Below, piece by piece: positions 1 through 64,000 of a stretch of 64,000 bases of DNA. The notes below the pieces were generated by a model that saw only the letters and a program-made list of their open reading frames with translations, did no database searches and was not told the DNA's origin. The first letter of the stretch is position 1, and the number at the start of each line of letters is the position of its first letter. A program made the position numbers and the translations under genes. This DNA comes from Roseibium porphyridii (GTDB lineage Bacteria > Pseudomonadota > Alphaproteobacteria > Rhizobiales > Stappiaceae), in contig NZ_CP120863.1 of NCBI RefSeq assembly GCF_026191725.2, positions 1-64,000 of the forward strand. The letters run 5' to 3'.

Positions 1-1476
1 ATGCAGGTTCAGGAGGCAGGTGGCTCCGAACATTGGAAAAGGGTCAAAAAACAGCTTCGCGCAGAATTGGGCGATGATGTTTTCACGAGCTGGTTTGCTC
101 GTGTCGACCTTGAGGAACATCAGGACGGCACTGTGCGCCTGTCCGTTCCGACTCGATTTCTTAAACAGTGGATCCAAAACAATTATAATGATCGGCTCAT
201 GGGACTTTGGCAGCGCGAATGCGACAATGTTCACCGAATTGAGCTGACTGTTCGTGGCGCTATCCGGCCGCGCCAGACACCGACAAACAAAGCTAGTCTT
301 GCAGGCCCTGCAGGCGCAACGCCTGTCACAGTCGACACCAGAAACGACAATTTGGGTGATGCTGCACAGGTAACACGCGCCCAGGCTGCAACAGCGGCTC
401 TCGGACGGGGTGATACGGGCGGCGACAGCACAAGAGACGTCCTGCAAGGGGCAGCGCTCGATCCCAAATATACGTTCGACACATTTGTTGAAGGCGAATC
501 CAACAATCTCGCACTTGCTGCAGCCCGTCAGGTCGCATCCGGTGGTGCCGTTACCTTCAACCCGCTTTATCTGCATGCGTCTGTGGGTCTTGGAAAAACT
601 CACCTGATGCAGGCGGTGGCCGCCAAGGCACGTGCCAGCGGACGGAAGGTGCTATACCTCACCGCCGAGCACTTCATGTACAAATTTGTGGCCGCGCTCA
701 AATCCCAGTCAGCGCTTGCTTTCAAGGACACGCTGCGGACGATTGACCTCCTCCTGATCGACGATATGCAGTTCCTTCACGGCAAACAGGTACAGCAGGA
801 ATTCTGCCATACCCTGAATGCCCTGATCGATGGCGCCCGTCAGGTCATTGTCGCTGCGGACCGTGCACCGTCTGAACTCGACACGCTTGATGACCGTGTC
901 CGTTCACGCCTCTCCGGCGGCCTGGTTGTCGGTATACAAGAGCCTGACTTCACGCTTCGCCGGAACATCCTAACTTCCCGTGTCGAAACCGCACAGAAAA
1001 CCTATCCGCAATTCGCAGTGCCGGACACTGTTCTGGACTACGTTGCCCGACACGTCGCTTCTTCAGGCCGTGATCTGGAAGGGGCTCTGAACCGTCTCAT
1101 CGCGCATAATCAGCTCACCAACCAGCCGATTACGCAAGAAATGGCCGAGATGACATTGCGCGATCTGGTCCGCTCCAGCGAACCACGCCGGGTCAAGATC
1201 GAAGATATCCAGCGGGTTGTTTCCAAGCACTACAACGTAACCAAGGCAGACCTGCTGTCAGCACGCCGAACCCGCACGATCGTGCGTCCGCGTCAGATAG
1301 CCATGTATCTTGCAAAAGTGATGACCCCGCGCTCACTGCCCGAAATCGGTCGCCGTTTCGGCAACCGGGACCACACCACAGTGCTGCACGCGGTACGCAA
1401 AATCGAAGAAATGGCCAGAGCCGATTATGCTCTTGCGCAGGAGCTTGAATTGCTCAAGCGCATGTTGGATGCCTGA
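1..1476 (+). CDS. dnaA: Chromosomal replication initiator DnaA
   Basis: DnaA binds origin DnaA boxes as an ATP-bound oligomer, melts the origin and loads the replicative helicase. The 491-residue protein has the family layout: an N-terminal helicase-interaction domain (residues 10-75), a variable linker (about 85-155), an AAA+ domain with Walker [10 protein letters not shown] near 197 and Walker [10 protein letters not shown] near 250, and a C-terminal DNA-binding domain ending in the signature [13 protein letters not shown]. The window starts exactly on the ATG, so upstream signals cannot be seen. dnaN, recF and gyrB follow on the same strand. Identification is secure; only the start cannot be tested against upstream sequence. 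Confidence 0.97.
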
Positions 1477-1528
1477 GACAATCAGCGCATCGACCTGAGC
1501 CCGAAAATACACGGTTTTCTAGCATTTT

Positions 1529-1560
1529 GAGGGCGTTCCAACGGAGCGCCCTCTTGCTTT
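1529..1560 (+). terminator. Rho-independent terminator after dnaA
   Basis: An 11-bp stem (1529-1539 with 1543-1553, one G-T wobble) closes a 3-base loop and is followed by TTGCTTTT. It lies 53 bases after the dnaA stop, so dnaA and dnaN are probably at least partly separate transcripts. Confidence 0.75.
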
Positions 1561-1620
1561 TGAGAGCGGTTAAGGGCAGTGTCTTTCCCCCGCTCCATAA
1601 CGGAGCCCCAAATCCAGTTT

Positions 1621-1644
1621 GCCAGGCAAGTTCGCCTGGCTTTT
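1621..1644 (+). terminator. Terminator-like hairpin in the dnaN leader
   Basis: GCCAGGC (1621-1627) pairs perfectly with GCCTGGC (1634-1640) around a 6-base loop and is followed directly by TTTT. It ends about 20 bases before the dnaN start. It could be a second weak terminator after dnaA or a structure in the dnaN 5' leader. Confidence 0.5.
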
Positions 1645-1664
1645 CATGAGTACGGAACGAGTGA

Positions 1665-2783
1665 ATGAAAGCGACCCTCGAGCGGACCGACCTCCTCAAG
1701 TCCTTGACCCATGTTCACCGGGTGGTCGAGCGCCGGAACACCATTCCCATCCTGTCGAATGTTCTTTTGCGGGCCGATGGCGGCGCGATCAATCTCAAAG
1801 CGACCGATCTTGACCTGGAAATCGTTGAAACGGTTCCTGCCATGATCGAGTTGCCCGGCGCGACCACCGTGCCGGCCCATATGTTTTACGACATCGTGCG
1901 CAAGCTGCCGGAAGGATCACAAGTCGTCCTGGAAACCACCAGTGACAACGCCACACTGGAAATACGCGCCGGCCGCTCGAAATTCACACTGCAAATGCTG
2001 CCGGAAACGGACTTCCCTGATCTCACAGCCGGTGATTTCAGCCATGGGTTCACCCTTTCGGCCTCAGACATTCGCAAGTTGATCGACACAACGCAGTTCG
2101 CCATTTCGACCGAGGAAACACGCTACTATCTGAACGGGATCTACCTGCACACGGTGGACGCCGACAACGGTCAACAGTTCCGGGCCGTTGCAACCGACGG
2201 TCACCGCCTCGCGCAAGCTGAAGTGGTAGCTCCATCCGGTTCGTCCGGCATGCCTGGCATTATCGTGCCACGCAAAACGGTCGGAGAAATCCAGAAGCTC
2301 CTGGAAGAGCCGGAAGCAGACGTACAGATTGAACTGTCAGACACCAAAATCCGCGCAACCACTGGATCCGTCGTGCTGACATCCAAACTGATCGACGGCA
2401 CTTTCCCCGATTATGGCCGGGTCATTCCGCAAGGCAATGACAAGGAGATGCGCGTCGACAGGGACGAGTTCAAGGAAGCCGTCGACCGCGTGTCGACCAT
2501 CTCCTCCGAGCGCGGGCGCGCCGTCAAACTGTCGCTCGGCGACGGCCGCATGGTGCTGACCGTCAACAACCCTGATTCTGGCAGTGCGACTGAGGAATTG
2601 GCGGTCGAGTATGATGCCGAGGCTATGGAAATCGGCTTCAACTCACGCTACCTGCTTGATATTGCAAATCAATTGAGCAGCGATACAGCCTTGTTCCGGT
2701 TGGCAGACTCCGGCTCGCCGACACTTATCCAGGACAATACGGTTGATGACTGTCTGTTCGTGCTGATGCCGATGCGGGTCTGA
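1665..2783 (+). CDS. dnaN: DNA polymerase III beta subunit (sliding clamp)
   Basis: This is the ring-shaped clamp that tethers DNA polymerase III to the template. The 372-residue length is normal for the family, and the start MKATLERTDLLKSL and the ending LMPMRV are typical of alphaproteobacterial clamps. The three repeated clamp folds occupy roughly residues 1-125, 130-250 and 255-372. It lies 188 bases after dnaA, behind two hairpins, and 38 bases before recF. The ATG at 1665 gives the conserved N terminus. Confidence 0.97.
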   Translation: MKATLERTDLLKSLTHVHRVVERRNTIPILSNVLLRADGGAINLKATDLDLEIVETVPAMIELPGATTVPAHMFYDIVRKLPEGSQVVLETTSDNATLEIRAGRSKFTLQMLPETDFPDLTAGDFSHGFTLSASDIRKLIDTTQFAISTEETRYYLNGIYLHTVDADNGQQFRAVATDGHRLAQAEVVAPSGSSGMPGIIVPRKTVGEIQKLLEEPEADVQIELSDTKIRATTGSVVLTSKLIDGTFPDYGRVIPQGNDKEMRVDRDEFKEAVDRVSTISSERGRAVKLSLGDGRMVLTVNNPDSGSATEELAVEYDAEAMEIGFNSRYLLDIANQLSSDTALFRLADSGSPTLIQDNTVDDCLFVLMPMRV

Positions 2784-2821
2784 CGAGAACCTCCGGCAGT
2801 TGAAAAGGCGGAAGTTGGATT

Positions 2822-3961
2822 ATGACAGAGTTCAGGACGGCGCAGCTGACCCGTCTGTCCTTGACCGGCTTCCGCAACTACTCTGCACTTTCCATTGATA
2901 TCTCGGCCAAGCTCGTCACATTCGTTGGTGCCAACGGAGCCGGTAAAACCAACATTCTGGAAGCTATTTCCTTTCTGACCGCCGGGCGTGGCCTCAGGCG
3001 CGCCACTCTGGCTGACATTGCCCAAAAGGGTGGTGACGGCAGCTGGAGTGTTGCGGCAACCGTGATGTTGGACGGTCTGGAGACGAAAATCGGCACAGGG
3101 CTCGCGGCGGGCACACCTGGCCGAAAAGTGCGCATAGATGGCGAGGAAGTCCGGGGGTCGGAAAGCCTTCTTGATTACATGCGTGTTCTTTGGCTGGTAC
3201 CGAGCATGGACGGCCTTTTTACCGGGCCAGGATCAGACAGGCGCCGGTTTCTGGACCGGCTCACGCTCGCGATCGACCCTTCTCACGGACGACGCGTTGC
3301 CGATTTCGAAAATGCACTTCGTCAGAGAAATCGATTGCTTGATCAAGGCGGAGGCGATGCTTTTCTGACTGCTTTGGAACAACAGGTTGCCGAACTTGGA
3401 ACGGCCGTTGCAATCGCACGCGGGGAAACTGTGGGGCTGTTGAGCCAGATGATTGCCGAACAAGTCGCTCAGTCGTTGCCGTTTCCGCATGCATCGGTCG
3501 CATTGGAGGGAGCGTTTGAATCAGAGATGCTGGGGCTGAGCGCTTCGGACAGGGAAGATCACTACCGCCAGATGCTCAAAGAAGGACGCCCACGTGACCG
3601 GGCCGCCGGACGAACACTGAACGGGCCTCACCTGAGCGATCTGAAGGTCTTTCATGCCACAAAGAACATGCCGGCCGCCCAATCCTCGACCGGCGAACAG
3701 AAGGCACTGCTGATCGGACTGGTACTGGCGCATGCCGAACTGACGGCGAAAGTCTCCGGCATGACACCCGTCCTGCTGCTCGATGAGATTGCCGCGCACC
3801 TTGATCCCGGTCGCCGGTCTGCACTGTTCCAGAAGCTGAATTCACTCGGTGGGCAGGTTTTCATGACGGGGACGGACAGCGCTCTTTTCGAAGCCTTGCC
3901 CGGAGATGCCGCCGTGTTTGAGATCGAGGATGGCAAGAGCCACCTTCGCAGCCCCAGGTGA
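2822..3961 (+). CDS. recF: DNA replication and repair protein RecF
   Basis: RecF is an SMC-like ATPase that helps load RecA at gaps through RecOR. The 379-residue protein carries Walker A GANGAGKTNILEA near residue 39, an ABC-type signature STGEQKALLIGL near 288 and Walker B PVLLLDEIAAHLD near 317. These are the canonical RecF motifs at their normal spacing. It follows dnaN by 38 bases, consistent with co-transcription, and precedes gyrB by about 140 bases. Confidence 0.96.
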   Translation: MTEFRTAQLTRLSLTGFRNYSALSIDISAKLVTFVGANGAGKTNILEAISFLTAGRGLRRATLADIAQKGGDGSWSVAATVMLDGLETKIGTGLAAGTPGRKVRIDGEEVRGSESLLDYMRVLWLVPSMDGLFTGPGSDRRRFLDRLTLAIDPSHGRRVADFENALRQRNRLLDQGGGDAFLTALEQQVAELGTAVAIARGETVGLLSQMIAEQVAQSLPFPHASVALEGAFESEMLGLSASDREDHYRQMLKEGRPRDRAAGRTLNGPHLSDLKVFHATKNMPAAQSSTGEQKALLIGLVLAHAELTAKVSGMTPVLLLDEIAAHLDPGRRSALFQKLNSLGGQVFMTGTDSALFEALPGDAAVFEIEDGKSHLRSPR

Positions 3962-4051
3962 CCCCTTAAATCCGCCTGAATCTTATGGTTTTCCACCATA
4001 ATCCCTTCGCTGGCTTCCTGACAGGCCGCACGCAGTTGAACGACTGCCGGA

Positions 4052-4068
4052 ACCCCGTATAACGGGGT
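4052..4068 (+). other. Perfect hairpin in the recF-gyrB spacer
   Basis: ACCCCGT (4052-4058) pairs with ACGGGGT (4062-4068) across a 3-base loop. No U-run follows, so it is not a simple terminator. It ends 33 bases before the gyrB ATG and would sit in the gyrB leader. Confidence 0.4.
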
Positions 4069-4092
4069 GAGAAAAGATAAATCGATTGGTGA

Positions 4093-6555
<2,463 letters not shown>

Positions 6556-6577
6556 TCAGGATCTATATTCGAGAATC

Positions 6578-6604
6578 AAAAGAGCGGTTTTGCCGCTCTT
6601 TTTT
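6578..6604. terminator. Bidirectional terminator between gyrB and the GGDEF gene
   Basis: AAAAGAGCGG pairs with CCGCTCTTTT over a 5-base loop. It ends in a T-run on the plus strand and an A-run at the other side, so it can stop gyrB as well as the convergent gene that ends at 6609. Confidence 0.85.
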
Positions 6605-6608
6605 GTTG

Positions 6609-8705
6609 TCATCTGCCCGGCCAGGGCACGGGAGCACCGAAGAGATGACCCTGCGCTGCCTCGATGTTCAACTCCCGCAGCAAGTCTGCTTCTCCATGTG
6701 TTTCGACATGCTTGGCAACAACCTTGATGCCAAGTTCATGAGCTGCACGCACAAGGCCGTTGAGAATTGCAGCTTTTGCGGGTTCCTCGATGACCTGCTG
6801 TGTCAAGCTGGATTCAAGCTTCAACCATTCAACCCGCAGACCCGTCAGGCGAGACAGAACCGGCCAATGGCCGGCAAAATCATCTACGGCCGTCTGGCAC
6901 CCAAGTTCGGCAGCGAACTTGAAAAAGGACTCGATCGTTGCAGGCTCGCGCAGAAAATCCTTTTCGGCAATCTCCAGGCACAACTTGGCCGCAAGCAACG
7001 GGTTGACGGAAAGGCGGTGATACAGGCCATCGCGGAAGTTCGGGTCACGAGCAGATTCAGCTGAAACGTTCATCGTCAGAATTGACCGCTCGGGGCTTCT
7101 CTCCGCTGCATCCAGAACCCGGTCCAGGGTCCAGGCATCCACCTGGGCAATAAACCCCGATCGTTCGGCAGCAGAGATCCAGGCACGAGACGACAGGCCC
7201 CTGGCGCGATCACCCTGCAGCCGCAGCAAAACTTCCTGACCACACACCCGATCGTTCTTCAGGCACATGATCGGCATGGCGAACAGCGTCAGCTCATTGC
7301 CCCGGAAACTGCCGGCATCAGGAATATCCGCCAGTTCGTTTCGCCGCCGCTGACAATCTGTCGATTGTACGCTGTGGATCTGAACGGATTGCCCGCCGCC
7401 CCTCTTGCCGCGCAGGCACGCATGATCTGCAACGCCCAGGAGCGCTGCGGCGTCGATCTCTTCGGCCACAACACTGCTGTCTACAAAGGCAACACCTATG
7501 GAGCCGCCAATCGTGAAGACCCTGTCACCGACTTCCAACCTGATCCTGTCTAAGCCATCCAGGATCCTTTCGGCCACATCGAGGGCAGCACCTTCACAGG
7601 CCGCGGGAACCATCCCGGCAAACTCATCGCCGCCAATGCGTGCAGCGGTCCCGAATTCACCAAGTGTCAGGCTCAGGCAGGCTGCGACCCGCATGAGCAT
7701 TTCGTCACCGGCATCATGGCCGCCAAGGTCATTGACCTTCTTGAATTCGTCCAGATCGATGTAGTAGACGGCCAGCCCTGTCTCATGGTCGGAGCAAAGT
7801 CGCGTCAATTCCCACTTCAACGCCTTGGTGAAAGCGCGGCGGTTTTCCAGTCCAGTCAATGGATCGTGGTAGGCAAGCCTTCTGTTTTCGGCAACATCAT
7901 GGGGACAGTCGATATTGCGCCGGATGACTGCCATTGAGGCACGGTGAAGGACGCCTTTTTCTGGTTGTTGCCTGATAGGCACAATCCGGACTTCACACAT
8001 CTGACGATCCGTGAGATAGCCCGCGGCTTCGAAGCTTCGGTTTTCAGGGATATGGAGCGTTTGTACCAAATCCTCGTTCCCCGCCTGCAACGCCTCGATC
8101 AAAACGCCGATATCATAGTCACTGCCGATCAGCTCAAGCAGCATCACGGCTTTTTCCTCTGCACTTTCCGATCCGTCGAAAACAAGAATTTCGTCGGGAA
8201 AATGCTCCAGCAGGTCGAGACTTACCGACGCCGGTTTGGAAGAAACCTCTGTCCGGGAAACAGTCTCCGGCAGCTGCTTGGCGTCCTGGCCATTTTCTTC
8301 CATGTCGAATTGAACAAGGACTGCCTGGTTCGCACCTGTCAGTGACACCACGGAGGTGCAGATCATATGGTGACAGAATTCGCTTCCCGACTTCAGTGTC
8401 ATTGTGCCGCTGGCCTGCGAAGGGACCCCACTGAACGCCGTCGCCAAGACGGTCTTGCACCGTTTCCAGCTTGGCCTCGACAACAATGTTTTCAGCCCGG
8501 CGGGCATGAAATCAAGTTTCAAACGGGAGCAGGCATCTCTCAGATGCGTGTTGCAGTGAAGTATGCTTCCGTCCTGCGCAACATAAGCAGCAGCAAATGG
8601 CAGGACTTCCAGCAGGGACGTGTGAAATCCCGCAAGACTATTATTATCACTTGTGTGACCGGACCTCTCCAGCCGGTCTTCTAAAAACCGATGGCTGACT
8701 TGCAC
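6609..8705 (-). CDS. GGDEF-EAL protein with degenerate EAL domain
   Basis: This is a cyclic di-GMP signalling protein of 698 residues. The N-terminal half looks like PAS-type sensor sequence (about 1-270). A GGDEF domain with an intact RIGGDEFAG motif near residue 356 supports diguanylate cyclase activity; no RxxD inhibitory site is seen five residues upstream. The C-terminal EAL domain is recognisable but decayed: EAL reads EVL (near 490), the DDFGTG loop reads DDFAGHW, and the conserved AEGVE near 664 reads AKHVE, losing a glutamate needed for catalysis in characterised phosphodiesterases. I infer an active cyclase with an inactive or regulatory EAL. Translation probably starts at GTG 8705, because no good ATG lies nearby. 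Confidence 0.88.
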   Translation of the reverse strand: MQVSHRFLEDRLERSGHTSDNNSLAGFHTSLLEVLPFAAAYVAQDGSILHCNTHLRDACSRLKLDFMPAGLKTLLSRPSWKRCKTVLATAFSGVPSQASGTMTLKSGSEFCHHMICTSVVSLTGANQAVLVQFDMEENGQDAKQLPETVSRTEVSSKPASVSLDLLEHFPDEILVFDGSESAEEKAVMLLELIGSDYDIGVLIEALQAGNEDLVQTLHIPENRSFEAAGYLTDRQMCEVRIVPIRQQPEKGVLHRASMAVIRRNIDCPHDVAENRRLAYHDPLTGLENRRAFTKALKWELTRLCSDHETGLAVYYIDLDEFKKVNDLGGHDAGDEMLMRVAACLSLTLGEFGTAARIGGDEFAGMVPAACEGAALDVAERILDGLDRIRLEVGDRVFTIGGSIGVAFVDSSVVAEEIDAAALLGVADHACLRGKRGGGQSVQIHSVQSTDCQRRRNELADIPDAGSFRGNELTLFAMPIMCLKNDRVCGQEVLLRLQGDRARGLSSRAWISAAERSGFIAQVDAWTLDRVLDAAERSPERSILTMNVSAESARDPNFRDGLYHRLSVNPLLAAKLCLEIAEKDFLREPATIESFFKFAAELGCQTAVDDFAGHWPVLSRLTGLRVEWLKLESSLTQQVIEEPAKAAILNGLVRAAHELGIKVVAKHVETHGEADLLRELNIEAAQGHLFGAPVPWPGR

Positions 8706-9046
8706 CAGACCGCCCTTTCAAAAACTCGGATCGAAAGGCGCTACCACACTACTTACGCGCCAAAATCATGCACAAAGTACTATCACAGTTCTTTTGATTA
8801 TTTCTAAAACTGAAAACTTCCCACAACTCTTAGAATTTTTATATTTAACCGGAAATTAACTTTCTACATTTAATATTAATTAAAATTTTAGCAAATTTTT
8901 CTTCAATTTTCACTTTATTGTTGAATTCATGCCATATTTTTTTCACATCCCCGACCTATTCGTGCCGCGACGGAATGTTAGGCGTGCCCATCACAGTTTC
9001 GTCAATTTAAAGCCAAGAGCTGGCCAAGAACCGACAGGATACAACC
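8706..9046. other. AT-rich intergenic promoter region
   Basis: This 341-base spacer separates two divergent genes. The stretch 8800-8950 is strikingly AT-rich and must contain the promoters of the GGDEF gene and of the RlpA-like gene. No ORF or strong hairpin was found in it. Confidence 0.5.
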
Positions 9047-9463
9047 ATGCATACACGCAGCGCTCTTAAGAGCCTGGTGCGGGCAGGTCTTTGCACAACT
9101 ATGCTCATAGCGGCAGGATCCGCCGCCTTTGCGTCCAATGACAACTTCACACAATGCGGCAAGGCCTCATGGTATAAATTGGGCGGTACGACAGCCAGCG
9201 GAGAGCCTGCCAACCCAAACGGCCTTACGGCGGCACATCGCACCTTGCCTTTTGGGACCATGGTTGAGGTGACCAATCTCTCCAACGGCAAATCGGTTAC
9301 TGTCCGGATCAACGACCGGGGGCCTTATTCGAAAGGCCGTGTGATTGATGTGACCTATGCGGCCGCCAAAAAGCTCGGCTTCATCCGCAAGGGAATAACA
9401 AAGGTGCATGTCTCGGACGGACCGAAGCAAGTCGCCAAGAATACTAAGCAGTTTTGCCGATAA
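9047..9463 (+). CDS. RlpA-like septal ring protein (DPBB fold)
   Basis: This small exported protein (138 residues) has a double-psi beta-barrel domain of the RlpA family, whose members act on denuded peptidoglycan glycans at septa. It has a signal peptide of about 28 residues ending SAAFA. The diagnostic segments then follow: [28 protein letters not shown] and [18 protein letters not shown]. There is no C-terminal SPOR domain, so this is the minimal alphaproteobacterial form. An AGGA ribosome site sits 7 bases before the ATG. Two hairpins follow the stop codon. Confidence 0.88.
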
Positions 9464-9500
9464 TTCGCGCTCAATCGATCGGTTTCAGCAATCTTGTCAT

Positions 9501-9550
9501 ACGGAAACAGTCAGCTTTTTCCGTAGTAAGTCTCTGTATTTGCAGAGACT
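9501..9550 (+). terminator. Two tandem hairpins after the RlpA-like gene
   Basis: ACGGAAA (9501-9507) pairs with TTTCCGT (9518-9524), and AGTCTCTG (9529-9536) pairs with CAGAGACT (9543-9550). Both stems are perfect. Only short A/T stretches follow, so termination strength is uncertain. The rest of the 9464-9832 spacer holds no ORF that I believe. Confidence 0.5.
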
Positions 9551-9711
9551 ATTTAATGACACGATACTTTCACAACTGACTCAGTATGAATAACGATCAG
9601 TCGCATTACAGTGAATCAAAAAATAAAATATTTTACGGTAATGACAATCGATAAAGATGTCGCTAGAGTTGCCGCCGTGGTCGATGGGGCCACGTGCACA
9701 GTAACTTTATT

Positions 9712-9741
9712 CGCGCAGTCTTAGGGCTGCGCGTTTTTTTT
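9712..9741 (+). terminator. Strong orphan intrinsic terminator
   Basis: CGCGCAG (9712-9718) pairs with CTGCGCG (9727-9733) and is followed by eight T residues. It lies about 250 bases after the RlpA-like stop and faces the convergent photolyase. It either ends a long RlpA 3' tail or terminates a small RNA transcribed from about 9560 onward. Confidence 0.75.
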
Positions 9742-9832
9742 GTTTTACATCTCAACCATTTGAAATGTCTGCCGGTCACCTCCCGTTTGCGCTCAAAATC
9801 AACGCATCTGCAACCTGCATATGCGGGGAAGA

Positions 9833-11389
9833 TCAAAGCTCCTCCCGCTGGTCGAGCCGGTTCAAAATGGCTTCGGCAGTGGACCGGTATTGGTCCTGTT
9901 TTTCAGGAGCCATTTTCCTCCAGGTTGCGTAGGGCTGGCCAAGTCGCGGGTTGTTTCGAAGGTGCGGTTCGTTCCTGTCAAGAAAATGCCAATAGAGTGC
10001 GTTGAAAGGACAGGCGCCCTCGCCCGTCTTCCGACTGACCTCGTAAGAACAGGATCTGCAGTAATCCGACATCTTGTTGATGTAATTGCCACTCGAGATA
10101 TAAGGCTTGGAGGCCAGCAGCCCGCCGTCAGCAAACTGGCTCATGCCGATGGTATTCGGTAGTTCGACCCATTCATAAGCATCTGCATAGACCATCAGAT
10201 ACCATTCGTGAACTTCGCTGGGATCAACACCGGCAAGCAACGCGAAGTTTCCTGTCACCATCAGCCGCTGTATGTGATGGGCGTAGGCTTCCTCGATCGT
10301 TTGCGTGACGGCTTCCGCGACACACTTCATCCGCGTTTTGCCCGTCCAATAGAAGTCCGGCAAAGGTCGGCGCGCTTCCAACGCGTTCTCGGATGCATAA
10401 GCCGGCATTTTCAACCAATAGATGCCCCGGACATATTCGCGCCAGCCCAGGATCTGTCGAATGAACCCCTCCGCAGCATTCAAGGGCGCCTTGCCTTCCC
10501 GGTAGGCCGTCTCGACCTTCCGGCAAAGCGTTAGCGCATCAAGAAGCCCGGCATTGAGATAGGCTGAGATGACTGCGTGATACAGAAATTTCTCGCCCTC
10601 CAACATTGCATCCTGATAAGTGCCGAAATTTTCGAGCGACGCCTCAAGAAAGCCTTCGAACGCGGCCTCGGCGTCCTGCTTCGTCACCGCGAACCAGAAC
10701 GGCTCGAGCGATCCGAAATGATCGGCAAACCGGTTCTCGACAAGGTCAAGAACCTCTCTTGTGACTTTGTCCGGCCTAACCCTTTTGGGCGACGGCATGA
10801 AAAGGTCCGATCTTGCCGGTTTGCGGTTCTCCTTATCGAAATTCCATTTGCCCCCCACGGGTTTTTCGCCATCCATCAGCAGTCCGGTTTTGCGGCGCAT
10901 GTCCTGATAAAAGGTTTCCATGCGCAATTGTTTTCGCCCCGTCGCCCAGGCGCGAAACTCCGCAGGCGAACACATGAAACGCTGATCTGAAAGGATTTCC
11001 ACCGGCAATCCGAGGTCTTCCTGCCAACTTCGCATACCCGCCAGAACTCGCCATTCACCGGGCTCGGTCAGCAGAATTCCCTCCGGGTTCAGTCGAGCAA
11101 CCGCCCTTTTGACTTCTCCCTTGAAACTGCCGGTGTTGCCAGACGCATCGAGCCGGACATAGTCGACCGACCAGCCTGCAATGCGCAGCTCTTGCACAAA
11201 ATGGCGCATGGCGGAGAACAGGAATGCGATCTTCTTCTTGTGATGGCGGACATACGTTGCCTCTTCCATGACCTCGACCATCAGCACACGGTCCCGTTTC
11301 TGGTCAGCGTGTCTCAGACTGGACATATCGGGCGACAGCTGATCTCCAAGGATCAACACAAGCTTTCGGCAATCAGACGTTTCGTTCAT
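9833..11389 (-). CDS. FeS-BCP type photolyase (PhrB/cryptochrome-like)
   Basis: The 518-residue protein belongs to the iron-sulfur bacterial cryptochrome/photolyase family, formerly called deoxyribodipyrimidine photolyase-related. Members repair (6-4) photoproducts using FAD and light. It opens with LVLILGDQLSPDMSSL and carries the helical FAD domain with QILGWREYVRGIYW. Four cysteines suited to a 4Fe-4S cluster are visible: one in RMKCVAEAV, two in YCRSCSYEV and one in GACPFNALYW. The family length is about 500, so it looks complete. It converges with the RlpA-like gene. Confidence 0.92.
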   Translation of the reverse strand: MNETSDCRKLVLILGDQLSPDMSSLRHADQKRDRVLMVEVMEEATYVRHHKKKIAFLFSAMRHFVQELRIAGWSVDYVRLDASGNTGSFKGEVKRAVARLNPEGILLTEPGEWRVLAGMRSWQEDLGLPVEILSDQRFMCSPAEFRAWATGRKQLRMETFYQDMRRKTGLLMDGEKPVGGKWNFDKENRKPARSDLFMPSPKRVRPDKVTREVLDLVENRFADHFGSLEPFWFAVTKQDAEAAFEGFLEASLENFGTYQDAMLEGEKFLYHAVISAYLNAGLLDALTLCRKVETAYREGKAPLNAAEGFIRQILGWREYVRGIYWLKMPAYASENALEARRPLPDFYWTGKTRMKCVAEAVTQTIEEAYAHHIQRLMVTGNFALLAGVDPSEVHEWYLMVYADAYEWVELPNTIGMSQFADGGLLASKPYISSGNYINKMSDYCRSCSYEVSRKTGEGACPFNALYWHFLDRNEPHLRNNPRLGQPYATWRKMAPEKQDQYRSTAEAILNRLDQREEL

Positions 11390-11660
11390 CGGTACCTGCG
11401 ACGATTAAGGTCGGTACTCAACAATACGCAGCCAAGGCGCAGCTCTATCACTTCAGGGGTGTTTTTGTTGCGAACTTCGCTCCAGACCGACTTATCGCGA
11501 TCTGCGAAGCGCGACTGTGGCCGCGAAAATGTCTCGGCCCGAGCGCTTTGTGAAACGCCAGAATTCCTGTCCAAAGTAACAGAAAGCCATTGCCCCGGAT
11601 CTCCGGATCTAGTATCAGACGCGTCTATCCGCCGTGCCATTTTCAGTGCATGGCCGAGCA

Positions 11661-11737
<77 letters not shown>

Positions 11738-11806
11738 TCAAAACTCAAGTCTTCACAATGACTTGATCTTGTGGCACTCCAGCCGAAAAGCTTCCGAAAA
11801 TCGATC

Positions 11807-11824
11807 TGTCACACTGGTGTCACA
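11807..11824. repeat. 18-bp palindrome, left copy
   Basis: TGTCACACTGGTGTCACA is an imperfect palindrome (arms TGTnACAC and GTGTnACA around TG). It lies 16 bases before the integrase ATG. An identical copy sits at 22289-22306 near the other end of the element. It is likely a binding site for the integrase, for an excision factor or for the XRE regulator. Confidence 0.65.
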
Positions 11825-11839
11825 GTGACGGAGAGAACG

Positions 11840-12820
11840 ATGGCGACCATTCGTAAAAGAGGTCGATCCTGGCAAGCCCAGGTAAGGCGGCAAGGACATC
11901 CGCCAATCACGAAATCCTTCCAGCAAAAAGCCGACGCTGAGCTTTGGGCAAAGCGGCTTGAGGTCGATCTCAAACGAGGCGACGCGGGGATTATCGTACA
12001 GAAACAAACTTCAACACCCCTATCCGACCTGCTTTTTCGTTATCAGGAGGAGATCACTCCCCGGAAGCGAGGCGCAACGGCGGAGCGATACCGGCTGCGG
12101 ATACTCTTGCGTCACGAGATCGCAAAGATCCCTGTCAGCAAGCTCTCATCCTCGGCTGTGGCCCGATACAGGGACGAGCGCCTTCAGGTCGTCAGTTCTT
12201 CAAGCGTAAGGCGGGAGCTGGTGATCCTACGGCATTGCCTGGAGATCGCCCGTAAGGAATGGGAAGCACCGCTCAAGGAAAACCCGGTCCACAACATCCA
12301 GGTGCCCACTGACGGCAAGGCTCGCGAGCGAAGGCTCACCACAGAGGAACTGAAATTGCTCCTTAAAGCCGTTGACGAGTGTCGGAACCCCTATGTCAAA
12401 CCGGTCATACAGTTCGCCTTGGAGACCGGTATGAGGCGGGGTGAGATCCTCGGACAGGTGTGGGAAAACATCAATCTGAAAGCTCGAACCGCTGTTATCC
12501 ACCAGACCAAGAACGGACACGCACGAACCGTACCCTTGTCCGGGGCTGCAGTGAATATTCTGAAGGCATTGCCGGATCGTGATGGAACTGTTTTTCCGAT
12601 ATCGTCCAACGCGCTTCGGAAATCCTGGGAACGGGTGAAGGAAAGGGCTCAACTCCAAGACTTGAGGTTCCACGATCTCCGCCATGAGGCCGTGAGCCGG
12701 TTCTTTGAGTTGGGCTTGAACGTCCCCGAAGTCGCCCTCATCAGCGGACACAGAGACCCGAGGATGTTGTTCCGGTACACGCACCCGAAGCCGACAGAGA
12801 TTGCAAAAAAGCTCGCTTAG
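11840..12820 (+). CDS. Tyrosine recombinase (integrase)
   Basis: This is the site-specific recombinase of the element, 326 residues. After an N-terminal arm/SAM-like domain, the catalytic domain shows the expected residues: Arg in ETGMRRGEILG, His-x-x-Arg in HDLRHEA, His in ISGHRDPRML and the nucleophile Tyr in FRYTHPK. The ATG at 11840, preceded by GGAGAG, is preferred over an upstream in-frame start at 11771. It begins 102 bases after the tRNA 3' end and reads inward, as tRNA-targeting integrases usually do. The 18-bp palindrome overlaps its promoter region. Confidence 0.93.
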   Translation: MATIRKRGRSWQAQVRRQGHPPITKSFQQKADAELWAKRLEVDLKRGDAGIIVQKQTSTPLSDLLFRYQEEITPRKRGATAERYRLRILLRHEIAKIPVSKLSSSAVARYRDERLQVVSSSSVRRELVILRHCLEIARKEWEAPLKENPVHNIQVPTDGKARERRLTTEELKLLLKAVDECRNPYVKPVIQFALETGMRRGEILGQVWENINLKARTAVIHQTKNGHARTVPLSGAAVNILKALPDRDGTVFPISSNALRKSWERVKERAQLQDLRFHDLRHEAVSRFFELGLNVPEVALISGHRDPRMLFRYTHPKPTEIAKKLA

Positions 12821-12904
12821 GCGAAGGCGCCAACATCCAACCACACATTCATTCATGAGAAACGGAGGCCATGGTCAGCCGTCCTTGGTTTCCGGTCCGC
12901 GCAA

Positions 12905-13216
12905 ATGCAGGATTTCAAGATAGCAGGAAATGAAGGACGTCTTTCGAGGGAAGAAGCCAAACAGAACCGCAGGGCAGCGGGTGCTTACATCAAGGAGCTC
13001 CGGTTAAAGCGTGGCCTGACACAAAAGGAACTCTCCAAACTCCTGGGGCTGGAGTACTACACAATGATCTCAGGAGTGGAGAACGGGAGCAATCGCATAC
13101 CACCAGAGGCATTGGCGGATTGGGCAAAAGCTCTAAGGGTTAAGCCAAGAGACTTCGCAAAACGGCTTCTTTCGCACTATGAGCCACGCTACTTTGAAGC
13201 GCTGTTCGGGAAGTGA
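12905..13216 (+). CDS. XRE-family HTH regulator
   Basis: A 103-residue protein with one Cro/C1-type helix-turn-helix (about residues 27-85: IKELRLKRGLTQKELSKLLG, then a recognition-helix region ending in GVENGSNRIPP). It sits 84 bases after the integrase in the same orientation, a usual place for an element regulator controlling integration or excision. No toxin-like partner lies beside it. The start is uncertain because no clear ribosome site precedes the ATG. Confidence 0.82.
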   Translation: MQDFKIAGNEGRLSREEAKQNRRAAGAYIKELRLKRGLTQKELSKLLGLEYYTMISGVENGSNRIPPEALADWAKALRVKPRDFAKRLLSHYEPRYFEALFGK

Positions 13217-13432
13217 GCCTTTAGGTAAACAGTTCCGCTTTCGTAGAGGCGTCTTTGAAAGTCGAATATCGGTGGAGCAGGTTTTGTGTCCTTATTAAGA
13301 GTGGGCCTAACCTACTCCACCGCAAGGCATCCCCAATGACCGCGCTTCTGAGCAGATACTTTTTCAGGCAGCTTCAACTGCCCGTTCGATGCGGCAATTC
13401 CCACATCGAAGGTTTTGCAAAACTCGGCTTCA

Positions 13433-16400
13433 TTAGATTTGGTGTCGGCGCTTCGGTTCGAGTGTTACCTTTTCTAAGGCGTCAAACCACTCTTGGCCAA
13501 ACGGGTGCCTGACCATACTTTGTGCAGAGATCAGGACTTCAGCTGCAACACGCAGACTAGGCGGATTTTCTTTGTCGAGTGCATCAGCAATTTGCCCAGC
13601 ATGTTTTGCGGGGTCAGTAAGTAGAAACCTCTGCTTATTGATGACACGTGACCAACCAGCCAATACCAATTTTGCGACTGGCACTTCGAGCGCGGGGCGG
13701 CACAGAGACCTGGCAACGTGAGAAACTAGAAACAAGTCACGATAGAAACGGCGCTGCGGACTCTCTTCAACGTCCATGGGCGCAACGCCTATACCATTTG
13801 CCACCATTACGTTGAAGGAAGCTCCTGAACCAACTGCATACAACTGCGAGGCCGACTTGAAGATGGCTTCAAGTTTTGTCTGAGCACCAAACAGGTTGTC
13901 AATTTCAGTCGCAAGTACATTCAATATCTGTTCCTCAGGAGGGTCCATGAACAAACTTGCTGCCAACACATCAAGGAGGAGGGATTCAACTGCTTCTGAA
14001 GTTTGAGGATCCTCAAGTAGAATGGATGGATTCGATAAGCTGAGTTCCTCGACATCAAGGCGAAGTGAAGCATGGTCTTCACGCCTTACACCCTTTAACT
14101 GTCTCGAAACCGCAATCGCCTTTGTTCCCGTAATGAGCACCTCTTTGAACGCAAATGCTTTCAGCTCGGAATTGCAACGGTTAGCCAGAATGCCCGCCTC
14201 AATATGAGGCAACACAGAACCATTCTGTTTCTCCATTGATCTTGCATCAATGCCCAACTCACTCCCAATTGCTGCCTCAACAAATGCTAGGATTCGCCAG
14301 TTATTAGACAACGGCGTCAAGGAAGGGTTGAGCAACTCTGCAGAACTGTCTTCGAGTTGCGATGCAAGACCAAATGAGAAAGGTGGCTCGTAGTCCTCGT
14401 TCACGCCGAGAACCTCACTCGACATTAGACCACCAATTGCTCGCGCAAACTGATGTGAACGCTCTGCTTGACGGGAGTGAGAAGACTCGAACTGCTCCAG
14501 CGATTCTAGGCATTTGGCGGCTGTTAGTACTGCATTTTCTTTTTCTCCGGCTCGCCATTGCACCAGGGCAATTTCTACTAAAACTCCAACAGCTAATGGA
14601 GCACAGCCATCGGCATCAAGAAATGCTGTGTACGCCTTCTCAAGCATCCGAATCGCATCTCGGAAACGACCAGCCTTTGCTGAAGTCACCCCCGCTTCCC
14701 GGAGAACAATTCCTTTGTCGAGACTTGTCTCAAAATCAAAATTGTCTTCTACGGTCACCAGCAACTCGGTTGCCTCGTGATGTCGATCCAGGTGCGATAG
14801 CACTTTCGCTTTTTGACGAATAAGGTTAGGCAGCTCACCAACGTCACAAATTGCAGATGCTATGACATCCAAGGATTGCTTTGTGTCTCTTAGACCCTCG
14901 TCTATAATTACTGATAGGGCGCAGCAGATTTCCGAAATGAGATCTTGGGAGTTCCATTTAGTCACTAATTCTTTGATTTCCTCATAGACCTTCAATGCAG
15001 TGCGCATGTCGCGACCCGCTAATTGATCCTTGGACCAACCAGAATTAATAAACACGGTCGCGCCTCCATAGATCGCAAAAATTGCTGCGACAAAGCGGTC
15101 TCGTAAAGTTGGTTCCAGTTGGTCAAGCGCTTGGATTACTTCAAGCAAGTCTTCTGACTGACAAATGTGCTGAATCACCGTTGTGAAAAGAAAGTCTGCG
15201 AGATCCATCTCGCCACTAAACTGAGCCGGGAGATACTCTTTCGGGTCTATGATTTCGCCACCCGATAGTTTTTCTGCGACCGTATAAGCTGTTCGCATTT
15301 GAAGTGCTATTTCTAGGCGTAACTTGGGACTGATTGGCGCCGTGGCGGACATCAACATTCGAACGCCAGCTACAGAGAGCACCAAGGTCCCAATTTCACC
15401 GGCATTGCTGAACTCCCGTAGGAACTGCTGAGCGGCTTTTGCTGCTATTTTTGGTTCATCAACTGCATCAGCTACGTCGAATTGAAGACTGCGTAGCATA
15501 AGAGCAACCGCTGGATTGCTTGGGAAAAGAGATGTCTCCGTAGATAGCAGCGCTATAGGTGCTAATATTGGTGCCGCCGCTCGAAATTTATCCCTATCCA
15601 TCGTCTGCATGGTTTCGCAGATTTTCAATAGAATTTGTTCAAACTCACCATGCAACGCATTCCAAAAACACAACGGTAGTGTACGCTCGTCGAGCGTTTT
15701 CTTTTCAAGCCAATGATAAGCAGCTAGCTGTTGCCAACCCTTCTTCTCTTCTTGCATTACATCGTTCGAGATGTCTGCAATTAATGGGGACACCCTCAAA
15801 TCCTGATGAGGGAGGATTTCGAGCCAAGCTCCCTTCAACACCGCAACAGTATCACCAGCGTTGGATAGAGCTGGTGGAGCTTGCGCAAGCTTGAGAAGTA
15901 GTGGTTCGTCCAGCCGATCAAAAACAGACGCTGCGCGACGTAATAGTTTTCCAGCCTCTAGTGAACGCGCATCATCAAGTTCTCGCAAATTGGCAAGCAG
16001 ATCGCGACGAGCCTCTTCACGAGTAAGTTTAACAGCTTCACTGGGTGTACCGATATCTTCGACAAGCGCCGTCCTCGGCCAATTGCGAGCTCTTAGGCTT
16101 GCGAGTTTCGCAACGACCAACACCGGATGACCACCATGTGTGGTTATATGCAGCATGGCGGACCAAGGTTGAATCATTTCACTAGGGGGTGCTGGTGCTC
16201 TTTGAACAAGTTCGGCAATGTCGCCCTGGGTAAAATATGGAACTTGAACAATTGCATTCGCATCTGAACCAGCGTCTGCCAGGCGGGCAGGACTGGGCGC
16301 TTGATGTGAAGTTACAATTACACGAATGCCAAGAGGAGCAAGTGTTTGAACCAGAGCAACTAGGCGTTTTGTCAACACATTCGCGGCTTCGCCAACAAAG

Positions 16401-17464
16401 TCGTCGATAATAATTCCGTCTAAATTCTCGCCAGAAATCGTTCTGATCAGCTCACGCCATGCTGCAATCGCCGATGTCTCATCTTTCCGAACCGGCCACA
16501 GATCGATCACGGTCCATCGACCACCTGTACGATTTGCTAAAAGCTTCGCCAAGGTTGACTTGCCTACGCCATGCGCTCCATGAAGCCATACAAGCGATTG
16601 CCCCCGCACGTCATCAAGCACTGATTCAACAGTTCCTAGTCTTTGCGCACCCGGCTGTGTGGTTTCAAGATCGGAGATTAGGATGTCTTGAGACGATGCA
16701 ACATCTTGAATGGGTTGTGCAAATTGATCTGCAAGGAAGGCCCCCGCCGCAACTTCTTCAAGGATTTCTTGTACGTCTATCTTCGTAAGCTGTCGGTCAG
16801 TAGCATTGGGTCGGGAAGCTACCTCAAAGGAATGCTCCAATAACAGTTTGTAGGCCTGGTTGCTAAGGGTTACTGGCCAGCCCTTTTGTTGCAAAATGGG
16901 ACGCAGCTGATCTTTAATCTGCAAAGACAACATGTCAGCAGCTTCAAGCTCCAACTGCCAACTCACGCGTCGAAGAAGTTTCTCACGCAGCTCCGCGTCT
17001 GATGGGTTTTCAGTTAGCCACTCGCCGAGCGGATGTTCGGAAAAAAGATCAAGAAGTGCTTCTCGAATTGGCGCAGTGTCTGCGTCAATCGCTGCTGACC
17101 GCCAATAGACTAGACCAGACTGGCCCTCAGGGAACGAAAAACGGCGCTCAACTGAGGCGCCACCACGTGCCATAAACACGAGGCGTCGCGGCTGAGAGTC
17201 TTGCAAACTCATTTGCCAAAAACGCTCCAGGCACTCTCTTACGAGTTTCGATTGCAGACTATATGACGGCGGCCCAGCTGCTGCCTGGGAGTTCTTGACT
17301 TGATGGTCTGTCACCTGCTCCGGAGCAACGACCGTAAAATCTTCCGACACCTCAAGCAGGAGTTTCTCATTCTCTCCAAGCGATAGCAGTGACGCAACAC
17401 TGTGCAGCAACTGATATCGAAATCCAGCAATAACGTCTGCAGCACTGGCTATGGGATTGGGCAT
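13433..17464 (-). CDS. Cap4-nuclease/STAND NTPase/TPR protein (Avs-like defence candidate)
   Basis: A 1343-residue multidomain protein. Residues 1-230 resemble the DUF4297/Cap4 dsDNA endonuclease: GFRYQ at 14-18, then E38, D42 and QVK at 55-57, a PD-(D/E)xK-type arrangement. A P-loop NTPase follows with Walker A GAHGVGKSTLAK near 295 and Walker B DGIIIDDFVG near 350, then RVIVTSH, as in STAND proteins. The rest (about 450-1343) is alpha-helical, with TPR-like repeats around 870-1010. Nuclease-STAND-repeat order is that of Avs anti-phage NLR-like sensors, where the repeats detect a phage protein and the nuclease then degrades DNA. It is transcribed against the integrase. Function is inferred; the phage trigger is unknown. 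Confidence 0.78.
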   Translation of the reverse strand: MPNPIASAADVIAGFRYQLLHSVASLLSLGENEKLLLEVSEDFTVVAPEQVTDHQVKNSQAAAGPPSYSLQSKLVRECLERFWQMSLQDSQPRRLVFMARGGASVERRFSFPEGQSGLVYWRSAAIDADTAPIREALLDLFSEHPLGEWLTENPSDAELREKLLRRVSWQLELEAADMLSLQIKDQLRPILQQKGWPVTLSNQAYKLLLEHSFEVASRPNATDRQLTKIDVQEILEEVAAGAFLADQFAQPIQDVASSQDILISDLETTQPGAQRLGTVESVLDDVRGQSLVWLHGAHGVGKSTLAKLLANRTGGRWTVIDLWPVRKDETSAIAAWRELIRTISGENLDGIIIDDFVGEAANVLTKRLVALVQTLAPLGIRVIVTSHQAPSPARLADAGSDANAIVQVPYFTQGDIAELVQRAPAPPSEMIQPWSAMLHITTHGGHPVLVVAKLASLRARNWPRTALVEDIGTPSEAVKLTREEARRDLLANLRELDDARSLEAGKLLRRAASVFDRLDEPLLLKLAQAPPALSNAGDTVAVLKGAWLEILPHQDLRVSPLIADISNDVMQEEKKGWQQLAAYHWLEKKTLDERTLPLCFWNALHGEFEQILLKICETMQTMDRDKFRAAAPILAPIALLSTETSLFPSNPAVALMLRSLQFDVADAVDEPKIAAKAAQQFLREFSNAGEIGTLVLSVAGVRMLMSATAPISPKLRLEIALQMRTAYTVAEKLSGGEIIDPKEYLPAQFSGEMDLADFLFTTVIQHICQSEDLLEVIQALDQLEPTLRDRFVAAIFAIYGGATVFINSGWSKDQLAGRDMRTALKVYEEIKELVTKWNSQDLISEICCALSVIIDEGLRDTKQSLDVIASAICDVGELPNLIRQKAKVLSHLDRHHEATELLVTVEDNFDFETSLDKGIVLREAGVTSAKAGRFRDAIRMLEKAYTAFLDADGCAPLAVGVLVEIALVQWRAGEKENAVLTAAKCLESLEQFESSHSRQAERSHQFARAIGGLMSSEVLGVNEDYEPPFSFGLASQLEDSSAELLNPSLTPLSNNWRILAFVEAAIGSELGIDARSMEKQNGSVLPHIEAGILANRCNSELKAFAFKEVLITGTKAIAVSRQLKGVRREDHASLRLDVEELSLSNPSILLEDPQTSEAVESLLLDVLAASLFMDPPEEQILNVLATEIDNLFGAQTKLEAIFKSASQLYAVGSGASFNVMVANGIGVAPMDVEESPQRRFYRDLFLVSHVARSLCRPALEVPVAKLVLAGWSRVINKQRFLLTDPAKHAGQIADALDKENPPSLRVAAEVLISAQSMVRHPFGQEWFDALEKVTLEPKRRHQI

Positions 17465-17877
17465 AAAGATTTTGCTTCAAACTACAAGAGCGAATCAAGC
17501 GCCTAGTGGAAACAACCTAGATCGATCATGCATCACGCCTACAACCTAAGCAATCACGAGAAACTCAACTAACACTGACGCAGACTTCAAACTGTGAATT
17601 TTGGCTACTGATCAAGTTACAACATTCTGCATAGAGTTTTCTAGTAACGCTTTCATTTGTATTTTAGGATTGATCGCTAAAGCTCAGAAACGCGCAATCA
17701 AATCACAAGTTCCAAGCTGTTTGCGGAGAAAAATCAGAGAATATGCTGAACCTATATATCACAATATTCGGTTGACTTTACTCTTATCTTTACGGCAAGA
17801 ATTTCATACGCATAGGTTGATGGACTGTGCGCATTTTTAGAGACAATTGCTTTCAATGGGTTGTTAAGGATACTTCA
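17465..17877. other. Low-GC divergent intergenic region
   Basis: This 413-base spacer lies between the start of the STAND gene and the start of the membrane protein gene. It is AT-rich and should hold two divergent promoters. A 79-codon open frame at 17601-17840 starts with TTG and lacks a ribosome site, so I do not call it. Confidence 0.45.
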
Positions 17878-18456
17878 ATGCCAAACGGGCTAGATGACTT
17901 CCGAAAAGCTATAGAAGATTTTCGAAGCACTTTTCTACTTGCAATTGGCGGTACATCTATTGCGCCTATCGTTGCACATTTCGCTGGAATTGCCCCAGTT
18001 TGGCCGAACGGGGTTGGCATTATTACTTCTGTAGCCACCTTAGTTGTAATTATTTTTGCTTTTCAATTTTCAAAAAATTCTTCAAAGAAGATCGTAAACC
18101 GAAGAATGTTGCTTAGCCTGTGGTCCTGTATTTTTTGCTCTATTGTCTATTTTGGCCTTTTTTCTTTTTTTGTATATGAAATACCGGTCACTAATCAAAA
18201 AACTTACTTGGGTTGCGGATGGAGTGAACGCGCAAAATTAATAGTATCTGAGTTTGGTGCTAGTGTAGACAACAGTTGTCCAGGTCAGTTTCACGAAATC
18301 TTGGCTTCAGCGAGCTATGACCCTTTCGCTGTGTGGACTGTTTCTAGCATAAACGCGATAGCTCTTGTTATTCTGGTGTTTTGGATTGCATTTTTCGCAT
18401 CTCTGTCAAATATAGTTGCCTTATTTGTCGTGCATCAAAGGATGCAGCAAAAATGA
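17878..18456 (+). CDS. Unknown four-helix membrane protein
   Basis: I do not recognise this 192-residue protein. It has four hydrophobic segments: about residues 17-40, 45-63 (ending VVIIFAFQF), 78-103 (WSCIFCSIVYFGLFSFFVY) and 155-185. The loop between helices 3 and 4 (about 104-150) carries two cysteines and is probably exported. The ATG at 17878 is chosen because AAGGA lies 8 bases upstream. The next gene overlaps by 4 bases (ATGA), so the two are translationally coupled. Base composition is far more AT-rich than the host genes, which indicates recent transfer. Its place next to a nuclease-STAND gene suggests defence cargo, but nothing in the sequence shows the mechanism. Confidence 0.7.
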   Translation: MPNGLDDFRKAIEDFRSTFLLAIGGTSIAPIVAHFAGIAPVWPNGVGIITSVATLVVIIFAFQFSKNSSKKIVNRRMLLSLWSCIFCSIVYFGLFSFFVYEIPVTNQKTYLGCGWSERAKLIVSEFGASVDNSCPGQFHEILASASYDPFAVWTVSSINAIALVILVFWIAFFASLSNIVALFVVHQRMQQK

Positions 18457-19415
18457 AGTTGTACCTTTATTTGGGCTTGGCCATTATTTTTGTACCATTA
18501 TTTGGCATGTCTGCATTTTCAAAAAACGAAATTGACTATGAACAATGGCTCAAAGACAACCCTCAGCTTGAAGAGCAATTGTTCAAAAGTGCTGTGGCAA
18601 AAAACCTAAAATCTAGACAATTCGTTGAATGGGTTAATGAAAGTCGTCACAAAATTTTTCCAGAAAAGTACAATCCATCCCTTGAAATAAACGACCAATG
18701 GACTGAGGATGGCTACATAACTTGGAATGAAGATTATGGAAGCCAAGCATACTTAAAAGAAATATTACGTTCAGATCACCTCTACTATTTTCCGCTTGGC
18801 GACTGTAGCTACGTGATACCTCCGCTGTTCATTTTGGACGAGGAAAGTTCAGAGGCTGGTTACTATCCAGATGACTTAAGCGTATTGTCAAATGTAAAAT
18901 CTTTACTTGAATTTTTCGGAATTAATAACAGCTTAACGGCCAGTACTAAATTCTTTCTGGACTATCACGACCCCAGAGTTGAGAAATTTGGCACAGTTGT
19001 CGACATCGACCGAATAAGGGACATCAACTCCTTATTTGAACATCATTTTCTTTCTGGCCAAATCGCTTCTCCAGTTGTCATCGATCTTATCCAGGGCGAT
19101 TGCGCTGACTTACCTGTAGGTTACGTCGAGGCCAAAGTGAAAATTAAACAGACAAGCGATTATAACCAGCTCGAATTTCTATATTTCATTCCAGATTTTT
19201 ATTATTTTCTCTGCAAAAAAACAGGTAAGTCCGCTTGGGACACCAAAGACTGCAGGTTTTGGATTCCCATAAAAGAAGAAAGTTACTTAACTGGGCACGT
19301 TCGATACATTGCAGTTTTTGAGAATGGAAAAACAAAAAGAGGTGGCATCAATATTAACAATGGAATACTGAAGGAATTGGAAGGAAGGAAGGTGATTGAC
19401 CTTACATTTAATTAG
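18453..19415 (+). CDS. Unknown exported protein coupled to the membrane protein
   Basis: An unrecognised 320-residue protein. The N terminus MKLYLYLGLAIIFVPLFGMS is a signal peptide, probably cleaved near SAFS-KNE. The remainder is soluble, acidic and rich in aromatic residues (Tyr, Phe, Trp), with cysteines in GDCSYVIPP, GDCADLP, FLCKKTG and DCRFWIP that could form periplasmic disulfides. It starts at ATG 18453, overlapping the upstream stop. Like its partner it has very low GC. The pair may form an envelope complex; effector, sensor or toxin roles are all possible. No catalytic motif was seen. Confidence 0.68.
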   Translation: MKLYLYLGLAIIFVPLFGMSAFSKNEIDYEQWLKDNPQLEEQLFKSAVAKNLKSRQFVEWVNESRHKIFPEKYNPSLEINDQWTEDGYITWNEDYGSQAYLKEILRSDHLYYFPLGDCSYVIPPLFILDEESSEAGYYPDDLSVLSNVKSLLEFFGINNSLTASTKFFLDYHDPRVEKFGTVVDIDRIRDINSLFEHHFLSGQIASPVVIDLIQGDCADLPVGYVEAKVKIKQTSDYNQLEFLYFIPDFYYFLCKKTGKSAWDTKDCRFWIPIKEESYLTGHVRYIAVFENGKTKRGGININNGILKELEGRKVIDLTFN

Positions 19416-19639
19416 TAATCTTACATTACTTCATCAAACGATTCTGACATTAACACTACGCAACCAACCGAAAATCAATAAAATATACAAAATTTTGTAG
19501 TTATATTAAGATCGTTTGCGTTAATTTTTTATTGAAATACTAGATACCTTATGCAGGTAACGGCATACAAGCAGCCTTTTTTACCGATGAACACAAAACA
19601 TGGACCTATTGCAACAATCCACTGCAATAAGGAAGTACC

Positions 19640-20143
19640 ATGTCTATCTATACACTCCACACACTCGTCACTGGCCCGGTAATCCGTTTCATAGAGCACG
19701 AAGAGTATTCCATCGGATACCACCCCGAGGACATCTGCAAACTGGTTGGAATATCGGACTACCGGTTAGTTCGACCGTTCTTGAACCCAGCTGATGTCTG
19801 CCACACCACATCAGTGCCAATAAAACTGGGTGATGGTGCCCCCGAGTTCTTTATCGCTCCCAATGGCATTGCCGATCTAATTAACAAGCTCCAAACGCCC
19901 GACGCAGTCATGCTTCGCGAAGAGATTGGAGACAGTCGAACGTTGGTATTTCCGTTCCGCTTGGACAAAGAACATGAGGTAAAACAGCTGTTGGATTGGT
20001 GGGAAGAACACCACAAACGAGATTATCCGGCTCTGGAAGTCCTTCGCGACGAAGAAGACGAAATCAATTTGATCAAGCGGGGTATGGGGCTGATGCAACG
20101 GCGAATTGCCAAAGAGGAAGCAAAGATCGCTCGAACAAGCTAA
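19640..20143 (+). CDS. BRO-N-like DNA-binding protein
   Basis: A 167-residue protein. The first 100 residues resemble the BRO/ANT N-terminal domain of phages and mobile elements: IRFIEHEEYSIGYHPEDICK, then a segment around RPFLNPADVCH and EFFIAPNGIADLINK. The C-terminal third is charged and helical, probably coiled coil. GGAAG lies just before the ATG. A strong terminator follows 24 bases after the stop. The family assignment comes from pattern only and is moderate; a role in element regulation or replication is inference. Confidence 0.55.
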   Translation: MSIYTLHTLVTGPVIRFIEHEEYSIGYHPEDICKLVGISDYRLVRPFLNPADVCHTTSVPIKLGDGAPEFFIAPNGIADLINKLQTPDAVMLREEIGDSRTLVFPFRLDKEHEVKQLLDWWEEHHKRDYPALEVLRDEEDEINLIKRGMGLMQRRIAKEEAKIARTS

Positions 20144-20167
20144 TCCGAGAAATTCAGCAATTAAACT

Positions 20168-20203
20168 ATCGCCGTCCGGGCACCAAAAGTCCGGGCGATT
20201 TTT
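20168..20203 (+). terminator. Intrinsic terminator after the BRO-N-like gene
   Basis: ATCGCC (20168-20173) pairs with GGCGAT (20194-20199), with a further inner CGG/CCG pairing, and is followed by TTTTTCTTT. It isolates the preceding gene from the P-loop gene. Confidence 0.75.
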
Positions 20204-20287
20204 CTTTGCCTGATCTCCAAATCACCAACCTCAGGCAACACAGCAATTCCCCGAACCTATTGAAGAGATAAGAGAATGGAGGACCCC

Positions 20288-22150
20288 ATGCTCGCAACGA
20301 ACACATGTGCCTGGAACCCGTTGGGGGGGAAGATATGTATAAACAGTCTTTATCAAGATTTCCCCCCCTCCCACAGTCTCGCCGATCATGCATTCAATCT
20401 TCTGACGGAGGAGTTCAAGGCCAGAGGACACGCCCCATCAAACCAGATGCTTGTTGCGATACGGGACGTCCTGTTGACCCTGGAAGCGATGGCGGAAGAG
20501 AGGTGTCCGGACCGCGTGTTCCTGTCCTCCCTCGACCCAGGTGTCGGCAAGACCAGCGCAGTGGTCAGCTTCATTAAGGCCCTGCGCTTGTCTCCCAGGC
20601 CCGATCACCAGGACGCGGCAATCCTCATTTGCCTTGGTCGCCTGGAGCAGATCGAGGAAATGATCCGTGCGACTGGGTTGACCAAGGATGAGTTCGCGGT
20701 CCTCACGTCAGACGAAGAGTTGAATGCTCTGGGAAGTGACAACTGGCAGAAGGCCCGTGTCCTCTTCACCACGCAAAGCAGGATCCAGCTCAGCTTACAG
20801 GGGCGTCGCTTCGAGCAAGTGTCAAAGTTTCAGTATCAAGGTCTTCGACGTCAGGTCGTGATCTGGGATGAGACCATGCTCCCCGCCACCCCGATAACCG
20901 TGAACCAGTTAGAGATCTCGTCGCTGCTCCAGCCGATCAGTTCCATGTCTCCGCTATTGCTGGACCTACTTGAACAAACTTATGACAAGCTGAGGTCATG
21001 TCAGGACAAGGGCACGATAACGATACCGAACCTCCCTCAAGAAAGCGGTTTGGACTGGTCTGACATCAATCGACTGTCAGAGGGTCTGCCTGAAGCAAAC
21101 AGGCGCACCCTCCGCTCGCTGTGGCAGATGTCCGGACAAACCGTCAGCGTGAGACGAGATGGCATAAATCGCAACACAGTCTTGCACTTCCAGATGTCTC
21201 TTCCGGAGGACTTTGCACCAGTGCTTGTCCTGGATGCCTCTGGTCGCGTTAGGGCAACCTATAAACTCTGGGAAGTGCACAGGGGAGGACTAACCCGGTT
21301 GAGATCAGCATCGAAGGACTATAGCAAACTCCGGATTCATCATTGGCCAGTTGGGGGCGGAAAATCCAGCTTAACCCGGGACTTCGACCGGCATGTTCAG
21401 GGTGTGGCCAAGACCAAAAACAATAAACAGTGGGAGCGATGGCTTGTCGTGCACCATAAGTCCTTTCAGGGCGGCCGGGACTTCATCTCTGCAGTCAAAG
21501 ACCAGCTTGAGAGGCCCGAACTCTGCAGCTTTCTCAATTGGGGATCTCATGATGCGACGAACGACTATGCGGAAATATCCAATGTAATCCTGGCAGGAAC
21601 GCTTTTCTATCCGCCGTCTGTGATCGAGGCGGTTGGAAGAGCGGCGGGTGATCTTCCGGCCTGGAAGACTCCATTCTCCGAAAAGGACTTCATCAGTGTA
21701 CAGAGAGGCGAAACAGCCCATGTTCTGTTACAGGCTGCATGTCGGGGTTCAGTCAGAAGTTCTGTTGGATCCTCATGCGGGGTTTGCGACCTCTATGTGA
21801 TCGGAAGCAAGCGGTCAGGGTTCCCCGAAGTGCTACTGGAGACTTTCCCAGGTTGCCAGCTGCAGAAATGGAGACCCATTCGGCGACGGGCGAAAGGTCG
21901 CGTAGCACTGGCGTTGGACTATCTGGAAAACAGGTTCGAAGAAGACCTAAGAACCTTTGTACCTTTCCGCGATGTCCAAGAAGCGATCAGCTGCTCTGAT
22001 AAGTCAACCTTCAGAAAGGACATCAGGAAGCATCCTGACTTCGGGGCAGGTTTGGATGAGCTGCAGTTGGTCGAGGGAATGGACGGCAGATACGGAGGGT
22101 TCGTGTCCGTGTCATACGAAGCGCTCTTCGGGGCACCCAGAGACGCGTGA
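20288..22150 (+). CDS. Element-encoded P-loop NTPase (helicase-like)
   Basis: A 620-residue protein with Walker A SSLDPGVGKTSAV near residue 85 and a Walker B-like VVIWDETML near 196, the arrangement of a helicase or translocase. After the NTPase half comes a segment containing PVGGGKSSL near 355 and a basic stretch (RPIRRRAKGR) near 540. The last 80 residues look like a winged-helix DNA-binding tail. GGAGG at 20278-20282 sits 5 bases before ATG 20288, so I prefer that start to ATG 20276. Its place at the distal end of a small integrated element suggests a replication protein. The family is not recognised with confidence. Confidence 0.6.
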   Translation: MLATNTCAWNPLGGKICINSLYQDFPPSHSLADHAFNLLTEEFKARGHAPSNQMLVAIRDVLLTLEAMAEERCPDRVFLSSLDPGVGKTSAVVSFIKALRLSPRPDHQDAAILICLGRLEQIEEMIRATGLTKDEFAVLTSDEELNALGSDNWQKARVLFTTQSRIQLSLQGRRFEQVSKFQYQGLRRQVVIWDETMLPATPITVNQLEISSLLQPISSMSPLLLDLLEQTYDKLRSCQDKGTITIPNLPQESGLDWSDINRLSEGLPEANRRTLRSLWQMSGQTVSVRRDGINRNTVLHFQMSLPEDFAPVLVLDASGRVRATYKLWEVHRGGLTRLRSASKDYSKLRIHHWPVGGGKSSLTRDFDRHVQGVAKTKNNKQWERWLVVHHKSFQGGRDFISAVKDQLERPELCSFLNWGSHDATNDYAEISNVILAGTLFYPPSVIEAVGRAAGDLPAWKTPFSEKDFISVQRGETAHVLLQAACRGSVRSSVGSSCGVCDLYVIGSKRSGFPEVLLETFPGCQLQKWRPIRRRAKGRVALALDYLENRFEEDLRTFVPFRDVQEAISCSDKSTFRKDIRKHPDFGAGLDELQLVEGMDGRYGGFVSVSYEALFGAPRDA

Positions 22151-22506
22151 ATTTTGCCCCAGCGATGTAAAGGAGGCCCTGGCTGAGACAGGCGGCCAGT
22201 GTCTCCCCCCCTCCCCCACTGGCAAATTGAGAGGACAGGGGAGGGGTCTCCAGCCAGTTCTGTGAAGGAGACTGCTAGACACCCAACTTGTCACACTGGT
22301 GTCACAACGGACCCGATTTTTCGAGATTATGGAGCCCTGTTCGTCAGTGGTCAGGTCCACTGAATATATCACCATGGCGCCTTGACCTCGACTCACGAAG
22401 CTCCTATCTTGTTCGAGTAACAGATTGAATTTGCGTTGCTTTTTCCGCCTGTTCAGCCAACTACAGTGCCCCTCTATCCGCCGGTTCCTTGCGACCGGCC
22501 TGACAC
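22151..22506. other. Right-end non-coding region of the element
   Basis: This 356-base stretch has no credible gene. It holds a C-rich tract (22204-22219) inside a CCAGTG/CACTGG inverted repeat, the second copy of the 18-bp palindrome, and the approach to the right tRNA-Arg copy. It probably forms the right attachment arm. Confidence 0.5.
22289..22306. repeat. 18-bp palindrome, right copy
   Basis: Identical to 11807-11824 and in the same orientation. It lies 200 bases before the right tRNA-Arg gene. Confidence 0.65.
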
Positions 22507-22583
<77 letters not shown>

Positions 22584-22649
22584 AAATTATATCAAAGTAT
22601 CAACTATTTAGCAATATCGAACTATTGTGCTTGGGAGCTTCTTTCGGCC

Positions 22650-22687
22650 CACGGAAGCGCCACGGAAGCAGTCGAGATCACGGAAAC
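22650..22687. repeat. Three CACGGAA repeats beside the right tRNA
   Basis: CACGGAAGC at 22650-22658, CACGGAAGC at 22661-22669 and CACGGAAAC at 22679-22687 are direct repeats 67-104 bases beyond the tRNA 3' end. Short clustered repeats at this position resemble recombinase arm-binding sites, though no integrase lies beside them. Confidence 0.4.
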
Positions 22688-22732
22688 GGGTCTTAATACC
22701 AATCAGCAAAAATTCAGAACCGATGCCGCCAC

Positions 22733-23059
22733 TTGCACAATCCGATGGAAGTGATTGTCCAAGGCTGCACAATTAACCCGTTCAATGCACAGCCCCCTAT
22801 CGATGCGCGGCAGAGGGCCCTGTTGGATTTCACAAAGAAACTGACACTGGAACCCAGCAAAGTCACGGACCAGGACAGAACCGCGGTCTTGGACGCGGGT
22901 CACAGCCAGACCGCATTGAAGGATGTCATCGCCATTGTCTCACTGTTCAGTTGCTTCAATCGCCTGGTCGATGGTCATGGGATTGAGGGAAGTCCGAAGA
23001 TCTTTGATCGCGATGCCGACATGTTTCATGCAGGCGGATATCTTCCACCTCCAAAGTAA
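22733..23059 (+). pseudogene. Truncated AhpD-like peroxidase-related protein
   Basis: The frame encodes IDARQRALLDFTKKLTLEPS, then LKDVIAIVSLFSCFNRLVDG, which match the C-terminal half of uncharacterised peroxidase-related (carboxymuconolactone decarboxylase fold) enzymes. The N-terminal half with the CxxC/His active site is missing, and there is no ATG or ribosome site at the proper place. It lies 150 bases after the tRNA-Arg copy, so it was probably cut by integration or by later deletion. Confidence 0.65.
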
Positions 23060-23132
23060 CGATCAAGGAATACCAACGATGCGCGCCAAAACTACGGCCG
23101 GTGCGCATCGGTCACGTCCATACATTGTCCAT

Positions 23133-23152
23133 TAGTATGTTTTTCTTGTCTA
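23133..23152. promoter_or_regulatory. HxlR-type operator box upstream of the SRPBCC gene
   Basis: TAGTATGT-TTTT-CTTGTCTA, followed by TATATAAATTTTCTGCCTAC, is a diverged copy of a 20-bp palindrome plus conserved TTCTGCCT tail also found at 23880, 31071 and 34083. Confidence 0.5.
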
Positions 23153-23227
23153 TATATAAATTTTCTGCCTACTTTTCAAACTGAATGTTTGGGAGTAACT
23201 CTCCATTGATGTAATTTAAAGGAGAAT

Positions 23228-23701
23228 ATGATGACCGAACCGACAACGAATTATGACGAAATCATTCAAGTGACCGCGACTGAAGATGCCTGCTTCCAAG
23301 CCGTTGCAACCCAGATGAACGAATGGTGGACACAAACAACAGAGGGTAGCTTAGTAAAGGTTGGCGACAAAGTGACAGCGCGCTTTCCACCTAGTTTCGG
23401 GTATTGGACATTCGAAGCCAAAGTTTTTGATCGCCCTAACAGGATTGAGATGGTCTGTATTGACGCCCACCACAAAGTCGAGGGCCAACCGGAAGAAATT
23501 GATCAGGAATGGCTGGGAACCAAGATCATTTGGGATATCAGCGCCGCCGGAGACAAGACCGAGATCAGGATGACTCACGATGGCCTGACACCAACCCTAA
23601 ACTGTTGGGACATTTGCCTTGATGGCTGGAACCACTTTTTCAAGAGCAGCCTTAAAGCATTCTTGGACGGCGAGAAGCCGAACCCCCATACCTCTACCTA
23701 A
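23228..23701 (+). CDS. SRPBCC (START-like) domain protein
   Basis: A 157-residue single-domain protein of the SRPBCC superfamily, which binds hydrophobic ligands in a deep cavity. It reads like AHSA1-type members: ITATEDACF-type start, MNEWWTQTT, FGYWTFEAKV, then DQEWLGTKIIWDI, MTHDGLTPTLNCWDI and DGWNHFFKSSLKAFLDG at the end. A paralogue at 37488-37940 shares the IDQEWLGT/GLTP/SLKA skeleton. GGAG lies just before two consecutive ATG codons (23228 and 23231), and the second is equally possible. An HxlR-type box lies about 80 bases upstream. Its ligand is unknown. Confidence 0.8.
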   Translation: MMTEPTTNYDEIIQVTATEDACFQAVATQMNEWWTQTTEGSLVKVGDKVTARFPPSFGYWTFEAKVFDRPNRIEMVCIDAHHKVEGQPEEIDQEWLGTKIIWDISAAGDKTEIRMTHDGLTPTLNCWDICLDGWNHFFKSSLKAFLDGEKPNPHTST

Positions 23702-24045
23702 CGCCGCTCGTGCTGCATACGGCATCGGTTAAGTTCTGGCTCAGCAAGGACCCTCTCCGCAGCCGGCGGTTATCAATGGCTGCGGAGGCCTATCGCCTCT
23801 AATTTAGCGATCAGGTAATTCCCTCGATACGCATCAGGATTGGTTTTGGAGCGCATCTGTAACGCCCGATAACTCCCATTAGTTTCGTTATGCTGCCTAT
23901 ATACATTATTTCTGCCTTCTTGCGATATCTTCCTTAATATCTAAATTTTACTGTGATTGATGAATTTCCGGTCCGGTCGTTTCTGACAATTAGGAACAGA
24001 CTTCGAAAATCAACTCACTGAAACAGAATATCAGAAGGTACAAAC
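23702..24045. other. Intergenic region with SDR promoter
   Basis: This 344-base spacer contains an operator-like box at 23880-23899 and the leader of the SDR gene. Nothing else was recognised; the first half is moderate-GC sequence without an ORF. Confidence 0.45.
23880..23899. promoter_or_regulatory. HxlR-type operator box upstream of the SDR gene
   Basis: TAGTTTCG-TTAT-GCTGCCTA, then TATACATTATTTCTGCCTTC, keeps the outer TAGT/CTA arms and the TTCTGCCTTCTTG tail of the boxes at 31071 and 34083. It is the weakest of the four copies. Confidence 0.4.
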
Positions 24046-24810
24046 ATGATACTTAAAGGAAAAACCGCCGTTGTTTTCGGCGCTGGTGGACATCTTGGCC
24101 AGCACATTGCAGATCGCTTTGAAGCTGAAGGAGCAAGCGTTTTTCGGGCAAGCAACGGCCCGGTAGACGGCAGCACGCCGAAATCTGCACAGGTGGATGC
24201 AACCGACGAAGTCGCTGTGGATGCCTATCTCGACCAGGTTGCCGAAGAACAGGGTTCAATCGACGTCGTAGTCAACATGGCTGGCGTTGCGCCTGCGAGC
24301 TACAACCACGGCAAACCAGCGGCTGAAGTTACGCACGAGCAATTCATGATGCCATTGGCCGTCGATACGGCTTCTCAGTTTATCACCGCGAAATCTGCCT
24401 ACCGCCATATGTCCGAGAAGGGCAGCGGTGTGATCATTCTAAACACTTCGACACTCGCAAAAGTCGGATCGCCATGGTCCCCTGCCCTTACAGCGTCGCA
24501 CGCGGCAACCGAAGGATTGATGCGGTCTCTGGCGCATGAATACGGCCCCGCTGGTGTGCGGGTTCTGGGCGTTCGATCCGAAGCAATGCCGGACTCCCCG
24601 ACGATCGAATACACGTTTGCGACCATGGGAGCGAACATGGGCATGGGCTTTGATGAGATGAAAGGTTTCATCGAACAGAACAAGACAGCGCTCAAGAAGC
24701 TCCCTGAAGCCAGCGATACAGCAGCTGTCTTCGCCTACGCAGCCTCTGACATGGCGTCGTTCCTCGCGGGGACCATGATCAACAATTCTGCTGGTCACAT
24801 TGTCGACTAA
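24046..24810 (+). CDS. SDR-family protein lacking the catalytic YxxxK
   Basis: A 254-residue Rossmann-fold protein of the short-chain dehydrogenase/reductase superfamily. The nucleotide-binding GAGGHLG (12-18) and NMAG (77-80) are present, and Ser135 sits where the catalytic serine belongs. The residue 13 positions on, normally Tyr, is Leu148, and the position of the catalytic Lys is His152 (LTASH instead of YxxSK). I infer a non-canonical or non-catalytic SDR. The C terminus SAGHIVD is normal. It has its own promoter region with an HxlR-type box and is convergent with the TetR gene. Confidence 0.83.
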   Translation: MILKGKTAVVFGAGGHLGQHIADRFEAEGASVFRASNGPVDGSTPKSAQVDATDEVAVDAYLDQVAEEQGSIDVVVNMAGVAPASYNHGKPAAEVTHEQFMMPLAVDTASQFITAKSAYRHMSEKGSGVIILNTSTLAKVGSPWSPALTASHAATEGLMRSLAHEYGPAGVRVLGVRSEAMPDSPTIEYTFATMGANMGMGFDEMKGFIEQNKTALKKLPEASDTAAVFAYAASDMASFLAGTMINNSAGHIVD

Positions 24811-24876
24811 CCAGCCTAGGGTCGGTGTGATTGTCGCATCGACCCAAATTCCATGAGGTACAGCTTTTTGCGAACA

Positions 24877-25464
24877 CTATTGCAGGAGCGTTTTAGCAAT
24901 GGACCTTCTTAGGACTTTGGATATTTTCTCTGCGCTCCAGGATCGGTCATTGTACAGCACATCCCAAATCTGAATCGATGTGCTGGCCCATAGATAATCT
25001 GCCGCATCATCCACACTCCAATCACTGGATAGAGCTTCGTCATCCGACAATGACTGGATGAGCTGATGTTCCCAGGCCCGAAGCTCAGACATGCGGTCGG
25101 TCCAAGCCGTATCGGCATCGCTGTCCGTCCGCCTAAGCCGAATGAGGTCCGTTGCGACCGGGTGAATTTTGACTGCAAAATCGAACCAGACTTCCATGCA
25201 GGCATCCAATCGCTTGATTGGATCCCCGATCTCCAATGCTGCGAAGAAGCCTTCTTTAACCTCAAAGCGCTCGTCTGCCCTTTGAACCAGTGCGAGCAAC
25301 AGCCCACCTCGTGTTTTGAAGTGCAGATATACCGATTGCCGGCTGACGTCGGATTCACTCGCAATCTGGCTCATCGAGATATCAGCGCCTTGCTCAGCGA
25401 TTAAGTCCCATGCGCGATCCAAAATTTCGTTTCGAGTGACACCTCTCGCCTTTTTTCTTGACAC
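24877..25464 (-). CDS. TetR/AcrR-family repressor
   Basis: A 195-residue regulator with a TetR N-terminal helix-turn-helix at residues 10-60 (ILDRAWDLIAEQGADISMSQ, then SRQSVYLHFKTRGGLL). The C-terminal ligand domain is not assignable. It probably starts at GTG 25464; an operator-like palindrome covers that start. It is divergent from the DUF1330-like gene 65 bases away, so it likely represses both itself and that operon. The inducer is unknown. Confidence 0.88.
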   Translation of the reverse strand: MSRKKARGVTRNEILDRAWDLIAEQGADISMSQIASESDVSRQSVYLHFKTRGGLLLALVQRADERFEVKEGFFAALEIGDPIKRLDACMEVWFDFAVKIHPVATDLIRLRRTDSDADTAWTDRMSELRAWEHQLIQSLSDDEALSSDWSVDDAADYLWASTSIQIWDVLYNDRSWSAEKISKVLRRSIAKTLLQ

Positions 25465-25497
25465 GTGTAAAGCAACCTTATTATTTACATGTGTAAA
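25458..25497. promoter_or_regulatory. Twin TetR operators in the divergent promoter
   Basis: TTTACA-TG-TGTAAA at 25484-25497 has perfect 6-bp arms. TTGACA-CG-TGTAAA at 25458-25471 has one mismatch. Their centres are 26 bp apart, between divergent genes of which one is a TetR regulator. Confidence 0.7.
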
Positions 25498-25529
25498 GAA
25501 TAATAGAATTATACAGGAATTCCAACACT

Positions 25530-25964
25530 ATGAATGAACAACTTACACAACTCACAGCATGGTACAGCGATGCTCCGGACGATAGTCGCCCGTCTGAAGA
25601 GCAATGGCGAAGCATCTTAGAAAGGCCATCTGATGCGCCAATCACGCTCATCAACTTCTTTAAGCTCAGGGGACTCGCGGACAACGGCGATGCAGGTGCT
25701 ACCGGTCAGGATGCGTTCAATGCCTATGCAGAGGTCAGCATTCCAACCATGGAACGCGTCGGCGGAAAGTTCCTATTCGTGGGGGCGTTTGGTGGCATGT
25801 TCCTTGGCGCTGAGGAAGATTGGGACGTGATCGCGATCGGATCTTATCCGAACCTTCAGGCGTTGATCGATCTTTACTCTGATGCCAACTATCGCAAGGC
25901 CTTCGTGCACCGAACCGCAGCGTGTGAGCGCCAAAAGGTGATTGTCGGCAACGCAATGAGTTAA
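25530..25964 (+). CDS. DUF1330-like ferredoxin-fold protein
   Basis: A 144-residue protein resembling DUF1330 dimeric alpha-beta barrel proteins: ITLINFFKLRGLAD, AYAEVSIPTMERVGGKFLFV, then a segment ending GSYPNLQALIDLYSDANYRK. Members are small enzymes or ligand binders of unclear activity. It is expressed divergently from the TetR gene under the twin operators and lies 42 bases before the asparaginase homologue, with which it probably forms an operon. Confidence 0.72.
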   Translation: MNEQLTQLTAWYSDAPDDSRPSEEQWRSILERPSDAPITLINFFKLRGLADNGDAGATGQDAFNAYAEVSIPTMERVGGKFLFVGAFGGMFLGAEEDWDVIAIGSYPNLQALIDLYSDANYRKAFVHRTAACERQKVIVGNAMS

Positions 25965-26006
25965 ACTGGATGCAGGGTCTCAAAGTTTGAGCGAGCAGGA
26001 ATCATA

Positions 26007-27014
26007 GTGGGTGTAGACGGCAGTAATCAGAAAAAGACAGTCATGGTGATCGGCACTGGCGGCACGATATCGTGCCTAGGTTCCGATCCATTTGATTTGC
26101 ATGACTACCCCGTTTCGGGCGAGCGGCTCACCACCGATGAAATGCTGGCTATGTTCAAGCTGTCATTTGACGATATTGATGTCGTACCCTCTGGATTTAA
26201 GCCGGTTTCCAGTACCGAGCTCGGGCCTAAATTCTGGTTTGCCCTGATATCTGAGATTGAGCAAGCAATCAGACAGATCGAACACCTTGCCGGCATAGTC
26301 GTCACTCACGGAACGGCCACCTTGGAAGAGAGTGCGTTCGCAACTGATCTTCTCCATAACACCGATGTACCAGTTGTTTTCACGGGCGCTCAGCGGCCTG
26401 AAAATGCGATTTCTTCAGATGCGCCGCATAATCTCTGGAGCGCCATTCAGGTCGCGGCCGATCCAAAGGCACGCGACCGTGGCGTGCTAGTGGTGATGAA
26501 TGGGTTGATCTTTTCAGCTGCAGACGTGTCGAAGGTGGATAATTTCGCGTTAGATGCTTTTCAGGCCCGGTCCGGTCCCCTTGGTCATATCAACGGTCGG
26601 GCGGTCAACTTTCAATCACCTCCTTTCCGCAGACCAGTGCAGCTTCGATTGGAGAAACACGAGACTTGGCCCCGAGTAGAGATCATTCCATCTTACGCCG
26701 GAGCTGATGGAACACTTATTGAAGCCACCATCACCGCCGGAGCACAAGGATTTATCGTCGCAGGCCTTGCCCCGGGTTACGCAACACCGGATCAGCGTCT
26801 GGCGCTTCGCAAAGCCCGGCAACAGGGTATTGTTGTTGTGATGGCGTCACGCGCGCTTAACGGCACGACTTTGCCGCTGAAGCAAAACGACATACCCGGC
26901 TTGATAGGGGCTGGTAGCCTGACTCCGCAAAAGGCCAGGATACTACTTGCATTGGGATTGTCAGAGCTCTTGGATGTGGACGGTATCCGTCAACTATTTG
27001 AGCGGTTCACTTGA
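26007..27014 (+). CDS. Asparaginase-family protein with altered THGTD motif
   Basis: A 335-residue homologue of L-asparaginase, which hydrolyses L-asparagine to aspartate and ammonia. The first catalytic box IGTGGTIS (15-22) is intact, as are FTGAQRPENA and the late lysine in AADVSKVDN (K176). The second box reads THGTATLEES (100-109), with Ala where the family normally has the active-site Asp. There is no signal peptide, so it is cytoplasmic. The start is GTG 26007, behind AGGA. Loss of that Asp may mean another amide substrate or weak activity. Confidence 0.82.
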   Translation: MGVDGSNQKKTVMVIGTGGTISCLGSDPFDLHDYPVSGERLTTDEMLAMFKLSFDDIDVVPSGFKPVSSTELGPKFWFALISEIEQAIRQIEHLAGIVVTHGTATLEESAFATDLLHNTDVPVVFTGAQRPENAISSDAPHNLWSAIQVAADPKARDRGVLVVMNGLIFSAADVSKVDNFALDAFQARSGPLGHINGRAVNFQSPPFRRPVQLRLEKHETWPRVEIIPSYAGADGTLIEATITAGAQGFIVAGLAPGYATPDQRLALRKARQQGIVVVMASRALNGTTLPLKQNDIPGLIGAGSLTPQKARILLALGLSELLDVDGIRQLFERFT

Positions 27015-27193
27015 TCTGCGGATCTCAGCCACTTGTTACGTCCAGTGCAACGAGCGTTGTCTCAAGTTCGCCCGGAGATGGACCATTCACGTATTGGGTA
27101 GACCGCTGGCGATCCTTGAATTCATATTCCGGCACCAAGCCTTATGAAACCCAACAAAAACAAACCTAAATCCGCTATAAGAAGATAGTTTAT

Positions 27194-28009
27194 ATGTACA
27201 AGATACTCATTGCGGCATCTACCGCACTTGCCACTCTCACTCAACATACAAAGGCAGAAGAACGTGTGATCTGTTCGGTTGCTTGGGAAGTCGGTGAAGA
27301 AACGCCACTCCTTTCAGATGGGCAGTGCGATGAGCGCATGTCATCAGCGTCCACTTTCAAGATCGCCATCAGCCTTATGGGGTTCGACAGCGGAATTCTG
27401 ACAAGCCCTGATACGCCGGAATGGCCGTTTAAAGCCGACTATCTGGACTGGCGACCCGAGTGGAAGCAATCTACGACACCAGAGGCCTGGTTGAAGCACT
27501 CCGTGGTCTGGTATTCGCAACAGATCACACTAAAAATCGGATCTGAGCGTTTCGAAGAATATGTCAATGCGTTCGACTACGGCAACAAGGACATCACTGG
27601 CGTGCCAGGAGTGTATGACGGACTTACCTATGCCTGGTTGCGCTCAACTCTTAAGATTTCGCCATTGGAGCAAATCAATTTTCTAACCAAGATGCTGGCT
27701 GGCAAGTTGCCGGTGACAGAGACCGCTGTTTTGCAAACCAAAGCAATAATGGAACGGCGAGAGCAGCCAAACGGTTGGATTACATTCGGAAAGACCGGGT
27801 CCGGTTTGCCTACTGGTGAGGATGGACAGCACCTGCAAGGACAGCCTTTCGGCTGGTACGTAGGATGGGCAGAAAAGGATGATCGGCAAGTGGTCTTCGC
27901 CCGACTGATCAGGTTCGACAGCCGTCCTGAGCAGACACCAGGCGCGGTCGCAAGGGATGGGATTCTGGAAATGTTATTTACACCGGTTGATCCGCTGATC
28001 GTAGATTGA
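27194..28009 (+). CDS. Class D (OXA-type) beta-lactamase
   Basis: A 271-residue serine beta-lactamase acting in the periplasm. The signal peptide ends near residue 21 (HTKA-EER). All class D motifs are present and well spaced: STFK with nucleophile Ser53 and Lys56, SVV at 103-105, YGN at 129-131, Trp148 in the omega-loop region and KTG at 200-202. Length is normal for the class. It has its own spacer of 179 bases after the asparaginase gene. No integron or IS structure surrounds it, so it looks like a resident chromosomal gene. Its substrate range cannot be read from the sequence. Confidence 0.92.
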   Translation: MYKILIAASTALATLTQHTKAEERVICSVAWEVGEETPLLSDGQCDERMSSASTFKIAISLMGFDSGILTSPDTPEWPFKADYLDWRPEWKQSTTPEAWLKHSVVWYSQQITLKIGSERFEEYVNAFDYGNKDITGVPGVYDGLTYAWLRSTLKISPLEQINFLTKMLAGKLPVTETAVLQTKAIMERREQPNGWITFGKTGSGLPTGEDGQHLQGQPFGWYVGWAEKDDRQVVFARLIRFDSRPEQTPGAVARDGILEMLFTPVDPLIVD

Positions 28010-28051
28010 TCCTCATCGAGCCAGCCAATTCTAGATCTTCAGAGAAGGCGC

Positions 28052-28993
28052 CTAAACGCCTTCTCTTGACGTTGAAATAGCGTCAAACCTGCTCAGGAAT
28101 GGCGCAAACCAATCCTGGTCTCTTAGGTCATCAGCATTCAAGATTGCACCAGATGATGAGTTAGAATGACCGCTCTTCTGCAGGCTTTCCATTGCCTCTC
28201 TTATGAGGCGAACGAGCGGATCCTCGGAAAACTCAACCTCGACAGGTCGCCCCTCCTTCTCTGCAAGGAGCTTATACCCTCCCTCTGCATTGGCCCGATC
28301 AAAGGCGTATGTGACTGATGCTTTTTCTTCAGGGTGGGCACGCTCAAGGTATTCGATGCTTGCGCCAAGCTTTGAAAGGGTATCTCCGCCGAACGGGTCG
28401 ACATACTCATCTTGTAAGGAATTTGGACCATTATAGTAGCCTGCGGCCAAACTTTGCTGCCGGATCATGAGCGTTCGTGCATATTCCTTCTCTTCACGCG
28501 TAAACTGGTTGGTATCGTCCACAACAACCGCATTGAGGGCGCGACGATCAAAGTCTTGAAAGAGCGAAATCGCTTTGGTGCCAAGTGTTTCGATCTAACC
28601 TTGACCACCACCTTGTTCACGCACTCGCTCATTTCCAGCATTGAGCGACGCCCGCGCGGCCTGGACAACCTCGTGAAATGCCTTCCCCTGTGACAGCGTT
28701 TCGGCGGCGGGATCCACTACACCAAGAGCCAGTGATATGGATCCTTCGCTGGAACCGTCGCCAAAAAACTTCGCATAGCTGGATGCTGAGAGGTCAAAAT
28801 TGGGGTGACCGCTGTCTCGATAGGCGATCCCGGCCGACAACGACGATGAGTAGACAACAGCCGGTGTTTCCAACGATCGCGCCTTCTGTGGCTCTGTGTC
28901 CGCAACGGTTGTTTTGGGCGTAGGGCTGGGGTCCGTCACGAATTTCGACTTTATGTAAGTATTTGTAACGTTGGATTGTATGCTGTTTGTCAT
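28052..28993 (-). pseudogene. Unknown gene interrupted by one in-frame TAG
   Basis: Two open segments, 28598-28993 (132 residues) and 28052-28594, lie in the same frame separated only by a TAG codon at 28595-28597. The codons just after the stop read IETLGTKAISLFQDFDRRAL and continue into the second segment, so the original gene encoded about 313 residues. The first part is Ser/Thr-rich with an IAYRDSGHPNFDLSASSYAK stretch; the second is acidic and helical. I do not recognise the family. The result is either a nonsense mutation, a sequencing error or readthrough. Confidence 0.65.
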
Positions 28994-29029
28994 TTCAGTT
29001 CACTGCGTATTGTTGTGGCGATGCAGGTG

Positions 29030-29554
29030 CTAACGCGCATCCATGATCGCGGTATGAACGATGAGCCAATTTTCTTTTCGTTTCTCGAGCACCAAGTGGA
29101 TATGGGTGCGGCGCAGCTCCTCATTTTCATTCCGTGACGCACCGCGATCACCATCTGTGAACATATGGACGACTGCGCCTTTCTCACCGACATATCGCCT
29201 CGAGATGACTTTCATGTTGCTGACTTCTCGCCTCGAAACCTCCGGGTCAAATTGGGTAAACAAACGCTCTTCGAGAAACGTGCCAAGCGGTTTTGTTCCT
29301 CGAAACATTCTAGCGTAGGCGTTGATCCACTCAGTGTCAGATGAATGAAGCGACATAAGCGCTTCGGTGTCCTGCCAACCCCAGGCCATTTTATAGGCGA
29401 ACAGAAGCTGATCTATGGCTTTCGAGTCGAGCTCATCTACCGGTGTTCCAACCGTCAGTTCCGCGGGGATCTCCCGAGGTTCCTGTGATATGGCAGGGAC
29501 CGACGATAAGGCGGCAAGAATTGGTGCAATGAAAAGTGACCTTTTGATTATCAT
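29030..29554 (-). CDS. Exported NTF2-like (SnoaL/DUF4440) protein
   Basis: A 174-residue protein with a signal peptide (MIIKRSLFIAPILAALSS, cleaved near AIS-QEP). The mature part is a cone-shaped NTF2-like domain with MAWGWQDTEALMSLHSSDTE and a C-terminal strand pair HIHLVLEKRKENWLIVH. Such domains bind small molecules or form simple enzymes. The ATG at 29554 gives a cleaner signal peptide than the in-frame TTG at 29566. Its role here is unknown. Confidence 0.75.
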   Translation of the reverse strand: MIIKRSLFIAPILAALSSVPAISQEPREIPAELTVGTPVDELDSKAIDQLLFAYKMAWGWQDTEALMSLHSSDTEWINAYARMFRGTKPLGTFLEERLFTQFDPEVSRREVSNMKVISRRYVGEKGAVVHMFTDGDRGASRNENEELRRTHIHLVLEKRKENWLIVHTAIMDAR

Positions 29555-29659
29555 GTAGTCTCGCAAGCTTCATATTGGACAGAACCATCTGCAAGATTCT
29601 ATGGTCGCCGAATATTTCTAGTGATTTGAAAGACATAACTAATAAGGGAGGTCGCAGGA

Positions 29660-30499
29660 TTGAAAGCTGCAAGTCGTCAAATGTCCGGATCATTCGTCAG
29701 TGGTCCAGCAACTGGTAGGTTTTATTCAGCCGGAGTGACATTGCTTCCTTACATGATTGCAAGCATTACTCTGGCTCTGACATTCGCATCCAGCGGTGCC
29801 TATGACACGGACGACTTGACCGCGCCGCACCGCGCGATTTTGTGGACAGTTGTTTGCAGCCTCATCGTGTTTCAGGCGTTCATTACTGACACTTGGTTCG
29901 AGCGCCTGGTGAATATTGGCAAAGCGTCCTCAGCGGTGAGGGCATTTGGTTCGATATTGGCAACTTGCCTGCTGACCACCGTCGAACTCTACGCACTCAA
30001 GTTCACGCCGTTATTGCCAAAAGCACATGATCCATTTCTGGATCTGTTCCTTTTTGTACTTATGCCTGTTTCAACGATTGCGATTTCAGTCATCCTCTAT
30101 CGAAGAACATCTGGGCGACGATATCGCTCACATGACCGACAGCGTTTGAATGATGAGCACTCAACCCCACCGCTCGGCCTTGAGCCAGACGCTTCTGCCA
30201 GACCTGCCGGCTGGCCATTGGCACCTGCGCTTCTGGTTCATGCCTGCGACCACTACCTTGAAATCTGGACCTCCCGAGGGAAGGTCTTCCTTAAAGGGCG
30301 GATGACAGACGCTGTAGACTACCTATCAGACGCTGAGGGAGCTCAGGTTCATCGATCTTGGTGGGTTTCAAGGTCGGCTGCTCGATCCATTGAGAGGCAG
30401 GGACGCGACTGGTTTATCATCACCGACATCAGAGAACCGATCCCTGTCAGCCGCGGCCGCACGAAGCAGCTGCGCGACTTGGATTGGCCATTTCAATGA
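29660..30499 (+). CDS. Membrane-anchored LytTR transcriptional regulator
   Basis: A 279-residue protein. The N-terminal half has four hydrophobic helices (about residues 22-45, 60-77, 93-113 and 126-146). The C-terminal 95 residues form a LytTR DNA-binding domain: LVHACDHYLEIWTSRGKVFL, the VHRSWWVS segment and VSRGRTKQLRDL at the end. The start is TTG 29660, behind a strong GGGAGG at 29646-29651. The stop codon directly abuts that of the convergent next gene. Targets are unknown. Confidence 0.85.
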   Translation: MKAASRQMSGSFVSGPATGRFYSAGVTLLPYMIASITLALTFASSGAYDTDDLTAPHRAILWTVVCSLIVFQAFITDTWFERLVNIGKASSAVRAFGSILATCLLTTVELYALKFTPLLPKAHDPFLDLFLFVLMPVSTIAISVILYRRTSGRRYRSHDRQRLNDEHSTPPLGLEPDASARPAGWPLAPALLVHACDHYLEIWTSRGKVFLKGRMTDAVDYLSDAEGAQVHRSWWVSRSAARSIERQGRDWFIITDIREPIPVSRGRTKQLRDLDWPFQ

Positions 30500-31018
30500 T
30501 CAGAAGGCTTCAATTTCAACTTCGCCGTCTTGCTCACTGACCCGGGTGAGCAATTTACCTTCTCGGTAGACCAGTTGAATTCCGTCTTCGGGGTCCCAGT
30601 CGCAGTCGCAATGGATCGCGATGTAGATCGTTTCCTCTCCTTCGTATCGTTCAGCGGTGAGCCATAAAGATTGCGGCCTCAAATGCTGCCAGACATCATC
30701 CGGGCGCTCAATCGCAAGCCGTGACATTGCATCACCGGTCAGATGCGCCGGTGCTGCTGTCAGTTTAAGGAAGTCTGCGTGTACTGAGCGTCCTGCCTCG
30801 TCACGGGCAAAATCACCAAGTTTCAGAAACTGGGCGATCGCCTCATCGATCGCATTTACGTGGCGCTCATTGACCTTCGTCAATATGACCGGCAGCTGAA
30901 TGTTCTCCAGCATGGGCACGGTTTGAGATTTTGCCTGCCATATGAAATGGCCGTCGCCTGGGTTCACGCTCCCAAGGATGTTTGTGAAGAATGGGTTCCT
31001 GGAGGCTGACTCAGTCAT
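30500..31018 (-). CDS. Hypothetical protein (DUF6985-like)
   Basis: A 172-residue cytoplasmic protein. The C-terminal segment IAIHCDCDWDPEDGIQLVYR followed by GKLLTRVSEQDG resembles a domain family found in many uncharacterised and immunity-like proteins (DUF6985 or similar). The N terminus begins FFTNILGSVNPG. The gene is divergent from the SDR at 31182 across an operator-like palindrome. No function can be assigned. Confidence 0.55.
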   Translation of the reverse strand: MTESASRNPFFTNILGSVNPGDGHFIWQAKSQTVPMLENIQLPVILTKVNERHVNAIDEAIAQFLKLGDFARDEAGRSVHADFLKLTAAPAHLTGDAMSRLAIERPDDVWQHLRPQSLWLTAERYEGEETIYIAIHCDCDWDPEDGIQLVYREGKLLTRVSEQDGEVEIEAF

Positions 31019-31070
31019 TTCTGCTTTGCCTCATTAGAGTATTGCTTTCCTGAGCCCTGCAAATGCCCAA

Positions 31071-31090
31071 TAGTATCATCATTGATACTA
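31071..31090. promoter_or_regulatory. Perfect HxlR-type operator palindrome
   Basis: TAGTATCA-TCAT-TGATACTA has perfect 8-bp arms and is followed by TATGCAAAAATTCTGCCTAC. It lies in the divergent promoter of the genes starting at 31018 (minus) and 31182 (plus). It is the best copy of the family also seen at 23133, 23880 and 34083. Confidence 0.65.
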
Positions 31091-31181
31091 TATGCAAAAA
31101 TTCTGCCTACTTGTTCAAGGATACCAAATATTTATGCTTTCGATCAAGCAAATCACTCACAGAACAAGGCAGGAATTTTAC

Positions 31182-31931
31182 ATGGCAAGATTGGACGGAA
31201 AATTTGCACTGGTGACAGGAGGCTCAACAGGAATTGGTTATTCGACCGCCAAGGCCTTTATTGACGAAGGAGCGTCGGTCTGCATCACAGGGCAAAACCA
31301 AGAGAGGCTGGACAGCGCCCTCGCTTCTCTGGGTAACAACGTCATCAGCCGGAGAGCCGACCAGACAGATCTGAGTGAAATTGATGGGCTGATTGAATTT
31401 CTCGGCAATGAGTATCGCCGCGTTGACACGGTGTTCCTGAATGCTGGAATTACGCTCCCCTGCCCTGTCGAAGCTGTCACGGAAGAACAGTTTGATCACC
31501 TTTATCGCACCAATGTGAAAGGCCCGTTCTTCACGCTGCAAAAGCTCATACCGCTGTTGTCTGAAGGCTCAACCGTTGTGATCAATGCCTCGAACCTTGC
31601 TGGTCTGGGCGTGCCAAACACGAGCGCATATTCCGCGACGAAGGCTTCGCTTATCTCCATGACAAAGACATTCGGGGTGGAGCTGTTGCCGAAAGGCATA
31701 CGGGTCAATGCCGTTGCGCCCGGTCCAATTGCAACGCCAAGCATGAGCAAGCTCGGAATGAGCGAGGAAGAGCTTCAAGGTTTGATGCAAATGCTTGAAG
31801 GCACGATTCCGATGGGCCGCATCGGTGCGGCGGAAGAGATCGCCAAGGCAGCCCTGTTCCTTGCCACGGCAGATTCATCTTACATGGTTGGTGAAACCAT
31901 TACTCTGGATGGCGGCTGGTCCAGCTTTTGA
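31182..31931 (+). CDS. SDR-family oxidoreductase (classical)
   Basis: A 249-residue NAD(P)-dependent short-chain dehydrogenase/reductase. It has the full set of motifs: TGGSTGIG (12-19), NAG in VFLNAGITLP, catalytic Ser in INASNLAG, Tyr and Lys in SAYSATKASL, and the usual VAPGPIATP followed by a C-terminal ITLDGGW. The ATG at 31182, preceded by AGGAA, is chosen over the upstream in-frame start at 31092, which would lie in the operator tail. A terminator follows. Substrate unknown. Confidence 0.92.
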   Translation: MARLDGKFALVTGGSTGIGYSTAKAFIDEGASVCITGQNQERLDSALASLGNNVISRRADQTDLSEIDGLIEFLGNEYRRVDTVFLNAGITLPCPVEAVTEEQFDHLYRTNVKGPFFTLQKLIPLLSEGSTVVINASNLAGLGVPNTSAYSATKASLISMTKTFGVELLPKGIRVNAVAPGPIATPSMSKLGMSEEELQGLMQMLEGTIPMGRIGAAEEIAKAALFLATADSSYMVGETITLDGGWSSF

Positions 31932-31954
31932 GCCGTCGGACAGACTCTTAACGC

Positions 31955-31989
31955 GGCGCCTTTGACATGCTCGAAGGCGTCCTTTTTTT
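31955..31989 (+). terminator. Intrinsic terminator between SDR and MFS genes
   Basis: GGCGCCTT (31955-31962) pairs with AAGGCGTC (31974-31981, one wobble) and is followed by CTTTTTTT. It ends only 4 bases before the MFS start codon, so it could act as an attenuator for the transporter. Confidence 0.75.
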
Positions 31990-31993
31990 CGCT

Positions 31994-33205
31994 ATGGTGA
32001 TGAATAGCAGTTTATGGAAACTGGGAGCTGTGTTGGGCCTTCTGTCGAGCGTCGGTCCCTTCGCGATTGATATGTACCTGCCGGCATTGCCGACGATTGC
32101 AATGGATTTGGGTACTTCGGTTTCAGCCAGCCAGGCTTCAATCATGGTGTTCCTGATTGCGCTCGGTTTAGGTCAGTTGGTTTTTGGCCCGCTGTCTGAC
32201 CAATATGGACGCAAGGCCCCTCTCTTTGCTGGGCTCATCATCTTTCTGGCCGGCTCTTTAGGGTGTCTCTTCGCTCCAACGGTAGAATGGCTCATTGGAG
32301 CCCGGTTTGTACAAGGCATGGGCGCCGCAGCGATGGGCGTCATTCCTCGGGCAATTGTGCGAGATAGACACACCGGGCATACCGCGACCAGGCTGATGTC
32401 GACCATCATGATTGTGGTCAGCGTATCGCCTTTGTTTGCACCACTCATCGGCAGCGGATTGCTTCAGCTCGGAAGCTGGCGGGTCGTATTTGGCCTGCTG
32501 TGCCTGCTTGGAATCATCGGCGTTTTTCTGACGACCTCTGTGCTGTCTGAGACTCTGCCGCTCGAAAACAGACGCCCTGTTAATGTTGGCACCATGACGG
32601 CTGGAATGGCAATGCTGCTATCGCACCGTCAATTTCTCTGCATGTCACTGGTAAACAGCTGCGGCCTTGCGAGTTTCTTTGTGTTCATTGCGTCAGCGCC
32701 ATTCATCTACACGGAAGTTTTCGGCCTGACGCCAACCCAATTCAGCCTGGCCTTCGCAATTAACGCCATGGGATTCTTTGGCGCGAGCCAGTTCGCTGCA
32801 CCCCTCAGCAAACGCTTTGGCTCCCAAAGGCTCGTCTTTGGCGCAATCCTCGGATTTGCATCGCTTACCGCGCTGCTCATGTTTCTGAGCATCCTGGGTC
32901 AAACGGGACTGGTTACCATTTCCACAGTGCTGGTTGTTGCCAACGCTTGCCTTGGTCTCGTTATCCCAACCGCGTCAGTTCTCGCAATCCATGACCATCC
33001 TGAGATTGCGGGTCTCGCATCATCGGTGGGCGGCGCGATGCAATGGATGTCGGGCGCTGCAGTCGTTCTATTGGTTGGTCCATTCTTCGATGAAACAATC
33101 ATCACCATGACCGTCGCGATTGCTGCATGTGGAGCCGCAGCACTAATCTGCGCCGTACTCGCGACACCTCGCAATGTTCCGGAAAGTCAAAGGCGCGAAA
33201 CATAA
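31994..33205 (+). CDS. MFS drug exporter, Bcr/CflA family
   Basis: A 403-residue, 12-helix inner-membrane major facilitator. It shows the family start LGLLSSVGPFAIDMYLPALP, the cytoplasmic loop motif GPLSDQYGRKAPL between helices 2 and 3, and GARFVQGMGAAAM in helix 4, typical of Bcr/CflA proton antiporters that export chloramphenicol, bicyclomycin or related drugs. I start it at ATG 31994. The earlier ATG at 31967 lies inside the terminator hairpin. The MOSC gene follows 2 bases after the stop. Substrate is not predictable. Confidence 0.88.
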   Translation: MVMNSSLWKLGAVLGLLSSVGPFAIDMYLPALPTIAMDLGTSVSASQASIMVFLIALGLGQLVFGPLSDQYGRKAPLFAGLIIFLAGSLGCLFAPTVEWLIGARFVQGMGAAAMGVIPRAIVRDRHTGHTATRLMSTIMIVVSVSPLFAPLIGSGLLQLGSWRVVFGLLCLLGIIGVFLTTSVLSETLPLENRRPVNVGTMTAGMAMLLSHRQFLCMSLVNSCGLASFFVFIASAPFIYTEVFGLTPTQFSLAFAINAMGFFGASQFAAPLSKRFGSQRLVFGAILGFASLTALLMFLSILGQTGLVTISTVLVVANACLGLVIPTASVLAIHDHPEIAGLASSVGGAMQWMSGAAVVLLVGPFFDETIITMTVAIAACGAAALICAVLATPRNVPESQRRET

Positions 33206-33206
33206 T

Positions 33207-33671
33207 ATGTGGACCGGATCTCTCTTGACGATACACGTCGCGAAATCTGCGGGTGCCTCGATGCAGCAACTGTCGCAGGCCAGATGCCACGCAGGCAAAG
33301 GCATTGAGGGTGATCGATACTTTTTGGGTCGTGGCAAGTTCTCATCGTTTCCTGATGCTGCAGACCTCACGCTGATGGCATCTGAAACCTTGAGCATGGT
33401 TCAAGATGTGCACGGCGAAATAATCGGAGAAGGTGAGCATCGCCGAAATCTAACCACGGCCGGAGTGCCCCTACAGGAGCTTGTGGGCCAAGACTTCCTG
33501 ATTGGATCTGTGCTCGTTAGCGGCATCCGGTTGAACAAGCCCTGCCGATATCTGCAAATGCTGCTGAAGAAGCCCGTCATCGATTTGCTGGGTGATGACT
33601 GTGGGCTGCATTGCAAGATTCTCAGAGATGGCACTATCAATTCGGGTGATTCAATTGTTCCAAGATGGTGA
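33207..33671 (+). CDS. MOSC domain protein
   Basis: A 154-residue MOSC-domain protein, a fold shared with the C terminus of molybdenum cofactor sulfurase and with YiiM-type proteins that handle N-hydroxylated compounds. Diagnostic parts are CHAGKGIEGDRYFLGRG, HRRNLTTAGVPLQELVG and a late segment with LHCKILRDGTINSGD. The start ATG 33207 follows the MFS stop by one base; a longer start at 33174 would overlap the transporter. Coupling to a drug exporter suggests a detoxification role, which is inference. Confidence 0.82.
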   Translation: MWTGSLLTIHVAKSAGASMQQLSQARCHAGKGIEGDRYFLGRGKFSSFPDAADLTLMASETLSMVQDVHGEIIGEGEHRRNLTTAGVPLQELVGQDFLIGSVLVSGIRLNKPCRYLQMLLKKPVIDLLGDDCGLHCKILRDGTINSGDSIVPRW

Positions 33672-33702
33672 GTTTCACACCGCAAGAAGAAACCAGTTGC
33701 AT

Positions 33703-34062
33703 TTAACTGTAGCTGAGCCACCAGTTGTGCATTGCCTCGAACATTTCTTCCAGGTCCAGGGCCTTCTGTGTCGCCGTGTATTCAACCCGTGGCGGCACTT
33801 CAGCATAAACCTTGCGCTCGACCAGGCCATCTTTTTCCAATGCGCGAAGCTGGTTGGTCAGCATCGTTTGAGTGACGCCATCACATAGCCGCCGGAGCTC
33901 ATTAAATCTCTTGGTTCCCTGAAAAATCAGTATCTGAAGAATAATGAGCTTCCATTTCCCTCCGATAAGCTTGGCGATGTCTGGCATCGGGCAAAGCTCA
34001 GGCTCTGAGGCATTCGCGATGCCAGATTTCTGATCCGACGGTTTTGAGGTTTTGTCGAGCAT
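33703..34062 (-). CDS. HxlR-family transcriptional regulator
   Basis: A 119-residue winged-helix regulator. HxlR signatures are visible: CPMPDIAKLIGGKWKLIILQ, KRFNELRRLCDGVTQTMLTN, then LRALEKDGLVERKVYAEVPP with the wing and YTATQKALDLEEMFEAMHNW. It lies divergent from the DUF899 operon with an operator-like box between them, so autoregulation and control of that operon are likely. HxlR proteins often sense electrophiles or aldehydes. Confidence 0.9.
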   Translation of the reverse strand: MLDKTSKPSDQKSGIANASEPELCPMPDIAKLIGGKWKLIILQILIFQGTKRFNELRRLCDGVTQTMLTNQLRALEKDGLVERKVYAEVPPRVEYTATQKALDLEEMFEAMHNWWLSYS

Positions 34063-34082
34063 TCGTTACCGCTCCGTTCTAT

Positions 34083-34102
34083 TAGTATCATTTTTTGTAC
34101 TA
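34083..34102. promoter_or_regulatory. HxlR-type operator box, HxlR/DUF899 promoter
   Basis: TAGTATCA-TTTT-TTGTACTA followed by TATACAAAAATTCTGCCTTC closely matches the box at 31071, including the TTCTGCCT tail. It lies 21 bases before the HxlR start and about 115 bases before the DUF899 gene. Confidence 0.65.
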
Positions 34103-34216
34103 TATACAAAAATTCTGCCTTCTTGTCGATAGAGACTAGGATGCAATATGGTTTCCGTCAAACTTTACGGCCCCGCAGATCTTCTATCTCCGGGCTGATC
34201 CGGAAAGGAAACCAGC

Positions 34217-34921
34217 ATGCAACCGATCAAGACAGGATCCCGAGAAGAATGGCTCGCAGCGCGTAAAGCGCTCCTCGAAAAAGAAAAAGCCCACACCAGA
34301 CAGAAGGACACCCTGTCGCAAGAGCGCCGCGCCCTACCCTGGGTGAAGATCGACAAGAACTACGTTTTTGAGGCCGAGACCGGCGCTGTCACCCTTGCCG
34401 ATCTATTTGGTGATAAGAGCCAGCTCATTGTCTACCATTTTATGTTCGGCCCCGAATGGACTGAAGGCTGCAAAAGCTGCTCTTTCTGGGCCGACAGCTT
34501 TAATGGCCTCGAACCACATCTGAACGGCCGCGACATTGCATTCGTGGCTATTTCACGGGCGCCGATGAGCTTGCTCGTGCCATTCAAAAAGCGGATGGGA
34601 TGGGGGTTCAATTGGGTGTCTTCGCATTCGAATAGCTTCAATGCGGACTTTGATGTCAGTTTTGGATCTGACCACCAGCCTGAAAACCCGGTGACCTACA
34701 ACTTCAAGGAAAAGACGTTCTATCCCATGGACGAAGCCCATGGCACGAGCGTTTTTGCCAAAGACGATGAAGGCAACATCTACCACACCTATTCGACATA
34801 TGGTCGTGGGCTGGACGTGACCAATGCAGCCTATAGCTATATCGACATGGTCCCGAAGGGCCGGAATGAACTCCCAGAAGGAAACCCCATGGAGTGGGTC
34901 AGGCATCATGACGCCTATTGA
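34217..34921 (+). CDS. DUF899 thioredoxin-like protein
   Basis: A 234-residue protein of the DUF899 family, with a thioredoxin-like fold. It has the family opening EEWLAARKALLEKEKA, RRALPWVKIDKNYVFE, the redox-like GCKSCSFWADSF and a late HTYSTYGRGLDVTNAAYSYI. It is first in an apparent five-gene operon ending at 37372. The family often occurs with HxlR or TetR regulators and DUF2182, but its reaction is not known. Confidence 0.88.
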   Translation: MQPIKTGSREEWLAARKALLEKEKAHTRQKDTLSQERRALPWVKIDKNYVFEAETGAVTLADLFGDKSQLIVYHFMFGPEWTEGCKSCSFWADSFNGLEPHLNGRDIAFVAISRAPMSLLVPFKKRMGWGFNWVSSHSNSFNADFDVSFGSDHQPENPVTYNFKEKTFYPMDEAHGTSVFAKDDEGNIYHTYSTYGRGLDVTNAAYSYIDMVPKGRNELPEGNPMEWVRHHDAY

Positions 34922-35666
34922 TCTAGGCGTCAGACAGATGCTGCGCGGTGCGCCCATGGCTGGGTCAGGACTCATCCTCCTCACTCTGGCATGCTGGGCA
35001 TTTTTCTTTGCGGGTGCTGGAACCGGTATGGATATTTGGAGAATGTCCGTGCCAGGGTTTCCCCCTGCCACCAATCATGGTGCAATGATGGGGTCCCCCG
35101 TCAGTGTCAGCGCGATGTCGATGACATTCATGTGGTGGACTATGATGCTCGCGATGATGATGCCAGGGGCCTTTAGGCATCTCCCTTCGCAAGGCACGGG
35201 GACCCTTTCAGCGACGGCCAATTTGCTCGGATTCTGGATCAGCTACGCTGGCATCTGGCTCGGATTTTCTGTTTTAGCGACCGCGATCCAGTATCTGCTT
35301 GTTGATGCCAGCCTTCTTCATGGCATGAAAATGTGGAGCACAAACAGTTGGTTCAGCAGTACGCTGCTCGCATTAGCCGGGCTGTATCAATTTACGGGCT
35401 TAAAGGCTCGCAGTCTGGCAACGTGCCAAGCGGTCCCTTCTGACAGATCTCCAGTTCAAAATGGCACGGCCTATGGCCTGAACTGCCTAATTTCCTCTTT
35501 TCCTTTGATGCTGCTGCTCTTCGTCGGCGGCGTCATGAACATCTATTGGGTCGCCCTGCTGACCGCAGTCGTGGCGCTGGAAAAGATCCTTCCAAACCCG
35601 AAACCATTCAGTATCGCCACTGGTGTCGCCTGTCTTTGCGCTGCCGTCGCGGTGCTCATCAACTGA
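34908..35666 (+). CDS. DUF2182 metal-binding-like membrane protein
   Basis: A 252-residue integral membrane protein of the DUF2182 family. It is rich in methionine (MTFMWWTMMLAMMMPGAFRH) and has about six hydrophobic segments, with a typical FVGGVMNIYWVALLTAVVAL helix and LEKILPNPKPF near the end. The ATG at 34908 overlaps the DUF899 stop by 14 bases, showing translational coupling. The DUF899-DUF2182 pair is common; the methionine-rich face suggests metal handling, which is unproven. Confidence 0.85.
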   Translation: MTPIDLGVRQMLRGAPMAGSGLILLTLACWAFFFAGAGTGMDIWRMSVPGFPPATNHGAMMGSPVSVSAMSMTFMWWTMMLAMMMPGAFRHLPSQGTGTLSATANLLGFWISYAGIWLGFSVLATAIQYLLVDASLLHGMKMWSTNSWFSSTLLALAGLYQFTGLKARSLATCQAVPSDRSPVQNGTAYGLNCLISSFPLMLLLFVGGVMNIYWVALLTAVVALEKILPNPKPFSIATGVACLCAAVAVLIN

Positions 35667-35690
35667 CAACAAAAAACAATGGAATATGAA

Positions 35691-36215
35691 ATGAATACAC
35701 GCAGACAATTAATACTGGCAGCAAGCATGTTGCCTTTTCTCCCAGCGGCTTCACTTGCTTCACCTGGCGGCGAAACTGGTTTTGCGGATCGCCAAGCGAT
35801 TAATCACCTTTTGAATGAATATTGCCGGACACTTGATGCCGGTCAGATCGATGCCTGTGCCGCACTATTTGAAAACGCAGAATTCTCAATTGAGGGAGTT
35901 GCCAAAGTACAAGGTCAGCAGGGTGTCATGGACCTGTTTTCTGGCATTATCCTATATGAAGATGGCACTCCCAAAACCAAGCACGTCCTGACAAATGTCG
36001 AAATTTCCGTTGCCGTAGATCATGGCTCGGCAAAGGCATCAAGCTACCTAACTGTTCTTCAGCGGGTGGGCGAGCATCCGCTGCAACCGATTTTCTCGGG
36101 TAGCTACTCCGACACATTTTCCAAAGACGCGGGCAAGTGGGCGTTCGCATCTCGTGTCATTTCCAACCCCATTTTTGGCGACATGTCACGACACCTCACC
36201 ACCCCCCCAAAATAG
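35691..36215 (+). CDS. Exported SnoaL-like (NTF2 fold) protein
   Basis: A 174-residue protein with a signal peptide (MNTRRQLILAASMLPFLPAA) whose twin arginine could direct Tat export. The domain reads FADRQAINHLLNEYCRTLDA, then CAALFENAEFSIEGVA, the usual start of SnoaL_4 proteins. The ATG at 35691 is favoured by GGAATATGA spacing; ATG 35679 is in frame upstream. It sits 24 bases after the DUF2182 stop in the same operon. Substrate unknown. Confidence 0.78.
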   Translation: MNTRRQLILAASMLPFLPAASLASPGGETGFADRQAINHLLNEYCRTLDAGQIDACAALFENAEFSIEGVAKVQGQQGVMDLFSGIILYEDGTPKTKHVLTNVEISVAVDHGSAKASSYLTVLQRVGEHPLQPIFSGSYSDTFSKDAGKWAFASRVISNPIFGDMSRHLTTPPK

Positions 36216-36227
36216 AAGAGCAAGAAC

Positions 36228-36968
36228 ATGAAAAGCAGCAAAAACGCACTTATCATCGGAGGCAGCCGTGGTGCTGGAAGAGAGCTTGCACTCTCGCTAT
36301 CGGCACAAGGAACCAAAACGACAGTAGTAGCAAGGGGAAAGGACGCTCTGGCTAAACTCAAGGCTGATGCGCCCGACATCAACACAATGGCAATGGACGC
36401 CACCGGTGATGGCGTGGCAGACAAATTGATGAAGGAGATAGATCCCGACCTTCTAATCCTTACTGTTGGATATGAGCCAAAAATGATCCCGTTTCATGAG
36501 CAGTCCTGGGACGAGTTCAGCGGCGCATGGAACACTGACACCCGAATTGCTCATGCCTTCTCATCTGCTGCGCTTACCCAACCTATGAAAAAAGGCGGCA
36601 TTGTTGTGAGCTTTTCGAGCGGGGCCGGACTTTCAGGGTCCCGTCTGTCCGGTGGATATGCCGGGGCCAAGCGAATGCAGCACTTCCTGACCGACTATGC
36701 TCAACGCGAAGCTGAGCTGTTGGATCTGGGGCTGACCTTCTATTCGATCATCCCCAAACAACTGGTCCAGGGGACAGTTCTTGGACTTGCCGCAGCTGAA
36801 GCTTATTCGGCAGCTGTCGGTAAACCACTCGATCAGTTTCTCAACCAGTGGGAAGAACCGCTGACTGCTGGCAAAATTGCCGGTCACGTCGTGTCTATTC
36901 TGGGACATTCGGAACCAACCGAGAAGAAGGCCTTTGTGATCACCGGAACCGGGATGGCCGCAGCATGA
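36228..36968 (+). CDS. SDR-family oxidoreductase
   Basis: A 246-residue short-chain dehydrogenase/reductase. GGSRGAG (11-17) binds the cofactor, and Ser131, Tyr144 and Lys148 (GGYAGAKRM) keep the canonical spacing. The usual NAG is replaced by TVGYEP near residue 79, so it is somewhat divergent. It lies 12 bases after the SnoaL-like gene, and its stop overlaps the next start (ATGA), placing it in the DUF899 operon. Confidence 0.87.
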   Translation: MKSSKNALIIGGSRGAGRELALSLSAQGTKTTVVARGKDALAKLKADAPDINTMAMDATGDGVADKLMKEIDPDLLILTVGYEPKMIPFHEQSWDEFSGAWNTDTRIAHAFSSAALTQPMKKGGIVVSFSSGAGLSGSRLSGGYAGAKRMQHFLTDYAQREAELLDLGLTFYSIIPKQLVQGTVLGLAAAEAYSAAVGKPLDQFLNQWEEPLTAGKIAGHVVSILGHSEPTEKKAFVITGTGMAAA

Positions 36969-37372
36969 ACCGAAAATTCTTGATTACTTGGGTTGGCGTG
37001 TTTGTCCTGACTGCGGCGACTAGCATCATATGGCACGTGGCCCTATTTGAGCAGCGTTATCTTGAACTCGGCGTCTTTACCCGCATGGCAGATCCGATCT
37101 ACGCGTTCGGGTTTCTGGCATGGATCATGGAAGCAACGGCGATCACTTTGCTCTACGTCCATTCAAAGTGGGCCGATCACGGTCTATGGGGTGCATTGAA
37201 ACTGAGCTGGTGCGTCAGCCTCTATGCGGCAGCATCGGCGCTTGTCGGTACAGCGGCAAAGGTTGAGATCAGTGATCTGACAGGGTGGTTCCTGATTGCA
37301 GGGGGATTCATTTTCCTACACGCCACAGTCCTAGCGGCCTGGCTGGCTTTCAGCCCCAGAGCCAAAGCTTGA
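36965..37372 (+). CDS. Small four-helix membrane protein
   Basis: A 135-residue protein with four hydrophobic segments (about residues 5-25, 42-66, 78-98 and 105-128) and short loops. I do not recognise the family with confidence; small DUF1761-type proteins look similar. It overlaps the SDR stop by 4 bases and is the last gene before a strong terminator, so it belongs to the DUF899 operon. Confidence 0.7.
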   Translation: MNRKFLITWVGVFVLTAATSIIWHVALFEQRYLELGVFTRMADPIYAFGFLAWIMEATAITLLYVHSKWADHGLWGALKLSWCVSLYAAASALVGTAAKVEISDLTGWFLIAGGFIFLHATVLAAWLAFSPRAKA

Positions 37373-37430
37373 TTACGGGCTATTGCGCCACAAGCGCATT
37401 TGTCGAAACAGCCCCCGATCAAGACGTAAA

Positions 37431-37459
37431 AGAAGGGGCGCGGTCGCGCCCCTTCTTTG
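37431..37459. terminator. Bidirectional terminator
   Basis: AGAAGGGGCGCG (37431-37442) pairs perfectly with CGCGCCCCTTCT (37445-37456), a 12-bp stem with a 2-base spacer, then TT. It ends the DUF899 operon and probably also the convergent SRPBCC gene. Confidence 0.85.
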
Positions 37460-37487
37460 ATGTCTGACTTGTCCGATTGGTGAAGAA

Positions 37488-37940
37488 CTAGGAAAATGGC
37501 TTCCCAACACCTGTATCCAGGTACGCCTTCAAGCTATCGACGAAGAACATGTCCCATCCGGCTTCGCATATCTCATAGCAATGCAAATTGGGAGTCAGCC
37601 CTTGGTGTTCAAGCTGAATGCGTGTCTGACCATCCTTCTCGTCAATCGACCATAAGGTCCGGGTCCCAAGCCACTCTTGCTCGATTTCCTTAGGCATGCC
37701 TTCGTGGATGTGCAGAGCTTCAACGCATTCCCACTCAATTTGATCAGAGTCCAGTTTGGTGGCCTTAAAGCACCAGTAACCGTTCCGTCCCGAGAAACCG
37801 AACTTAGCCACATCGCCCACCTTTTCGAACTTTCCTGCCTCGCTCGTCCACCAGTCTGCGATGTTAATCGTCAGGGCATCAAACGCCGCCTTTGTCGGCG
37901 CGTTCACGCTGATAGACTTCTTGTAGTTTTGTCCGTTCAT
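37488..37940 (-). CDS. SRPBCC (START-like) domain protein, second paralogue
   Basis: A 150-residue ligand-binding-fold protein closely resembling the one at 23228. Shared features are NIADWWTSEAGKF, GYWCFKATKLD, EIEQEWLGTRTLWSID, HQGLTPNLHCYEICEAGWD and SLKAYLD. I start it at the ATG for MNGQNYKKSISV (37940), because the longer frame to 38003 adds a non-conserved tail. It is divergent from the HxlR gene at 38153 with two palindromes in between. Confidence 0.82.
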   Translation of the reverse strand: MNGQNYKKSISVNAPTKAAFDALTINIADWWTSEAGKFEKVGDVAKFGFSGRNGYWCFKATKLDSDQIEWECVEALHIHEGMPKEIEQEWLGTRTLWSIDEKDGQTRIQLEHQGLTPNLHCYEICEAGWDMFFVDSLKAYLDTGVGKPFS

Positions 37941-38010
37941 TACTTTTCCTTGTTCGTTCTTATATCCGTTGGCACGGATGATTTCACAGTCACTCCAGGT
38001 CAAATTTCGC

Positions 38011-38033
38011 TTGTTATTTTAAACTAATAACAA
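38011..38033. promoter_or_regulatory. Perfect palindrome in the SRPBCC/HxlR promoter
   Basis: TTGTTATT (38011-38018) and AATAACAA (38026-38033) are perfect 8-bp arms around a 7-base spacer. The site is 71 bases from the SRPBCC start and 120 bases from the HxlR start. Confidence 0.5.
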
Positions 38034-38115
38034 AGTGGAATCACAAGAGGACGCGCGTTTCCTTGAAATTTTTCAATGCTTCACTACACATTTCATGAAC
38101 AAAAATCAACTATTA

Positions 38116-38133
38116 ACTTGTTTATTACAAGTG
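38116..38133. promoter_or_regulatory. ACTTG-N7-CAAGT operator box
   Basis: ACTTG-TTTATTA-CAAGTG followed by ATTTATGTATT lies 20 bases before the HxlR start. Nearly the same sequence precedes the RND operon (49646-49664), and a degenerate copy precedes the HxlR at 41319. Confidence 0.6.
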
Positions 38134-38152
38134 ATTTATGTATTGAAACCAA

Positions 38153-38581
38153 ATGACATTCAGAACCACACAAGACTGGCACGGTTGCCCCTTACGTTTC
38201 GCTGCGGCCATTCTGGGCGACAGCTGGAGCCTCATCATTTTGCGCGACCTGATGTTCAAAGGACCGCTGCATTTCGTTGAGCTTACTCACTCAGCCGAGG
38301 GCATATCGACGAACGTTTTGACTGCAAGACTGAACAAGCTCCAACAAGAAGGCTTGGTTGAGAAACAGGAAGATGAGAGCGGCTCGAAGCACCTCAAATA
38401 TGCTCTGACTGAAAAGGGTAATGCGCTGCTGCCGGTCTTTACCGAGATTATTGCCTGGTCTGGAAACTGGGACAAAGACTCCAAGGTTCCAGCCGGATTC
38501 TTAAACCGCATCAAGGCGGACAGAGCCTCTATCGGGCTTCAGGATGTTCGCGAAATGCACAACTCAATAGAAAGTAACTGA
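38153..38581 (+). CDS. HxlR-family transcriptional regulator
   Basis: A 142-residue winged-helix regulator: WHGCPLRFAAAILGDSWSLI, then ILRDLMFKGPLHF, EGISTNVLTARLNKLQQEGL and a wing ending LKYALTEKGNAL. It is a paralogue of the regulator at 41319-41717, sharing CPxRxAAAxxGDxWSLxILR. Its stop directly precedes the GST at 38582, so it heads the GST/VOC operon. The ACTTG box sits in its promoter, which suggests autoregulation. Confidence 0.9.
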   Translation: MTFRTTQDWHGCPLRFAAAILGDSWSLIILRDLMFKGPLHFVELTHSAEGISTNVLTARLNKLQQEGLVEKQEDESGSKHLKYALTEKGNALLPVFTEIIAWSGNWDKDSKVPAGFLNRIKADRASIGLQDVREMHNSIESN

Positions 38582-39244
38582 ATGGAACCTACCATCTACA
38601 CAATCAGTGGCTCTCCCCGTGGCTGGCGCGTGCTGCTTGGCATGGTCATCAAAGGCCTGGACTTAAACGTCAAATATCTGAGCCTGTCAGACGGTGATCA
38701 CAAGTCGGATGCATATCTCGAGATCAATCCGCGTGGCCGCGTCCCTTCCCTTGTGGCAGGTGATATTAAAATCACCGACTCCCTGGCAATCCTCTCATGG
38801 CTTGACCAGCAGTACCCAGTTAAACCCCTATTTGGCAGCAGCCCTGAAGAGCACGCGAAAATCTGGTCAACCACCCGAGACACAACAGACAAACTGCGGG
38901 ATGGTATGAACGCCCTGTTGCTCCCAATCTTCTTCAAGGGAGCAGATAAGGTGACGCCAGAGCTGCAGGAAGCTGCCGATACGGTCATGTATGAACTTCA
39001 ATGGCTGGAAAATCGGCTGGATGGTCAGAACTACATGGCCGGCGACACCCCAACGGCGGCGGATGCCGTTACTTATCCTGAAGTGCGCATTCTGGCCCGA
39101 GCGCTCGAAACACATTCAGATCTGATGACACAGCTGGGTTTCATCGATCTCGATCAGAAGTTCCCAAAAGGACATGCATGGGCACGGCGCATTGAAGCCC
39201 TTGATGGCTTTGAGAAATGCCTCCCCGTCCATTGGAACAACTGA
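38582..39244 (+). CDS. Glutathione S-transferase family protein
   Basis: A 220-residue GST-fold protein that probably conjugates glutathione to electrophilic compounds. The thioredoxin-like N domain has ISGSPRGWRVLLGMVIKGLD, INPRGRVPSLV and a DSLAILSWLDQQYP helix; the helical C domain carries GDTPTAADAVTYPEV. The ATG follows the HxlR stop with no gap. The SPxGWRVLL opening is shared with the GST at 39289 and, less exactly, the one at 44507, marking one subfamily. Confidence 0.87.
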   Translation: MEPTIYTISGSPRGWRVLLGMVIKGLDLNVKYLSLSDGDHKSDAYLEINPRGRVPSLVAGDIKITDSLAILSWLDQQYPVKPLFGSSPEEHAKIWSTTRDTTDKLRDGMNALLLPIFFKGADKVTPELQEAADTVMYELQWLENRLDGQNYMAGDTPTAADAVTYPEVRILARALETHSDLMTQLGFIDLDQKFPKGHAWARRIEALDGFEKCLPVHWNN

Positions 39245-39288
39245 GCATCAGTCTTACTGCAAGTGTCGATGACACACGGAGGGGAAAA

Positions 39289-39966
39289 ATGAGCGTACTC
39301 GTACATAATATCAGCGGCTCTCCCATGGGCTGGAGAGTGCTGCTGGGGCTGGCATTCAAAGGCGTTGACTATGAGGTCAATTACCTCAACGGGACAGACA
39401 AAGAGCACAAGCAGGCGCCTTATTTGGCCATAAACCCACACGGCAAGGTTCCTGCTGTCGAGTATAATGGCGAGATCTTCCTAGAGTCGCTCAGCATCTT
39501 GTGCCTGCTCGACAATTGGTATCCTGAACACCCGCTCTTCGGGAGTGCTCCCGAAAGCATGAAGCGTATATGGCAGGCAACCACACGGCACAGCGACTAT
39601 CTGCTCAACGCGACGAACGCCGTTGTGTTTCCGGTCTTTAATGGTTCCGAGGGCAAGCCCAAACTGGACCCTGACGAACCCGACCAAGTTGCCCGTGCTT
39701 CCAAGCTCCTTAAAATCGAACTCGGCGCTCTTGAGCAACTTCTGCAGGGTGGCGCATTTCTGTGTGGCGAAGAACCATCGGCGGCTGATGCGGTGGCTTT
39801 TCCGGACGTAGGGCGCGTGATGCGGGCTTTGGAGACGAAACCAACATCGATGAAGCTGTTTGGAATTGAGAATTTCGATGAAATGTTCCCGCTTCTGTCA
39901 GCGTGGCAAAGAAGAATATTGAATCTTGAAGGTGTTGCCACTACCCGGCCGCCACATTGGAAATAG
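39289..39966 (+). CDS. Glutathione S-transferase family protein
   Basis: A 225-residue GST paralogue of the preceding gene: ISGSPMGWRVLLGLAFKGVD, AINPHGKVPAVEYNG, LESLSILCLLDNWYPEHPLF and GEEPSAADAVAFPDVGRVMR. The ATG at 39289 has GGAGGGG nearby; the longer in-frame start at 39217 would overlap the upstream gene. It lies in the HxlR-led operon. Substrate unknown. Confidence 0.87.
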   Translation: MSVLVHNISGSPMGWRVLLGLAFKGVDYEVNYLNGTDKEHKQAPYLAINPHGKVPAVEYNGEIFLESLSILCLLDNWYPEHPLFGSAPESMKRIWQATTRHSDYLLNATNAVVFPVFNGSEGKPKLDPDEPDQVARASKLLKIELGALEQLLQGGAFLCGEEPSAADAVAFPDVGRVMRALETKPTSMKLFGIENFDEMFPLLSAWQRRILNLEGVATTRPPHWK

Positions 39967-39968
39967 AC

Positions 39969-40574
39969 ATGAAACTCTATGATGCTCAGGCTGCAAACGC
40001 GAAACGCGTAAGAATATTCATAGCTGAAAAGGGGATTGAAGTCCCAAAAGTGGAGTTAGAACTCGGTAAAGACACCCGGGCCTCCGAGTTTAGAAAGCTG
40101 AACTCGCTCGGCGAGGTACCTGTTTTGGAGCTCGACAACGGGAACGTCATAACCGATAGCATCGCCATTTGCCGGTATCTGGATGCTCTCTTTCCCGACG
40201 TTCCCCTCATGGGGCGCAGCCCCGTTGAGATCGGGCGAATTGAGATGTGGAGCCAGAGGGTCTATCAGGAACTGTTCCTTCCCATAGGCCTGATGGTGCG
40301 CCACCAGTTGCCGCTCTTTGCAGATGTTATCGAACAAGTCCCGGAATTTGCCGCCGCCCAACGGCGGCTGATGCCGAAGAAGTGGCAATGGTTCGATCAA
40401 GAGCTTTCAGATGGGAGACCTTTTATCACGGGTGACACTTTCACATTTGCAGATGTTCAAGGCATGACCGCTCTGATGCTGGCCGACATTTTTGACCTCG
40501 CTGCTCCAAACGATTGCGTAAATGCCGTTTATTGGTCTGCAAAGGTCCGTAGTCGGAAGAGTTGGGAAGCATAG
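39969..40574 (+). CDS. Glutathione S-transferase family protein, distinct subfamily
   Basis: A 201-residue GST of a different subfamily from its neighbours: MKLYDAQAANAKRVRIFIAE, LNSLGEVPVLELDNG, ITDSIAICRYLDALFP and GDTFTFADVQGMTALM. It resembles common alphaproteobacterial theta/beta-like GSTs. It begins 2 bases after the previous stop. Three GSTs in tandem behind an HxlR gene suggest a unit for glutathione-dependent detoxification. Confidence 0.87.
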   Translation: MKLYDAQAANAKRVRIFIAEKGIEVPKVELELGKDTRASEFRKLNSLGEVPVLELDNGNVITDSIAICRYLDALFPDVPLMGRSPVEIGRIEMWSQRVYQELFLPIGLMVRHQLPLFADVIEQVPEFAAAQRRLMPKKWQWFDQELSDGRPFITGDTFTFADVQGMTALMLADIFDLAAPNDCVNAVYWSAKVRSRKSWEA

Positions 40575-40607
40575 CTTGAGTCCTGACCTGTCGATAAAGG
40601 ATATCAC

Positions 40608-41264
40608 TTGAATTCCGAGAAAAACGACGTCGTCAGTGCCTCGTCTACGCCCCTGTTCTTCGACCATATTGCTATAGGTGCGGTGTCACTTAGCGAAGGT
40701 GCTGCTCATGTCCATAAGTGCCTGGGAATCGAGATGCCACCAGGTGGGAAACACCCGCGTATGAGCACGCATAACCTGCTCATGTCGTTGGGACCGACCT
40801 CGTTTCTTGAGGTCATTGCGATAGATCCAGCAGCCTCCAGCCCAAGCGGCCCTCGCTGGTACAATCTTGACAGCTTTCGGGGCCCGCCCCGAATCTTGAC
40901 CTGGATCGTCGGCACGAAATCAATTCAGCAGGAGGTTGAAGCACTGAACGGCCTGGCAGGAAATGTCGTCAAAGTATCACGAGGCAGCCTAACCTGGAAA
41001 ATCTCCGTGCCAGCCGATGGCTCACTTCCGCTCGATGGCGCTTTTCCCACGTTGTTACAATGGCCGTCTGACGATCACGTCGCGGCCCAAATGAGTGATC
41101 GTGGCTGTCGCCTGAAATCACTCGGAGTGACACACCCTGAAGCTGAGAAAATTACAAGTTGGCTTGGTAACAGGTTGGAGAGAGGAAGAACTCAAGTGGC
41201 AGTCGGACCAGTTCAATTGCAAGCTCAGATCAAAACCGTGCACGGTATCAGGACTCTTACCTGA
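40608..41264 (+). CDS. VOC/glyoxalase-like domain protein
   Basis: A 218-residue protein with the glyoxalase-like (PF13468-type) fold: FDHIAIGAVSLSEGAAHVHK, then HPRMSTHNLLMSLGPTSFLE as the metal-site strands, and TLLQWPSD. Family members act as metal-dependent dioxygenases, isomerases or lyases. The start is TTG 40608 with AAAGGA 8 bases upstream. It follows the third GST by 33 bases in the same operon. Reaction unknown. Confidence 0.8.
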   Translation: MNSEKNDVVSASSTPLFFDHIAIGAVSLSEGAAHVHKCLGIEMPPGGKHPRMSTHNLLMSLGPTSFLEVIAIDPAASSPSGPRWYNLDSFRGPPRILTWIVGTKSIQQEVEALNGLAGNVVKVSRGSLTWKISVPADGSLPLDGAFPTLLQWPSDDHVAAQMSDRGCRLKSLGVTHPEAEKITSWLGNRLERGRTQVAVGPVQLQAQIKTVHGIRTLT

Positions 41265-41273
41265 AGCATCTTC

Positions 41274-41292
41274 CACTTCTTTTTTACAACTA
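41274..41292. promoter_or_regulatory. Degenerate ACTTG-N7-CAAGT box
   Basis: CACTTC-TTTTTTA-CAACTA differs from the RND-promoter box CACTTG-CTTTTTA-CAAGTG at four of 19 positions. It lies 26 bases before the second HxlR start. Confidence 0.4.
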
Positions 41293-41318
41293 AGATCGAC
41301 TGTGCTACCCAAAGAGGT

Positions 41319-41717
41319 ATGGCTAAAATATCCAAAGAACAATGGGTGGGTTGCCCCTTTCGATATGCCGCAGCTGCATTTGGTGACAAATGGAGCTTGC
41401 TAATCCTTCGCGACATTATGTTCGGGACGGCAATGCGCTATTCGGATTTCATGAGTTCGGAAGAGGGTATCGCCACGAACGTGTTGGCAAACCGGCTTGA
41501 GCACCTGGTAAACAACGAGATCCTCGAAAAGACGCCAGATCCGGACGATGCCCGAAAATCGATCTACCTGCTGACGAGCAAAGGAAAAGATCTGGCTCCC
41601 GTGTTTCTGGCTATGATCCAATGGTCGCAGAAATGGGACGACAAGACATTGGTTCCGCAGGATTACCTCGCCAACTTGGTTGCCGGGAGCGCCCCGAATC
41701 CTCAAGGTGAAGCATGA
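41319..41717 (+). CDS. HxlR-family transcriptional regulator, second paralogue
   Basis: A 132-residue winged-helix protein: WVGCPFRYAAAAFGDKWSLL, ILRDIMFGTAMRYSDF, EGIATNVLANRLEHLVNNEI and YLLTSKGKDLAPVFLAMIQW. It resembles the HxlR at 38153 across its whole length. AGAGG lies 2-6 bases before the ATG. It may regulate the two genes downstream and, through the ACTTG boxes, the RND operon; both are inference. Confidence 0.9.
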   Translation: MAKISKEQWVGCPFRYAAAAFGDKWSLLILRDIMFGTAMRYSDFMSSEEGIATNVLANRLEHLVNNEILEKTPDPDDARKSIYLLTSKGKDLAPVFLAMIQWSQKWDDKTLVPQDYLANLVAGSAPNPQGEA

Positions 41718-41730
41718 GCACAAATATTAC

Positions 41731-41749
41731 TTTTGATTTGCAATCAAAA
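41731..41749. promoter_or_regulatory. Perfect palindrome before the acetyltransferase gene
   Basis: TTTTGATT-TGC-AATCAAAA has perfect 8-bp arms and lies 26 bases before the acetyltransferase start. The half TTTTGATTTGCAA also occurs at 49678-49690 in the RND promoter region. Confidence 0.5.
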
Positions 41750-41775
41750 CGCATTACCATTTTGAGAAAATCGTT

Positions 41776-42378
41776 ATGCCTCCGCGGCTCGCTTCAAAGC
41801 ACACAAGCACCAGAATGAAATCCGAACGAGAGAAAATGGCGGCAGGAGATTGGTATTCCTGCCTGGATCCCGAGCTGGACGCACTCAGAAAAGTCGCGCA
41901 GTCCGCGGTCCACGAGCACAACCTTATGCATCCAGCCGATCGCGATGGTATGGGCCCATCATTGCGAAAGTTGCTTAACGCTCCAAGGGCCATTATCGAA
42001 GCCCCCTTTTATTGCCCATACGGTTTCAACATAGCGCTTGGTGATGATACGTTCCTGAATGCAGGTTGCACAATTTTGGACAGCGCCTCCGTTACGATTG
42101 GCGACCAGTGTCAGCTTGGGCCGAACGTCCAAATCTATTGCGCTGAACATCATCAGAACCCAGACAAGCGGGCTGCCGGTCTCGAAATCGCCCTGCCAGT
42201 AACGATCGGCAATCAGGTTTGGATTGGTGGCGCTGCTGTGATCCTTCCAGGTGTCACGATTGGCGACGGTGCTATTGTCGGCGCAGGCAGCGTCGTGACG
42301 AAGGACGTCGCTGCAAACACAATAGTGGTAGGAAATCCGGCCAAACCTATAAGCCGCTCCCTGAAGACAGGCCCATGA
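41776..42378 (+). CDS. Maltose/galactoside O-acetyltransferase-like (LbH)
   Basis: A 200-residue left-handed beta-helix acetyltransferase of the Maa/LacA type, which moves acetyl from acetyl-CoA to sugars. It has EREKMAAGDWYSCLDPEL, the beta-helix repeats ITIGDQ-type turns, the catalytic His in CAEHHQNPDKR, GNQVWIGGAAVILPGVTIGD and VVGNPAKPI. ATG 41776 has GAGAAAA upstream; ATG 41815 (MKSEREK) matches other family starts and is also possible. Its stop overlaps the next start (ATGA). Confidence 0.88.
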   Translation: MPPRLASKHTSTRMKSEREKMAAGDWYSCLDPELDALRKVAQSAVHEHNLMHPADRDGMGPSLRKLLNAPRAIIEAPFYCPYGFNIALGDDTFLNAGCTILDSASVTIGDQCQLGPNVQIYCAEHHQNPDKRAAGLEIALPVTIGNQVWIGGAAVILPGVTIGDGAIVGAGSVVTKDVAANTIVVGNPAKPISRSLKTGP

Positions 42379-43193
42379 CATCACTCACCAGATTTCACCT
42401 GACGCCCAAAGACCTCGTGGGGCAAAGGTTTGCTCCCAACACGTTTGGCGATATCAGAATAGCACTGATGGGATTTTGCCCTCCTCCTCGCAGTTTGGAA
42501 GCGTATCAACCTCGGTCAGAAACCGATCAACACTTCATCCACGTTTCCCCACGCAGCGTGAGGACCATCAAGCGTGGATCACTGAAGCTCCTCTCTCTTG
42601 AGCATGTCTATGGAGGGCCTGTCGCATCTTCAACCGTGGAAGAGCTGGCCTTTTACGGATTTGACTACATTCTTGCCTATGGTCTTGCAGGTGGGCTGGG
42701 AACGAAGGGGCTGGCCATGGGGGACTTCTATGTCGTTAATTCGGCAACCGCCTTCGATGGTACTTCTCGTCATTATTCACCCGATAGCAAATTCAAACCA
42801 GACTTCCCCCTGGCAGACGAGGTCGCAGACCTGTGGGACCAAACGCAAGCGGTGAAAATGCATCCGGTAAACGCGGCTACTGGCGACGCTATCTATCGCG
42901 AAGATGACCGAATGCTAGATGAATTTCGCTCAAATGGATGCGATATCGTCAATTTGGATTCCTCTCATCTCTACGCAGTTTCAAAAAACAATAGCGAAGG
43001 CAAAATCCTCAAGACTATCCAGTGCGGGGTAATCTCAGACGTGATTTCCGCGCAGGTCGAAGAGTTGGCAGAGAGCACCTTATCAGTCATGCTTTCAGAT
43101 GAGCCAACAGGTGAACTTAATCCGCTGGAACGAACCGGCGATGTCGTTTCATTCTATGTTGAAAAATTAGCTCCTACGCTCGCAATCACGTGA
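42375..43193 (+). CDS. Nucleoside phosphorylase-like protein
   Basis: A 272-residue protein of the purine/uridine phosphorylase superfamily (PNP_UDP_1 fold), whose members cleave nucleosides with phosphate or hydrolyse them. The glycine-rich ILAYGLAGGLGTKGLAMGDF and the following VVNSATAFDGTSRHY match the core; NLDSSHLYAVSKNN corresponds to the late ligand-binding segment. It starts at ATG 42375, overlapping the upstream stop, so it is coupled to the acetyltransferase. Substrate unknown. Confidence 0.78.
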   Translation: MTSLTRFHLTPKDLVGQRFAPNTFGDIRIALMGFCPPPRSLEAYQPRSETDQHFIHVSPRSVRTIKRGSLKLLSLEHVYGGPVASSTVEELAFYGFDYILAYGLAGGLGTKGLAMGDFYVVNSATAFDGTSRHYSPDSKFKPDFPLADEVADLWDQTQAVKMHPVNAATGDAIYREDDRMLDEFRSNGCDIVNLDSSHLYAVSKNNSEGKILKTIQCGVISDVISAQVEELAESTLSVMLSDEPTGELNPLERTGDVVSFYVEKLAPTLAIT

Positions 43194-43200
43194 GCTGAAA

Positions 43201-43497
43201 ATGCTTGCCACGAAAATCCCTAAATTTGAAACCAAGCGGCTACCGTTGGTCCCACCAGGCAAATGCGGGCTCGATGCCTATCAAAGGTTCTACATTGATA
43301 AGGATGCCTCAAGGACATATGGCGGGCCATTATCACCCGGCCAGACGTGGACGCGCCTCAAATCGGATTTGGGATCATGGCACCTGTCGGATTTCGGCGT
43401 TTGGATGATAGAACTCAAACAGACAAAAGAGATCCTCGGCACAGGTGGATACTCGCAAGGATTGGGGGCGAAAAGTTCGGCGAGCCGACTGTCCTGA
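43201..43497 (+). pseudogene. Truncated GNAT acetyltransferase
   Basis: The 98 residues match the N-terminal half of RimJ/RimL-type GNAT proteins: ETKRLPLVPPGKCGLDAYQR, TYGGPLSPGQTWTRLKSDLG and a core strand ending GTGGYSQGLG. The sequence then turns into unrelated residues and stops, and neither of the other two frames downstream continues the acetyltransferase fold (no QxxGxG/A acetyl-CoA motif). A family member needs about 175 residues, so this is a broken remnant. Confidence 0.6.
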
Positions 43498-43598
43498 TGA
43501 TCAGCAGCGTGATTTTTTGTTCTCTGTCCCGACCCGTACCTAAATCGTAGCGTGAACAGGCTCAACGCTTACGGACGTTGCAACAAGGTTCTCTGGTT

Positions 43599-44213
43599 TC
43601 AAGGAGGGTCTACATTGAACCGCGAAAGCCACACTGTATGTTGACCGCATTCAGGGTCTTCAATGACATGGGCAATCACGTCGAAGCCATTCAGTTTTAG
43701 CAAATTTGCATACTGTTTTGTGCTTAAACTGGAGTGGTAAAGAGGATCCCCTCCAAGTTCTCCCATAACCTCTCCACGAGCCGGACCGCTTGTAAACATC
43801 AACGCAGTGCCTGGCAACGCGTGCTGTTTAAAGGTTGAAAACATATGGCTCTGTTCGTCCGGTGAGAGATGAAACAGACTATTCCAAGCTAAAATTCCGT
43901 GAAATTTTAAATCCAGTCGAAAGTCGCGCATGTCTGCGAGGAGCCAGTTGGCCTCTGGAACCCTTTTTTTTGCAATTTCAATCAATTCCGGTGCAGCATC
44001 AATGCCTGTCACCTTGCAGCTCATGTCTACAAGGTGCCGACCGATAGGTTCTCCCGAACCACAGCCCAGGTCGAGCACGGACGGAGCCTCGGGCATAACC
44101 GATACGAACCGGTTGATCCATTTGCGCTCCGGCATATCCGTTCCACGCAAATTGGTCCACGTATTGGCATGGCGGCGATACACATCGATTACCTGGTTGC
44201 CCTTACTCGCCAT
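43599..44213 (-). CDS. Class I SAM-dependent methyltransferase
   Basis: A 204-residue methyltransferase. The S-adenosylmethionine site is clear: SVLDLGCGSGEPIGRHL (motif I), VTGIDAAPELIEIAKKR (motif II) and NWLLADMRDF (motif III), followed by GILAWNSLFHL. It is a stand-alone minus-strand gene between the GNAT remnant and the GST gene. The substrate cannot be predicted. Confidence 0.87.
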   Translation of the reverse strand: MASKGNQVIDVYRRHANTWTNLRGTDMPERKWINRFVSVMPEAPSVLDLGCGSGEPIGRHLVDMSCKVTGIDAAPELIEIAKKRVPEANWLLADMRDFRLDLKFHGILAWNSLFHLSPDEQSHMFSTFKQHALPGTALMFTSGPARGEVMGELGGDPLYHSSLSTKQYANLLKLNGFDVIAHVIEDPECGQHTVWLSRFNVDPP

Positions 44214-44506
44214 AGGTTGTTCCTAACTACACAGTTGAGGGCAGAAACCGGCCGATGATTTACCTCGGCTCGCTGAACTTACAGATACGTATTTCGATCA
44301 AACGCCATTCTTGAACGACTGCTGCTAACCTTGGTTTGAAGGTGCAGACTTCTGCTTTTCCGGATCGCTGTCAAAGTGCTTTTGCAATCTCCTGAAGGAA
44401 GCTCTCCAAAGACGTTCAGCCTCCTTAAAATCCAAGTCTATTGTCGATGTATATGAGGTTCTTTTGTCGCTTTTGCGACCTGATTCTGAATTGTGATCTG
44501 TCAAAG

Positions 44507-45208
44507 CTAACTCCTGTGTGCAATCCAGTTCGGCGGATAGGTCCTTTCGACCGATGGAAGAGTGCGAAGTCGTTCCTCCCACTCAGACAACCTGGGAAAC
44601 TTGCTGCGCCAATTCGAAAGGCCTATTTCATTCATGTCCTCTGGGTTCATCACCACCGACAGATCCAGCATCGCCAGCTCCGGAAACACGACCGCATCAA
44701 CAGCAGTCGGGTTCGGACCTGTGAGATGAGAGTAGTCCGTGAGGAGCGTTTCGAGCTGAGTAAGCTCCTGAAACAAATCGTCCAATGCGATGCGATACGT
44801 CAGCGCATCCGGACCGCCCCACAGCATTTCGTGTGCGGAGGTGGACTGCTTCAGGAAGGGATGAACAGTTTTCGTGCAGGCCTCGCCCAGGTTCTTTGCG
44901 AAGCCGATGGTTAAGTCCCAAATCAAGGCGGCCCCGTCGGCGGTCGCTCCAAACAATGGAATTTCCGGATACTTTCGATCGAGCCAGGCCAAGATAGGAA
45001 TCGCACCCCGGATGACGTGGCCATCTGCCTGAAGCACCGGCATCGTGCCCCTTGGGCTCAGATCAAGTACTTCGACAGGGAGATTGTCTCCCAGGAAGTT
45101 CCCGACAAACGCCCCTTCCCAGGGCAATCTTTTAAAGGCAAAGCCCAAGAGAACCTGCCAGCCCTCCGGTGCGCCGTTGTTCAGATGAAGGACATGATTA
45201 TTAGGCAT
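44507..45208 (-). CDS. Glutathione S-transferase-like protein of the RND operon
   Basis: A 233-residue GST-fold protein: LHLNNGAPEGWQVLLGFAFK, SPRGTMPVLQADGHVIRG, IPILAWLDRKYPEIPLFGAT and TGPNPTAVDAVVFPELAML. Its opening resembles that of the GSTs at 38582 and 39289. It lies 65 bases after the outer membrane protein gene on the same strand, so it is probably the last gene of the RND-LolA-barrel operon. Confidence 0.83.
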   Translation of the reverse strand: MPNNHVLHLNNGAPEGWQVLLGFAFKRLPWEGAFVGNFLGDNLPVEVLDLSPRGTMPVLQADGHVIRGAIPILAWLDRKYPEIPLFGATADGAALIWDLTIGFAKNLGEACTKTVHPFLKQSTSAHEMLWGGPDALTYRIALDDLFQELTQLETLLTDYSHLTGPNPTAVDAVVFPELAMLDLSVVMNPEDMNEIGLSNWRSKFPRLSEWEERLRTLPSVERTYPPNWIAHRS

Positions 45209-45273
45209 AAACTGGTTTCGGTCGGCTGAAGATGGTGGCGGCCCGGCGAATAGAGCCGGGCCGTCTGGGGAGG

Positions 45274-46461
45274 CTAGAAATGACGTTTGATGGTTACGGA
45301 TATGAACCCGTCATTCTCTAGCGGCTTCAGGTCGCTGTTTGAGCCATGAGGGACGAAGAACTGAGCATCGGCATCCAGGGTGAACCCTTCGGCAATCCTG
45401 GTTTCAAATTCGGCTCGGATAGCCATAGAGCCGTCGTCGAGATCGATCGCGCTACCCAAAAGAGCGGAAGTATCACGTTCGTCGTTCGCAGCATATCTAA
45501 GGCCAAGAAACACGTCGTTGTCATAGGGTGTAAACGGATGAAAAACTGTCCGTCCGTCATAAAGGTATTCACCGATCAGCCCCAGATCGCCGTCCGTACC
45601 GGCAATCTGCGAGAGAGTGTATTCTGCGCCAGTTACCAGAGCGCCGAACGTGTCACCCTGCCCTTCGCGGACAATACCTTCAAACTTCAGAAGCAGCGCA
45701 TCCCAGGTATATTGAACCTCCAAGCCGCCCTGGGTGATACGATCATAGTATGGAATGTACGCTGTTCCGGCCCCGTCGAGCACCAACCGTGGTTCTCTGG
45801 ATGTGCCATGGAACGCGCTTACGCCAACATCCAGATTTCCAAACGTGTTGGAGTAGCGCGCCGCGAAGTCAGGTGCCCATTCTTCGGCACTATCTTCAAA
45901 GACTGCGGCCCCTTCGTCGATGGGCAGCGGCAGCAGGAATCGCCCATTGTCGCCGGGGAACTGAACCTTTCTGAACCCTGTCATGGCAAAAAAAGAGAGT
46001 TCGCCCCAGTCTTGTCTGGTGGTTAGTTGAACCATTGGCTGGCCAAGGCGCGCATCCCGGTCGTTATATTCAAGAGCGTCCCGCTGGTTAATGATATCCA
46101 CCAGTTGGCGACTTTCGGTTACACCCCAAAAAACCTTGTTGATCCCGGCAAGGGTCTCCAACTCGCCAAAGTCATGAAAAACAAACGCTTCGCGAATATC
46201 AAAATGCGACCGATCTGTGTCAGCGCTGTCGAGCCGGCCGAACGCCGCAAACTTCAGGAGAGTGTCGCGTTCTTCAGTCGTCCATTTCAGCTCTGGCCTT
46301 GCCAATAAACCGCCCTGAAAGTGAGCCAGTTGACCGGCACTAAATCCGGTCTCTGGAAAATAAGTCGCGTCGGCACCGACATACCCCGAAAACTCAAGTT
46401 CTCCAGCGTTAGCCTGCACTGCAAAGACTGCGCCAGCCAACAAAATTAAAGGTGGCCTCAT
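45274..46461 (-). CDS. Outer membrane beta-barrel protein
   Basis: A 395-residue protein with a signal peptide (LLAGAVFAVQANA-GEL) followed by alternating amphipathic strands, ending VTIKRHF with the terminal Phe that the BAM machinery recognises. Similar barrels occur next to MMPL/RND transporters and LolA-like proteins. The start lies 3 bases after the end of the LolA-like gene. It probably forms the outer-membrane part of the export or trafficking system. Confidence 0.8.
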   Translation of the reverse strand: MRPPLILLAGAVFAVQANAGELEFSGYVGADATYFPETGFSAGQLAHFQGGLLARPELKWTTEERDTLLKFAAFGRLDSADTDRSHFDIREAFVFHDFGELETLAGINKVFWGVTESRQLVDIINQRDALEYNDRDARLGQPMVQLTTRQDWGELSFFAMTGFRKVQFPGDNGRFLLPLPIDEGAAVFEDSAEEWAPDFAARYSNTFGNLDVGVSAFHGTSREPRLVLDGAGTAYIPYYDRITQGGLEVQYTWDALLLKFEGIVREGQGDTFGALVTGAEYTLSQIAGTDGDLGLIGEYLYDGRTVFHPFTPYDNDVFLGLRYAANDERDTSALLGSAIDLDDGSMAIRAEFETRIAEGFTLDADAQFFVPHGSNSDLKPLENDGFISVTIKRHF

Positions 46462-46464
46462 TCG

Positions 46465-47280
46465 CTACCACCTCAAATTCTTGAGACTGCCGGACTTGAA
46501 GTCGGAGGCGGACAAACCGGACTTGAAGCGGTAGTTGTTGAAGATCAAGTCCGTGCTTTTGCCGTTTCGCAGGTTCTCCATGCGCATTAGATGCGGACGC
46601 AGATAGCCGGAGACATTCTTGTACTTCGAGAATGAGAGCCGCTTGGCCAGATCACCGGAACGATTGAAGAAGTCGATCCGCATGATCATACCGTTGCCCT
46701 GGTTGAACCAGGCATGTTGTTTCGAGTAGCCGGAGTTTTTGTAGAGCGGAACGCGTTCAACAATATCACAAGTGGCAGAGCCACACTTTTCGGTTTTGAG
46801 CCAATTGTAGCTGTATTTTCCGAGCTCCTGACCCGTGATATCTTCGTAGGCGAATTCACTGCCGACGAAAGGACCGGATTTGTTCGAAGAAGATATCCGC
46901 TTCACACGCTTGGCGGCAGGAAGATAGATCCATTGATCGTCATTCGCGGTCAGCTTGGCATGAGACAGCACAGCCGTACCCTTCACGTCTTTAGGTGACT
47001 GAAACACCGAGATCGTCTTGTCGCCGACTTTGCCGCCACCCCGTTCCAATGTCAGAACAGTCAGCTCGCGCTTTGATGATTGTCCTCCTGAATTCTTGAG
47101 AACCATGGTTGCCGTGGCGACATGATCACCAAATCCGTTGTCGATCTGATCATAGCGGGCTGCAATTTCTTTGCCTTTTGCCGAGTCGGCTTGTGCTCCA
47201 GGTATGATGAGCGCTGAGAATGTTGCGGCAAGTGCGATGCCTCGGATTGAAGTATTAGGAAGCGGAAAGTGCATGGTCAT
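46465..47280 (-). CDS. Outer membrane lipoprotein-sorting (LolA-like) protein
   Basis: A 271-residue periplasmic protein with a signal peptide (to about PGAQA-DSA) and a LolA/LppX-like fold: LTVLTLERGGGKVGDKTISV, QWIYLPAAKRVKRISSSNKS, GSEFAYEDITGQELGKYSYN and a C-terminal NYRFKSGLSASDF. Such proteins carry hydrophobic molecules across the periplasm and usually pair with MMPL-type RND proteins. The ATG at 47280 overlaps the RND stop by 26 bases. Confidence 0.87.
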   Translation of the reverse strand: MTMHFPLPNTSIRGIALAATFSALIIPGAQADSAKGKEIAARYDQIDNGFGDHVATATMVLKNSGGQSSKRELTVLTLERGGGKVGDKTISVFQSPKDVKGTAVLSHAKLTANDDQWIYLPAAKRVKRISSSNKSGPFVGSEFAYEDITGQELGKYSYNWLKTEKCGSATCDIVERVPLYKNSGYSKQHAWFNQGNGMIMRIDFFNRSGDLAKRLSFSKYKNVSGYLRPHLMRMENLRNGKSTDLIFNNYRFKSGLSASDFKSGSLKNLRW

Positions 47281-49615
47281 TTGTTCCTTTGTCTTTGATG
47301 TTTGAAGAGGAGGTTTCTGACTTGCGGCCGCCCAAAAGCAGGAGGGCCGGGAGCATCAGGAAGTCGAAGACAAGTGCGACGACGACTGTGATTGCCGTCA
47401 GCAGGCCGAGCTGCCCATTCACCTGGAATGAGGAATAAGCGATGATTGCAAATCCGATCCCGACAATGACGCTGGTATAAACAAGCGCTTCACCGACTTC
47501 CTTGAAGGCATATCGGATCGCATCTTCACGGCTGAGATGCTTCTCGCGGCGTGCATTCAGGTATTTGGTCAGGAAATGGACAGTGTAGTCTACGACGATG
47601 CCAAGGGACGCCGCCCCGATCACTGAGGCGGCCATTCCTATATAACCAACCGCTATCGCCCAGAAGCCGAATGTCGCAAGCGCTGGCACCATGTTGGTGA
47701 CCACGGACAAAGCACCCAGGGAAACGCTACGCAAAGTAACCATCATCATAAGAGCGATCGACACCACTGCGATAATGTTTCCGACGATCATCGCATCTAT
47801 GTTGCGCTGCGCGAGAAGCCCGAAGATCACGCTGGTTCCGGTTGGCGAAGCCGCCATGCGGGCTGGTGCGTTGTCCGCAAGCCAGGTATCCATACGTGCA
47901 GTGAAGGCCTGCTGCTGGGACACCCGCATATCGTGAAGGCTGATAGTTACTCTGGACGCAGACTTGTCGATATTGATCCGGTCGTTCAGATCAAGGCCAT
48001 ATGGCAAAGACAGTTCATAAAGCAGCAAATACTGGGCTGAAAGCTCTGCATCTTCAGGGATCCGATAGAACGCCGGATCATCATTGTTCATGTTCTGATT
48101 GAGGCGTTTGATCGTATCTGAAAAAGACGACACATGCTGAACCTCTGGCTGCTCGCGGAGCCAGGACATGAGATTGTCGAGCGTCTGAAGATATTCCGGA
48201 TCGCTAACACCGCCGGGGCGACCGGATTCAAATGAAAATTCCTGATAGTCGTTTCCGCGAATATTGGCGGTCGAGAAGTCATTGTCCTGCCTGATCTGCA
48301 GGTCTTCCGAGAAGTAGAGCGAAAATCTGTCGTCAAGATCGTTTGTGAAAGCGAGCCCAACGAGCGCGATCGACGCGAAAGTGCCAACAATCAGAATGCG
48401 CCCCTTGAAGGCGATGGCAAATTCAGCAAATCGCTCCAGCGGTTTATCGAGCAGTCCCGGTTTTGGCTCTGCGGCGGATTTGAGCGGAAAAACTGCCAAC
48501 AGTGCAGGGACCAATGTGATGGCGAGAATCCATGCGGCCAAAACGCCAAGAGCTGTAATGTTTCCCAGATACTGAAACGGAGGCGCATCGGAGTAGTTCA
48601 GGCTCAAAAACCCCGCTGTCGTGGTTGCTGAAGTCACGAACAAGGCTGTGAAGTTTTTCTTCAACCCGATCCGGATCGCATCGAATTTCTCAAGCCCGTT
48701 TCGCAAGTTTCTCTGCACGGCGCTAATTATGTGAATACAGTCCGCGACCGCGAGCGTCAGAATGATGTTCGGAGCAATAATCGTGATCGGCGCGAGCGAC
48801 ATACCAAGGTGCCCCGCCAAGCCAAGGGCAACAAAGGTTGACAGGATGATTGTCGCAAGTGTTGCTAGTGTGCCCACGAAACTGCGCAGAAGCAGCAATG
48901 TCAGCAGGACAACTGCCCCATACATAATTGGAACAAGTGTCGCGCCGTCCCGCTCTCCTGACTCATTGAAGGCATTGTTGAACATAGCAACGCCTGTGAG
49001 TGCAACTCTCAAGTCCGGGTGTTCTGCCCGTAAGTCCGCAGCGATCTCGCGCGCGGCGGCGACTGTGTTCTTCAACCCTTCGGCATCATTTTCCTGAAAG
49101 TTGATGGTTACATTGACAGCCGTCGTTCGCATGTCTTCAGAGACCATGTATTTGTAAAGAGCGGGCTCGGAGATTGAATATTCGCCTCTCGATTTCAGCT
49201 CCGCAGCGGTAAGCGCTTCGGCTCTCTCGACAAGATCCGTAACGATCAAACCTTCTTCGTCACCAGTCGTGTGCTGAAAATTGCTTATGGAGTCGACACG
49301 GGACGCATTTGGTATTGTCCAGGCACGCTCAGTCAGCCCCTCAACTATCACCGCCATTCTCTTGTCAAAGGCGTTGCCTTCCGGAAGCTGCAGGATGAAG
49401 TTGACGTTATCGTTCTTGGCGAAGGTCGCCTGAAATTCGTCCCACTTCTTTAGATCCGGATTCTGCTCTCCGAAAAAGATCCGGTAGTGGCTGATGAATT
49501 CTAGTTTGGTCACTCCACTAGATGCTGCTGCAGAAGCAACGATGGCAGCGATGATGACCATCCACCTAAACCGGACGATCCCGACAATAAATCGGTCAAC
49601 AATTGAAGGTGCCAA
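47255..49615 (-). CDS. RND/MMPL-type exporter
   Basis: A 786-residue inner-membrane protein with two sets of six helices and two large periplasmic loops (about residues 40-225 and 420-600). Sterol-sensing/MMPL-type segments are present: IAPNIILTLAVADCIHIISA and ASLGIVVDYTVHFLTKYLNA, each with the Asp expected for proton coupling. It starts at TTG 49615 behind GGGAGG. It heads a minus-strand operon with LolA-like, barrel and GST genes, so it likely moves a hydrophobic compound or lipid to the outer membrane. An ACTTG-N7-CAAGT box lies 31 bases upstream. Confidence 0.9.
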   Translation of the reverse strand: MAPSIVDRFIVGIVRFRWMVIIAAIVASAAASSGVTKLEFISHYRIFFGEQNPDLKKWDEFQATFAKNDNVNFILQLPEGNAFDKRMAVIVEGLTERAWTIPNASRVDSISNFQHTTGDEEGLIVTDLVERAEALTAAELKSRGEYSISEPALYKYMVSEDMRTTAVNVTINFQENDAEGLKNTVAAAREIAADLRAEHPDLRVALTGVAMFNNAFNESGERDGATLVPIMYGAVVLLTLLLLRSFVGTLATLATIILSTFVALGLAGHLGMSLAPITIIAPNIILTLAVADCIHIISAVQRNLRNGLEKFDAIRIGLKKNFTALFVTSATTTAGFLSLNYSDAPPFQYLGNITALGVLAAWILAITLVPALLAVFPLKSAAEPKPGLLDKPLERFAEFAIAFKGRILIVGTFASIALVGLAFTNDLDDRFSLYFSEDLQIRQDNDFSTANIRGNDYQEFSFESGRPGGVSDPEYLQTLDNLMSWLREQPEVQHVSSFSDTIKRLNQNMNNDDPAFYRIPEDAELSAQYLLLYELSLPYGLDLNDRINIDKSASRVTISLHDMRVSQQQAFTARMDTWLADNAPARMAASPTGTSVIFGLLAQRNIDAMIVGNIIAVVSIALMMMVTLRSVSLGALSVVTNMVPALATFGFWAIAVGYIGMAASVIGAASLGIVVDYTVHFLTKYLNARREKHLSREDAIRYAFKEVGEALVYTSVIVGIGFAIIAYSSFQVNGQLGLLTAITVVVALVFDFLMLPALLLLGGRKSETSSSNIKDKGTNDHALSAS

Positions 49616-49645
49616 TTGATCCTCCCTCTTTCGAGGCCTCTATCT

Positions 49646-49693
49646 CACTTGCTTTTTACAAGTGATAAATATATCAATTTTGATTTGCAAGTG
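49646..49693. promoter_or_regulatory. ACTTG-N7-CAAGT operator in the RND promoter
   Basis: CACTTG-CTTTTTA-CAAGTG (49646-49664) followed by ATAAATATAT matches the box before the HxlR gene at 38153. A further CAAGTG half-site follows at 49688-49693, preceded by TTTTGATTTG as in the palindrome at 41731. Confidence 0.6.
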
Positions 49694-49843
49694 AATTTTT
49701 TGCCTGACACGATTCCGCCATGAAAAGCACAAAATATTGATAAATTTATTTTATATCTGTTGAAGTGCTGTAAATTCCACAGAACTTGCGGCTGATGTTG
49801 CAGATCTTAAACTTCTAAATAACAAGCTTAATTTGAATGAATC

Positions 49844-50101
49844 ATGCCAAAACTACTGGAATTAACGTGCTTCGCCGCTGCTGCCGAAAACGGAAGTCTG
49901 CGTAAGGTGGCAAAAGCGCTGGGTATGGGAGAACCCAGCATCAGCCGTACAATCGTTAAACTGGGAGTTTCGCTATTGGAGCGCAGCAATACCAGTGTTC
50001 GTCTTACCAACGCCGGCCGTTGTTATTTGCCTGAAGCAAAGTCTGCTATATTGCAACGAGTGGCCGCCCCGGCTTTGTCGGAGGCTCCAACTCTTGAGTA
50101 G
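49844..50101 (+). pseudogene. LysR-type HTH fragment
   Basis: The 85 residues form a LysR DNA-binding domain: LLELTCFAAAAENGSLRKVA, MGEPSISRTIVKL and LLERSNTSVRLTNAGRCYLP. A stop follows at 50101, before any effector domain; the next 200 bases do not resemble LysR in any frame. It resembles the N terminus of the neighbouring LysR at 50330, so it may be a decayed duplicate. The rest of the 49616-50329 interval holds the RND promoter and nothing else that I recognise. Confidence 0.6.
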
Positions 50102-50329
50102 AATGGAGCATCTACGGCGGATAAGCGATCCTCCTGAACATGCTGACTCAAGACCATATCCCGAGGGAATTTTGGTTTCGTTTGCAAAAGCGGTTTACAT
50201 CCTAGCCGAGCAATTCCAAGAAGCCTCAGAAGCTCCCATCTATCGCAATAGCGTTAACTACAGGGGAGATTTGCAGAACTGACAAAAAATAATCCGCAAA
50301 GTTTTACCAGATCCATTGAGATCAGGCAC

Positions 50330-51220
50330 TTGCAATACGCCGCTGCAGCAGAAAAACACGGAAGCTTCCGTAAAGCCTCACTCGCTCTGGGTGTGAAGCA
50401 ATCGACACTCAGTCGTACGATTGCTCAAATGGAAAATCGACTCGGCCTAATACTGTTCGAGCGTACCCATGGTGGAGTACGACTTACAAAAGTTGGTTCA
50501 GAGATAATACGAACTTGCCGGTATCTCGTCGAAACCATCGATCTAATGGAGTCGAGCGCAGCTTCACTCAGCCGAGGTGAAACAGGTCACTTCACTGTCG
50601 GATTCTATACCTCTCTTTCAGCTGGTAACTTGCGCGCGACCCTGACGGAGTTCGCAGGAAAGTTCCCAAGGATCATTTTCCGAACAGTCGAAGCCTCTCG
50701 AACACATCTGTTTTCCGATCTGGAGAGCGGGGTTCTTGACGTCGCAGTTGTAACCGGAGACCCGGAGCCGGGAGAGAAAAATGCGATGTGTCTTTGGACA
50801 GAGCGGGTCATGGCAGTCCTGCCTGAAATCCATCCCATGGTAGAGAAGAAGCAGGTTCATTGGAGCGACTTGAGAGATGAAACATTCCTTCTCAGAAGCG
50901 CTGACCCAGGAGCTGAGTTTCGAGATATTCTTGTTTCCAAGTTCGCACAGTTTGGAGCTCAGCCGAGGTTAGTTGTTCACGATGCGAGCCAAGAAAGCAT
51001 TGGGAGCCTGGTGGGTGCAAGGTTTGGCATCAGCCTCGTTACAGAGGCCAGTATCGGGACCAGAATACCTGGTGTCACCTATCGCGAACTCCGGGGCGGA
51101 AACGGCCCGAGCCGGATCAGCTATGCCGCTCATTGGCGTGGTGACAACCACAACCCAGCGCTGGCCAACTTCATTGCTCTCCTGGAAGAGCGTTATCCCT
51201 CACTTGCCGGTCTTGACTAA
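50330..51220 (+). CDS. LysR-family transcriptional regulator
   Basis: A 296-residue LysR regulator: HTH with EKHGSFRKASLALGVKQSTL, SRTIAQMENRLG and LILFERTHGGVRLTKVG, then a periplasmic-binding-protein-like effector domain from about residue 85. The called start is TTG 50330. In-frame codons upstream read IEIRHLQYA, the usual LysR opening, yet no ATG/GTG precedes them; an ATT or CTG start or a lost start codon is possible. Its 3' end overlaps the convergent DUF2274 gene by 50 bases. Confidence 0.83.
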   Translation: MQYAAAAEKHGSFRKASLALGVKQSTLSRTIAQMENRLGLILFERTHGGVRLTKVGSEIIRTCRYLVETIDLMESSAASLSRGETGHFTVGFYTSLSAGNLRATLTEFAGKFPRIIFRTVEASRTHLFSDLESGVLDVAVVTGDPEPGEKNAMCLWTERVMAVLPEIHPMVEKKQVHWSDLRDETFLLRSADPGAEFRDILVSKFAQFGAQPRLVVHDASQESIGSLVGARFGISLVTEASIGTRIPGVTYRELRGGNGPSRISYAAHWRGDNHNPALANFIALLEERYPSLAGLD

Positions 51221-51434
51221 CCGTGCGCTTCGCCTTCGCAAATCCACGATCCGTTGCAATGAACCGTTCCAGCATCGGAACGATCAGTTTGACTGGCTCT
51301 TCGACGGTCTGCCCACTCTGCCTTCCAAGAATCTCGGCATAGGCCACCAGATCCCGATGCAGCTTCGCCGGCAGTTCCACGCTCACCTTGACCGGCTTGT
51401 CGTCCGGTAGCGGCCCCAGTTTCAGCTTTGCCAT
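51171..51434 (-). CDS. DUF2274 protein at the end of the trb operon
   Basis: An 87-residue protein typical of the DUF2274 family found directly after trbI: KLGPLPDDKPVKVSVELPAK, a RHH-like LHRDLVAYAEILGRQSG and PVKLIVPMLERFIATDRGF. ATG 51434 with GGAGG 6 bases upstream is preferred to the TTG at 51440. The trbI stop lies 2 bases upstream. It may be a small DNA-binding regulator. Its end overlaps the convergent LysR gene by 50 bases. Confidence 0.82.
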   Translation of the reverse strand: MAKLKLGPLPDDKPVKVSVELPAKLHRDLVAYAEILGRQSGQTVEEPVKLIVPMLERFIATDRGFAKAKRTVSQDRQVRDNALPGEQ

Positions 51435-51436
51435 AG

Positions 51437-52603
51437 TCAACCTCCGTAAGGTTCAAGCACAAGATCACGGGTGACGATCACACGCACCGGGAATCCCGGC
51501 CGGATCGTCAGCGTGGGCGCGACCTGCAACTGACGCTGGATCATCTGCTGACCGGCATCGTCGATCGTGTTCTGAGCGCCTTCGCGGATCGCCTGAACCA
51601 GGCGGTCGTCGTCACTTGCTGCCAGTTCTGCACCGACGCTGAGCAGCGTCGACAGCCCGGCCGCCTTGGCAAGATCCCACCAGTGATAGTCGACCCCATC
51701 CTCCAGGCCGGCATACCCAAGCGTGTCTGCTCCCGGCTGACGTTCGAGCACGATGGACCGGCCATTCGGGAGGATCAGCCGGTTCCAGACGAGCAGCACA
51801 CGGTGCTGGCCAAAGCCGATATCGTTGGAATACTCGCCGATGATACGGGTGCCCTGTGGGATCAGAAGCGATCTCCCGGTCGGACTGTCATAGACATGCT
51901 GGGTGACCTGGGCAGAGATCTGCCCGGGCAGATCGGAGCGGATCCCGGTGATGAGCGCGGCGGGAATGACGGTCCCGGCCTGCAGCACATAGGGCGATGC
52001 CGACGCCATGACACGATCGGGAGCCGTGGTCCGGCGGTCCACAGCCGCATTCAGAAACGCGGTATTGCTGTCTTGTGCGGTAACTCCACCTGGAGCACTG
52101 CCGCTGATCGATGACAATGCGCCGAGCCCTGCCCTACTTGATGCCGCCTGCCCCGTCTGGAAAAAAACACGGCTGGTGCGGGCAGCCTCTTCCTCGGCAA
52201 GACGGCGCTGTTCCTTCTCATCTAGTGTGGGCGTCTGGATCGCCGGCGGCACAACAGGCTGTCCACGCTCCTGCGCCTTGAGGATCGGCCGGCCGAGATC
52301 CCCCGGCAAGGGTGGGCCGAGAACCGGGCCGGTATAGTCACTTGGCAGAGTGCTCAGCCCATCAGCGGTGTTCCGGTTTTCCGTTGAGAACAACTCCTCA
52401 CCTTCACCGTTTCGGTCCGGTGCCTGAAGCGCGTAGATCAAGGCTCCTCCGATGCCGAGCAAGGCGACGAACCCGACCCCGGCCAGCACCTTGCGCGAGA
52501 GACGCGTCACACGTGGTGGATCAGGTCGCAGCCGCATCGCAGCCCTGACATCAGCGTTGATGTGCGTTTCGCCGTCTTCGTTTTTCTGCTCTTGATCGTT
52601 CAC
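51437..52603 (-). CDS. trbI: T4SS core protein TrbI (VirB10 family)
   Basis: VirB10 homologue linking inner and outer membrane parts of the secretion channel, 388 residues. One transmembrane helix (about residues 40-58, VLAGVGFVALLGIGGALIYA) is followed by a Pro-rich periplasmic stretch and the C-terminal barrel domain: VIPAALITGIRSDLPGQISA, LLIPQGTRIIGEYSNDIGFG and RLILPNGRSIVLERQPGADT. It overlaps trbG by 4 bases. Confidence 0.95.
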   Translation of the reverse strand: MNDQEQKNEDGETHINADVRAAMRLRPDPPRVTRLSRKVLAGVGFVALLGIGGALIYALQAPDRNGEGEELFSTENRNTADGLSTLPSDYTGPVLGPPLPGDLGRPILKAQERGQPVVPPAIQTPTLDEKEQRRLAEEEAARTSRVFFQTGQAASSRAGLGALSSISGSAPGGVTAQDSNTAFLNAAVDRRTTAPDRVMASASPYVLQAGTVIPAALITGIRSDLPGQISAQVTQHVYDSPTGRSLLIPQGTRIIGEYSNDIGFGQHRVLLVWNRLILPNGRSIVLERQPGADTLGYAGLEDGVDYHWWDLAKAAGLSTLLSVGAELAASDDDRLVQAIREGAQNTIDDAGQQMIQRQLQVAPTLTIRPGFPVRVIVTRDLVLEPYGG

Positions 52604-53646
52604 GCCCCCTCACCTCCATTGCCGAACTCTGTTGACCCGGAATGGGGACCGCCTCTTTGTCCTTCTGTCGGACCCTCGCGTCGTTCTTCCGTCCGAACGA
52701 TCCTAACCGTCTGCTGGCGCTTGTCGCTGCCGAGGCGCAGTTCCGCGGCCCCAAAAATCCGATCGACGATCAGGATATTCCTGTAAACGCGGCTGTTGAC
52801 GATTTGAGGTTTGCCATCGGGTCCGAGCACGAAGACCGGCGGCATCTCCCCCTGAACGATTCCGCCCGGGAACTCGACATAGACCCGCCTGCCGTCGTCA
52901 TAGACGGCGACCGGGCGCCAGGGCGGGGAGTCGCCGGTCAGCCCATAGCGATAGTTCCGTGCCGCGACCGCCGGAATGCGCGGCGTTGCCGGGACGACAG
53001 GACGCTGCGAGCTGGGTGGCCGGGGATAGTTCCAGGCAACGGCAGGCATATAGGAGCCCTCACTCGAGCGCAGCTCGATCCTGTAGATCCGCCGGTCGGT
53101 GGTAACGACCAGATTGGTGTCGATGTCCGGACGCGCCGGCTTGACGAGGATGTGGACTTGGGGCTCTTCACCCGAGCCGCTGGTCGTATCGCCGATGATC
53201 CAGCGGGCCGTATCGCCGGCCGCGATCGGGCCGGTGCCTGTCAGGGCTTCGCCCGGTTCCAGCGCAATGTCGGTGATCTTTCCGGGAGCCGTATAGACCT
53301 GATAGAGCGCGCCTTCCGACCAGGGATAGATCTGGATGGCATTGTAGTAGCCCTCGCGCCGCGGCTCGATGCGTGCGGCTGCGTTGGCATTCTCGATCCT
53401 GCCGGCTAACGTTTTTGCCGCCTTGCCACCTTTTGCCGGGGACCAGGCCGGTGGCACATGAAGAGGCTTGGGCCGCTCTTCGCCCACGGTTCTGGGTACC
53501 GCCAGCAACGGCGGCACAGTCTGATCGTAACTGATCTGCGGCGGCGTGTAGCTGGCGCAGCCCGCCAACGCTGCTGCGCTAAGCAGAGCCGCACATGCGG
53601 AGATCCGGAATGCCGGAAATGCGGGTTTACGGAAAACCGTCTTCAT
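52600..53646 (-). CDS. trbG: T4SS protein TrbG (VirB9 family)
   Basis: VirB9 homologue of the outer-membrane core complex, 348 residues. It is longer than usual at both ends. The N terminus has a lipoprotein-like signal (AALAGCAS, lipid Cys near 29). The VirB9 domain shows AIQIYPWSEGALYQVYTAPG, ITDIALEPGEALTGTGPIAA, TNLVVTTDRRIYRIELRS and VYVEFPGGI. Overlaps trbF by 4 bases. Confidence 0.94.
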   Translation of the reverse strand: MKTVFRKPAFPAFRISACAALLSAAALAGCASYTPPQISYDQTVPPLLAVPRTVGEERPKPLHVPPAWSPAKGGKAAKTLAGRIENANAAARIEPRREGYYNAIQIYPWSEGALYQVYTAPGKITDIALEPGEALTGTGPIAAGDTARWIIGDTTSGSGEEPQVHILVKPARPDIDTNLVVTTDRRIYRIELRSSEGSYMPAVAWNYPRPPSSQRPVVPATPRIPAVAARNYRYGLTGDSPPWRPVAVYDDGRRVYVEFPGGIVQGEMPPVFVLGPDGKPQIVNSRVYRNILIVDRIFGAAELRLGSDKRQQTVRIVRTEERREGPTEGQRGGPHSGSTEFGNGGEGA

Positions 53647-54332
53647 TGCCCCATCTCCCGAGACCAGTTGATGGCGTTGACATAGATGCCGAGCGGATTG
53701 GCCCGCAGCCTCTCCGCATCGCGGGGCGGTTGGATTACAATGGTCAGGATCGCCGTCCAGCGTTCTGTCGCCGATAGCTGCCCGTTCTCGTAATGTCGCT
53801 CGACCCAGGCAACTCGGAAACTGCCGGGCGAGGCGCGGATGACGCTGGAAACCTCGACCGCGATCTGCTGCTTGCCGACCCTGGTGAAGGGATCGTTTGA
53901 ACGTGCGTAATCGTTGAGCGTGAGCGCTCCACGATCAGTGGTGAATTCATAGGCCCGGAGCCAGTTCTGCCGGACAATGATGGCATCGGCCGGTATGCTG
54001 CGAACCTTCTCGATGAAACGCGCCAGATGAAACGCGATCTGCGGATCCGACGGTTCATAGTCGGCGGTGGCGGCCGCAACAACTTGCGCCTCGCCCAGCT
54101 TATCCACCTGCACCACCCAGGGCACGACAGAGCCGTTGACGGATTGCCAGATGAGCGCCGCGGCAAAGCCACCAGAGAGAATGAGGCAGCTAAAGGCCAT
54201 CAGTCGCCAGTTTTTTGCCTGGACACGGGCCGAGCCGATGCGCTCGTCCCAGACCTGAGCAGCTTTCTGGTAGGGCGTGACGGGTTCAGGGGATTTGCCG
54301 TAATGAACGGAAGATCGTTTGAAGAGGCTCAT
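53643..54332 (-). CDS. trbF: T4SS protein TrbF (VirB8 family)
   Basis: VirB8 homologue, a bitopic assembly factor of 229 residues. It has a cytoplasmic tail with TPYQKAAQVWDERIGSARVQ, one transmembrane helix (about 43-63) and a periplasmic NTF2-like domain with EPSDPQIAFHLARFIEKVRS and VAWVERHYENGQLSATERW. It overlaps trbL and trbG by 4 bases each. Confidence 0.94.
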   Translation of the reverse strand: MSLFKRSSVHYGKSPEPVTPYQKAAQVWDERIGSARVQAKNWRLMAFSCLILSGGFAAALIWQSVNGSVVPWVVQVDKLGEAQVVAAATADYEPSDPQIAFHLARFIEKVRSIPADAIIVRQNWLRAYEFTTDRGALTLNDYARSNDPFTRVGKQQIAVEVSSVIRASPGSFRVAWVERHYENGQLSATERWTAILTIVIQPPRDAERLRANPLGIYVNAINWSREMGQ

Positions 54333-55690
54333 GTGCGATCGCTTGTCTGGAGATTAATGGAAGCGCCGCCACCGTGGCTGTCGCCGGAACGGACGGCATG
54401 GGCGGCTGCGGACACACCGTGAGAAAGCTGCTGGGAACGCTTCATGCGCCTTGCCCAGGCAGGCGGGCCATCGGCAGCAGGCAATGCTGGAGCAGGAGAT
54501 GCAGACGAGGCGTCCGAACCACCTGCGTTGCCAACCGCGCCACCTGTCGCATCGAAGGCTGTCCGGGCCCCGGACTGATGGCTCGCCTGTACACTCCCGG
54601 ATGCCTTTGACTGCAGCCGTTTGAGCGGCGAAGCCGCAGCTCGCGCCCCGGCACTTGCCACAGCGCTAACTCCGGAAGCGACACCGGCAGCGTCTGACTT
54701 TCCGGCCGAGCCAAGGCTGTAGGCAGTCGAGGCTCCGCCCCCGACAGCGGCACCGCCGCGTGCAGCCGCAGCTATCCCGGACAAGGCGAGCGCGCCACCA
54801 CGGGCCGCCAGCCCGGCGGCCCCAACTCCGGCAACGGCAGCGCCGCCAACCGCAAGTCCTGTGCCGACCACAGAGCCGGCACCCAGTTGCGGTCCACCGG
54901 AGACGAGACCGTTCGCGATGCCCGGTCCAAAGATCCCGAGGCCGAGCAGCGACAGGGCCGCGAGGACCACGGCCATCGCTTCGTCGATGGTCGGCGTGAT
55001 ACCACCGAAACCGGCAGTGAACTGCGCGAACAGCGTCGAGCCGATGCCGATGATGACAGCCAGCACCAGCACCTTGATGCCGGAAGAGATGACATTGCCG
55101 AGGACACGCTCGGCGAGAAACGCGGTCTTGCCGAAGAGGCCGAAGGGAATGAGCACGAAGCCCGCCAGGGTCGTCAGCTTGAACTCGATCAGGGTGACGA
55201 AGAGCTGGATGGAAAGAATGAAGAAGGCCAGGATCACCAGCGCCCAGGCAAAGAGCAGACAGGCGATCTGAATGAAGTTCTCGAAGAAGGCGACCCAGCC
55301 CATCAGGTCGGAGATTGATTCCAGCAGCGGCCGGCCGGCATCGAGGCCGACCTGCGCCACCCTGCCAGGGCGCAACAGATCGGCGGCGGAAAAGCCTGTG
55401 CCCGACGCCATCAGACCGAGACCCGCAAAACTCTCGAAGACGATCCGGGCGAGATTGTTCCAGTTGCCGATCAGGTAAGCAAAGACACCGACAAACAGCG
55501 TCTTCTTTACGAGCCGGGCGATGATGTCATCATCGGCACCCCAGGACCAGAAGAGCGCGGCCAGCGTCACATCGATGACGATCAGCGTTGTCGCGATGAA
55601 CGCCACCTCACCGCCGAGCAGGCCGAAGCCGCTGTCGATGTAACTTGTGAAGACCCCAAGGAAGTTGTCGATGACCCCCGTCCCGCCCAT
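54329..55690 (-). CDS. trbL: T4SS membrane protein TrbL (VirB6 family)
   Basis: VirB6-type polytopic channel protein, 453 residues. The first 260 residues hold about six hydrophobic helices (LLGGEVAFIATTLIVIDVTL, LACLLFAWALVILAFFILS-type segment, and the LAVIIGIGSTLFAQFTAGFG region). The C-terminal 180 residues are low-complexity Ala/Gly/Ser sequence, normal for TrbL. It is transcribed after the small TrbK-like gene. Confidence 0.94.
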   Translation of the reverse strand: MGGTGVIDNFLGVFTSYIDSGFGLLGGEVAFIATTLIVIDVTLAALFWSWGADDDIIARLVKKTLFVGVFAYLIGNWNNLARIVFESFAGLGLMASGTGFSAADLLRPGRVAQVGLDAGRPLLESISDLMGWVAFFENFIQIACLLFAWALVILAFFILSIQLFVTLIEFKLTTLAGFVLIPFGLFGKTAFLAERVLGNVISSGIKVLVLAVIIGIGSTLFAQFTAGFGGITPTIDEAMAVVLAALSLLGLGIFGPGIANGLVSGGPQLGAGSVVGTGLAVGGAAVAGVGAAGLAARGGALALSGIAAAARGGAAVGGGASTAYSLGSAGKSDAAGVASGVSAVASAGARAAASPLKRLQSKASGSVQASHQSGARTAFDATGGAVGNAGGSDASSASPAPALPAADGPPAWARRMKRSQQLSHGVSAAAHAVRSGDSHGGGASINLQTSDRT

Positions 55691-55693
55691 GGA

Positions 55694-55966
55694 TCACCGC
55701 TCCTCGACGGTTCGAGGACCCCGGCCGAGAAACCGATCTCGGGTCTTCTGCCAGGTTGCCAGACAGTCTTCGTCATCGATCGCGGCTCTGCCCATCTGCT
55801 GACAACGGCGCAAATCGGCAAGCATAGGATCGTCAGAAGGCTGTGCGGCCGGCGCAGACAATTCGGGCGCCGGCTCGTCCTTGCGGGACATCTCGATCAG
55901 GCTCGCGGTGATGGCGATCGCCACGAAGACGATTGCAGCCAGCCGGGCCAGCATCTTGCCGTCCAT
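55694..55966 (-). CDS. trbK: TrbK-alt type putative entry exclusion protein
   Basis: A 90-residue protein between trbJ and trbL, the place of trbK-alt genes. One transmembrane helix at residues 7-25 (LAAIVFVAIAITASLIEM) is followed by a short Pro/Ala linker and LADLRRCQQMGRAAIDDEDC, the conserved Cys-containing motif of the family, ending CLATWQKTRDRFLG. TrbK proteins limit re-entry of related elements; that role is assumed from position and family. Confidence 0.85.
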   Translation of the reverse strand: MDGKMLARLAAIVFVAIAITASLIEMSRKDEPAPELSAPAAQPSDDPMLADLRRCQQMGRAAIDDEDCLATWQKTRDRFLGRGPRTVEER

Positions 55967-55988
55967 CGGGACTTCCTTCCGAAAAAAG

Positions 55989-56744
55989 TCAGTTGTTGAA
56001 CATGCGTGCGTTGCCCGGCTGGTAGCCGAAGCCCGGCGTCAGGAAACGCTGCCGCTGGATGCGGCCCTGTTCGACGGCGGCCGTTCGTTCCGCTTCACTC
56101 AAGGCGATCGCCCGGCCATTGGCGGCGACCACTGCCGTGAGGTCGGAAAGCTGCTGGGCCTGGAGCGCCAGGAGCTGATTGCCTGCTTGGGCGGTCTGGA
56201 GCGCACCGGTCGCGCCCTGGCTCTGTCCGATCAGCGCGGACATCTGAGCCCGATTGGTCTCGATATTGCCGACGACACCGGCCTGCACGCGCAAGGCGTC
56301 CTGCAGCCCACCGACCGTGTTCTGCCAGCGGCTGCGCGCGCCGGCGACCAGCTGCTGTTCGCTCGCGCTCAGGTCGATGTTGCCGTATTGCTGCTGGAAC
56401 AGCTGATCGATCTGCTGGACGTCGAAGGCGATGTTCTGGGCTTCCTGCAAAAGCTGCTGTGTCCTCTGCACGGACTGCTGGAGCTGCTGCAAAGCCGAAT
56501 AGGGAAGACTCGCCAGATTGCGCGCCTGGTTGATCAGCATCTGCGCTTCGTTCTGAAGCTGGACGATCTGGTTGTTGATCTGCTCCAACGTCCTAGCCGC
56601 CGTCAGCACATTCTGAGCATAGTTCGACGGATCGAACACGACCCGCCAGGAATGTGCGGGTGGGGCAAAGGCGACAGTGCCCAATGTGGGAACGGTGAGA
56701 AGTGCGGCGGCAGCGACAAGCGCGCGGGATCGGCGGAACGTCAT
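55989..56744 (-). CDS. trbJ: T4SS protein TrbJ (VirB5 family)
   Basis: Minor pilus component homologue, 251 residues. It has a signal peptide (to about FAPPAHS) and a mature part that is mostly coiled coil and very Gln-rich: NYAQNVLTAARTLEQINNQI, LQNEAQMLINQARNLASLPY, LQQLQQSVQRTQQLLQEAQN. Starts at ATG 56744, overlapping the trbE stop (ATGA). Confidence 0.94.
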   Translation of the reverse strand: MTFRRSRALVAAAALLTVPTLGTVAFAPPAHSWRVVFDPSNYAQNVLTAARTLEQINNQIVQLQNEAQMLINQARNLASLPYSALQQLQQSVQRTQQLLQEAQNIAFDVQQIDQLFQQQYGNIDLSASEQQLVAGARSRWQNTVGGLQDALRVQAGVVGNIETNRAQMSALIGQSQGATGALQTAQAGNQLLALQAQQLSDLTAVVAANGRAIALSEAERTAAVEQGRIQRQRFLTPGFGYQPGNARMFNN

Positions 56745-59173
56745 GAGGAGGTCTCCAGGTTTGTGAGGTCGGGGATGAGATCGGCCGCCCAGCGAAGGCC
56801 ACGGTGCCGCAGCCAGGCATCGAGGAAACCTTCACGTCCGTGGTCCGCGAAGATGTGGGCGATAGCTGTCTGATCGGTCTTCGAGGAGGTCGCACAAAGA
56901 GCCAGCGCGACTTCGGAAAGGCCCAGTTCAAAGAGCCGGTTGCCGCGCCGGGACTGGCAGTAGTAGTCACGCTTTGGCGTTGCCCGAGCGAGGATCTCGA
57001 CCTGGCGGTCGTTGAGACCGAAGCGGCCATAGATGCCAGCAATCTGCGGTTCGATTGCGCGCTCGTTCGGCAGCAGGAGACGTGTCGGGCAGCTCTCGAT
57101 GATCGCGGGTGCAATGGCCGAGCCATCGATATCGGACAGGGACTGCGTGGCGAAGACGACGGAGGCGTTCTTCTTTCGAAGGGTCTTCAGCCATTCCCGA
57201 AGCTGGCCCTTGAACCCCTCGTCGTCGAGCGCCAGCCAGCCTTCATCGATGATGATGAGGGTGGGCGATCCATCGAGGCGATCGTCGATCCGGTGGAACA
57301 GATAGGCGAGCACGGCAGGCGCCGCGCCGCTGCCGATCAGACCCTCGGTCTCGAAGGCCTGGACACGGCCTGACCCCAAGTGCTCGCTTTCCGCATCGAG
57401 CAGGCGGCCATGGGCACCGCCGATGCAGTAGGGACGCAGGGCCTGTTTGAGATCGTTGGACTGAAGCAGCACGGAAAGCCCCGTGAGGGTCCGCTCTTCT
57501 GCGGGTGCTGAGACAAGTGACGTCAGCGCCGTCCAGATATGCTCCTTGACGTCCGGGTTGACGGTGACGCCTTCACGCATGAGGATGGCGGCGATCCAGT
57601 CGGCGGACCAGGAGCGCTCGGCGGCGGCATCGATCCGGGCAAACGGCTGCAGCGACACGCTGCTGTCTTCGGTGAGGCCGCCACCGAGATCATGCCAGTC
57701 GCCATCCATGGCGAGGCACGCTGCGCGGATCGATCCCCCGAAATCGAAGGCGAACACCCGGGAGTTCCTGTAGCGCCGGAACTGCAGCGCCATCAGCGCC
57801 AAAAGGACGGACTTGCCTGCGCCAGTCGGCCCGACGACCAGCGTGTGGCCGACATCGCCGACATGAAGGGAAAACCGGAACGGGGTCGAGCCTTCCGTCT
57901 TGCCGTAGAGCAAGGGAGGAGACGAAAGATGCTCGTCCCGCTCCGGCCCCGCACACACCGCACTTGAGGGGATCATGTGGGCGAGATTGAGGGTGGAGAC
58001 CGGTGGCTGGCGGACATTGGCATAGACGTGCCCCGGCAAGCTGCCGAGCCAGGCATCCACCGCGTTGATCGTTTCCGGCAGACATGTGAAATCACGGCCC
58101 TGGATGACCTTCTCGACAAGCCGCACCTTCTCGTCCGCAATCTTGCTGTCGATATCCCAGACCGTGACGGTCGCCGTGACATAAGCAATGCCGGCATGGT
58201 CCGCGCCGAGTTCCTGAAGCGCCAGGTCTGCATCGGCCGCCTTGTTCGCCGCATCGGTGTCGGCGAGCGCGGATTGCTCGTTGGTCATCACCTCCTTCAG
58301 GATCGCAGCTAAGGATTTGCGCTTGGCGAACCACTGGCGGCGGATCCGGGCCAGGAGTTTTGTTGCATCCGTCTTGTCCATCAGGATCGCCCGGGTCGAC
58401 CAGCGATAGGGAAAGGCCAGCCGGTTGAGATCATCGAGCAGGCCCGGAGTCGTTACAGACGGAAACCCTGAAATGGTCAGGACTCGCAGATGCTTGTCTC
58501 CGAGCCGTGGCTCCAGACCGCCGGCAAGCGGCTGGTCTGCGAGAAGCGCATCCAGATAAACCGGCGTCTCCGGCACGCGGACTCTCTGCCGATTGGTCGA
58601 GACCGTCGAATGCAGGTAGGTCAGCATCCCGGCATCATCGAGCCATTCGCATTCCGGCATGAAAGCATCGATCAGCTGAAGGATGCGGTCGGTCCGATCG
58701 ATGAAACCGGTCAGCACCTCCTGCGGGTTGAGGCCAATGGTCTCCCGGCCTTCGAACAGCCAGTGTTCCGCACGGGCGGCCTCCTCGGCCGGCGGCAAAT
58801 AGGTGAAGGTCAGGAAATAGCTCGATTCAAAATGCGCACTCGCTTCTTCAAAACTTGCCTTGCGTTCTGCATCGACCAGTGCGGAAGCCGCATCCGGAAA
58901 CGTACTGTCAGGGTAGTGATTGGCGGCATGACGCTGTGCTTCGACAAAGATCGCCCATCCGGACCCGAGACGTCGGAAGGCATTGTTGAGACGGCCGGTG
59001 ACGGCGACAAGTTCGGCCGGAACGGCGCTGTCGAGATCCGGCCCGCGGAATCGGGCCGTGCGCTGGAAACTGCCGTCCTTGTTGAGCACCACACCTTTCT
59101 CGACCAGGGCAGCCCACGGCAGATAATCGGCAAGGCGGCTGTTGCGCGTTCGGTATTCGGAGAGGTTCATCAT
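56741..59173 (-). CDS. trbE: T4SS ATPase TrbE (VirB4 family)
   Basis: Largest motor of the secretion system, 810 residues. Walker A GPTGAGKSVLLALM lies near 443 and Walker B PTLIIIDEGWLALDD near 640, with the usual VVFATQSLSDIDGSAIAP and SCPTRLLLPNE downstream. It energises pilus assembly and substrate transfer at the inner membrane. The start may be either of two consecutive ATGs (59173 or 59170). Confidence 0.96.
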   Translation of the reverse strand: MMNLSEYRTRNSRLADYLPWAALVEKGVVLNKDGSFQRTARFRGPDLDSAVPAELVAVTGRLNNAFRRLGSGWAIFVEAQRHAANHYPDSTFPDAASALVDAERKASFEEASAHFESSYFLTFTYLPPAEEAARAEHWLFEGRETIGLNPQEVLTGFIDRTDRILQLIDAFMPECEWLDDAGMLTYLHSTVSTNRQRVRVPETPVYLDALLADQPLAGGLEPRLGDKHLRVLTISGFPSVTTPGLLDDLNRLAFPYRWSTRAILMDKTDATKLLARIRRQWFAKRKSLAAILKEVMTNEQSALADTDAANKAADADLALQELGADHAGIAYVTATVTVWDIDSKIADEKVRLVEKVIQGRDFTCLPETINAVDAWLGSLPGHVYANVRQPPVSTLNLAHMIPSSAVCAGPERDEHLSSPPLLYGKTEGSTPFRFSLHVGDVGHTLVVGPTGAGKSVLLALMALQFRRYRNSRVFAFDFGGSIRAACLAMDGDWHDLGGGLTEDSSVSLQPFARIDAAAERSWSADWIAAILMREGVTVNPDVKEHIWTALTSLVSAPAEERTLTGLSVLLQSNDLKQALRPYCIGGAHGRLLDAESEHLGSGRVQAFETEGLIGSGAAPAVLAYLFHRIDDRLDGSPTLIIIDEGWLALDDEGFKGQLREWLKTLRKKNASVVFATQSLSDIDGSAIAPAIIESCPTRLLLPNERAIEPQIAGIYGRFGLNDRQVEILARATPKRDYYCQSRRGNRLFELGLSEVALALCATSSKTDQTAIAHIFADHGREGFLDAWLRHRGLRWAADLIPDLTNLETSS

Positions 59174-59188
59174 CGACAGGGCCTCCGC

Positions 59189-59470
59189 TCACACGCTCAG
59201 ATGCGCGGGAAAACGCAGGTGCCGGCGTCCAACTTCAGCAAAGAGAGGATCGCGCTTGGCGGCCCAGACAGTGGCAAGATGCCCAATCAGCCAGATGGCG
59301 AGGCCGACCAACCAAAGGCGCAGGCCGAGCCCCACGGCGCCGGCGAGCGTACCATTCAGGATCGCAATGGCTCGGGGCGCGCCACCGAGCAGGATCGGCT
59401 CGCTCAACGACCGATGCACCGCCACGGTGAACCCCGGCACCACATCACGTTGTTCGAAGGTCTCCGCCAT
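59189..59470 (-). CDS. trbD: T4SS protein TrbD (VirB3 family)
   Basis: VirB3 homologue of 93 residues: FTVAVHRSLSEPILLGGAPR, then one or two hydrophobic helices (IAILNGTLAGAVGLGLRLWL, LVGLAIWLIGHL) and DPLFAEVGRRHLRFP. The ATG shares a base with the trbC stop (TGATG), which fixes the start at 59470; a longer frame to 59881 runs through trbC and is spurious. Confidence 0.93.
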   Translation of the reverse strand: MAETFEQRDVVPGFTVAVHRSLSEPILLGGAPRAIAILNGTLAGAVGLGLRLWLVGLAIWLIGHLATVWAAKRDPLFAEVGRRHLRFPAHLSV

Positions 59471-59802
59471 CAGATCAGCGCCCCGCCGCCGAAGGAAAAA
59501 AACGACAGGAAGAAGGAACTGGCGGCGAAGGCGATCGAGAGACCGAAGACGATCTGGATCAGCCGTCGAAACCCGCCAGAGGTATCCCCGAAGGCCAGCG
59601 ACAGTCCCGTCACGATGATGATGATCACCGCGACGATCTTGGCAACCGGACCCTCGATGGATTCCAGGATCGACTGAAGCGGCGCCTCCCAGGGCATGGA
59701 AGACCCGGCAGCGTGCGCAGCAGGAACCGCGAGCAGGCTGATATGAAGCACAGCGACGGCAGTCGCGATGGGATGGCGCGACCGAAGGATGGTTCGGATC
59801 AT
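59470..59802 (-). CDS. trbC: T4SS pilin TrbC (VirB2 family)
   Basis: Major pilin, 110 residues. The long signal peptide ends at AAHA-AGS, followed by ESIEGPVAKIVAVIIIIVTG and LIQIVFGLSIAFAASSFFLS, the two hydrophobic segments of a VirB2-type pilin. It overlaps trbB by 4 bases and trbD by one. Confidence 0.94.
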   Translation of the reverse strand: MIRTILRSRHPIATAVAVLHISLLAVPAAHAAGSSMPWEAPLQSILESIEGPVAKIVAVIIIIVTGLSLAFGDTSGGFRRLIQIVFGLSIAFAASSFFLSFFSFGGGALI

Positions 59803-60791
59803 GAAGGATCTCCTGAATGGGAGGGAGCTGCGGGAACGGCGGGGGAAATGCGGTAGTCACCGTCAGAATCGAGGCCCTCAACGCGGGCGAACTCCACGAG
59901 CCGCCGCTGAGAGCCGCGGCCGGCGAGGACGGCGATGAGGTCGACCGTCTCCGCGATCAAAGCCCGTGGAACGGTGACGACGGCTTCCTGGATGAGTTGT
60001 TCGAGCCGGCGCAAGGCCCCGATGGCGGATCCGGCGTGGATCGTGCCGATGCCGCCGGGATGACCCGTTCCCCAGGCCTTCAGGAGGTCCAGAGCCTCAG
60101 GCCCGCGCACCTCACCGATCGAAATACGGTCCGGGCGCAGACGCAGCGACGATCGGACGAGATCGGATAGGGAGGCGACGCCGTCCTTCGTGCGCATGGC
60201 GACGAGGTTGGGGGCGGTGCATTGAAGCTCGCGTGTGTCCTCGATGAGGATCACGCGATCGGAGGTCCTGGCGACTTCAGCCAGCAGGGCATTGGTCAAG
60301 GTGGTCTTGCCGGTACTGGTTCCCCCGGCAACGAGAATATTGGCGCGTGCCGCGACGCCTAAGCGGAGTGTCTCGGCCTGTGCCGACGTCATGATCCCGG
60401 CGGCAACGTAGTCCTCAAGGGTAAAAACAGCGACGGCAGGTTTGCGGATGGCGAAGCTCGGAGCGGTGACAACGGGCGGCAGAAGCCCCTCGAACCGTTC
60501 CCCCGTCGCTGGGAGTTCGGCCGAAACGTGCGGCGCAGCGCTATGAACTTCCATCCCGACATGGTGTGCGACGAGGCGTACGATGCGATCGCCGTCGGCC
60601 GGCGACACCCACTCATCAGTGTCCGACAGGCCTTCGGAGAGGCGGTCAATCCAGACCCGTCCGTCCGGGTTCAGCATCACCTCGATCACGGCAGGATCTT
60701 CCAGAAGACGCGTGATCGCCGACCCGAGCGCAGTGCGGAGCATTCGTGCGCTACGCGCATGTCCTTCCGGATCTTGATGTATTGTTGCCAT
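59799..60791 (-). CDS. trbB: T4SS ATPase TrbB (VirB11 family)
   Basis: Hexameric traffic ATPase, 330 residues. Walker A is GGTSTGKTTLTNALL near 155, the Asp box LIEDTRELQC near 186, Walker B-like ISIGEVRGPEALDLLKAW near 222, and the His box GHPGGIGTIHAGS near 243. It is the first gene of the trb operon and has a 428-base upstream region that holds its promoter. Confidence 0.96.
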   Translation of the reverse strand: MATIHQDPEGHARSARMLRTALGSAITRLLEDPAVIEVMLNPDGRVWIDRLSEGLSDTDEWVSPADGDRIVRLVAHHVGMEVHSAAPHVSAELPATGERFEGLLPPVVTAPSFAIRKPAVAVFTLEDYVAAGIMTSAQAETLRLGVAARANILVAGGTSTGKTTLTNALLAEVARTSDRVILIEDTRELQCTAPNLVAMRTKDGVASLSDLVRSSLRLRPDRISIGEVRGPEALDLLKAWGTGHPGGIGTIHAGSAIGALRRLEQLIQEAVVTVPRALIAETVDLIAVLAGRGSQRRLVEFARVEGLDSDGDYRISPAVPAAPSHSGDPS

Positions 60792-61219
60792 GGGATCCCC
60801 GTTGATACCGGGGACGCTCCCGGATAGGGATGATTAAAAGAAACTGATTCTGGGGGGGTTCAATAGATAATTGAAGGCGTCGCAATGTGGCGGAGAAAGA
60901 CAGGGAAAAGGCGGTCCGGTTAACTCTCACAGAGCTCAATTAACACTCTATTGAATGACAGTTTTGGGGCCGTAAGGAGAACGGCAAGTTCCGAGCAGCG
61001 ATTGAGATAGCTGCCCTTCCTGAGTGCGAAGCAACGGTGACGGTTGCCGCCGACTAAGCAGTCATTCCAATCACCAAACCAAAAGGCTTGAAATGTGCAG
61101 TCCGGTCAGCCGGCTCCACTCGATCGCACTTGCTCCACTTGCGCACCAGCCTCGTCGATGGATATGTGCAACTTTCACTTTTATGCTGACTGGATTCTAA
61201 CGCTACGGTATCTGAAATC
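60792..61219. other. Divergent promoter region between trbB and the KAP gene
   Basis: This 428-base spacer has no credible ORF. A G-run (60852-60858) is followed by TTCAAT-AGATA-ATTGAA (60859-60875, perfect 6-bp arms), and a related TCAAT-N9-ATTGA lies at about 60937-60955. These sit 70-165 bases before trbB and may be operators for trb control. Confidence 0.45.
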
Positions 61220-63430
61220 ATGGCATCAACTCAACATAACAGTGTGGCTGGGGACCGCCCGCTGGGGGCAGGCGGCGAGGATAAGCTCGGCTTTCGTGAT
61301 GTTGCACGTCGGATAGCTCAATCGCTTGTGGATCATGCCTCGGACAAAGGATTGGTGATCGGGATTGAAGGGGCATGGGGTTCCGGGAAATCAAGCCTGC
61401 TCTTCCTGATCGAAGACGAATTGGCCAAACTGCCGCAAGCGCAACGTCCATCTGTTATCAATTTCCGTCCCTGGCTTGTCGGCAATCGTGATGCGTTGCT
61501 GGCCAATCTTTTTGAATCCCTGGCCAAAGAGATAAACCTTGTTGCGCTCCGGGCAGGTGATGCCAGTGGCATATCCAAGGAGAAGGCGAAAGCCGCAGGT
61601 GAAGCGTTGCGAAAGTTCGTGTCGGCCCTGGGTAGTGCAGGGTCGGCAGTTGAATTAGCCGGAGACGCAATAGCTTTCGCTCCACTGAAGTGGATCGGAA
61701 AAGGTCTGCGTGTGGCCGGTAGCTGGGCGAAAGGTAAATCAGCCGATCCGCCGCTGGACGTTCTCAAGGACCGGTTGGTCAAATCGCTCCGTGACCTGGG
61801 GCATCGATTCATCATCACCATCGATGACGTGGATCGGCTCGAACCGGCTGAAGTGATCGAAGTTCTGCGGCTGGCCCGTTCCGTGGCTGATCTCCCCAAT
61901 GTCATCTATCTGCTTTGCTACGACAGTGACATCCTCGCACACAGCGTCGAACAGGCTTCGCGCGTGCAAGATGGGCGGGCGTACCTTGAAAAGATCGTTC
62001 AACTTGCCGTGATGGTGCCCCAGCCGGAGCCGTTTCGGCTCAGACAATGGTTTGGCGACGAATTGCGCCAGTTCTCATCCACGCGATCAGATGACGAGTT
62101 GTCACGGCTGCGTTCCGTCGTGGATTTTGAGGGCGGACGACAGCTCAAAACACCTCGGTCAGTTGTCCGGTCGCTCGATTCGTTGCGCTTCTACTGGCCG
62201 CCGATCCGTGACGGCGGGGGCGATCTCGCAGACCTAGTATGGCTTAAATTAATTAAAGACGGCAACCCAGCTCTCTATCGGTGGATCGAGGATTATTGCG
62301 CCACCGCCGCCCTATTAAACCTCGGAACGGTGCGCGTCGATGACGCTGAGCGTGCGCAGCAGCTTAACGCCTTGCATGCAGCCGTCGCGCCAGAGCATTT
62401 CGCCGACCATCATTACCGTTACTTTTTTGCTGAGCCTCTTCCCGCCGCCAGTGTAGATTTTGCCGAGAAAGGCAATGGTTTCACGCTGTTCCAACGCGTG
62501 AGCGATGTGGAGCGTAATGCGGCCATCACGGGTGGTCGCTTGGCAAGCCCCGATCACTACCGTTTGTATTTTGCCCTGTCGGGGCCATCACATGCGCTGA
62601 AACATCACGATCATGACGCATTTTGGGCCGCCGCCGATAATTCGCCCGACCGTGTCGCGGCAGTCCTCTTGCATTTGCACGCCCTCGAACTTACCGGCTC
62701 GCTCAGCAAGGCCGACTTGCTTTTGGAAAGATTGAAGGGCGTGGGTGACGAAACGCTGACGCCAAACCGATGTAGGAATATCCTGGCTGGCTTCGCTAAT
62801 GTAATGGACGACGCCTATCGCGCGCGGCCATTCGATCATGGGTGGATCGTTTCATTGTGGGATCGAGCAACAGCCTTGGTCGCGCGCATGGTTGCCCGAT
62901 TGGACGCCGATACGCGGGCAGGGCTTATCCAGCATATCTTTGGAGAAGGGCGGGCTCTGGGATGGTTGACCACGCTCATGCGCAAAGAAACTTTCGCGCA
63001 TGGTCGATATGGGAATAGAGAGAAGCCCGATTCCGAGTGGTTCTTTACGAATGAGGAGCTGGACGAAATTTTCGAGCTCATGTTGGGAAGGATTCGGCGA
63101 CTGACCACCGACGAACTGCATACAGCGGTATGCCCGCTCGACATCCTGTTCGCATGGAAGCAGGCTGGCGATGAAGCTGGTCCTCGGGAAATGTTGCGAA
63201 GTAGCATCGAGACTGACTCAGGCCTCATCGACGTTTTGGAGAAATTGACGACCATTCGTACCAGCAGTGATCGTGGCTCATATTCTGTCCTCACCAGAAA
63301 CAACCTCGAAGCGTTCCTGGATTTCGACGAAGCTCGTCAGCGGATTGAAGCTTTGCGCATGGGGAATAATGCGCTAGGAGCTCGCGCGACGGCATTGGCA
63401 TGTGCATTTAACGAAGACGATGGCTTTTAA
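61220..63430 (+). CDS. KAP-family P-loop NTPase
   Basis: A 736-residue KAP-family NTPase, a family that includes the F-plasmid phage-exclusion protein PifA and other defence-linked proteins. Walker A is GIEGAWGSGKSSLLF (48-62), followed by INFRPWLVGNRDALLANLFE. The insertion between the Walker boxes is mildly hydrophobic (about 130-165), where many KAP proteins have membrane helices. Walker B RFIITIDDVDRLEP lies near 200 and VIYLLCYD follows. The C-terminal 430 residues are unassigned. It is alone on the plus strand, divergent from trbB, and interrupts the usual CopG-trbB neighbourhood. A phage- or plasmid-exclusion role is inference. Confidence 0.83.
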   Translation: MASTQHNSVAGDRPLGAGGEDKLGFRDVARRIAQSLVDHASDKGLVIGIEGAWGSGKSSLLFLIEDELAKLPQAQRPSVINFRPWLVGNRDALLANLFESLAKEINLVALRAGDASGISKEKAKAAGEALRKFVSALGSAGSAVELAGDAIAFAPLKWIGKGLRVAGSWAKGKSADPPLDVLKDRLVKSLRDLGHRFIITIDDVDRLEPAEVIEVLRLARSVADLPNVIYLLCYDSDILAHSVEQASRVQDGRAYLEKIVQLAVMVPQPEPFRLRQWFGDELRQFSSTRSDDELSRLRSVVDFEGGRQLKTPRSVVRSLDSLRFYWPPIRDGGGDLADLVWLKLIKDGNPALYRWIEDYCATAALLNLGTVRVDDAERAQQLNALHAAVAPEHFADHHYRYFFAEPLPAASVDFAEKGNGFTLFQRVSDVERNAAITGGRLASPDHYRLYFALSGPSHALKHHDHDAFWAAADNSPDRVAAVLLHLHALELTGSLSKADLLLERLKGVGDETLTPNRCRNILAGFANVMDDAYRARPFDHGWIVSLWDRATALVARMVARLDADTRAGLIQHIFGEGRALGWLTTLMRKETFAHGRYGNREKPDSEWFFTNEELDEIFELMLGRIRRLTTDELHTAVCPLDILFAWKQAGDEAGPREMLRSSIETDSGLIDVLEKLTTIRTSSDRGSYSVLTRNNLEAFLDFDEARQRIEALRMGNNALGARATALACAFNEDDGF

Positions 63431-63733
63431 AGCCTTTCCTAATCGTGCAGGATTAAGCAAAGCGCAGCTAAAGTTGCACTCGGCCGGTTAGGAGACTTTC
63501 CGGATCGCCCGGCTGCCAGGTCAGCTACGTCCACCGCGGTTCCACGAAGTGCACGGTCGGTTTCGGGAACAAAGAAATGGGGGCCGAACGCCCAATTTTG
63601 GGGGCGCATTGCTGCCTGTCAGCTTAAGCATCTGCCCTTCGTAAGTCGGAACACGCGCGCGCAGCAAGGACGTTCCGAAACCAAAACGCCAACACTCTTT
63701 CAGACACAAAACGGCTACCTCTATTGAACAGCC
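63431..63733. other. Intergenic region after the KAP gene
   Basis: This 303-base interval is between the convergent KAP and CopG-like genes. It has a short TAATC/GATTA inverted repeat near 63440-63455. A 62-codon frame at 63521-63709 has no ribosome site or recognisable domain and is not called. Confidence 0.4.
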
Positions 63734-64000
63734 CTAATCTGGTTCCCATGGTACATCCTCCGAAATCTCCTGCCTCAGCTTCGGCCCCTTGGCCAATCTT
63801 CTCCCTAACGCCGTGACAAAAGCATCATAGCGTTCACCGGCCTTGGCGCGCGCAGCTTGTGCAGCAGGCTCAGGAAGCGCCGGCGTTGTCGCAAGCCAGA
63901 AACGCACGAAGATGGCCAGGGTCTCGACAGCAATCCCGAGATCCCGCTCCAGCCGCGTCATTCGCCGGTCAATCCGGTCAAGACGTTTGGTGACAGCTGC
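63734..64000 (-). CDS. CopG-like protein of the conjugation module (partial)
   Basis: The frame is open to the window edge; the first visible residues read AAVTKRLDRIDRRMTRLERD, before the first in-frame ATG at 63961, so that ATG is probably internal. The rest (LGIAVETLAIFVRFWLATTP, RYDAFVTALGRRLAKGPK) matches the C-terminal part of the CopG-family proteins commonly encoded between traG and trbB. The ribbon-helix-helix N terminus would lie beyond 64000. It likely regulates transfer genes. Confidence 0.68.
   Translation of the reverse strand, partial: AAVTKRLDRIDRRMTRLERDLGIAVETLAIFVRFWLATTPALPEPAAQAARAKAGERYDAFVTALGRRLAKGPKLRQEISEDVPWEPD

Follow-up and report, generated by a model that had tools for sequence, protein, structure and literature searches.

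A predicted Avs-like immune receptor with a Cap4-type nuclease in a tRNA-Arg island of Roseibium porphyridii

Avs3 (AVAST type 3) unites a Cap4-type nuclease, a STAND NTPase and a helical C-terminal sensor in one protein. Passages of PMC11291478 state for SeAvs3 that it binds its trigger, oligomerises, pairs its nuclease domains and destroys DNA. The same passages describe a DUF4297 nuclease that works with a separate HerA ATPase; mutation of its PD-(D/E)xK motif significantly reduced nuclease activity, and nuclease-site mutants abolished defence and also the DNA-less 'phantom' cells. The STAND-TPR protein 6mfv and MalT domain III (1hz4) are also among the closest known systems, as are Apaf-1, CED-4 and the plant NLR resistosomes, which are eukaryotic and carry another effector and another sensor. 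In Lamassu, the nuclease LmuA (9hr5, 9nxx) works with the SMC-type LmuB.

Here we analyse a 1343-residue protein encoded in the first 64,000 nucleotides of contig NZ_CP120863.1 of R. porphyridii (the window). We judge it likely, at a probability of about 0.75, to be a single-gene NLR-like immune receptor of the Avs kind that travels as cargo of a tRNA-Arg-integrated island. This reading draws on a nuclease active site, STAND motifs, a TPR arm, swapped effectors and mobility, as seen in sequence and fold prediction.

Domains and motifs of the 1343-residue protein

The original prediction had placed a 1343-residue protein at 13433..17464. The open reading frame is there, and we can add that it lies on the minus strand, with an ATG at 17464 and a stop codon that ends at 13433; the plus strand over 13433-17464 is not open. 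No obvious ribosome-binding site was found by eye upstream of the ATG at 17464. The gene is present in a single copy in the host genome. The gene and its parts are as follows.

13433..17464, minus strand: Avs-like protein, 1343 aa (nuclease, STAND NTPase, TPR sensor), from the open reading frame; full-length relatives mostly 1310-1370 aa
16730..17464, minus strand: residues 1-245, predicted Cap4/DUF4297 PD-(D/E)xK nuclease effector
17294..17353, minus strand: active-site stretch E38, D42, Q55-V56-K57, from conservation and register with 8xav D40/Q53/K55
15755..16678, minus strand: residues 263-570 (start and end approximate), STAND NTPase (NBD-HD-WHD)
16556..16579, minus strand: Walker A, residues 296-303; K302 in 97/97
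16400..16417, minus strand: Walker B, residues 350-355; D354 in 93/97, D355 in 94/97
16124..16132, minus strand: G445-H446-P447 of the STAND helical domain; G445 and P447 in 97/97
14225..15754, minus strand: residues 571-1080, helical adaptor and TPR superhelix (putative sensor), from TPR matches and a model of pLDDT 91.4
13436..14224, minus strand: residues 1081-1343, least conserved large segment by information content, putative ligand-specific end

Conservation was counted over 97 full-length rows, the query included, which remained after identical sequences were merged among 101 proteins selected as full length by a near-complete nuclease match together with more than 900 core positions. 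The longer frame of 1343 aa is the form common to relatives. The database protein entry for this gene (P0001) starts at M85 and therefore lacks E38, D42 and QVK, so that a survey of predicted proteins could overlook the nuclease.

The expected features of a Cap4/DUF4297-like start, GFRYQ at residues 14-18, E38, D42 and QVK at 55-57, are all present. Over the 97 rows E38 and D42 are invariant (97/97 each), Q55 is kept in 96/97 and K57 in 93/97, with three R and one T in its place. The five rows that deviate at Q55 or K57 are P0035 (E-x-K), L018, L026 and L029 (Q-x-R) and P0034 (Q-x-T). The PADLOC LmuA profile matches residues 7-263 of the protein (2.8e-7) and 22 of the 26 members of our alignment of relatives (alignment A1; best 2.5e-10), and the PADLOC DUF4297 profile matches 8/26. 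With Pfam PF14130 (Cap4_nuclease), the protein's own domain scores 16.5 bits (E 0.01) against a gathering cut-off of 26.2; at E 0.1 the model picks up 17 of 27 N-terminal domains, the best at 2.3e-6. When a profile of 27 nuclease-domain rows was searched against the PDB, DUF4297 chains came out on top (8xav 1.5e-10, 8ziq 4.9e-8, 9c1m 1.2e-6), and, counted along the profile alignment, D42, Q55 and K57 line up with D40, Q53 and K55 of 8xav, the residues mutated in the study that deposited that structure, as passages of PMC11291478 report. Structure comparison likewise gives the N-terminal domain the Cap4/DUF4297 family fold. The domain is a predicted Cap4/DUF4297 nuclease with its predicted active-site residues in place. 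It shares fold and active site with the nuclease of HerA-DUF4297 (8xav, 8ziq, 9c1m), but is fused to a STAND domain.

Walker motifs had been anticipated near residues 295 and 350, and G296..G301-K302-S303 and D354-D355 occur there; over the 97 rows K302 is invariant, and D354 and D355 are kept in nearly all. Together with G445-H446-P447, which we take to be the GxP-type motif of the STAND helical domain, and with a predicted NBD-HD-WHD fold, they identify the central part as a STAND NTPase by sequence and fold prediction. Pfam and NCBIfam scans found no DNA-binding domain in the protein. The long helical C-terminal half is borne out by a model of residues 480-1343 with a mean pLDDT of 91.4, for which structural (VIA) matches cover mainly model residues 156-573, short of protein residues 1053-1343. 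Mean information over residues 1081-1343 is 1.41 bits, as compared with 2.13 for the nuclease and 2.08 for NBD and HD.

Relation to Avs proteins and effector exchange

The protein has the architecture of the Avs anti-phage proteins, as originally proposed, with effector, STAND domain and C-terminal repeat sensor in one chain. In a Foldseek comparison of residues 1-640 the best solved structure was Avs3 (SeAvs3, 8dgc), at a low whole-chain TM-score of 0.28; in the VIA Z ranking Avs3 stood 16th, after single-domain matches. The original prediction called the protein shorter than the Avs proteins that have been studied well. With its 1343 residues it is indeed shorter than Avs3, which has about 2030-2090 (2028 in the 8dgc chain, 2083 positions in the Avs3a model), but not shorter than Avs5, whose model has 763 positions.

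By sequence, the protein stands apart from the named Avs families. No Avs model matched it in an NCBIfam scan at E 1, and no Avs-named PADLOC model matched any of the 26 members of alignment A1 at E 0.1. The Avs3a model (NF041816, cut-off 2800 bits) found no match in the host genome at E 0.001; as a control it recovered L137 in another genome at 3080 bits, above the cut-off, and weaker relatives in four more genomes, making 5/148 genomes overall. The host-genome search with the Avs5 model (NF041814, cut-off 1000 bits) was empty, and its controls likewise gave no match. Sequence-only searches of the PDB contained no Avs chain in two full listings and among the best 60 of 181, of 136 and of 152 matches. 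Against L137 and the weaker L138, hhalign related the NTPase weakly, at a probability of 61% (E 8.3e-5), and the nuclease barely, at E 0.04; for the sensor, compared with these two Avs3a-type proteins only, it showed no relation (E 0.77, probability 0.1%). In the arrangement of its parts and in its probable mode of action the protein is thus an Avs, while by sequence it belongs to no named Avs family. Given a sensor with no detectable relation to those of the two Avs3a-type proteins, we read it as an Avs-type build that probably carries its own sensor.

On analogy with Avs3, the protein most likely destroys DNA on meeting a protein of an invader. The receptor would be inactive at rest until the invader's protein binds the TPR/C-terminal arm, upon which the STAND domains would oligomerise; within the oligomer, nuclease domains would come together as active dimers and cut DNA. 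Such cutting would stop the infection, probably at the expense of the cell. With an arm in which no sequence relation to the Avs3a arm was detected, the receptor may have another trigger protein or may recognise its trigger in another way.

A search with residues 580-1343 brought up two relatives, P0081 (Psychrobacter) and P0082, that align with the query only behind the nuclease: P0081 from residue 227 onward (25% identity, 892 columns, E 8e-57) and P0082 from residue 255 onward (25% identity, 866 columns, E 2e-41). They score 1195 and 1060 bits, respectively, with a core profile to whose construction both contributed. The N-terminus of P0082 is PNP_UDP_1 (9.9e-20). That of P0081 has no Pfam match and is matched by PADLOC to an LmuA model (1e-16) and to a DRT protein (1.2e-9); together with TAAH and GxSGSG, which we assume to be the motif of a trypsin-like protease, these matches let it read as such a protease. 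Both effector types have precedent. Passages of PMC12799240 report that trypsin-like proteases occur as fusions with components of Avs, Lamassu, Hachiman and DRT systems, and that protease-bearing systems have an upstream MBL-fold pro-nuclease; effectors of the trypsin and PNPase types are listed for further bacterial conflict systems in passages of PMC7159879. The two relatives show, at the level of predicted domains, the swapping of effectors on one STAND-TPR core that is expected of antiviral STAND receptors.

In the pooled set of relatives, 130 sequences carry nuclease and core, and 14 more have a core match above 40 bits and no nuclease match, a ratio biased by the mostly nuclease-containing queries with which the pool was gathered. 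Among these 14, P0081 and P0082 alone are full length; the other 12 are split frames, short entries or fragments. A further 12 pooled entries have the nuclease without the core, some of them on other bodies: L055 (1014 aa, STAND/TPR), L056 (1002 aa), L060 (2140 aa, no Pfam match at 0.01), L061 (1458 aa, TPR and PIN-TPR-GreABC), L066 (open frame of 1557) and L067 (1571 aa, NACHT-like). It is possible, at somewhat less than even odds, that the protein represents an unnamed modular family whose sequences set it apart from the named Avs types. In such a family a conserved STAND-TPR core would be combined with nuclease, protease or nucleoside-phosphorylase-type effectors, and the variable C-terminal end would sense some invader protein that is not among the known Avs triggers.

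The tRNA-Arg island and the distribution of relatives

The gene had been predicted to be cargo of a tRNA-integrated element, and its surroundings agree: identical 77-nt tRNA-Arg(ccg) genes lie on either side, with an integrase between them.

11661..11737, plus strand: tRNA-Arg(ccg), chromosomal copy and left edge of the island, where the 98.5% identity of G1354 over 8000-11738 ends
11771..12820, plus strand: island tyrosine integrase (PF00589 3.1e-29; phrog_1 9.2e-62)
12905..13216, plus strand: island HTH (Cro/CI-type) regulator (HTH_3 2.3e-11)
22507..22583, plus strand: second, identical tRNA-Arg(ccg), right edge of the island

The island of 10.8 kb holds the Avs-like gene, the integrase, the HTH regulator and four genes of unassigned function. 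PADLOC gave no match worth the name for the proteins of these four genes, and so the neighbours add no defence signal. In G1354, a genome of the same species, the sequence is collinear with window positions 8000-11738, as far as the tRNA, and shows no match to the window in the 15 kb examined beyond it; nor does G1354 match the 1343-residue protein, with a query that does detect the host's own genome. An integrase beside a tRNA gene, a 77-nt direct repeat and absence of the element from a relative are what is expected of a tRNA-integrated island.

Within the genus, this tRNA-Arg site resembles a hotspot. Of 21 genomes searched, several have a partial copy of the tRNA on the contig of the complete one, some 13-63 kb away from it. 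The host genome itself has a third piece, of 48-50 nt, at C1:127414, so the island may be followed by a second, larger element. In nine neighbour loci of the genus, which extend 1.5 kb either side, the left flank stands beside the same tRNA over at least 1 kb in six and as shorter pieces in two; one shares the tRNA alone.

Relatives are widespread and sporadic. In a collection of 5.8 billion proteins, with about 8,000 candidates scored in each search, a whole-chain word search found at least 36 proteins (the own entry included), the 26-row alignment A1 at least 73, and residues 580-1343 alone at least 19. A single-protein scan of the genome_contigs collection found no relatives; alignment A1 was needed to obtain 62 loci there, 11 of them matched solely within the first 333 residues. 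By record titles, 40 of the 62 are from Alphaproteobacteria, 9 from Gamma- and 5 from Betaproteobacteria, 4 from Planctomycetes and relatives, and 4 from others. In the host order 6/297 genomes match, the own genome included, two of the six solely in part. Searches with the core profile in the class and the phylum, with two candidates scored per genome, listed 86/385 and 112/398 genomes, but almost all of these hits are short, fall on P-loops or TPRs and stay below 35 bits; a genuine-looking core occurs only in the own genome, in G642 (3.4e-204) and as fragments in G987, G238 and G410. In the class of G720, 1/369 genomes matched, with a protein that has a nuclease N-terminus, and the class search around G691 gave the identical match and tally. 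Carriage by phages was rejected, because no relative turned up in 50,697 phage records or, with alignment A1, in viral contigs. Plasmid records gave 13 matches, all below 60% identity, and five of these span 80% or more of the protein.

Around 68 loci of relatives there is no conserved partner gene. Besides the protein itself, the families in three or more of these loci, named from our reading of the sequences, are LysR-like regulators (7), ABC ATPases (5), integrases (4) and short-chain dehydrogenases (4), and, in three each, a mobilisation protein, two CoiA-like proteins and a resolvase. A tyrosine recombinase occurs in 12/68 loci, the own locus included, and tRNA genes in 6 of the 29 loci that were scanned for them. 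The recombinase lies within 80 nt of the tRNA in L019 and L030, and its longest frame overlaps the tRNA in L015 and L049.

Alternative functions and implications

The open-licence papers that we searched hold no recognised description of this protein's family, and other functions have to be weighed. The receptor could defend against competing mobile elements, such as plasmids or islands at the same tRNA, by sensing a conserved protein of theirs and not of phages. The hotspot-like tRNA-Arg site, with its partial tRNAs and the fragment at C1:127414, and the plasmid-borne relatives fit this idea; Avs3, the closest solved architecture, nevertheless senses a phage protein according to passages of PMC11291478, and we consider the idea unlikely. 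Domestication by the host as a lysis or death switch for the release of gene-transfer agents (GTAs) or prophages seems improbable. It has a model in Caulobacter LypABC, an NLR-like system that, as parts of PMC13236601 describe, was co-opted for GTA release within the Alphaproteobacteria, the class of most of the 62 loci. A domesticated function should be conserved, however, and the sporadic occurrence in the order, the absence from G1354 and the island setting count against it.

A further alternative is a Lamassu variant in which the LmuA nuclease is fused to a sensor of its own. The scan of the four other island proteins gave no LmuB-type match, no partner is conserved around the 68 loci and the body is STAND-TPR, all of which makes such a variant quite improbable. 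A transcription regulator of the MalT kind would share the STAND-TPR body, but it would not account for an N-terminal nuclease whose catalytic residues are kept in nearly all relatives, and the lack of a DNA-binding domain in our scans also speaks against it; we regard this as extremely improbable.

If the reading as an Avs-kind receptor is correct, the protein would add to the NLR-like bacterial immune receptors a family that falls mostly in the Alphaproteobacteria among the matches and lies outside the NCBIfam Avs models, with an exchange of effectors visible among its relatives. Its sensor should not be treated as the Avs3a sensor, so identifying its trigger would be a direct test of how widely bacterial NLR-like proteins are spread over the proteins of invaders.

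Nuclease domain of the Avs-like protein and its relatives

Comparison of the database entry for the Avs-like gene (P0001) with the open reading frame showed that the predicted protein is 1259 aa long and begins at M85. The omitted stretch, 17213-17464 on the minus strand, leaves the entry without the nuclease active-site residues E38, D42 and QVK. The same Cap4-type nuclease is found on different bodies in other genomes, being joined to a TPR/PIN-TPR-GreABC body in a protein of 1458 aa (L061:8075-12451) and to a 2140-aa body at L060:9908-16330, for which a Pfam search at E 0.01 returned no matches.

Other genes of the island

Further open reading frames lie on the plus strand of the island between the two tRNA-Arg copies:

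17827-19415 (+), two overlapping ORFs: 209 aa, reading as a multi-transmembrane protein, and 344 aa, with a signal-peptide-like start
20276-22150 (+), one ORF: 624 aa, containing a GxGKT stretch that resembles a P-loop

Searches of four libraries gave no useful match for the ORF pair, which is a possible second cargo system. A family search was likewise without a useful match for the 624-aa protein, possibly a replication or helicase protein of the island.

Island ends and the adjoining region

An exact 18-nt near-palindromic repeat occurs close to either end of the island, at 11807-11824, not far from where the integrase frame begins, and at 22289-22306; these copies could be recombinase arm sites or repressor sites. 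The element may also carry its own tRNA upstream region, because the 38 nt preceding the second tRNA copy (22469-22506) are 97% identical to the DNA preceding the same tRNA in L131, a locus from another genome within the genus. An additional tRNA-Arg fragment of 48-50 nt lies approximately 105 kb downstream (G000:C1:127414-127463), which suggests that a second, larger element, taking in 22507-64000, adjoins the island.
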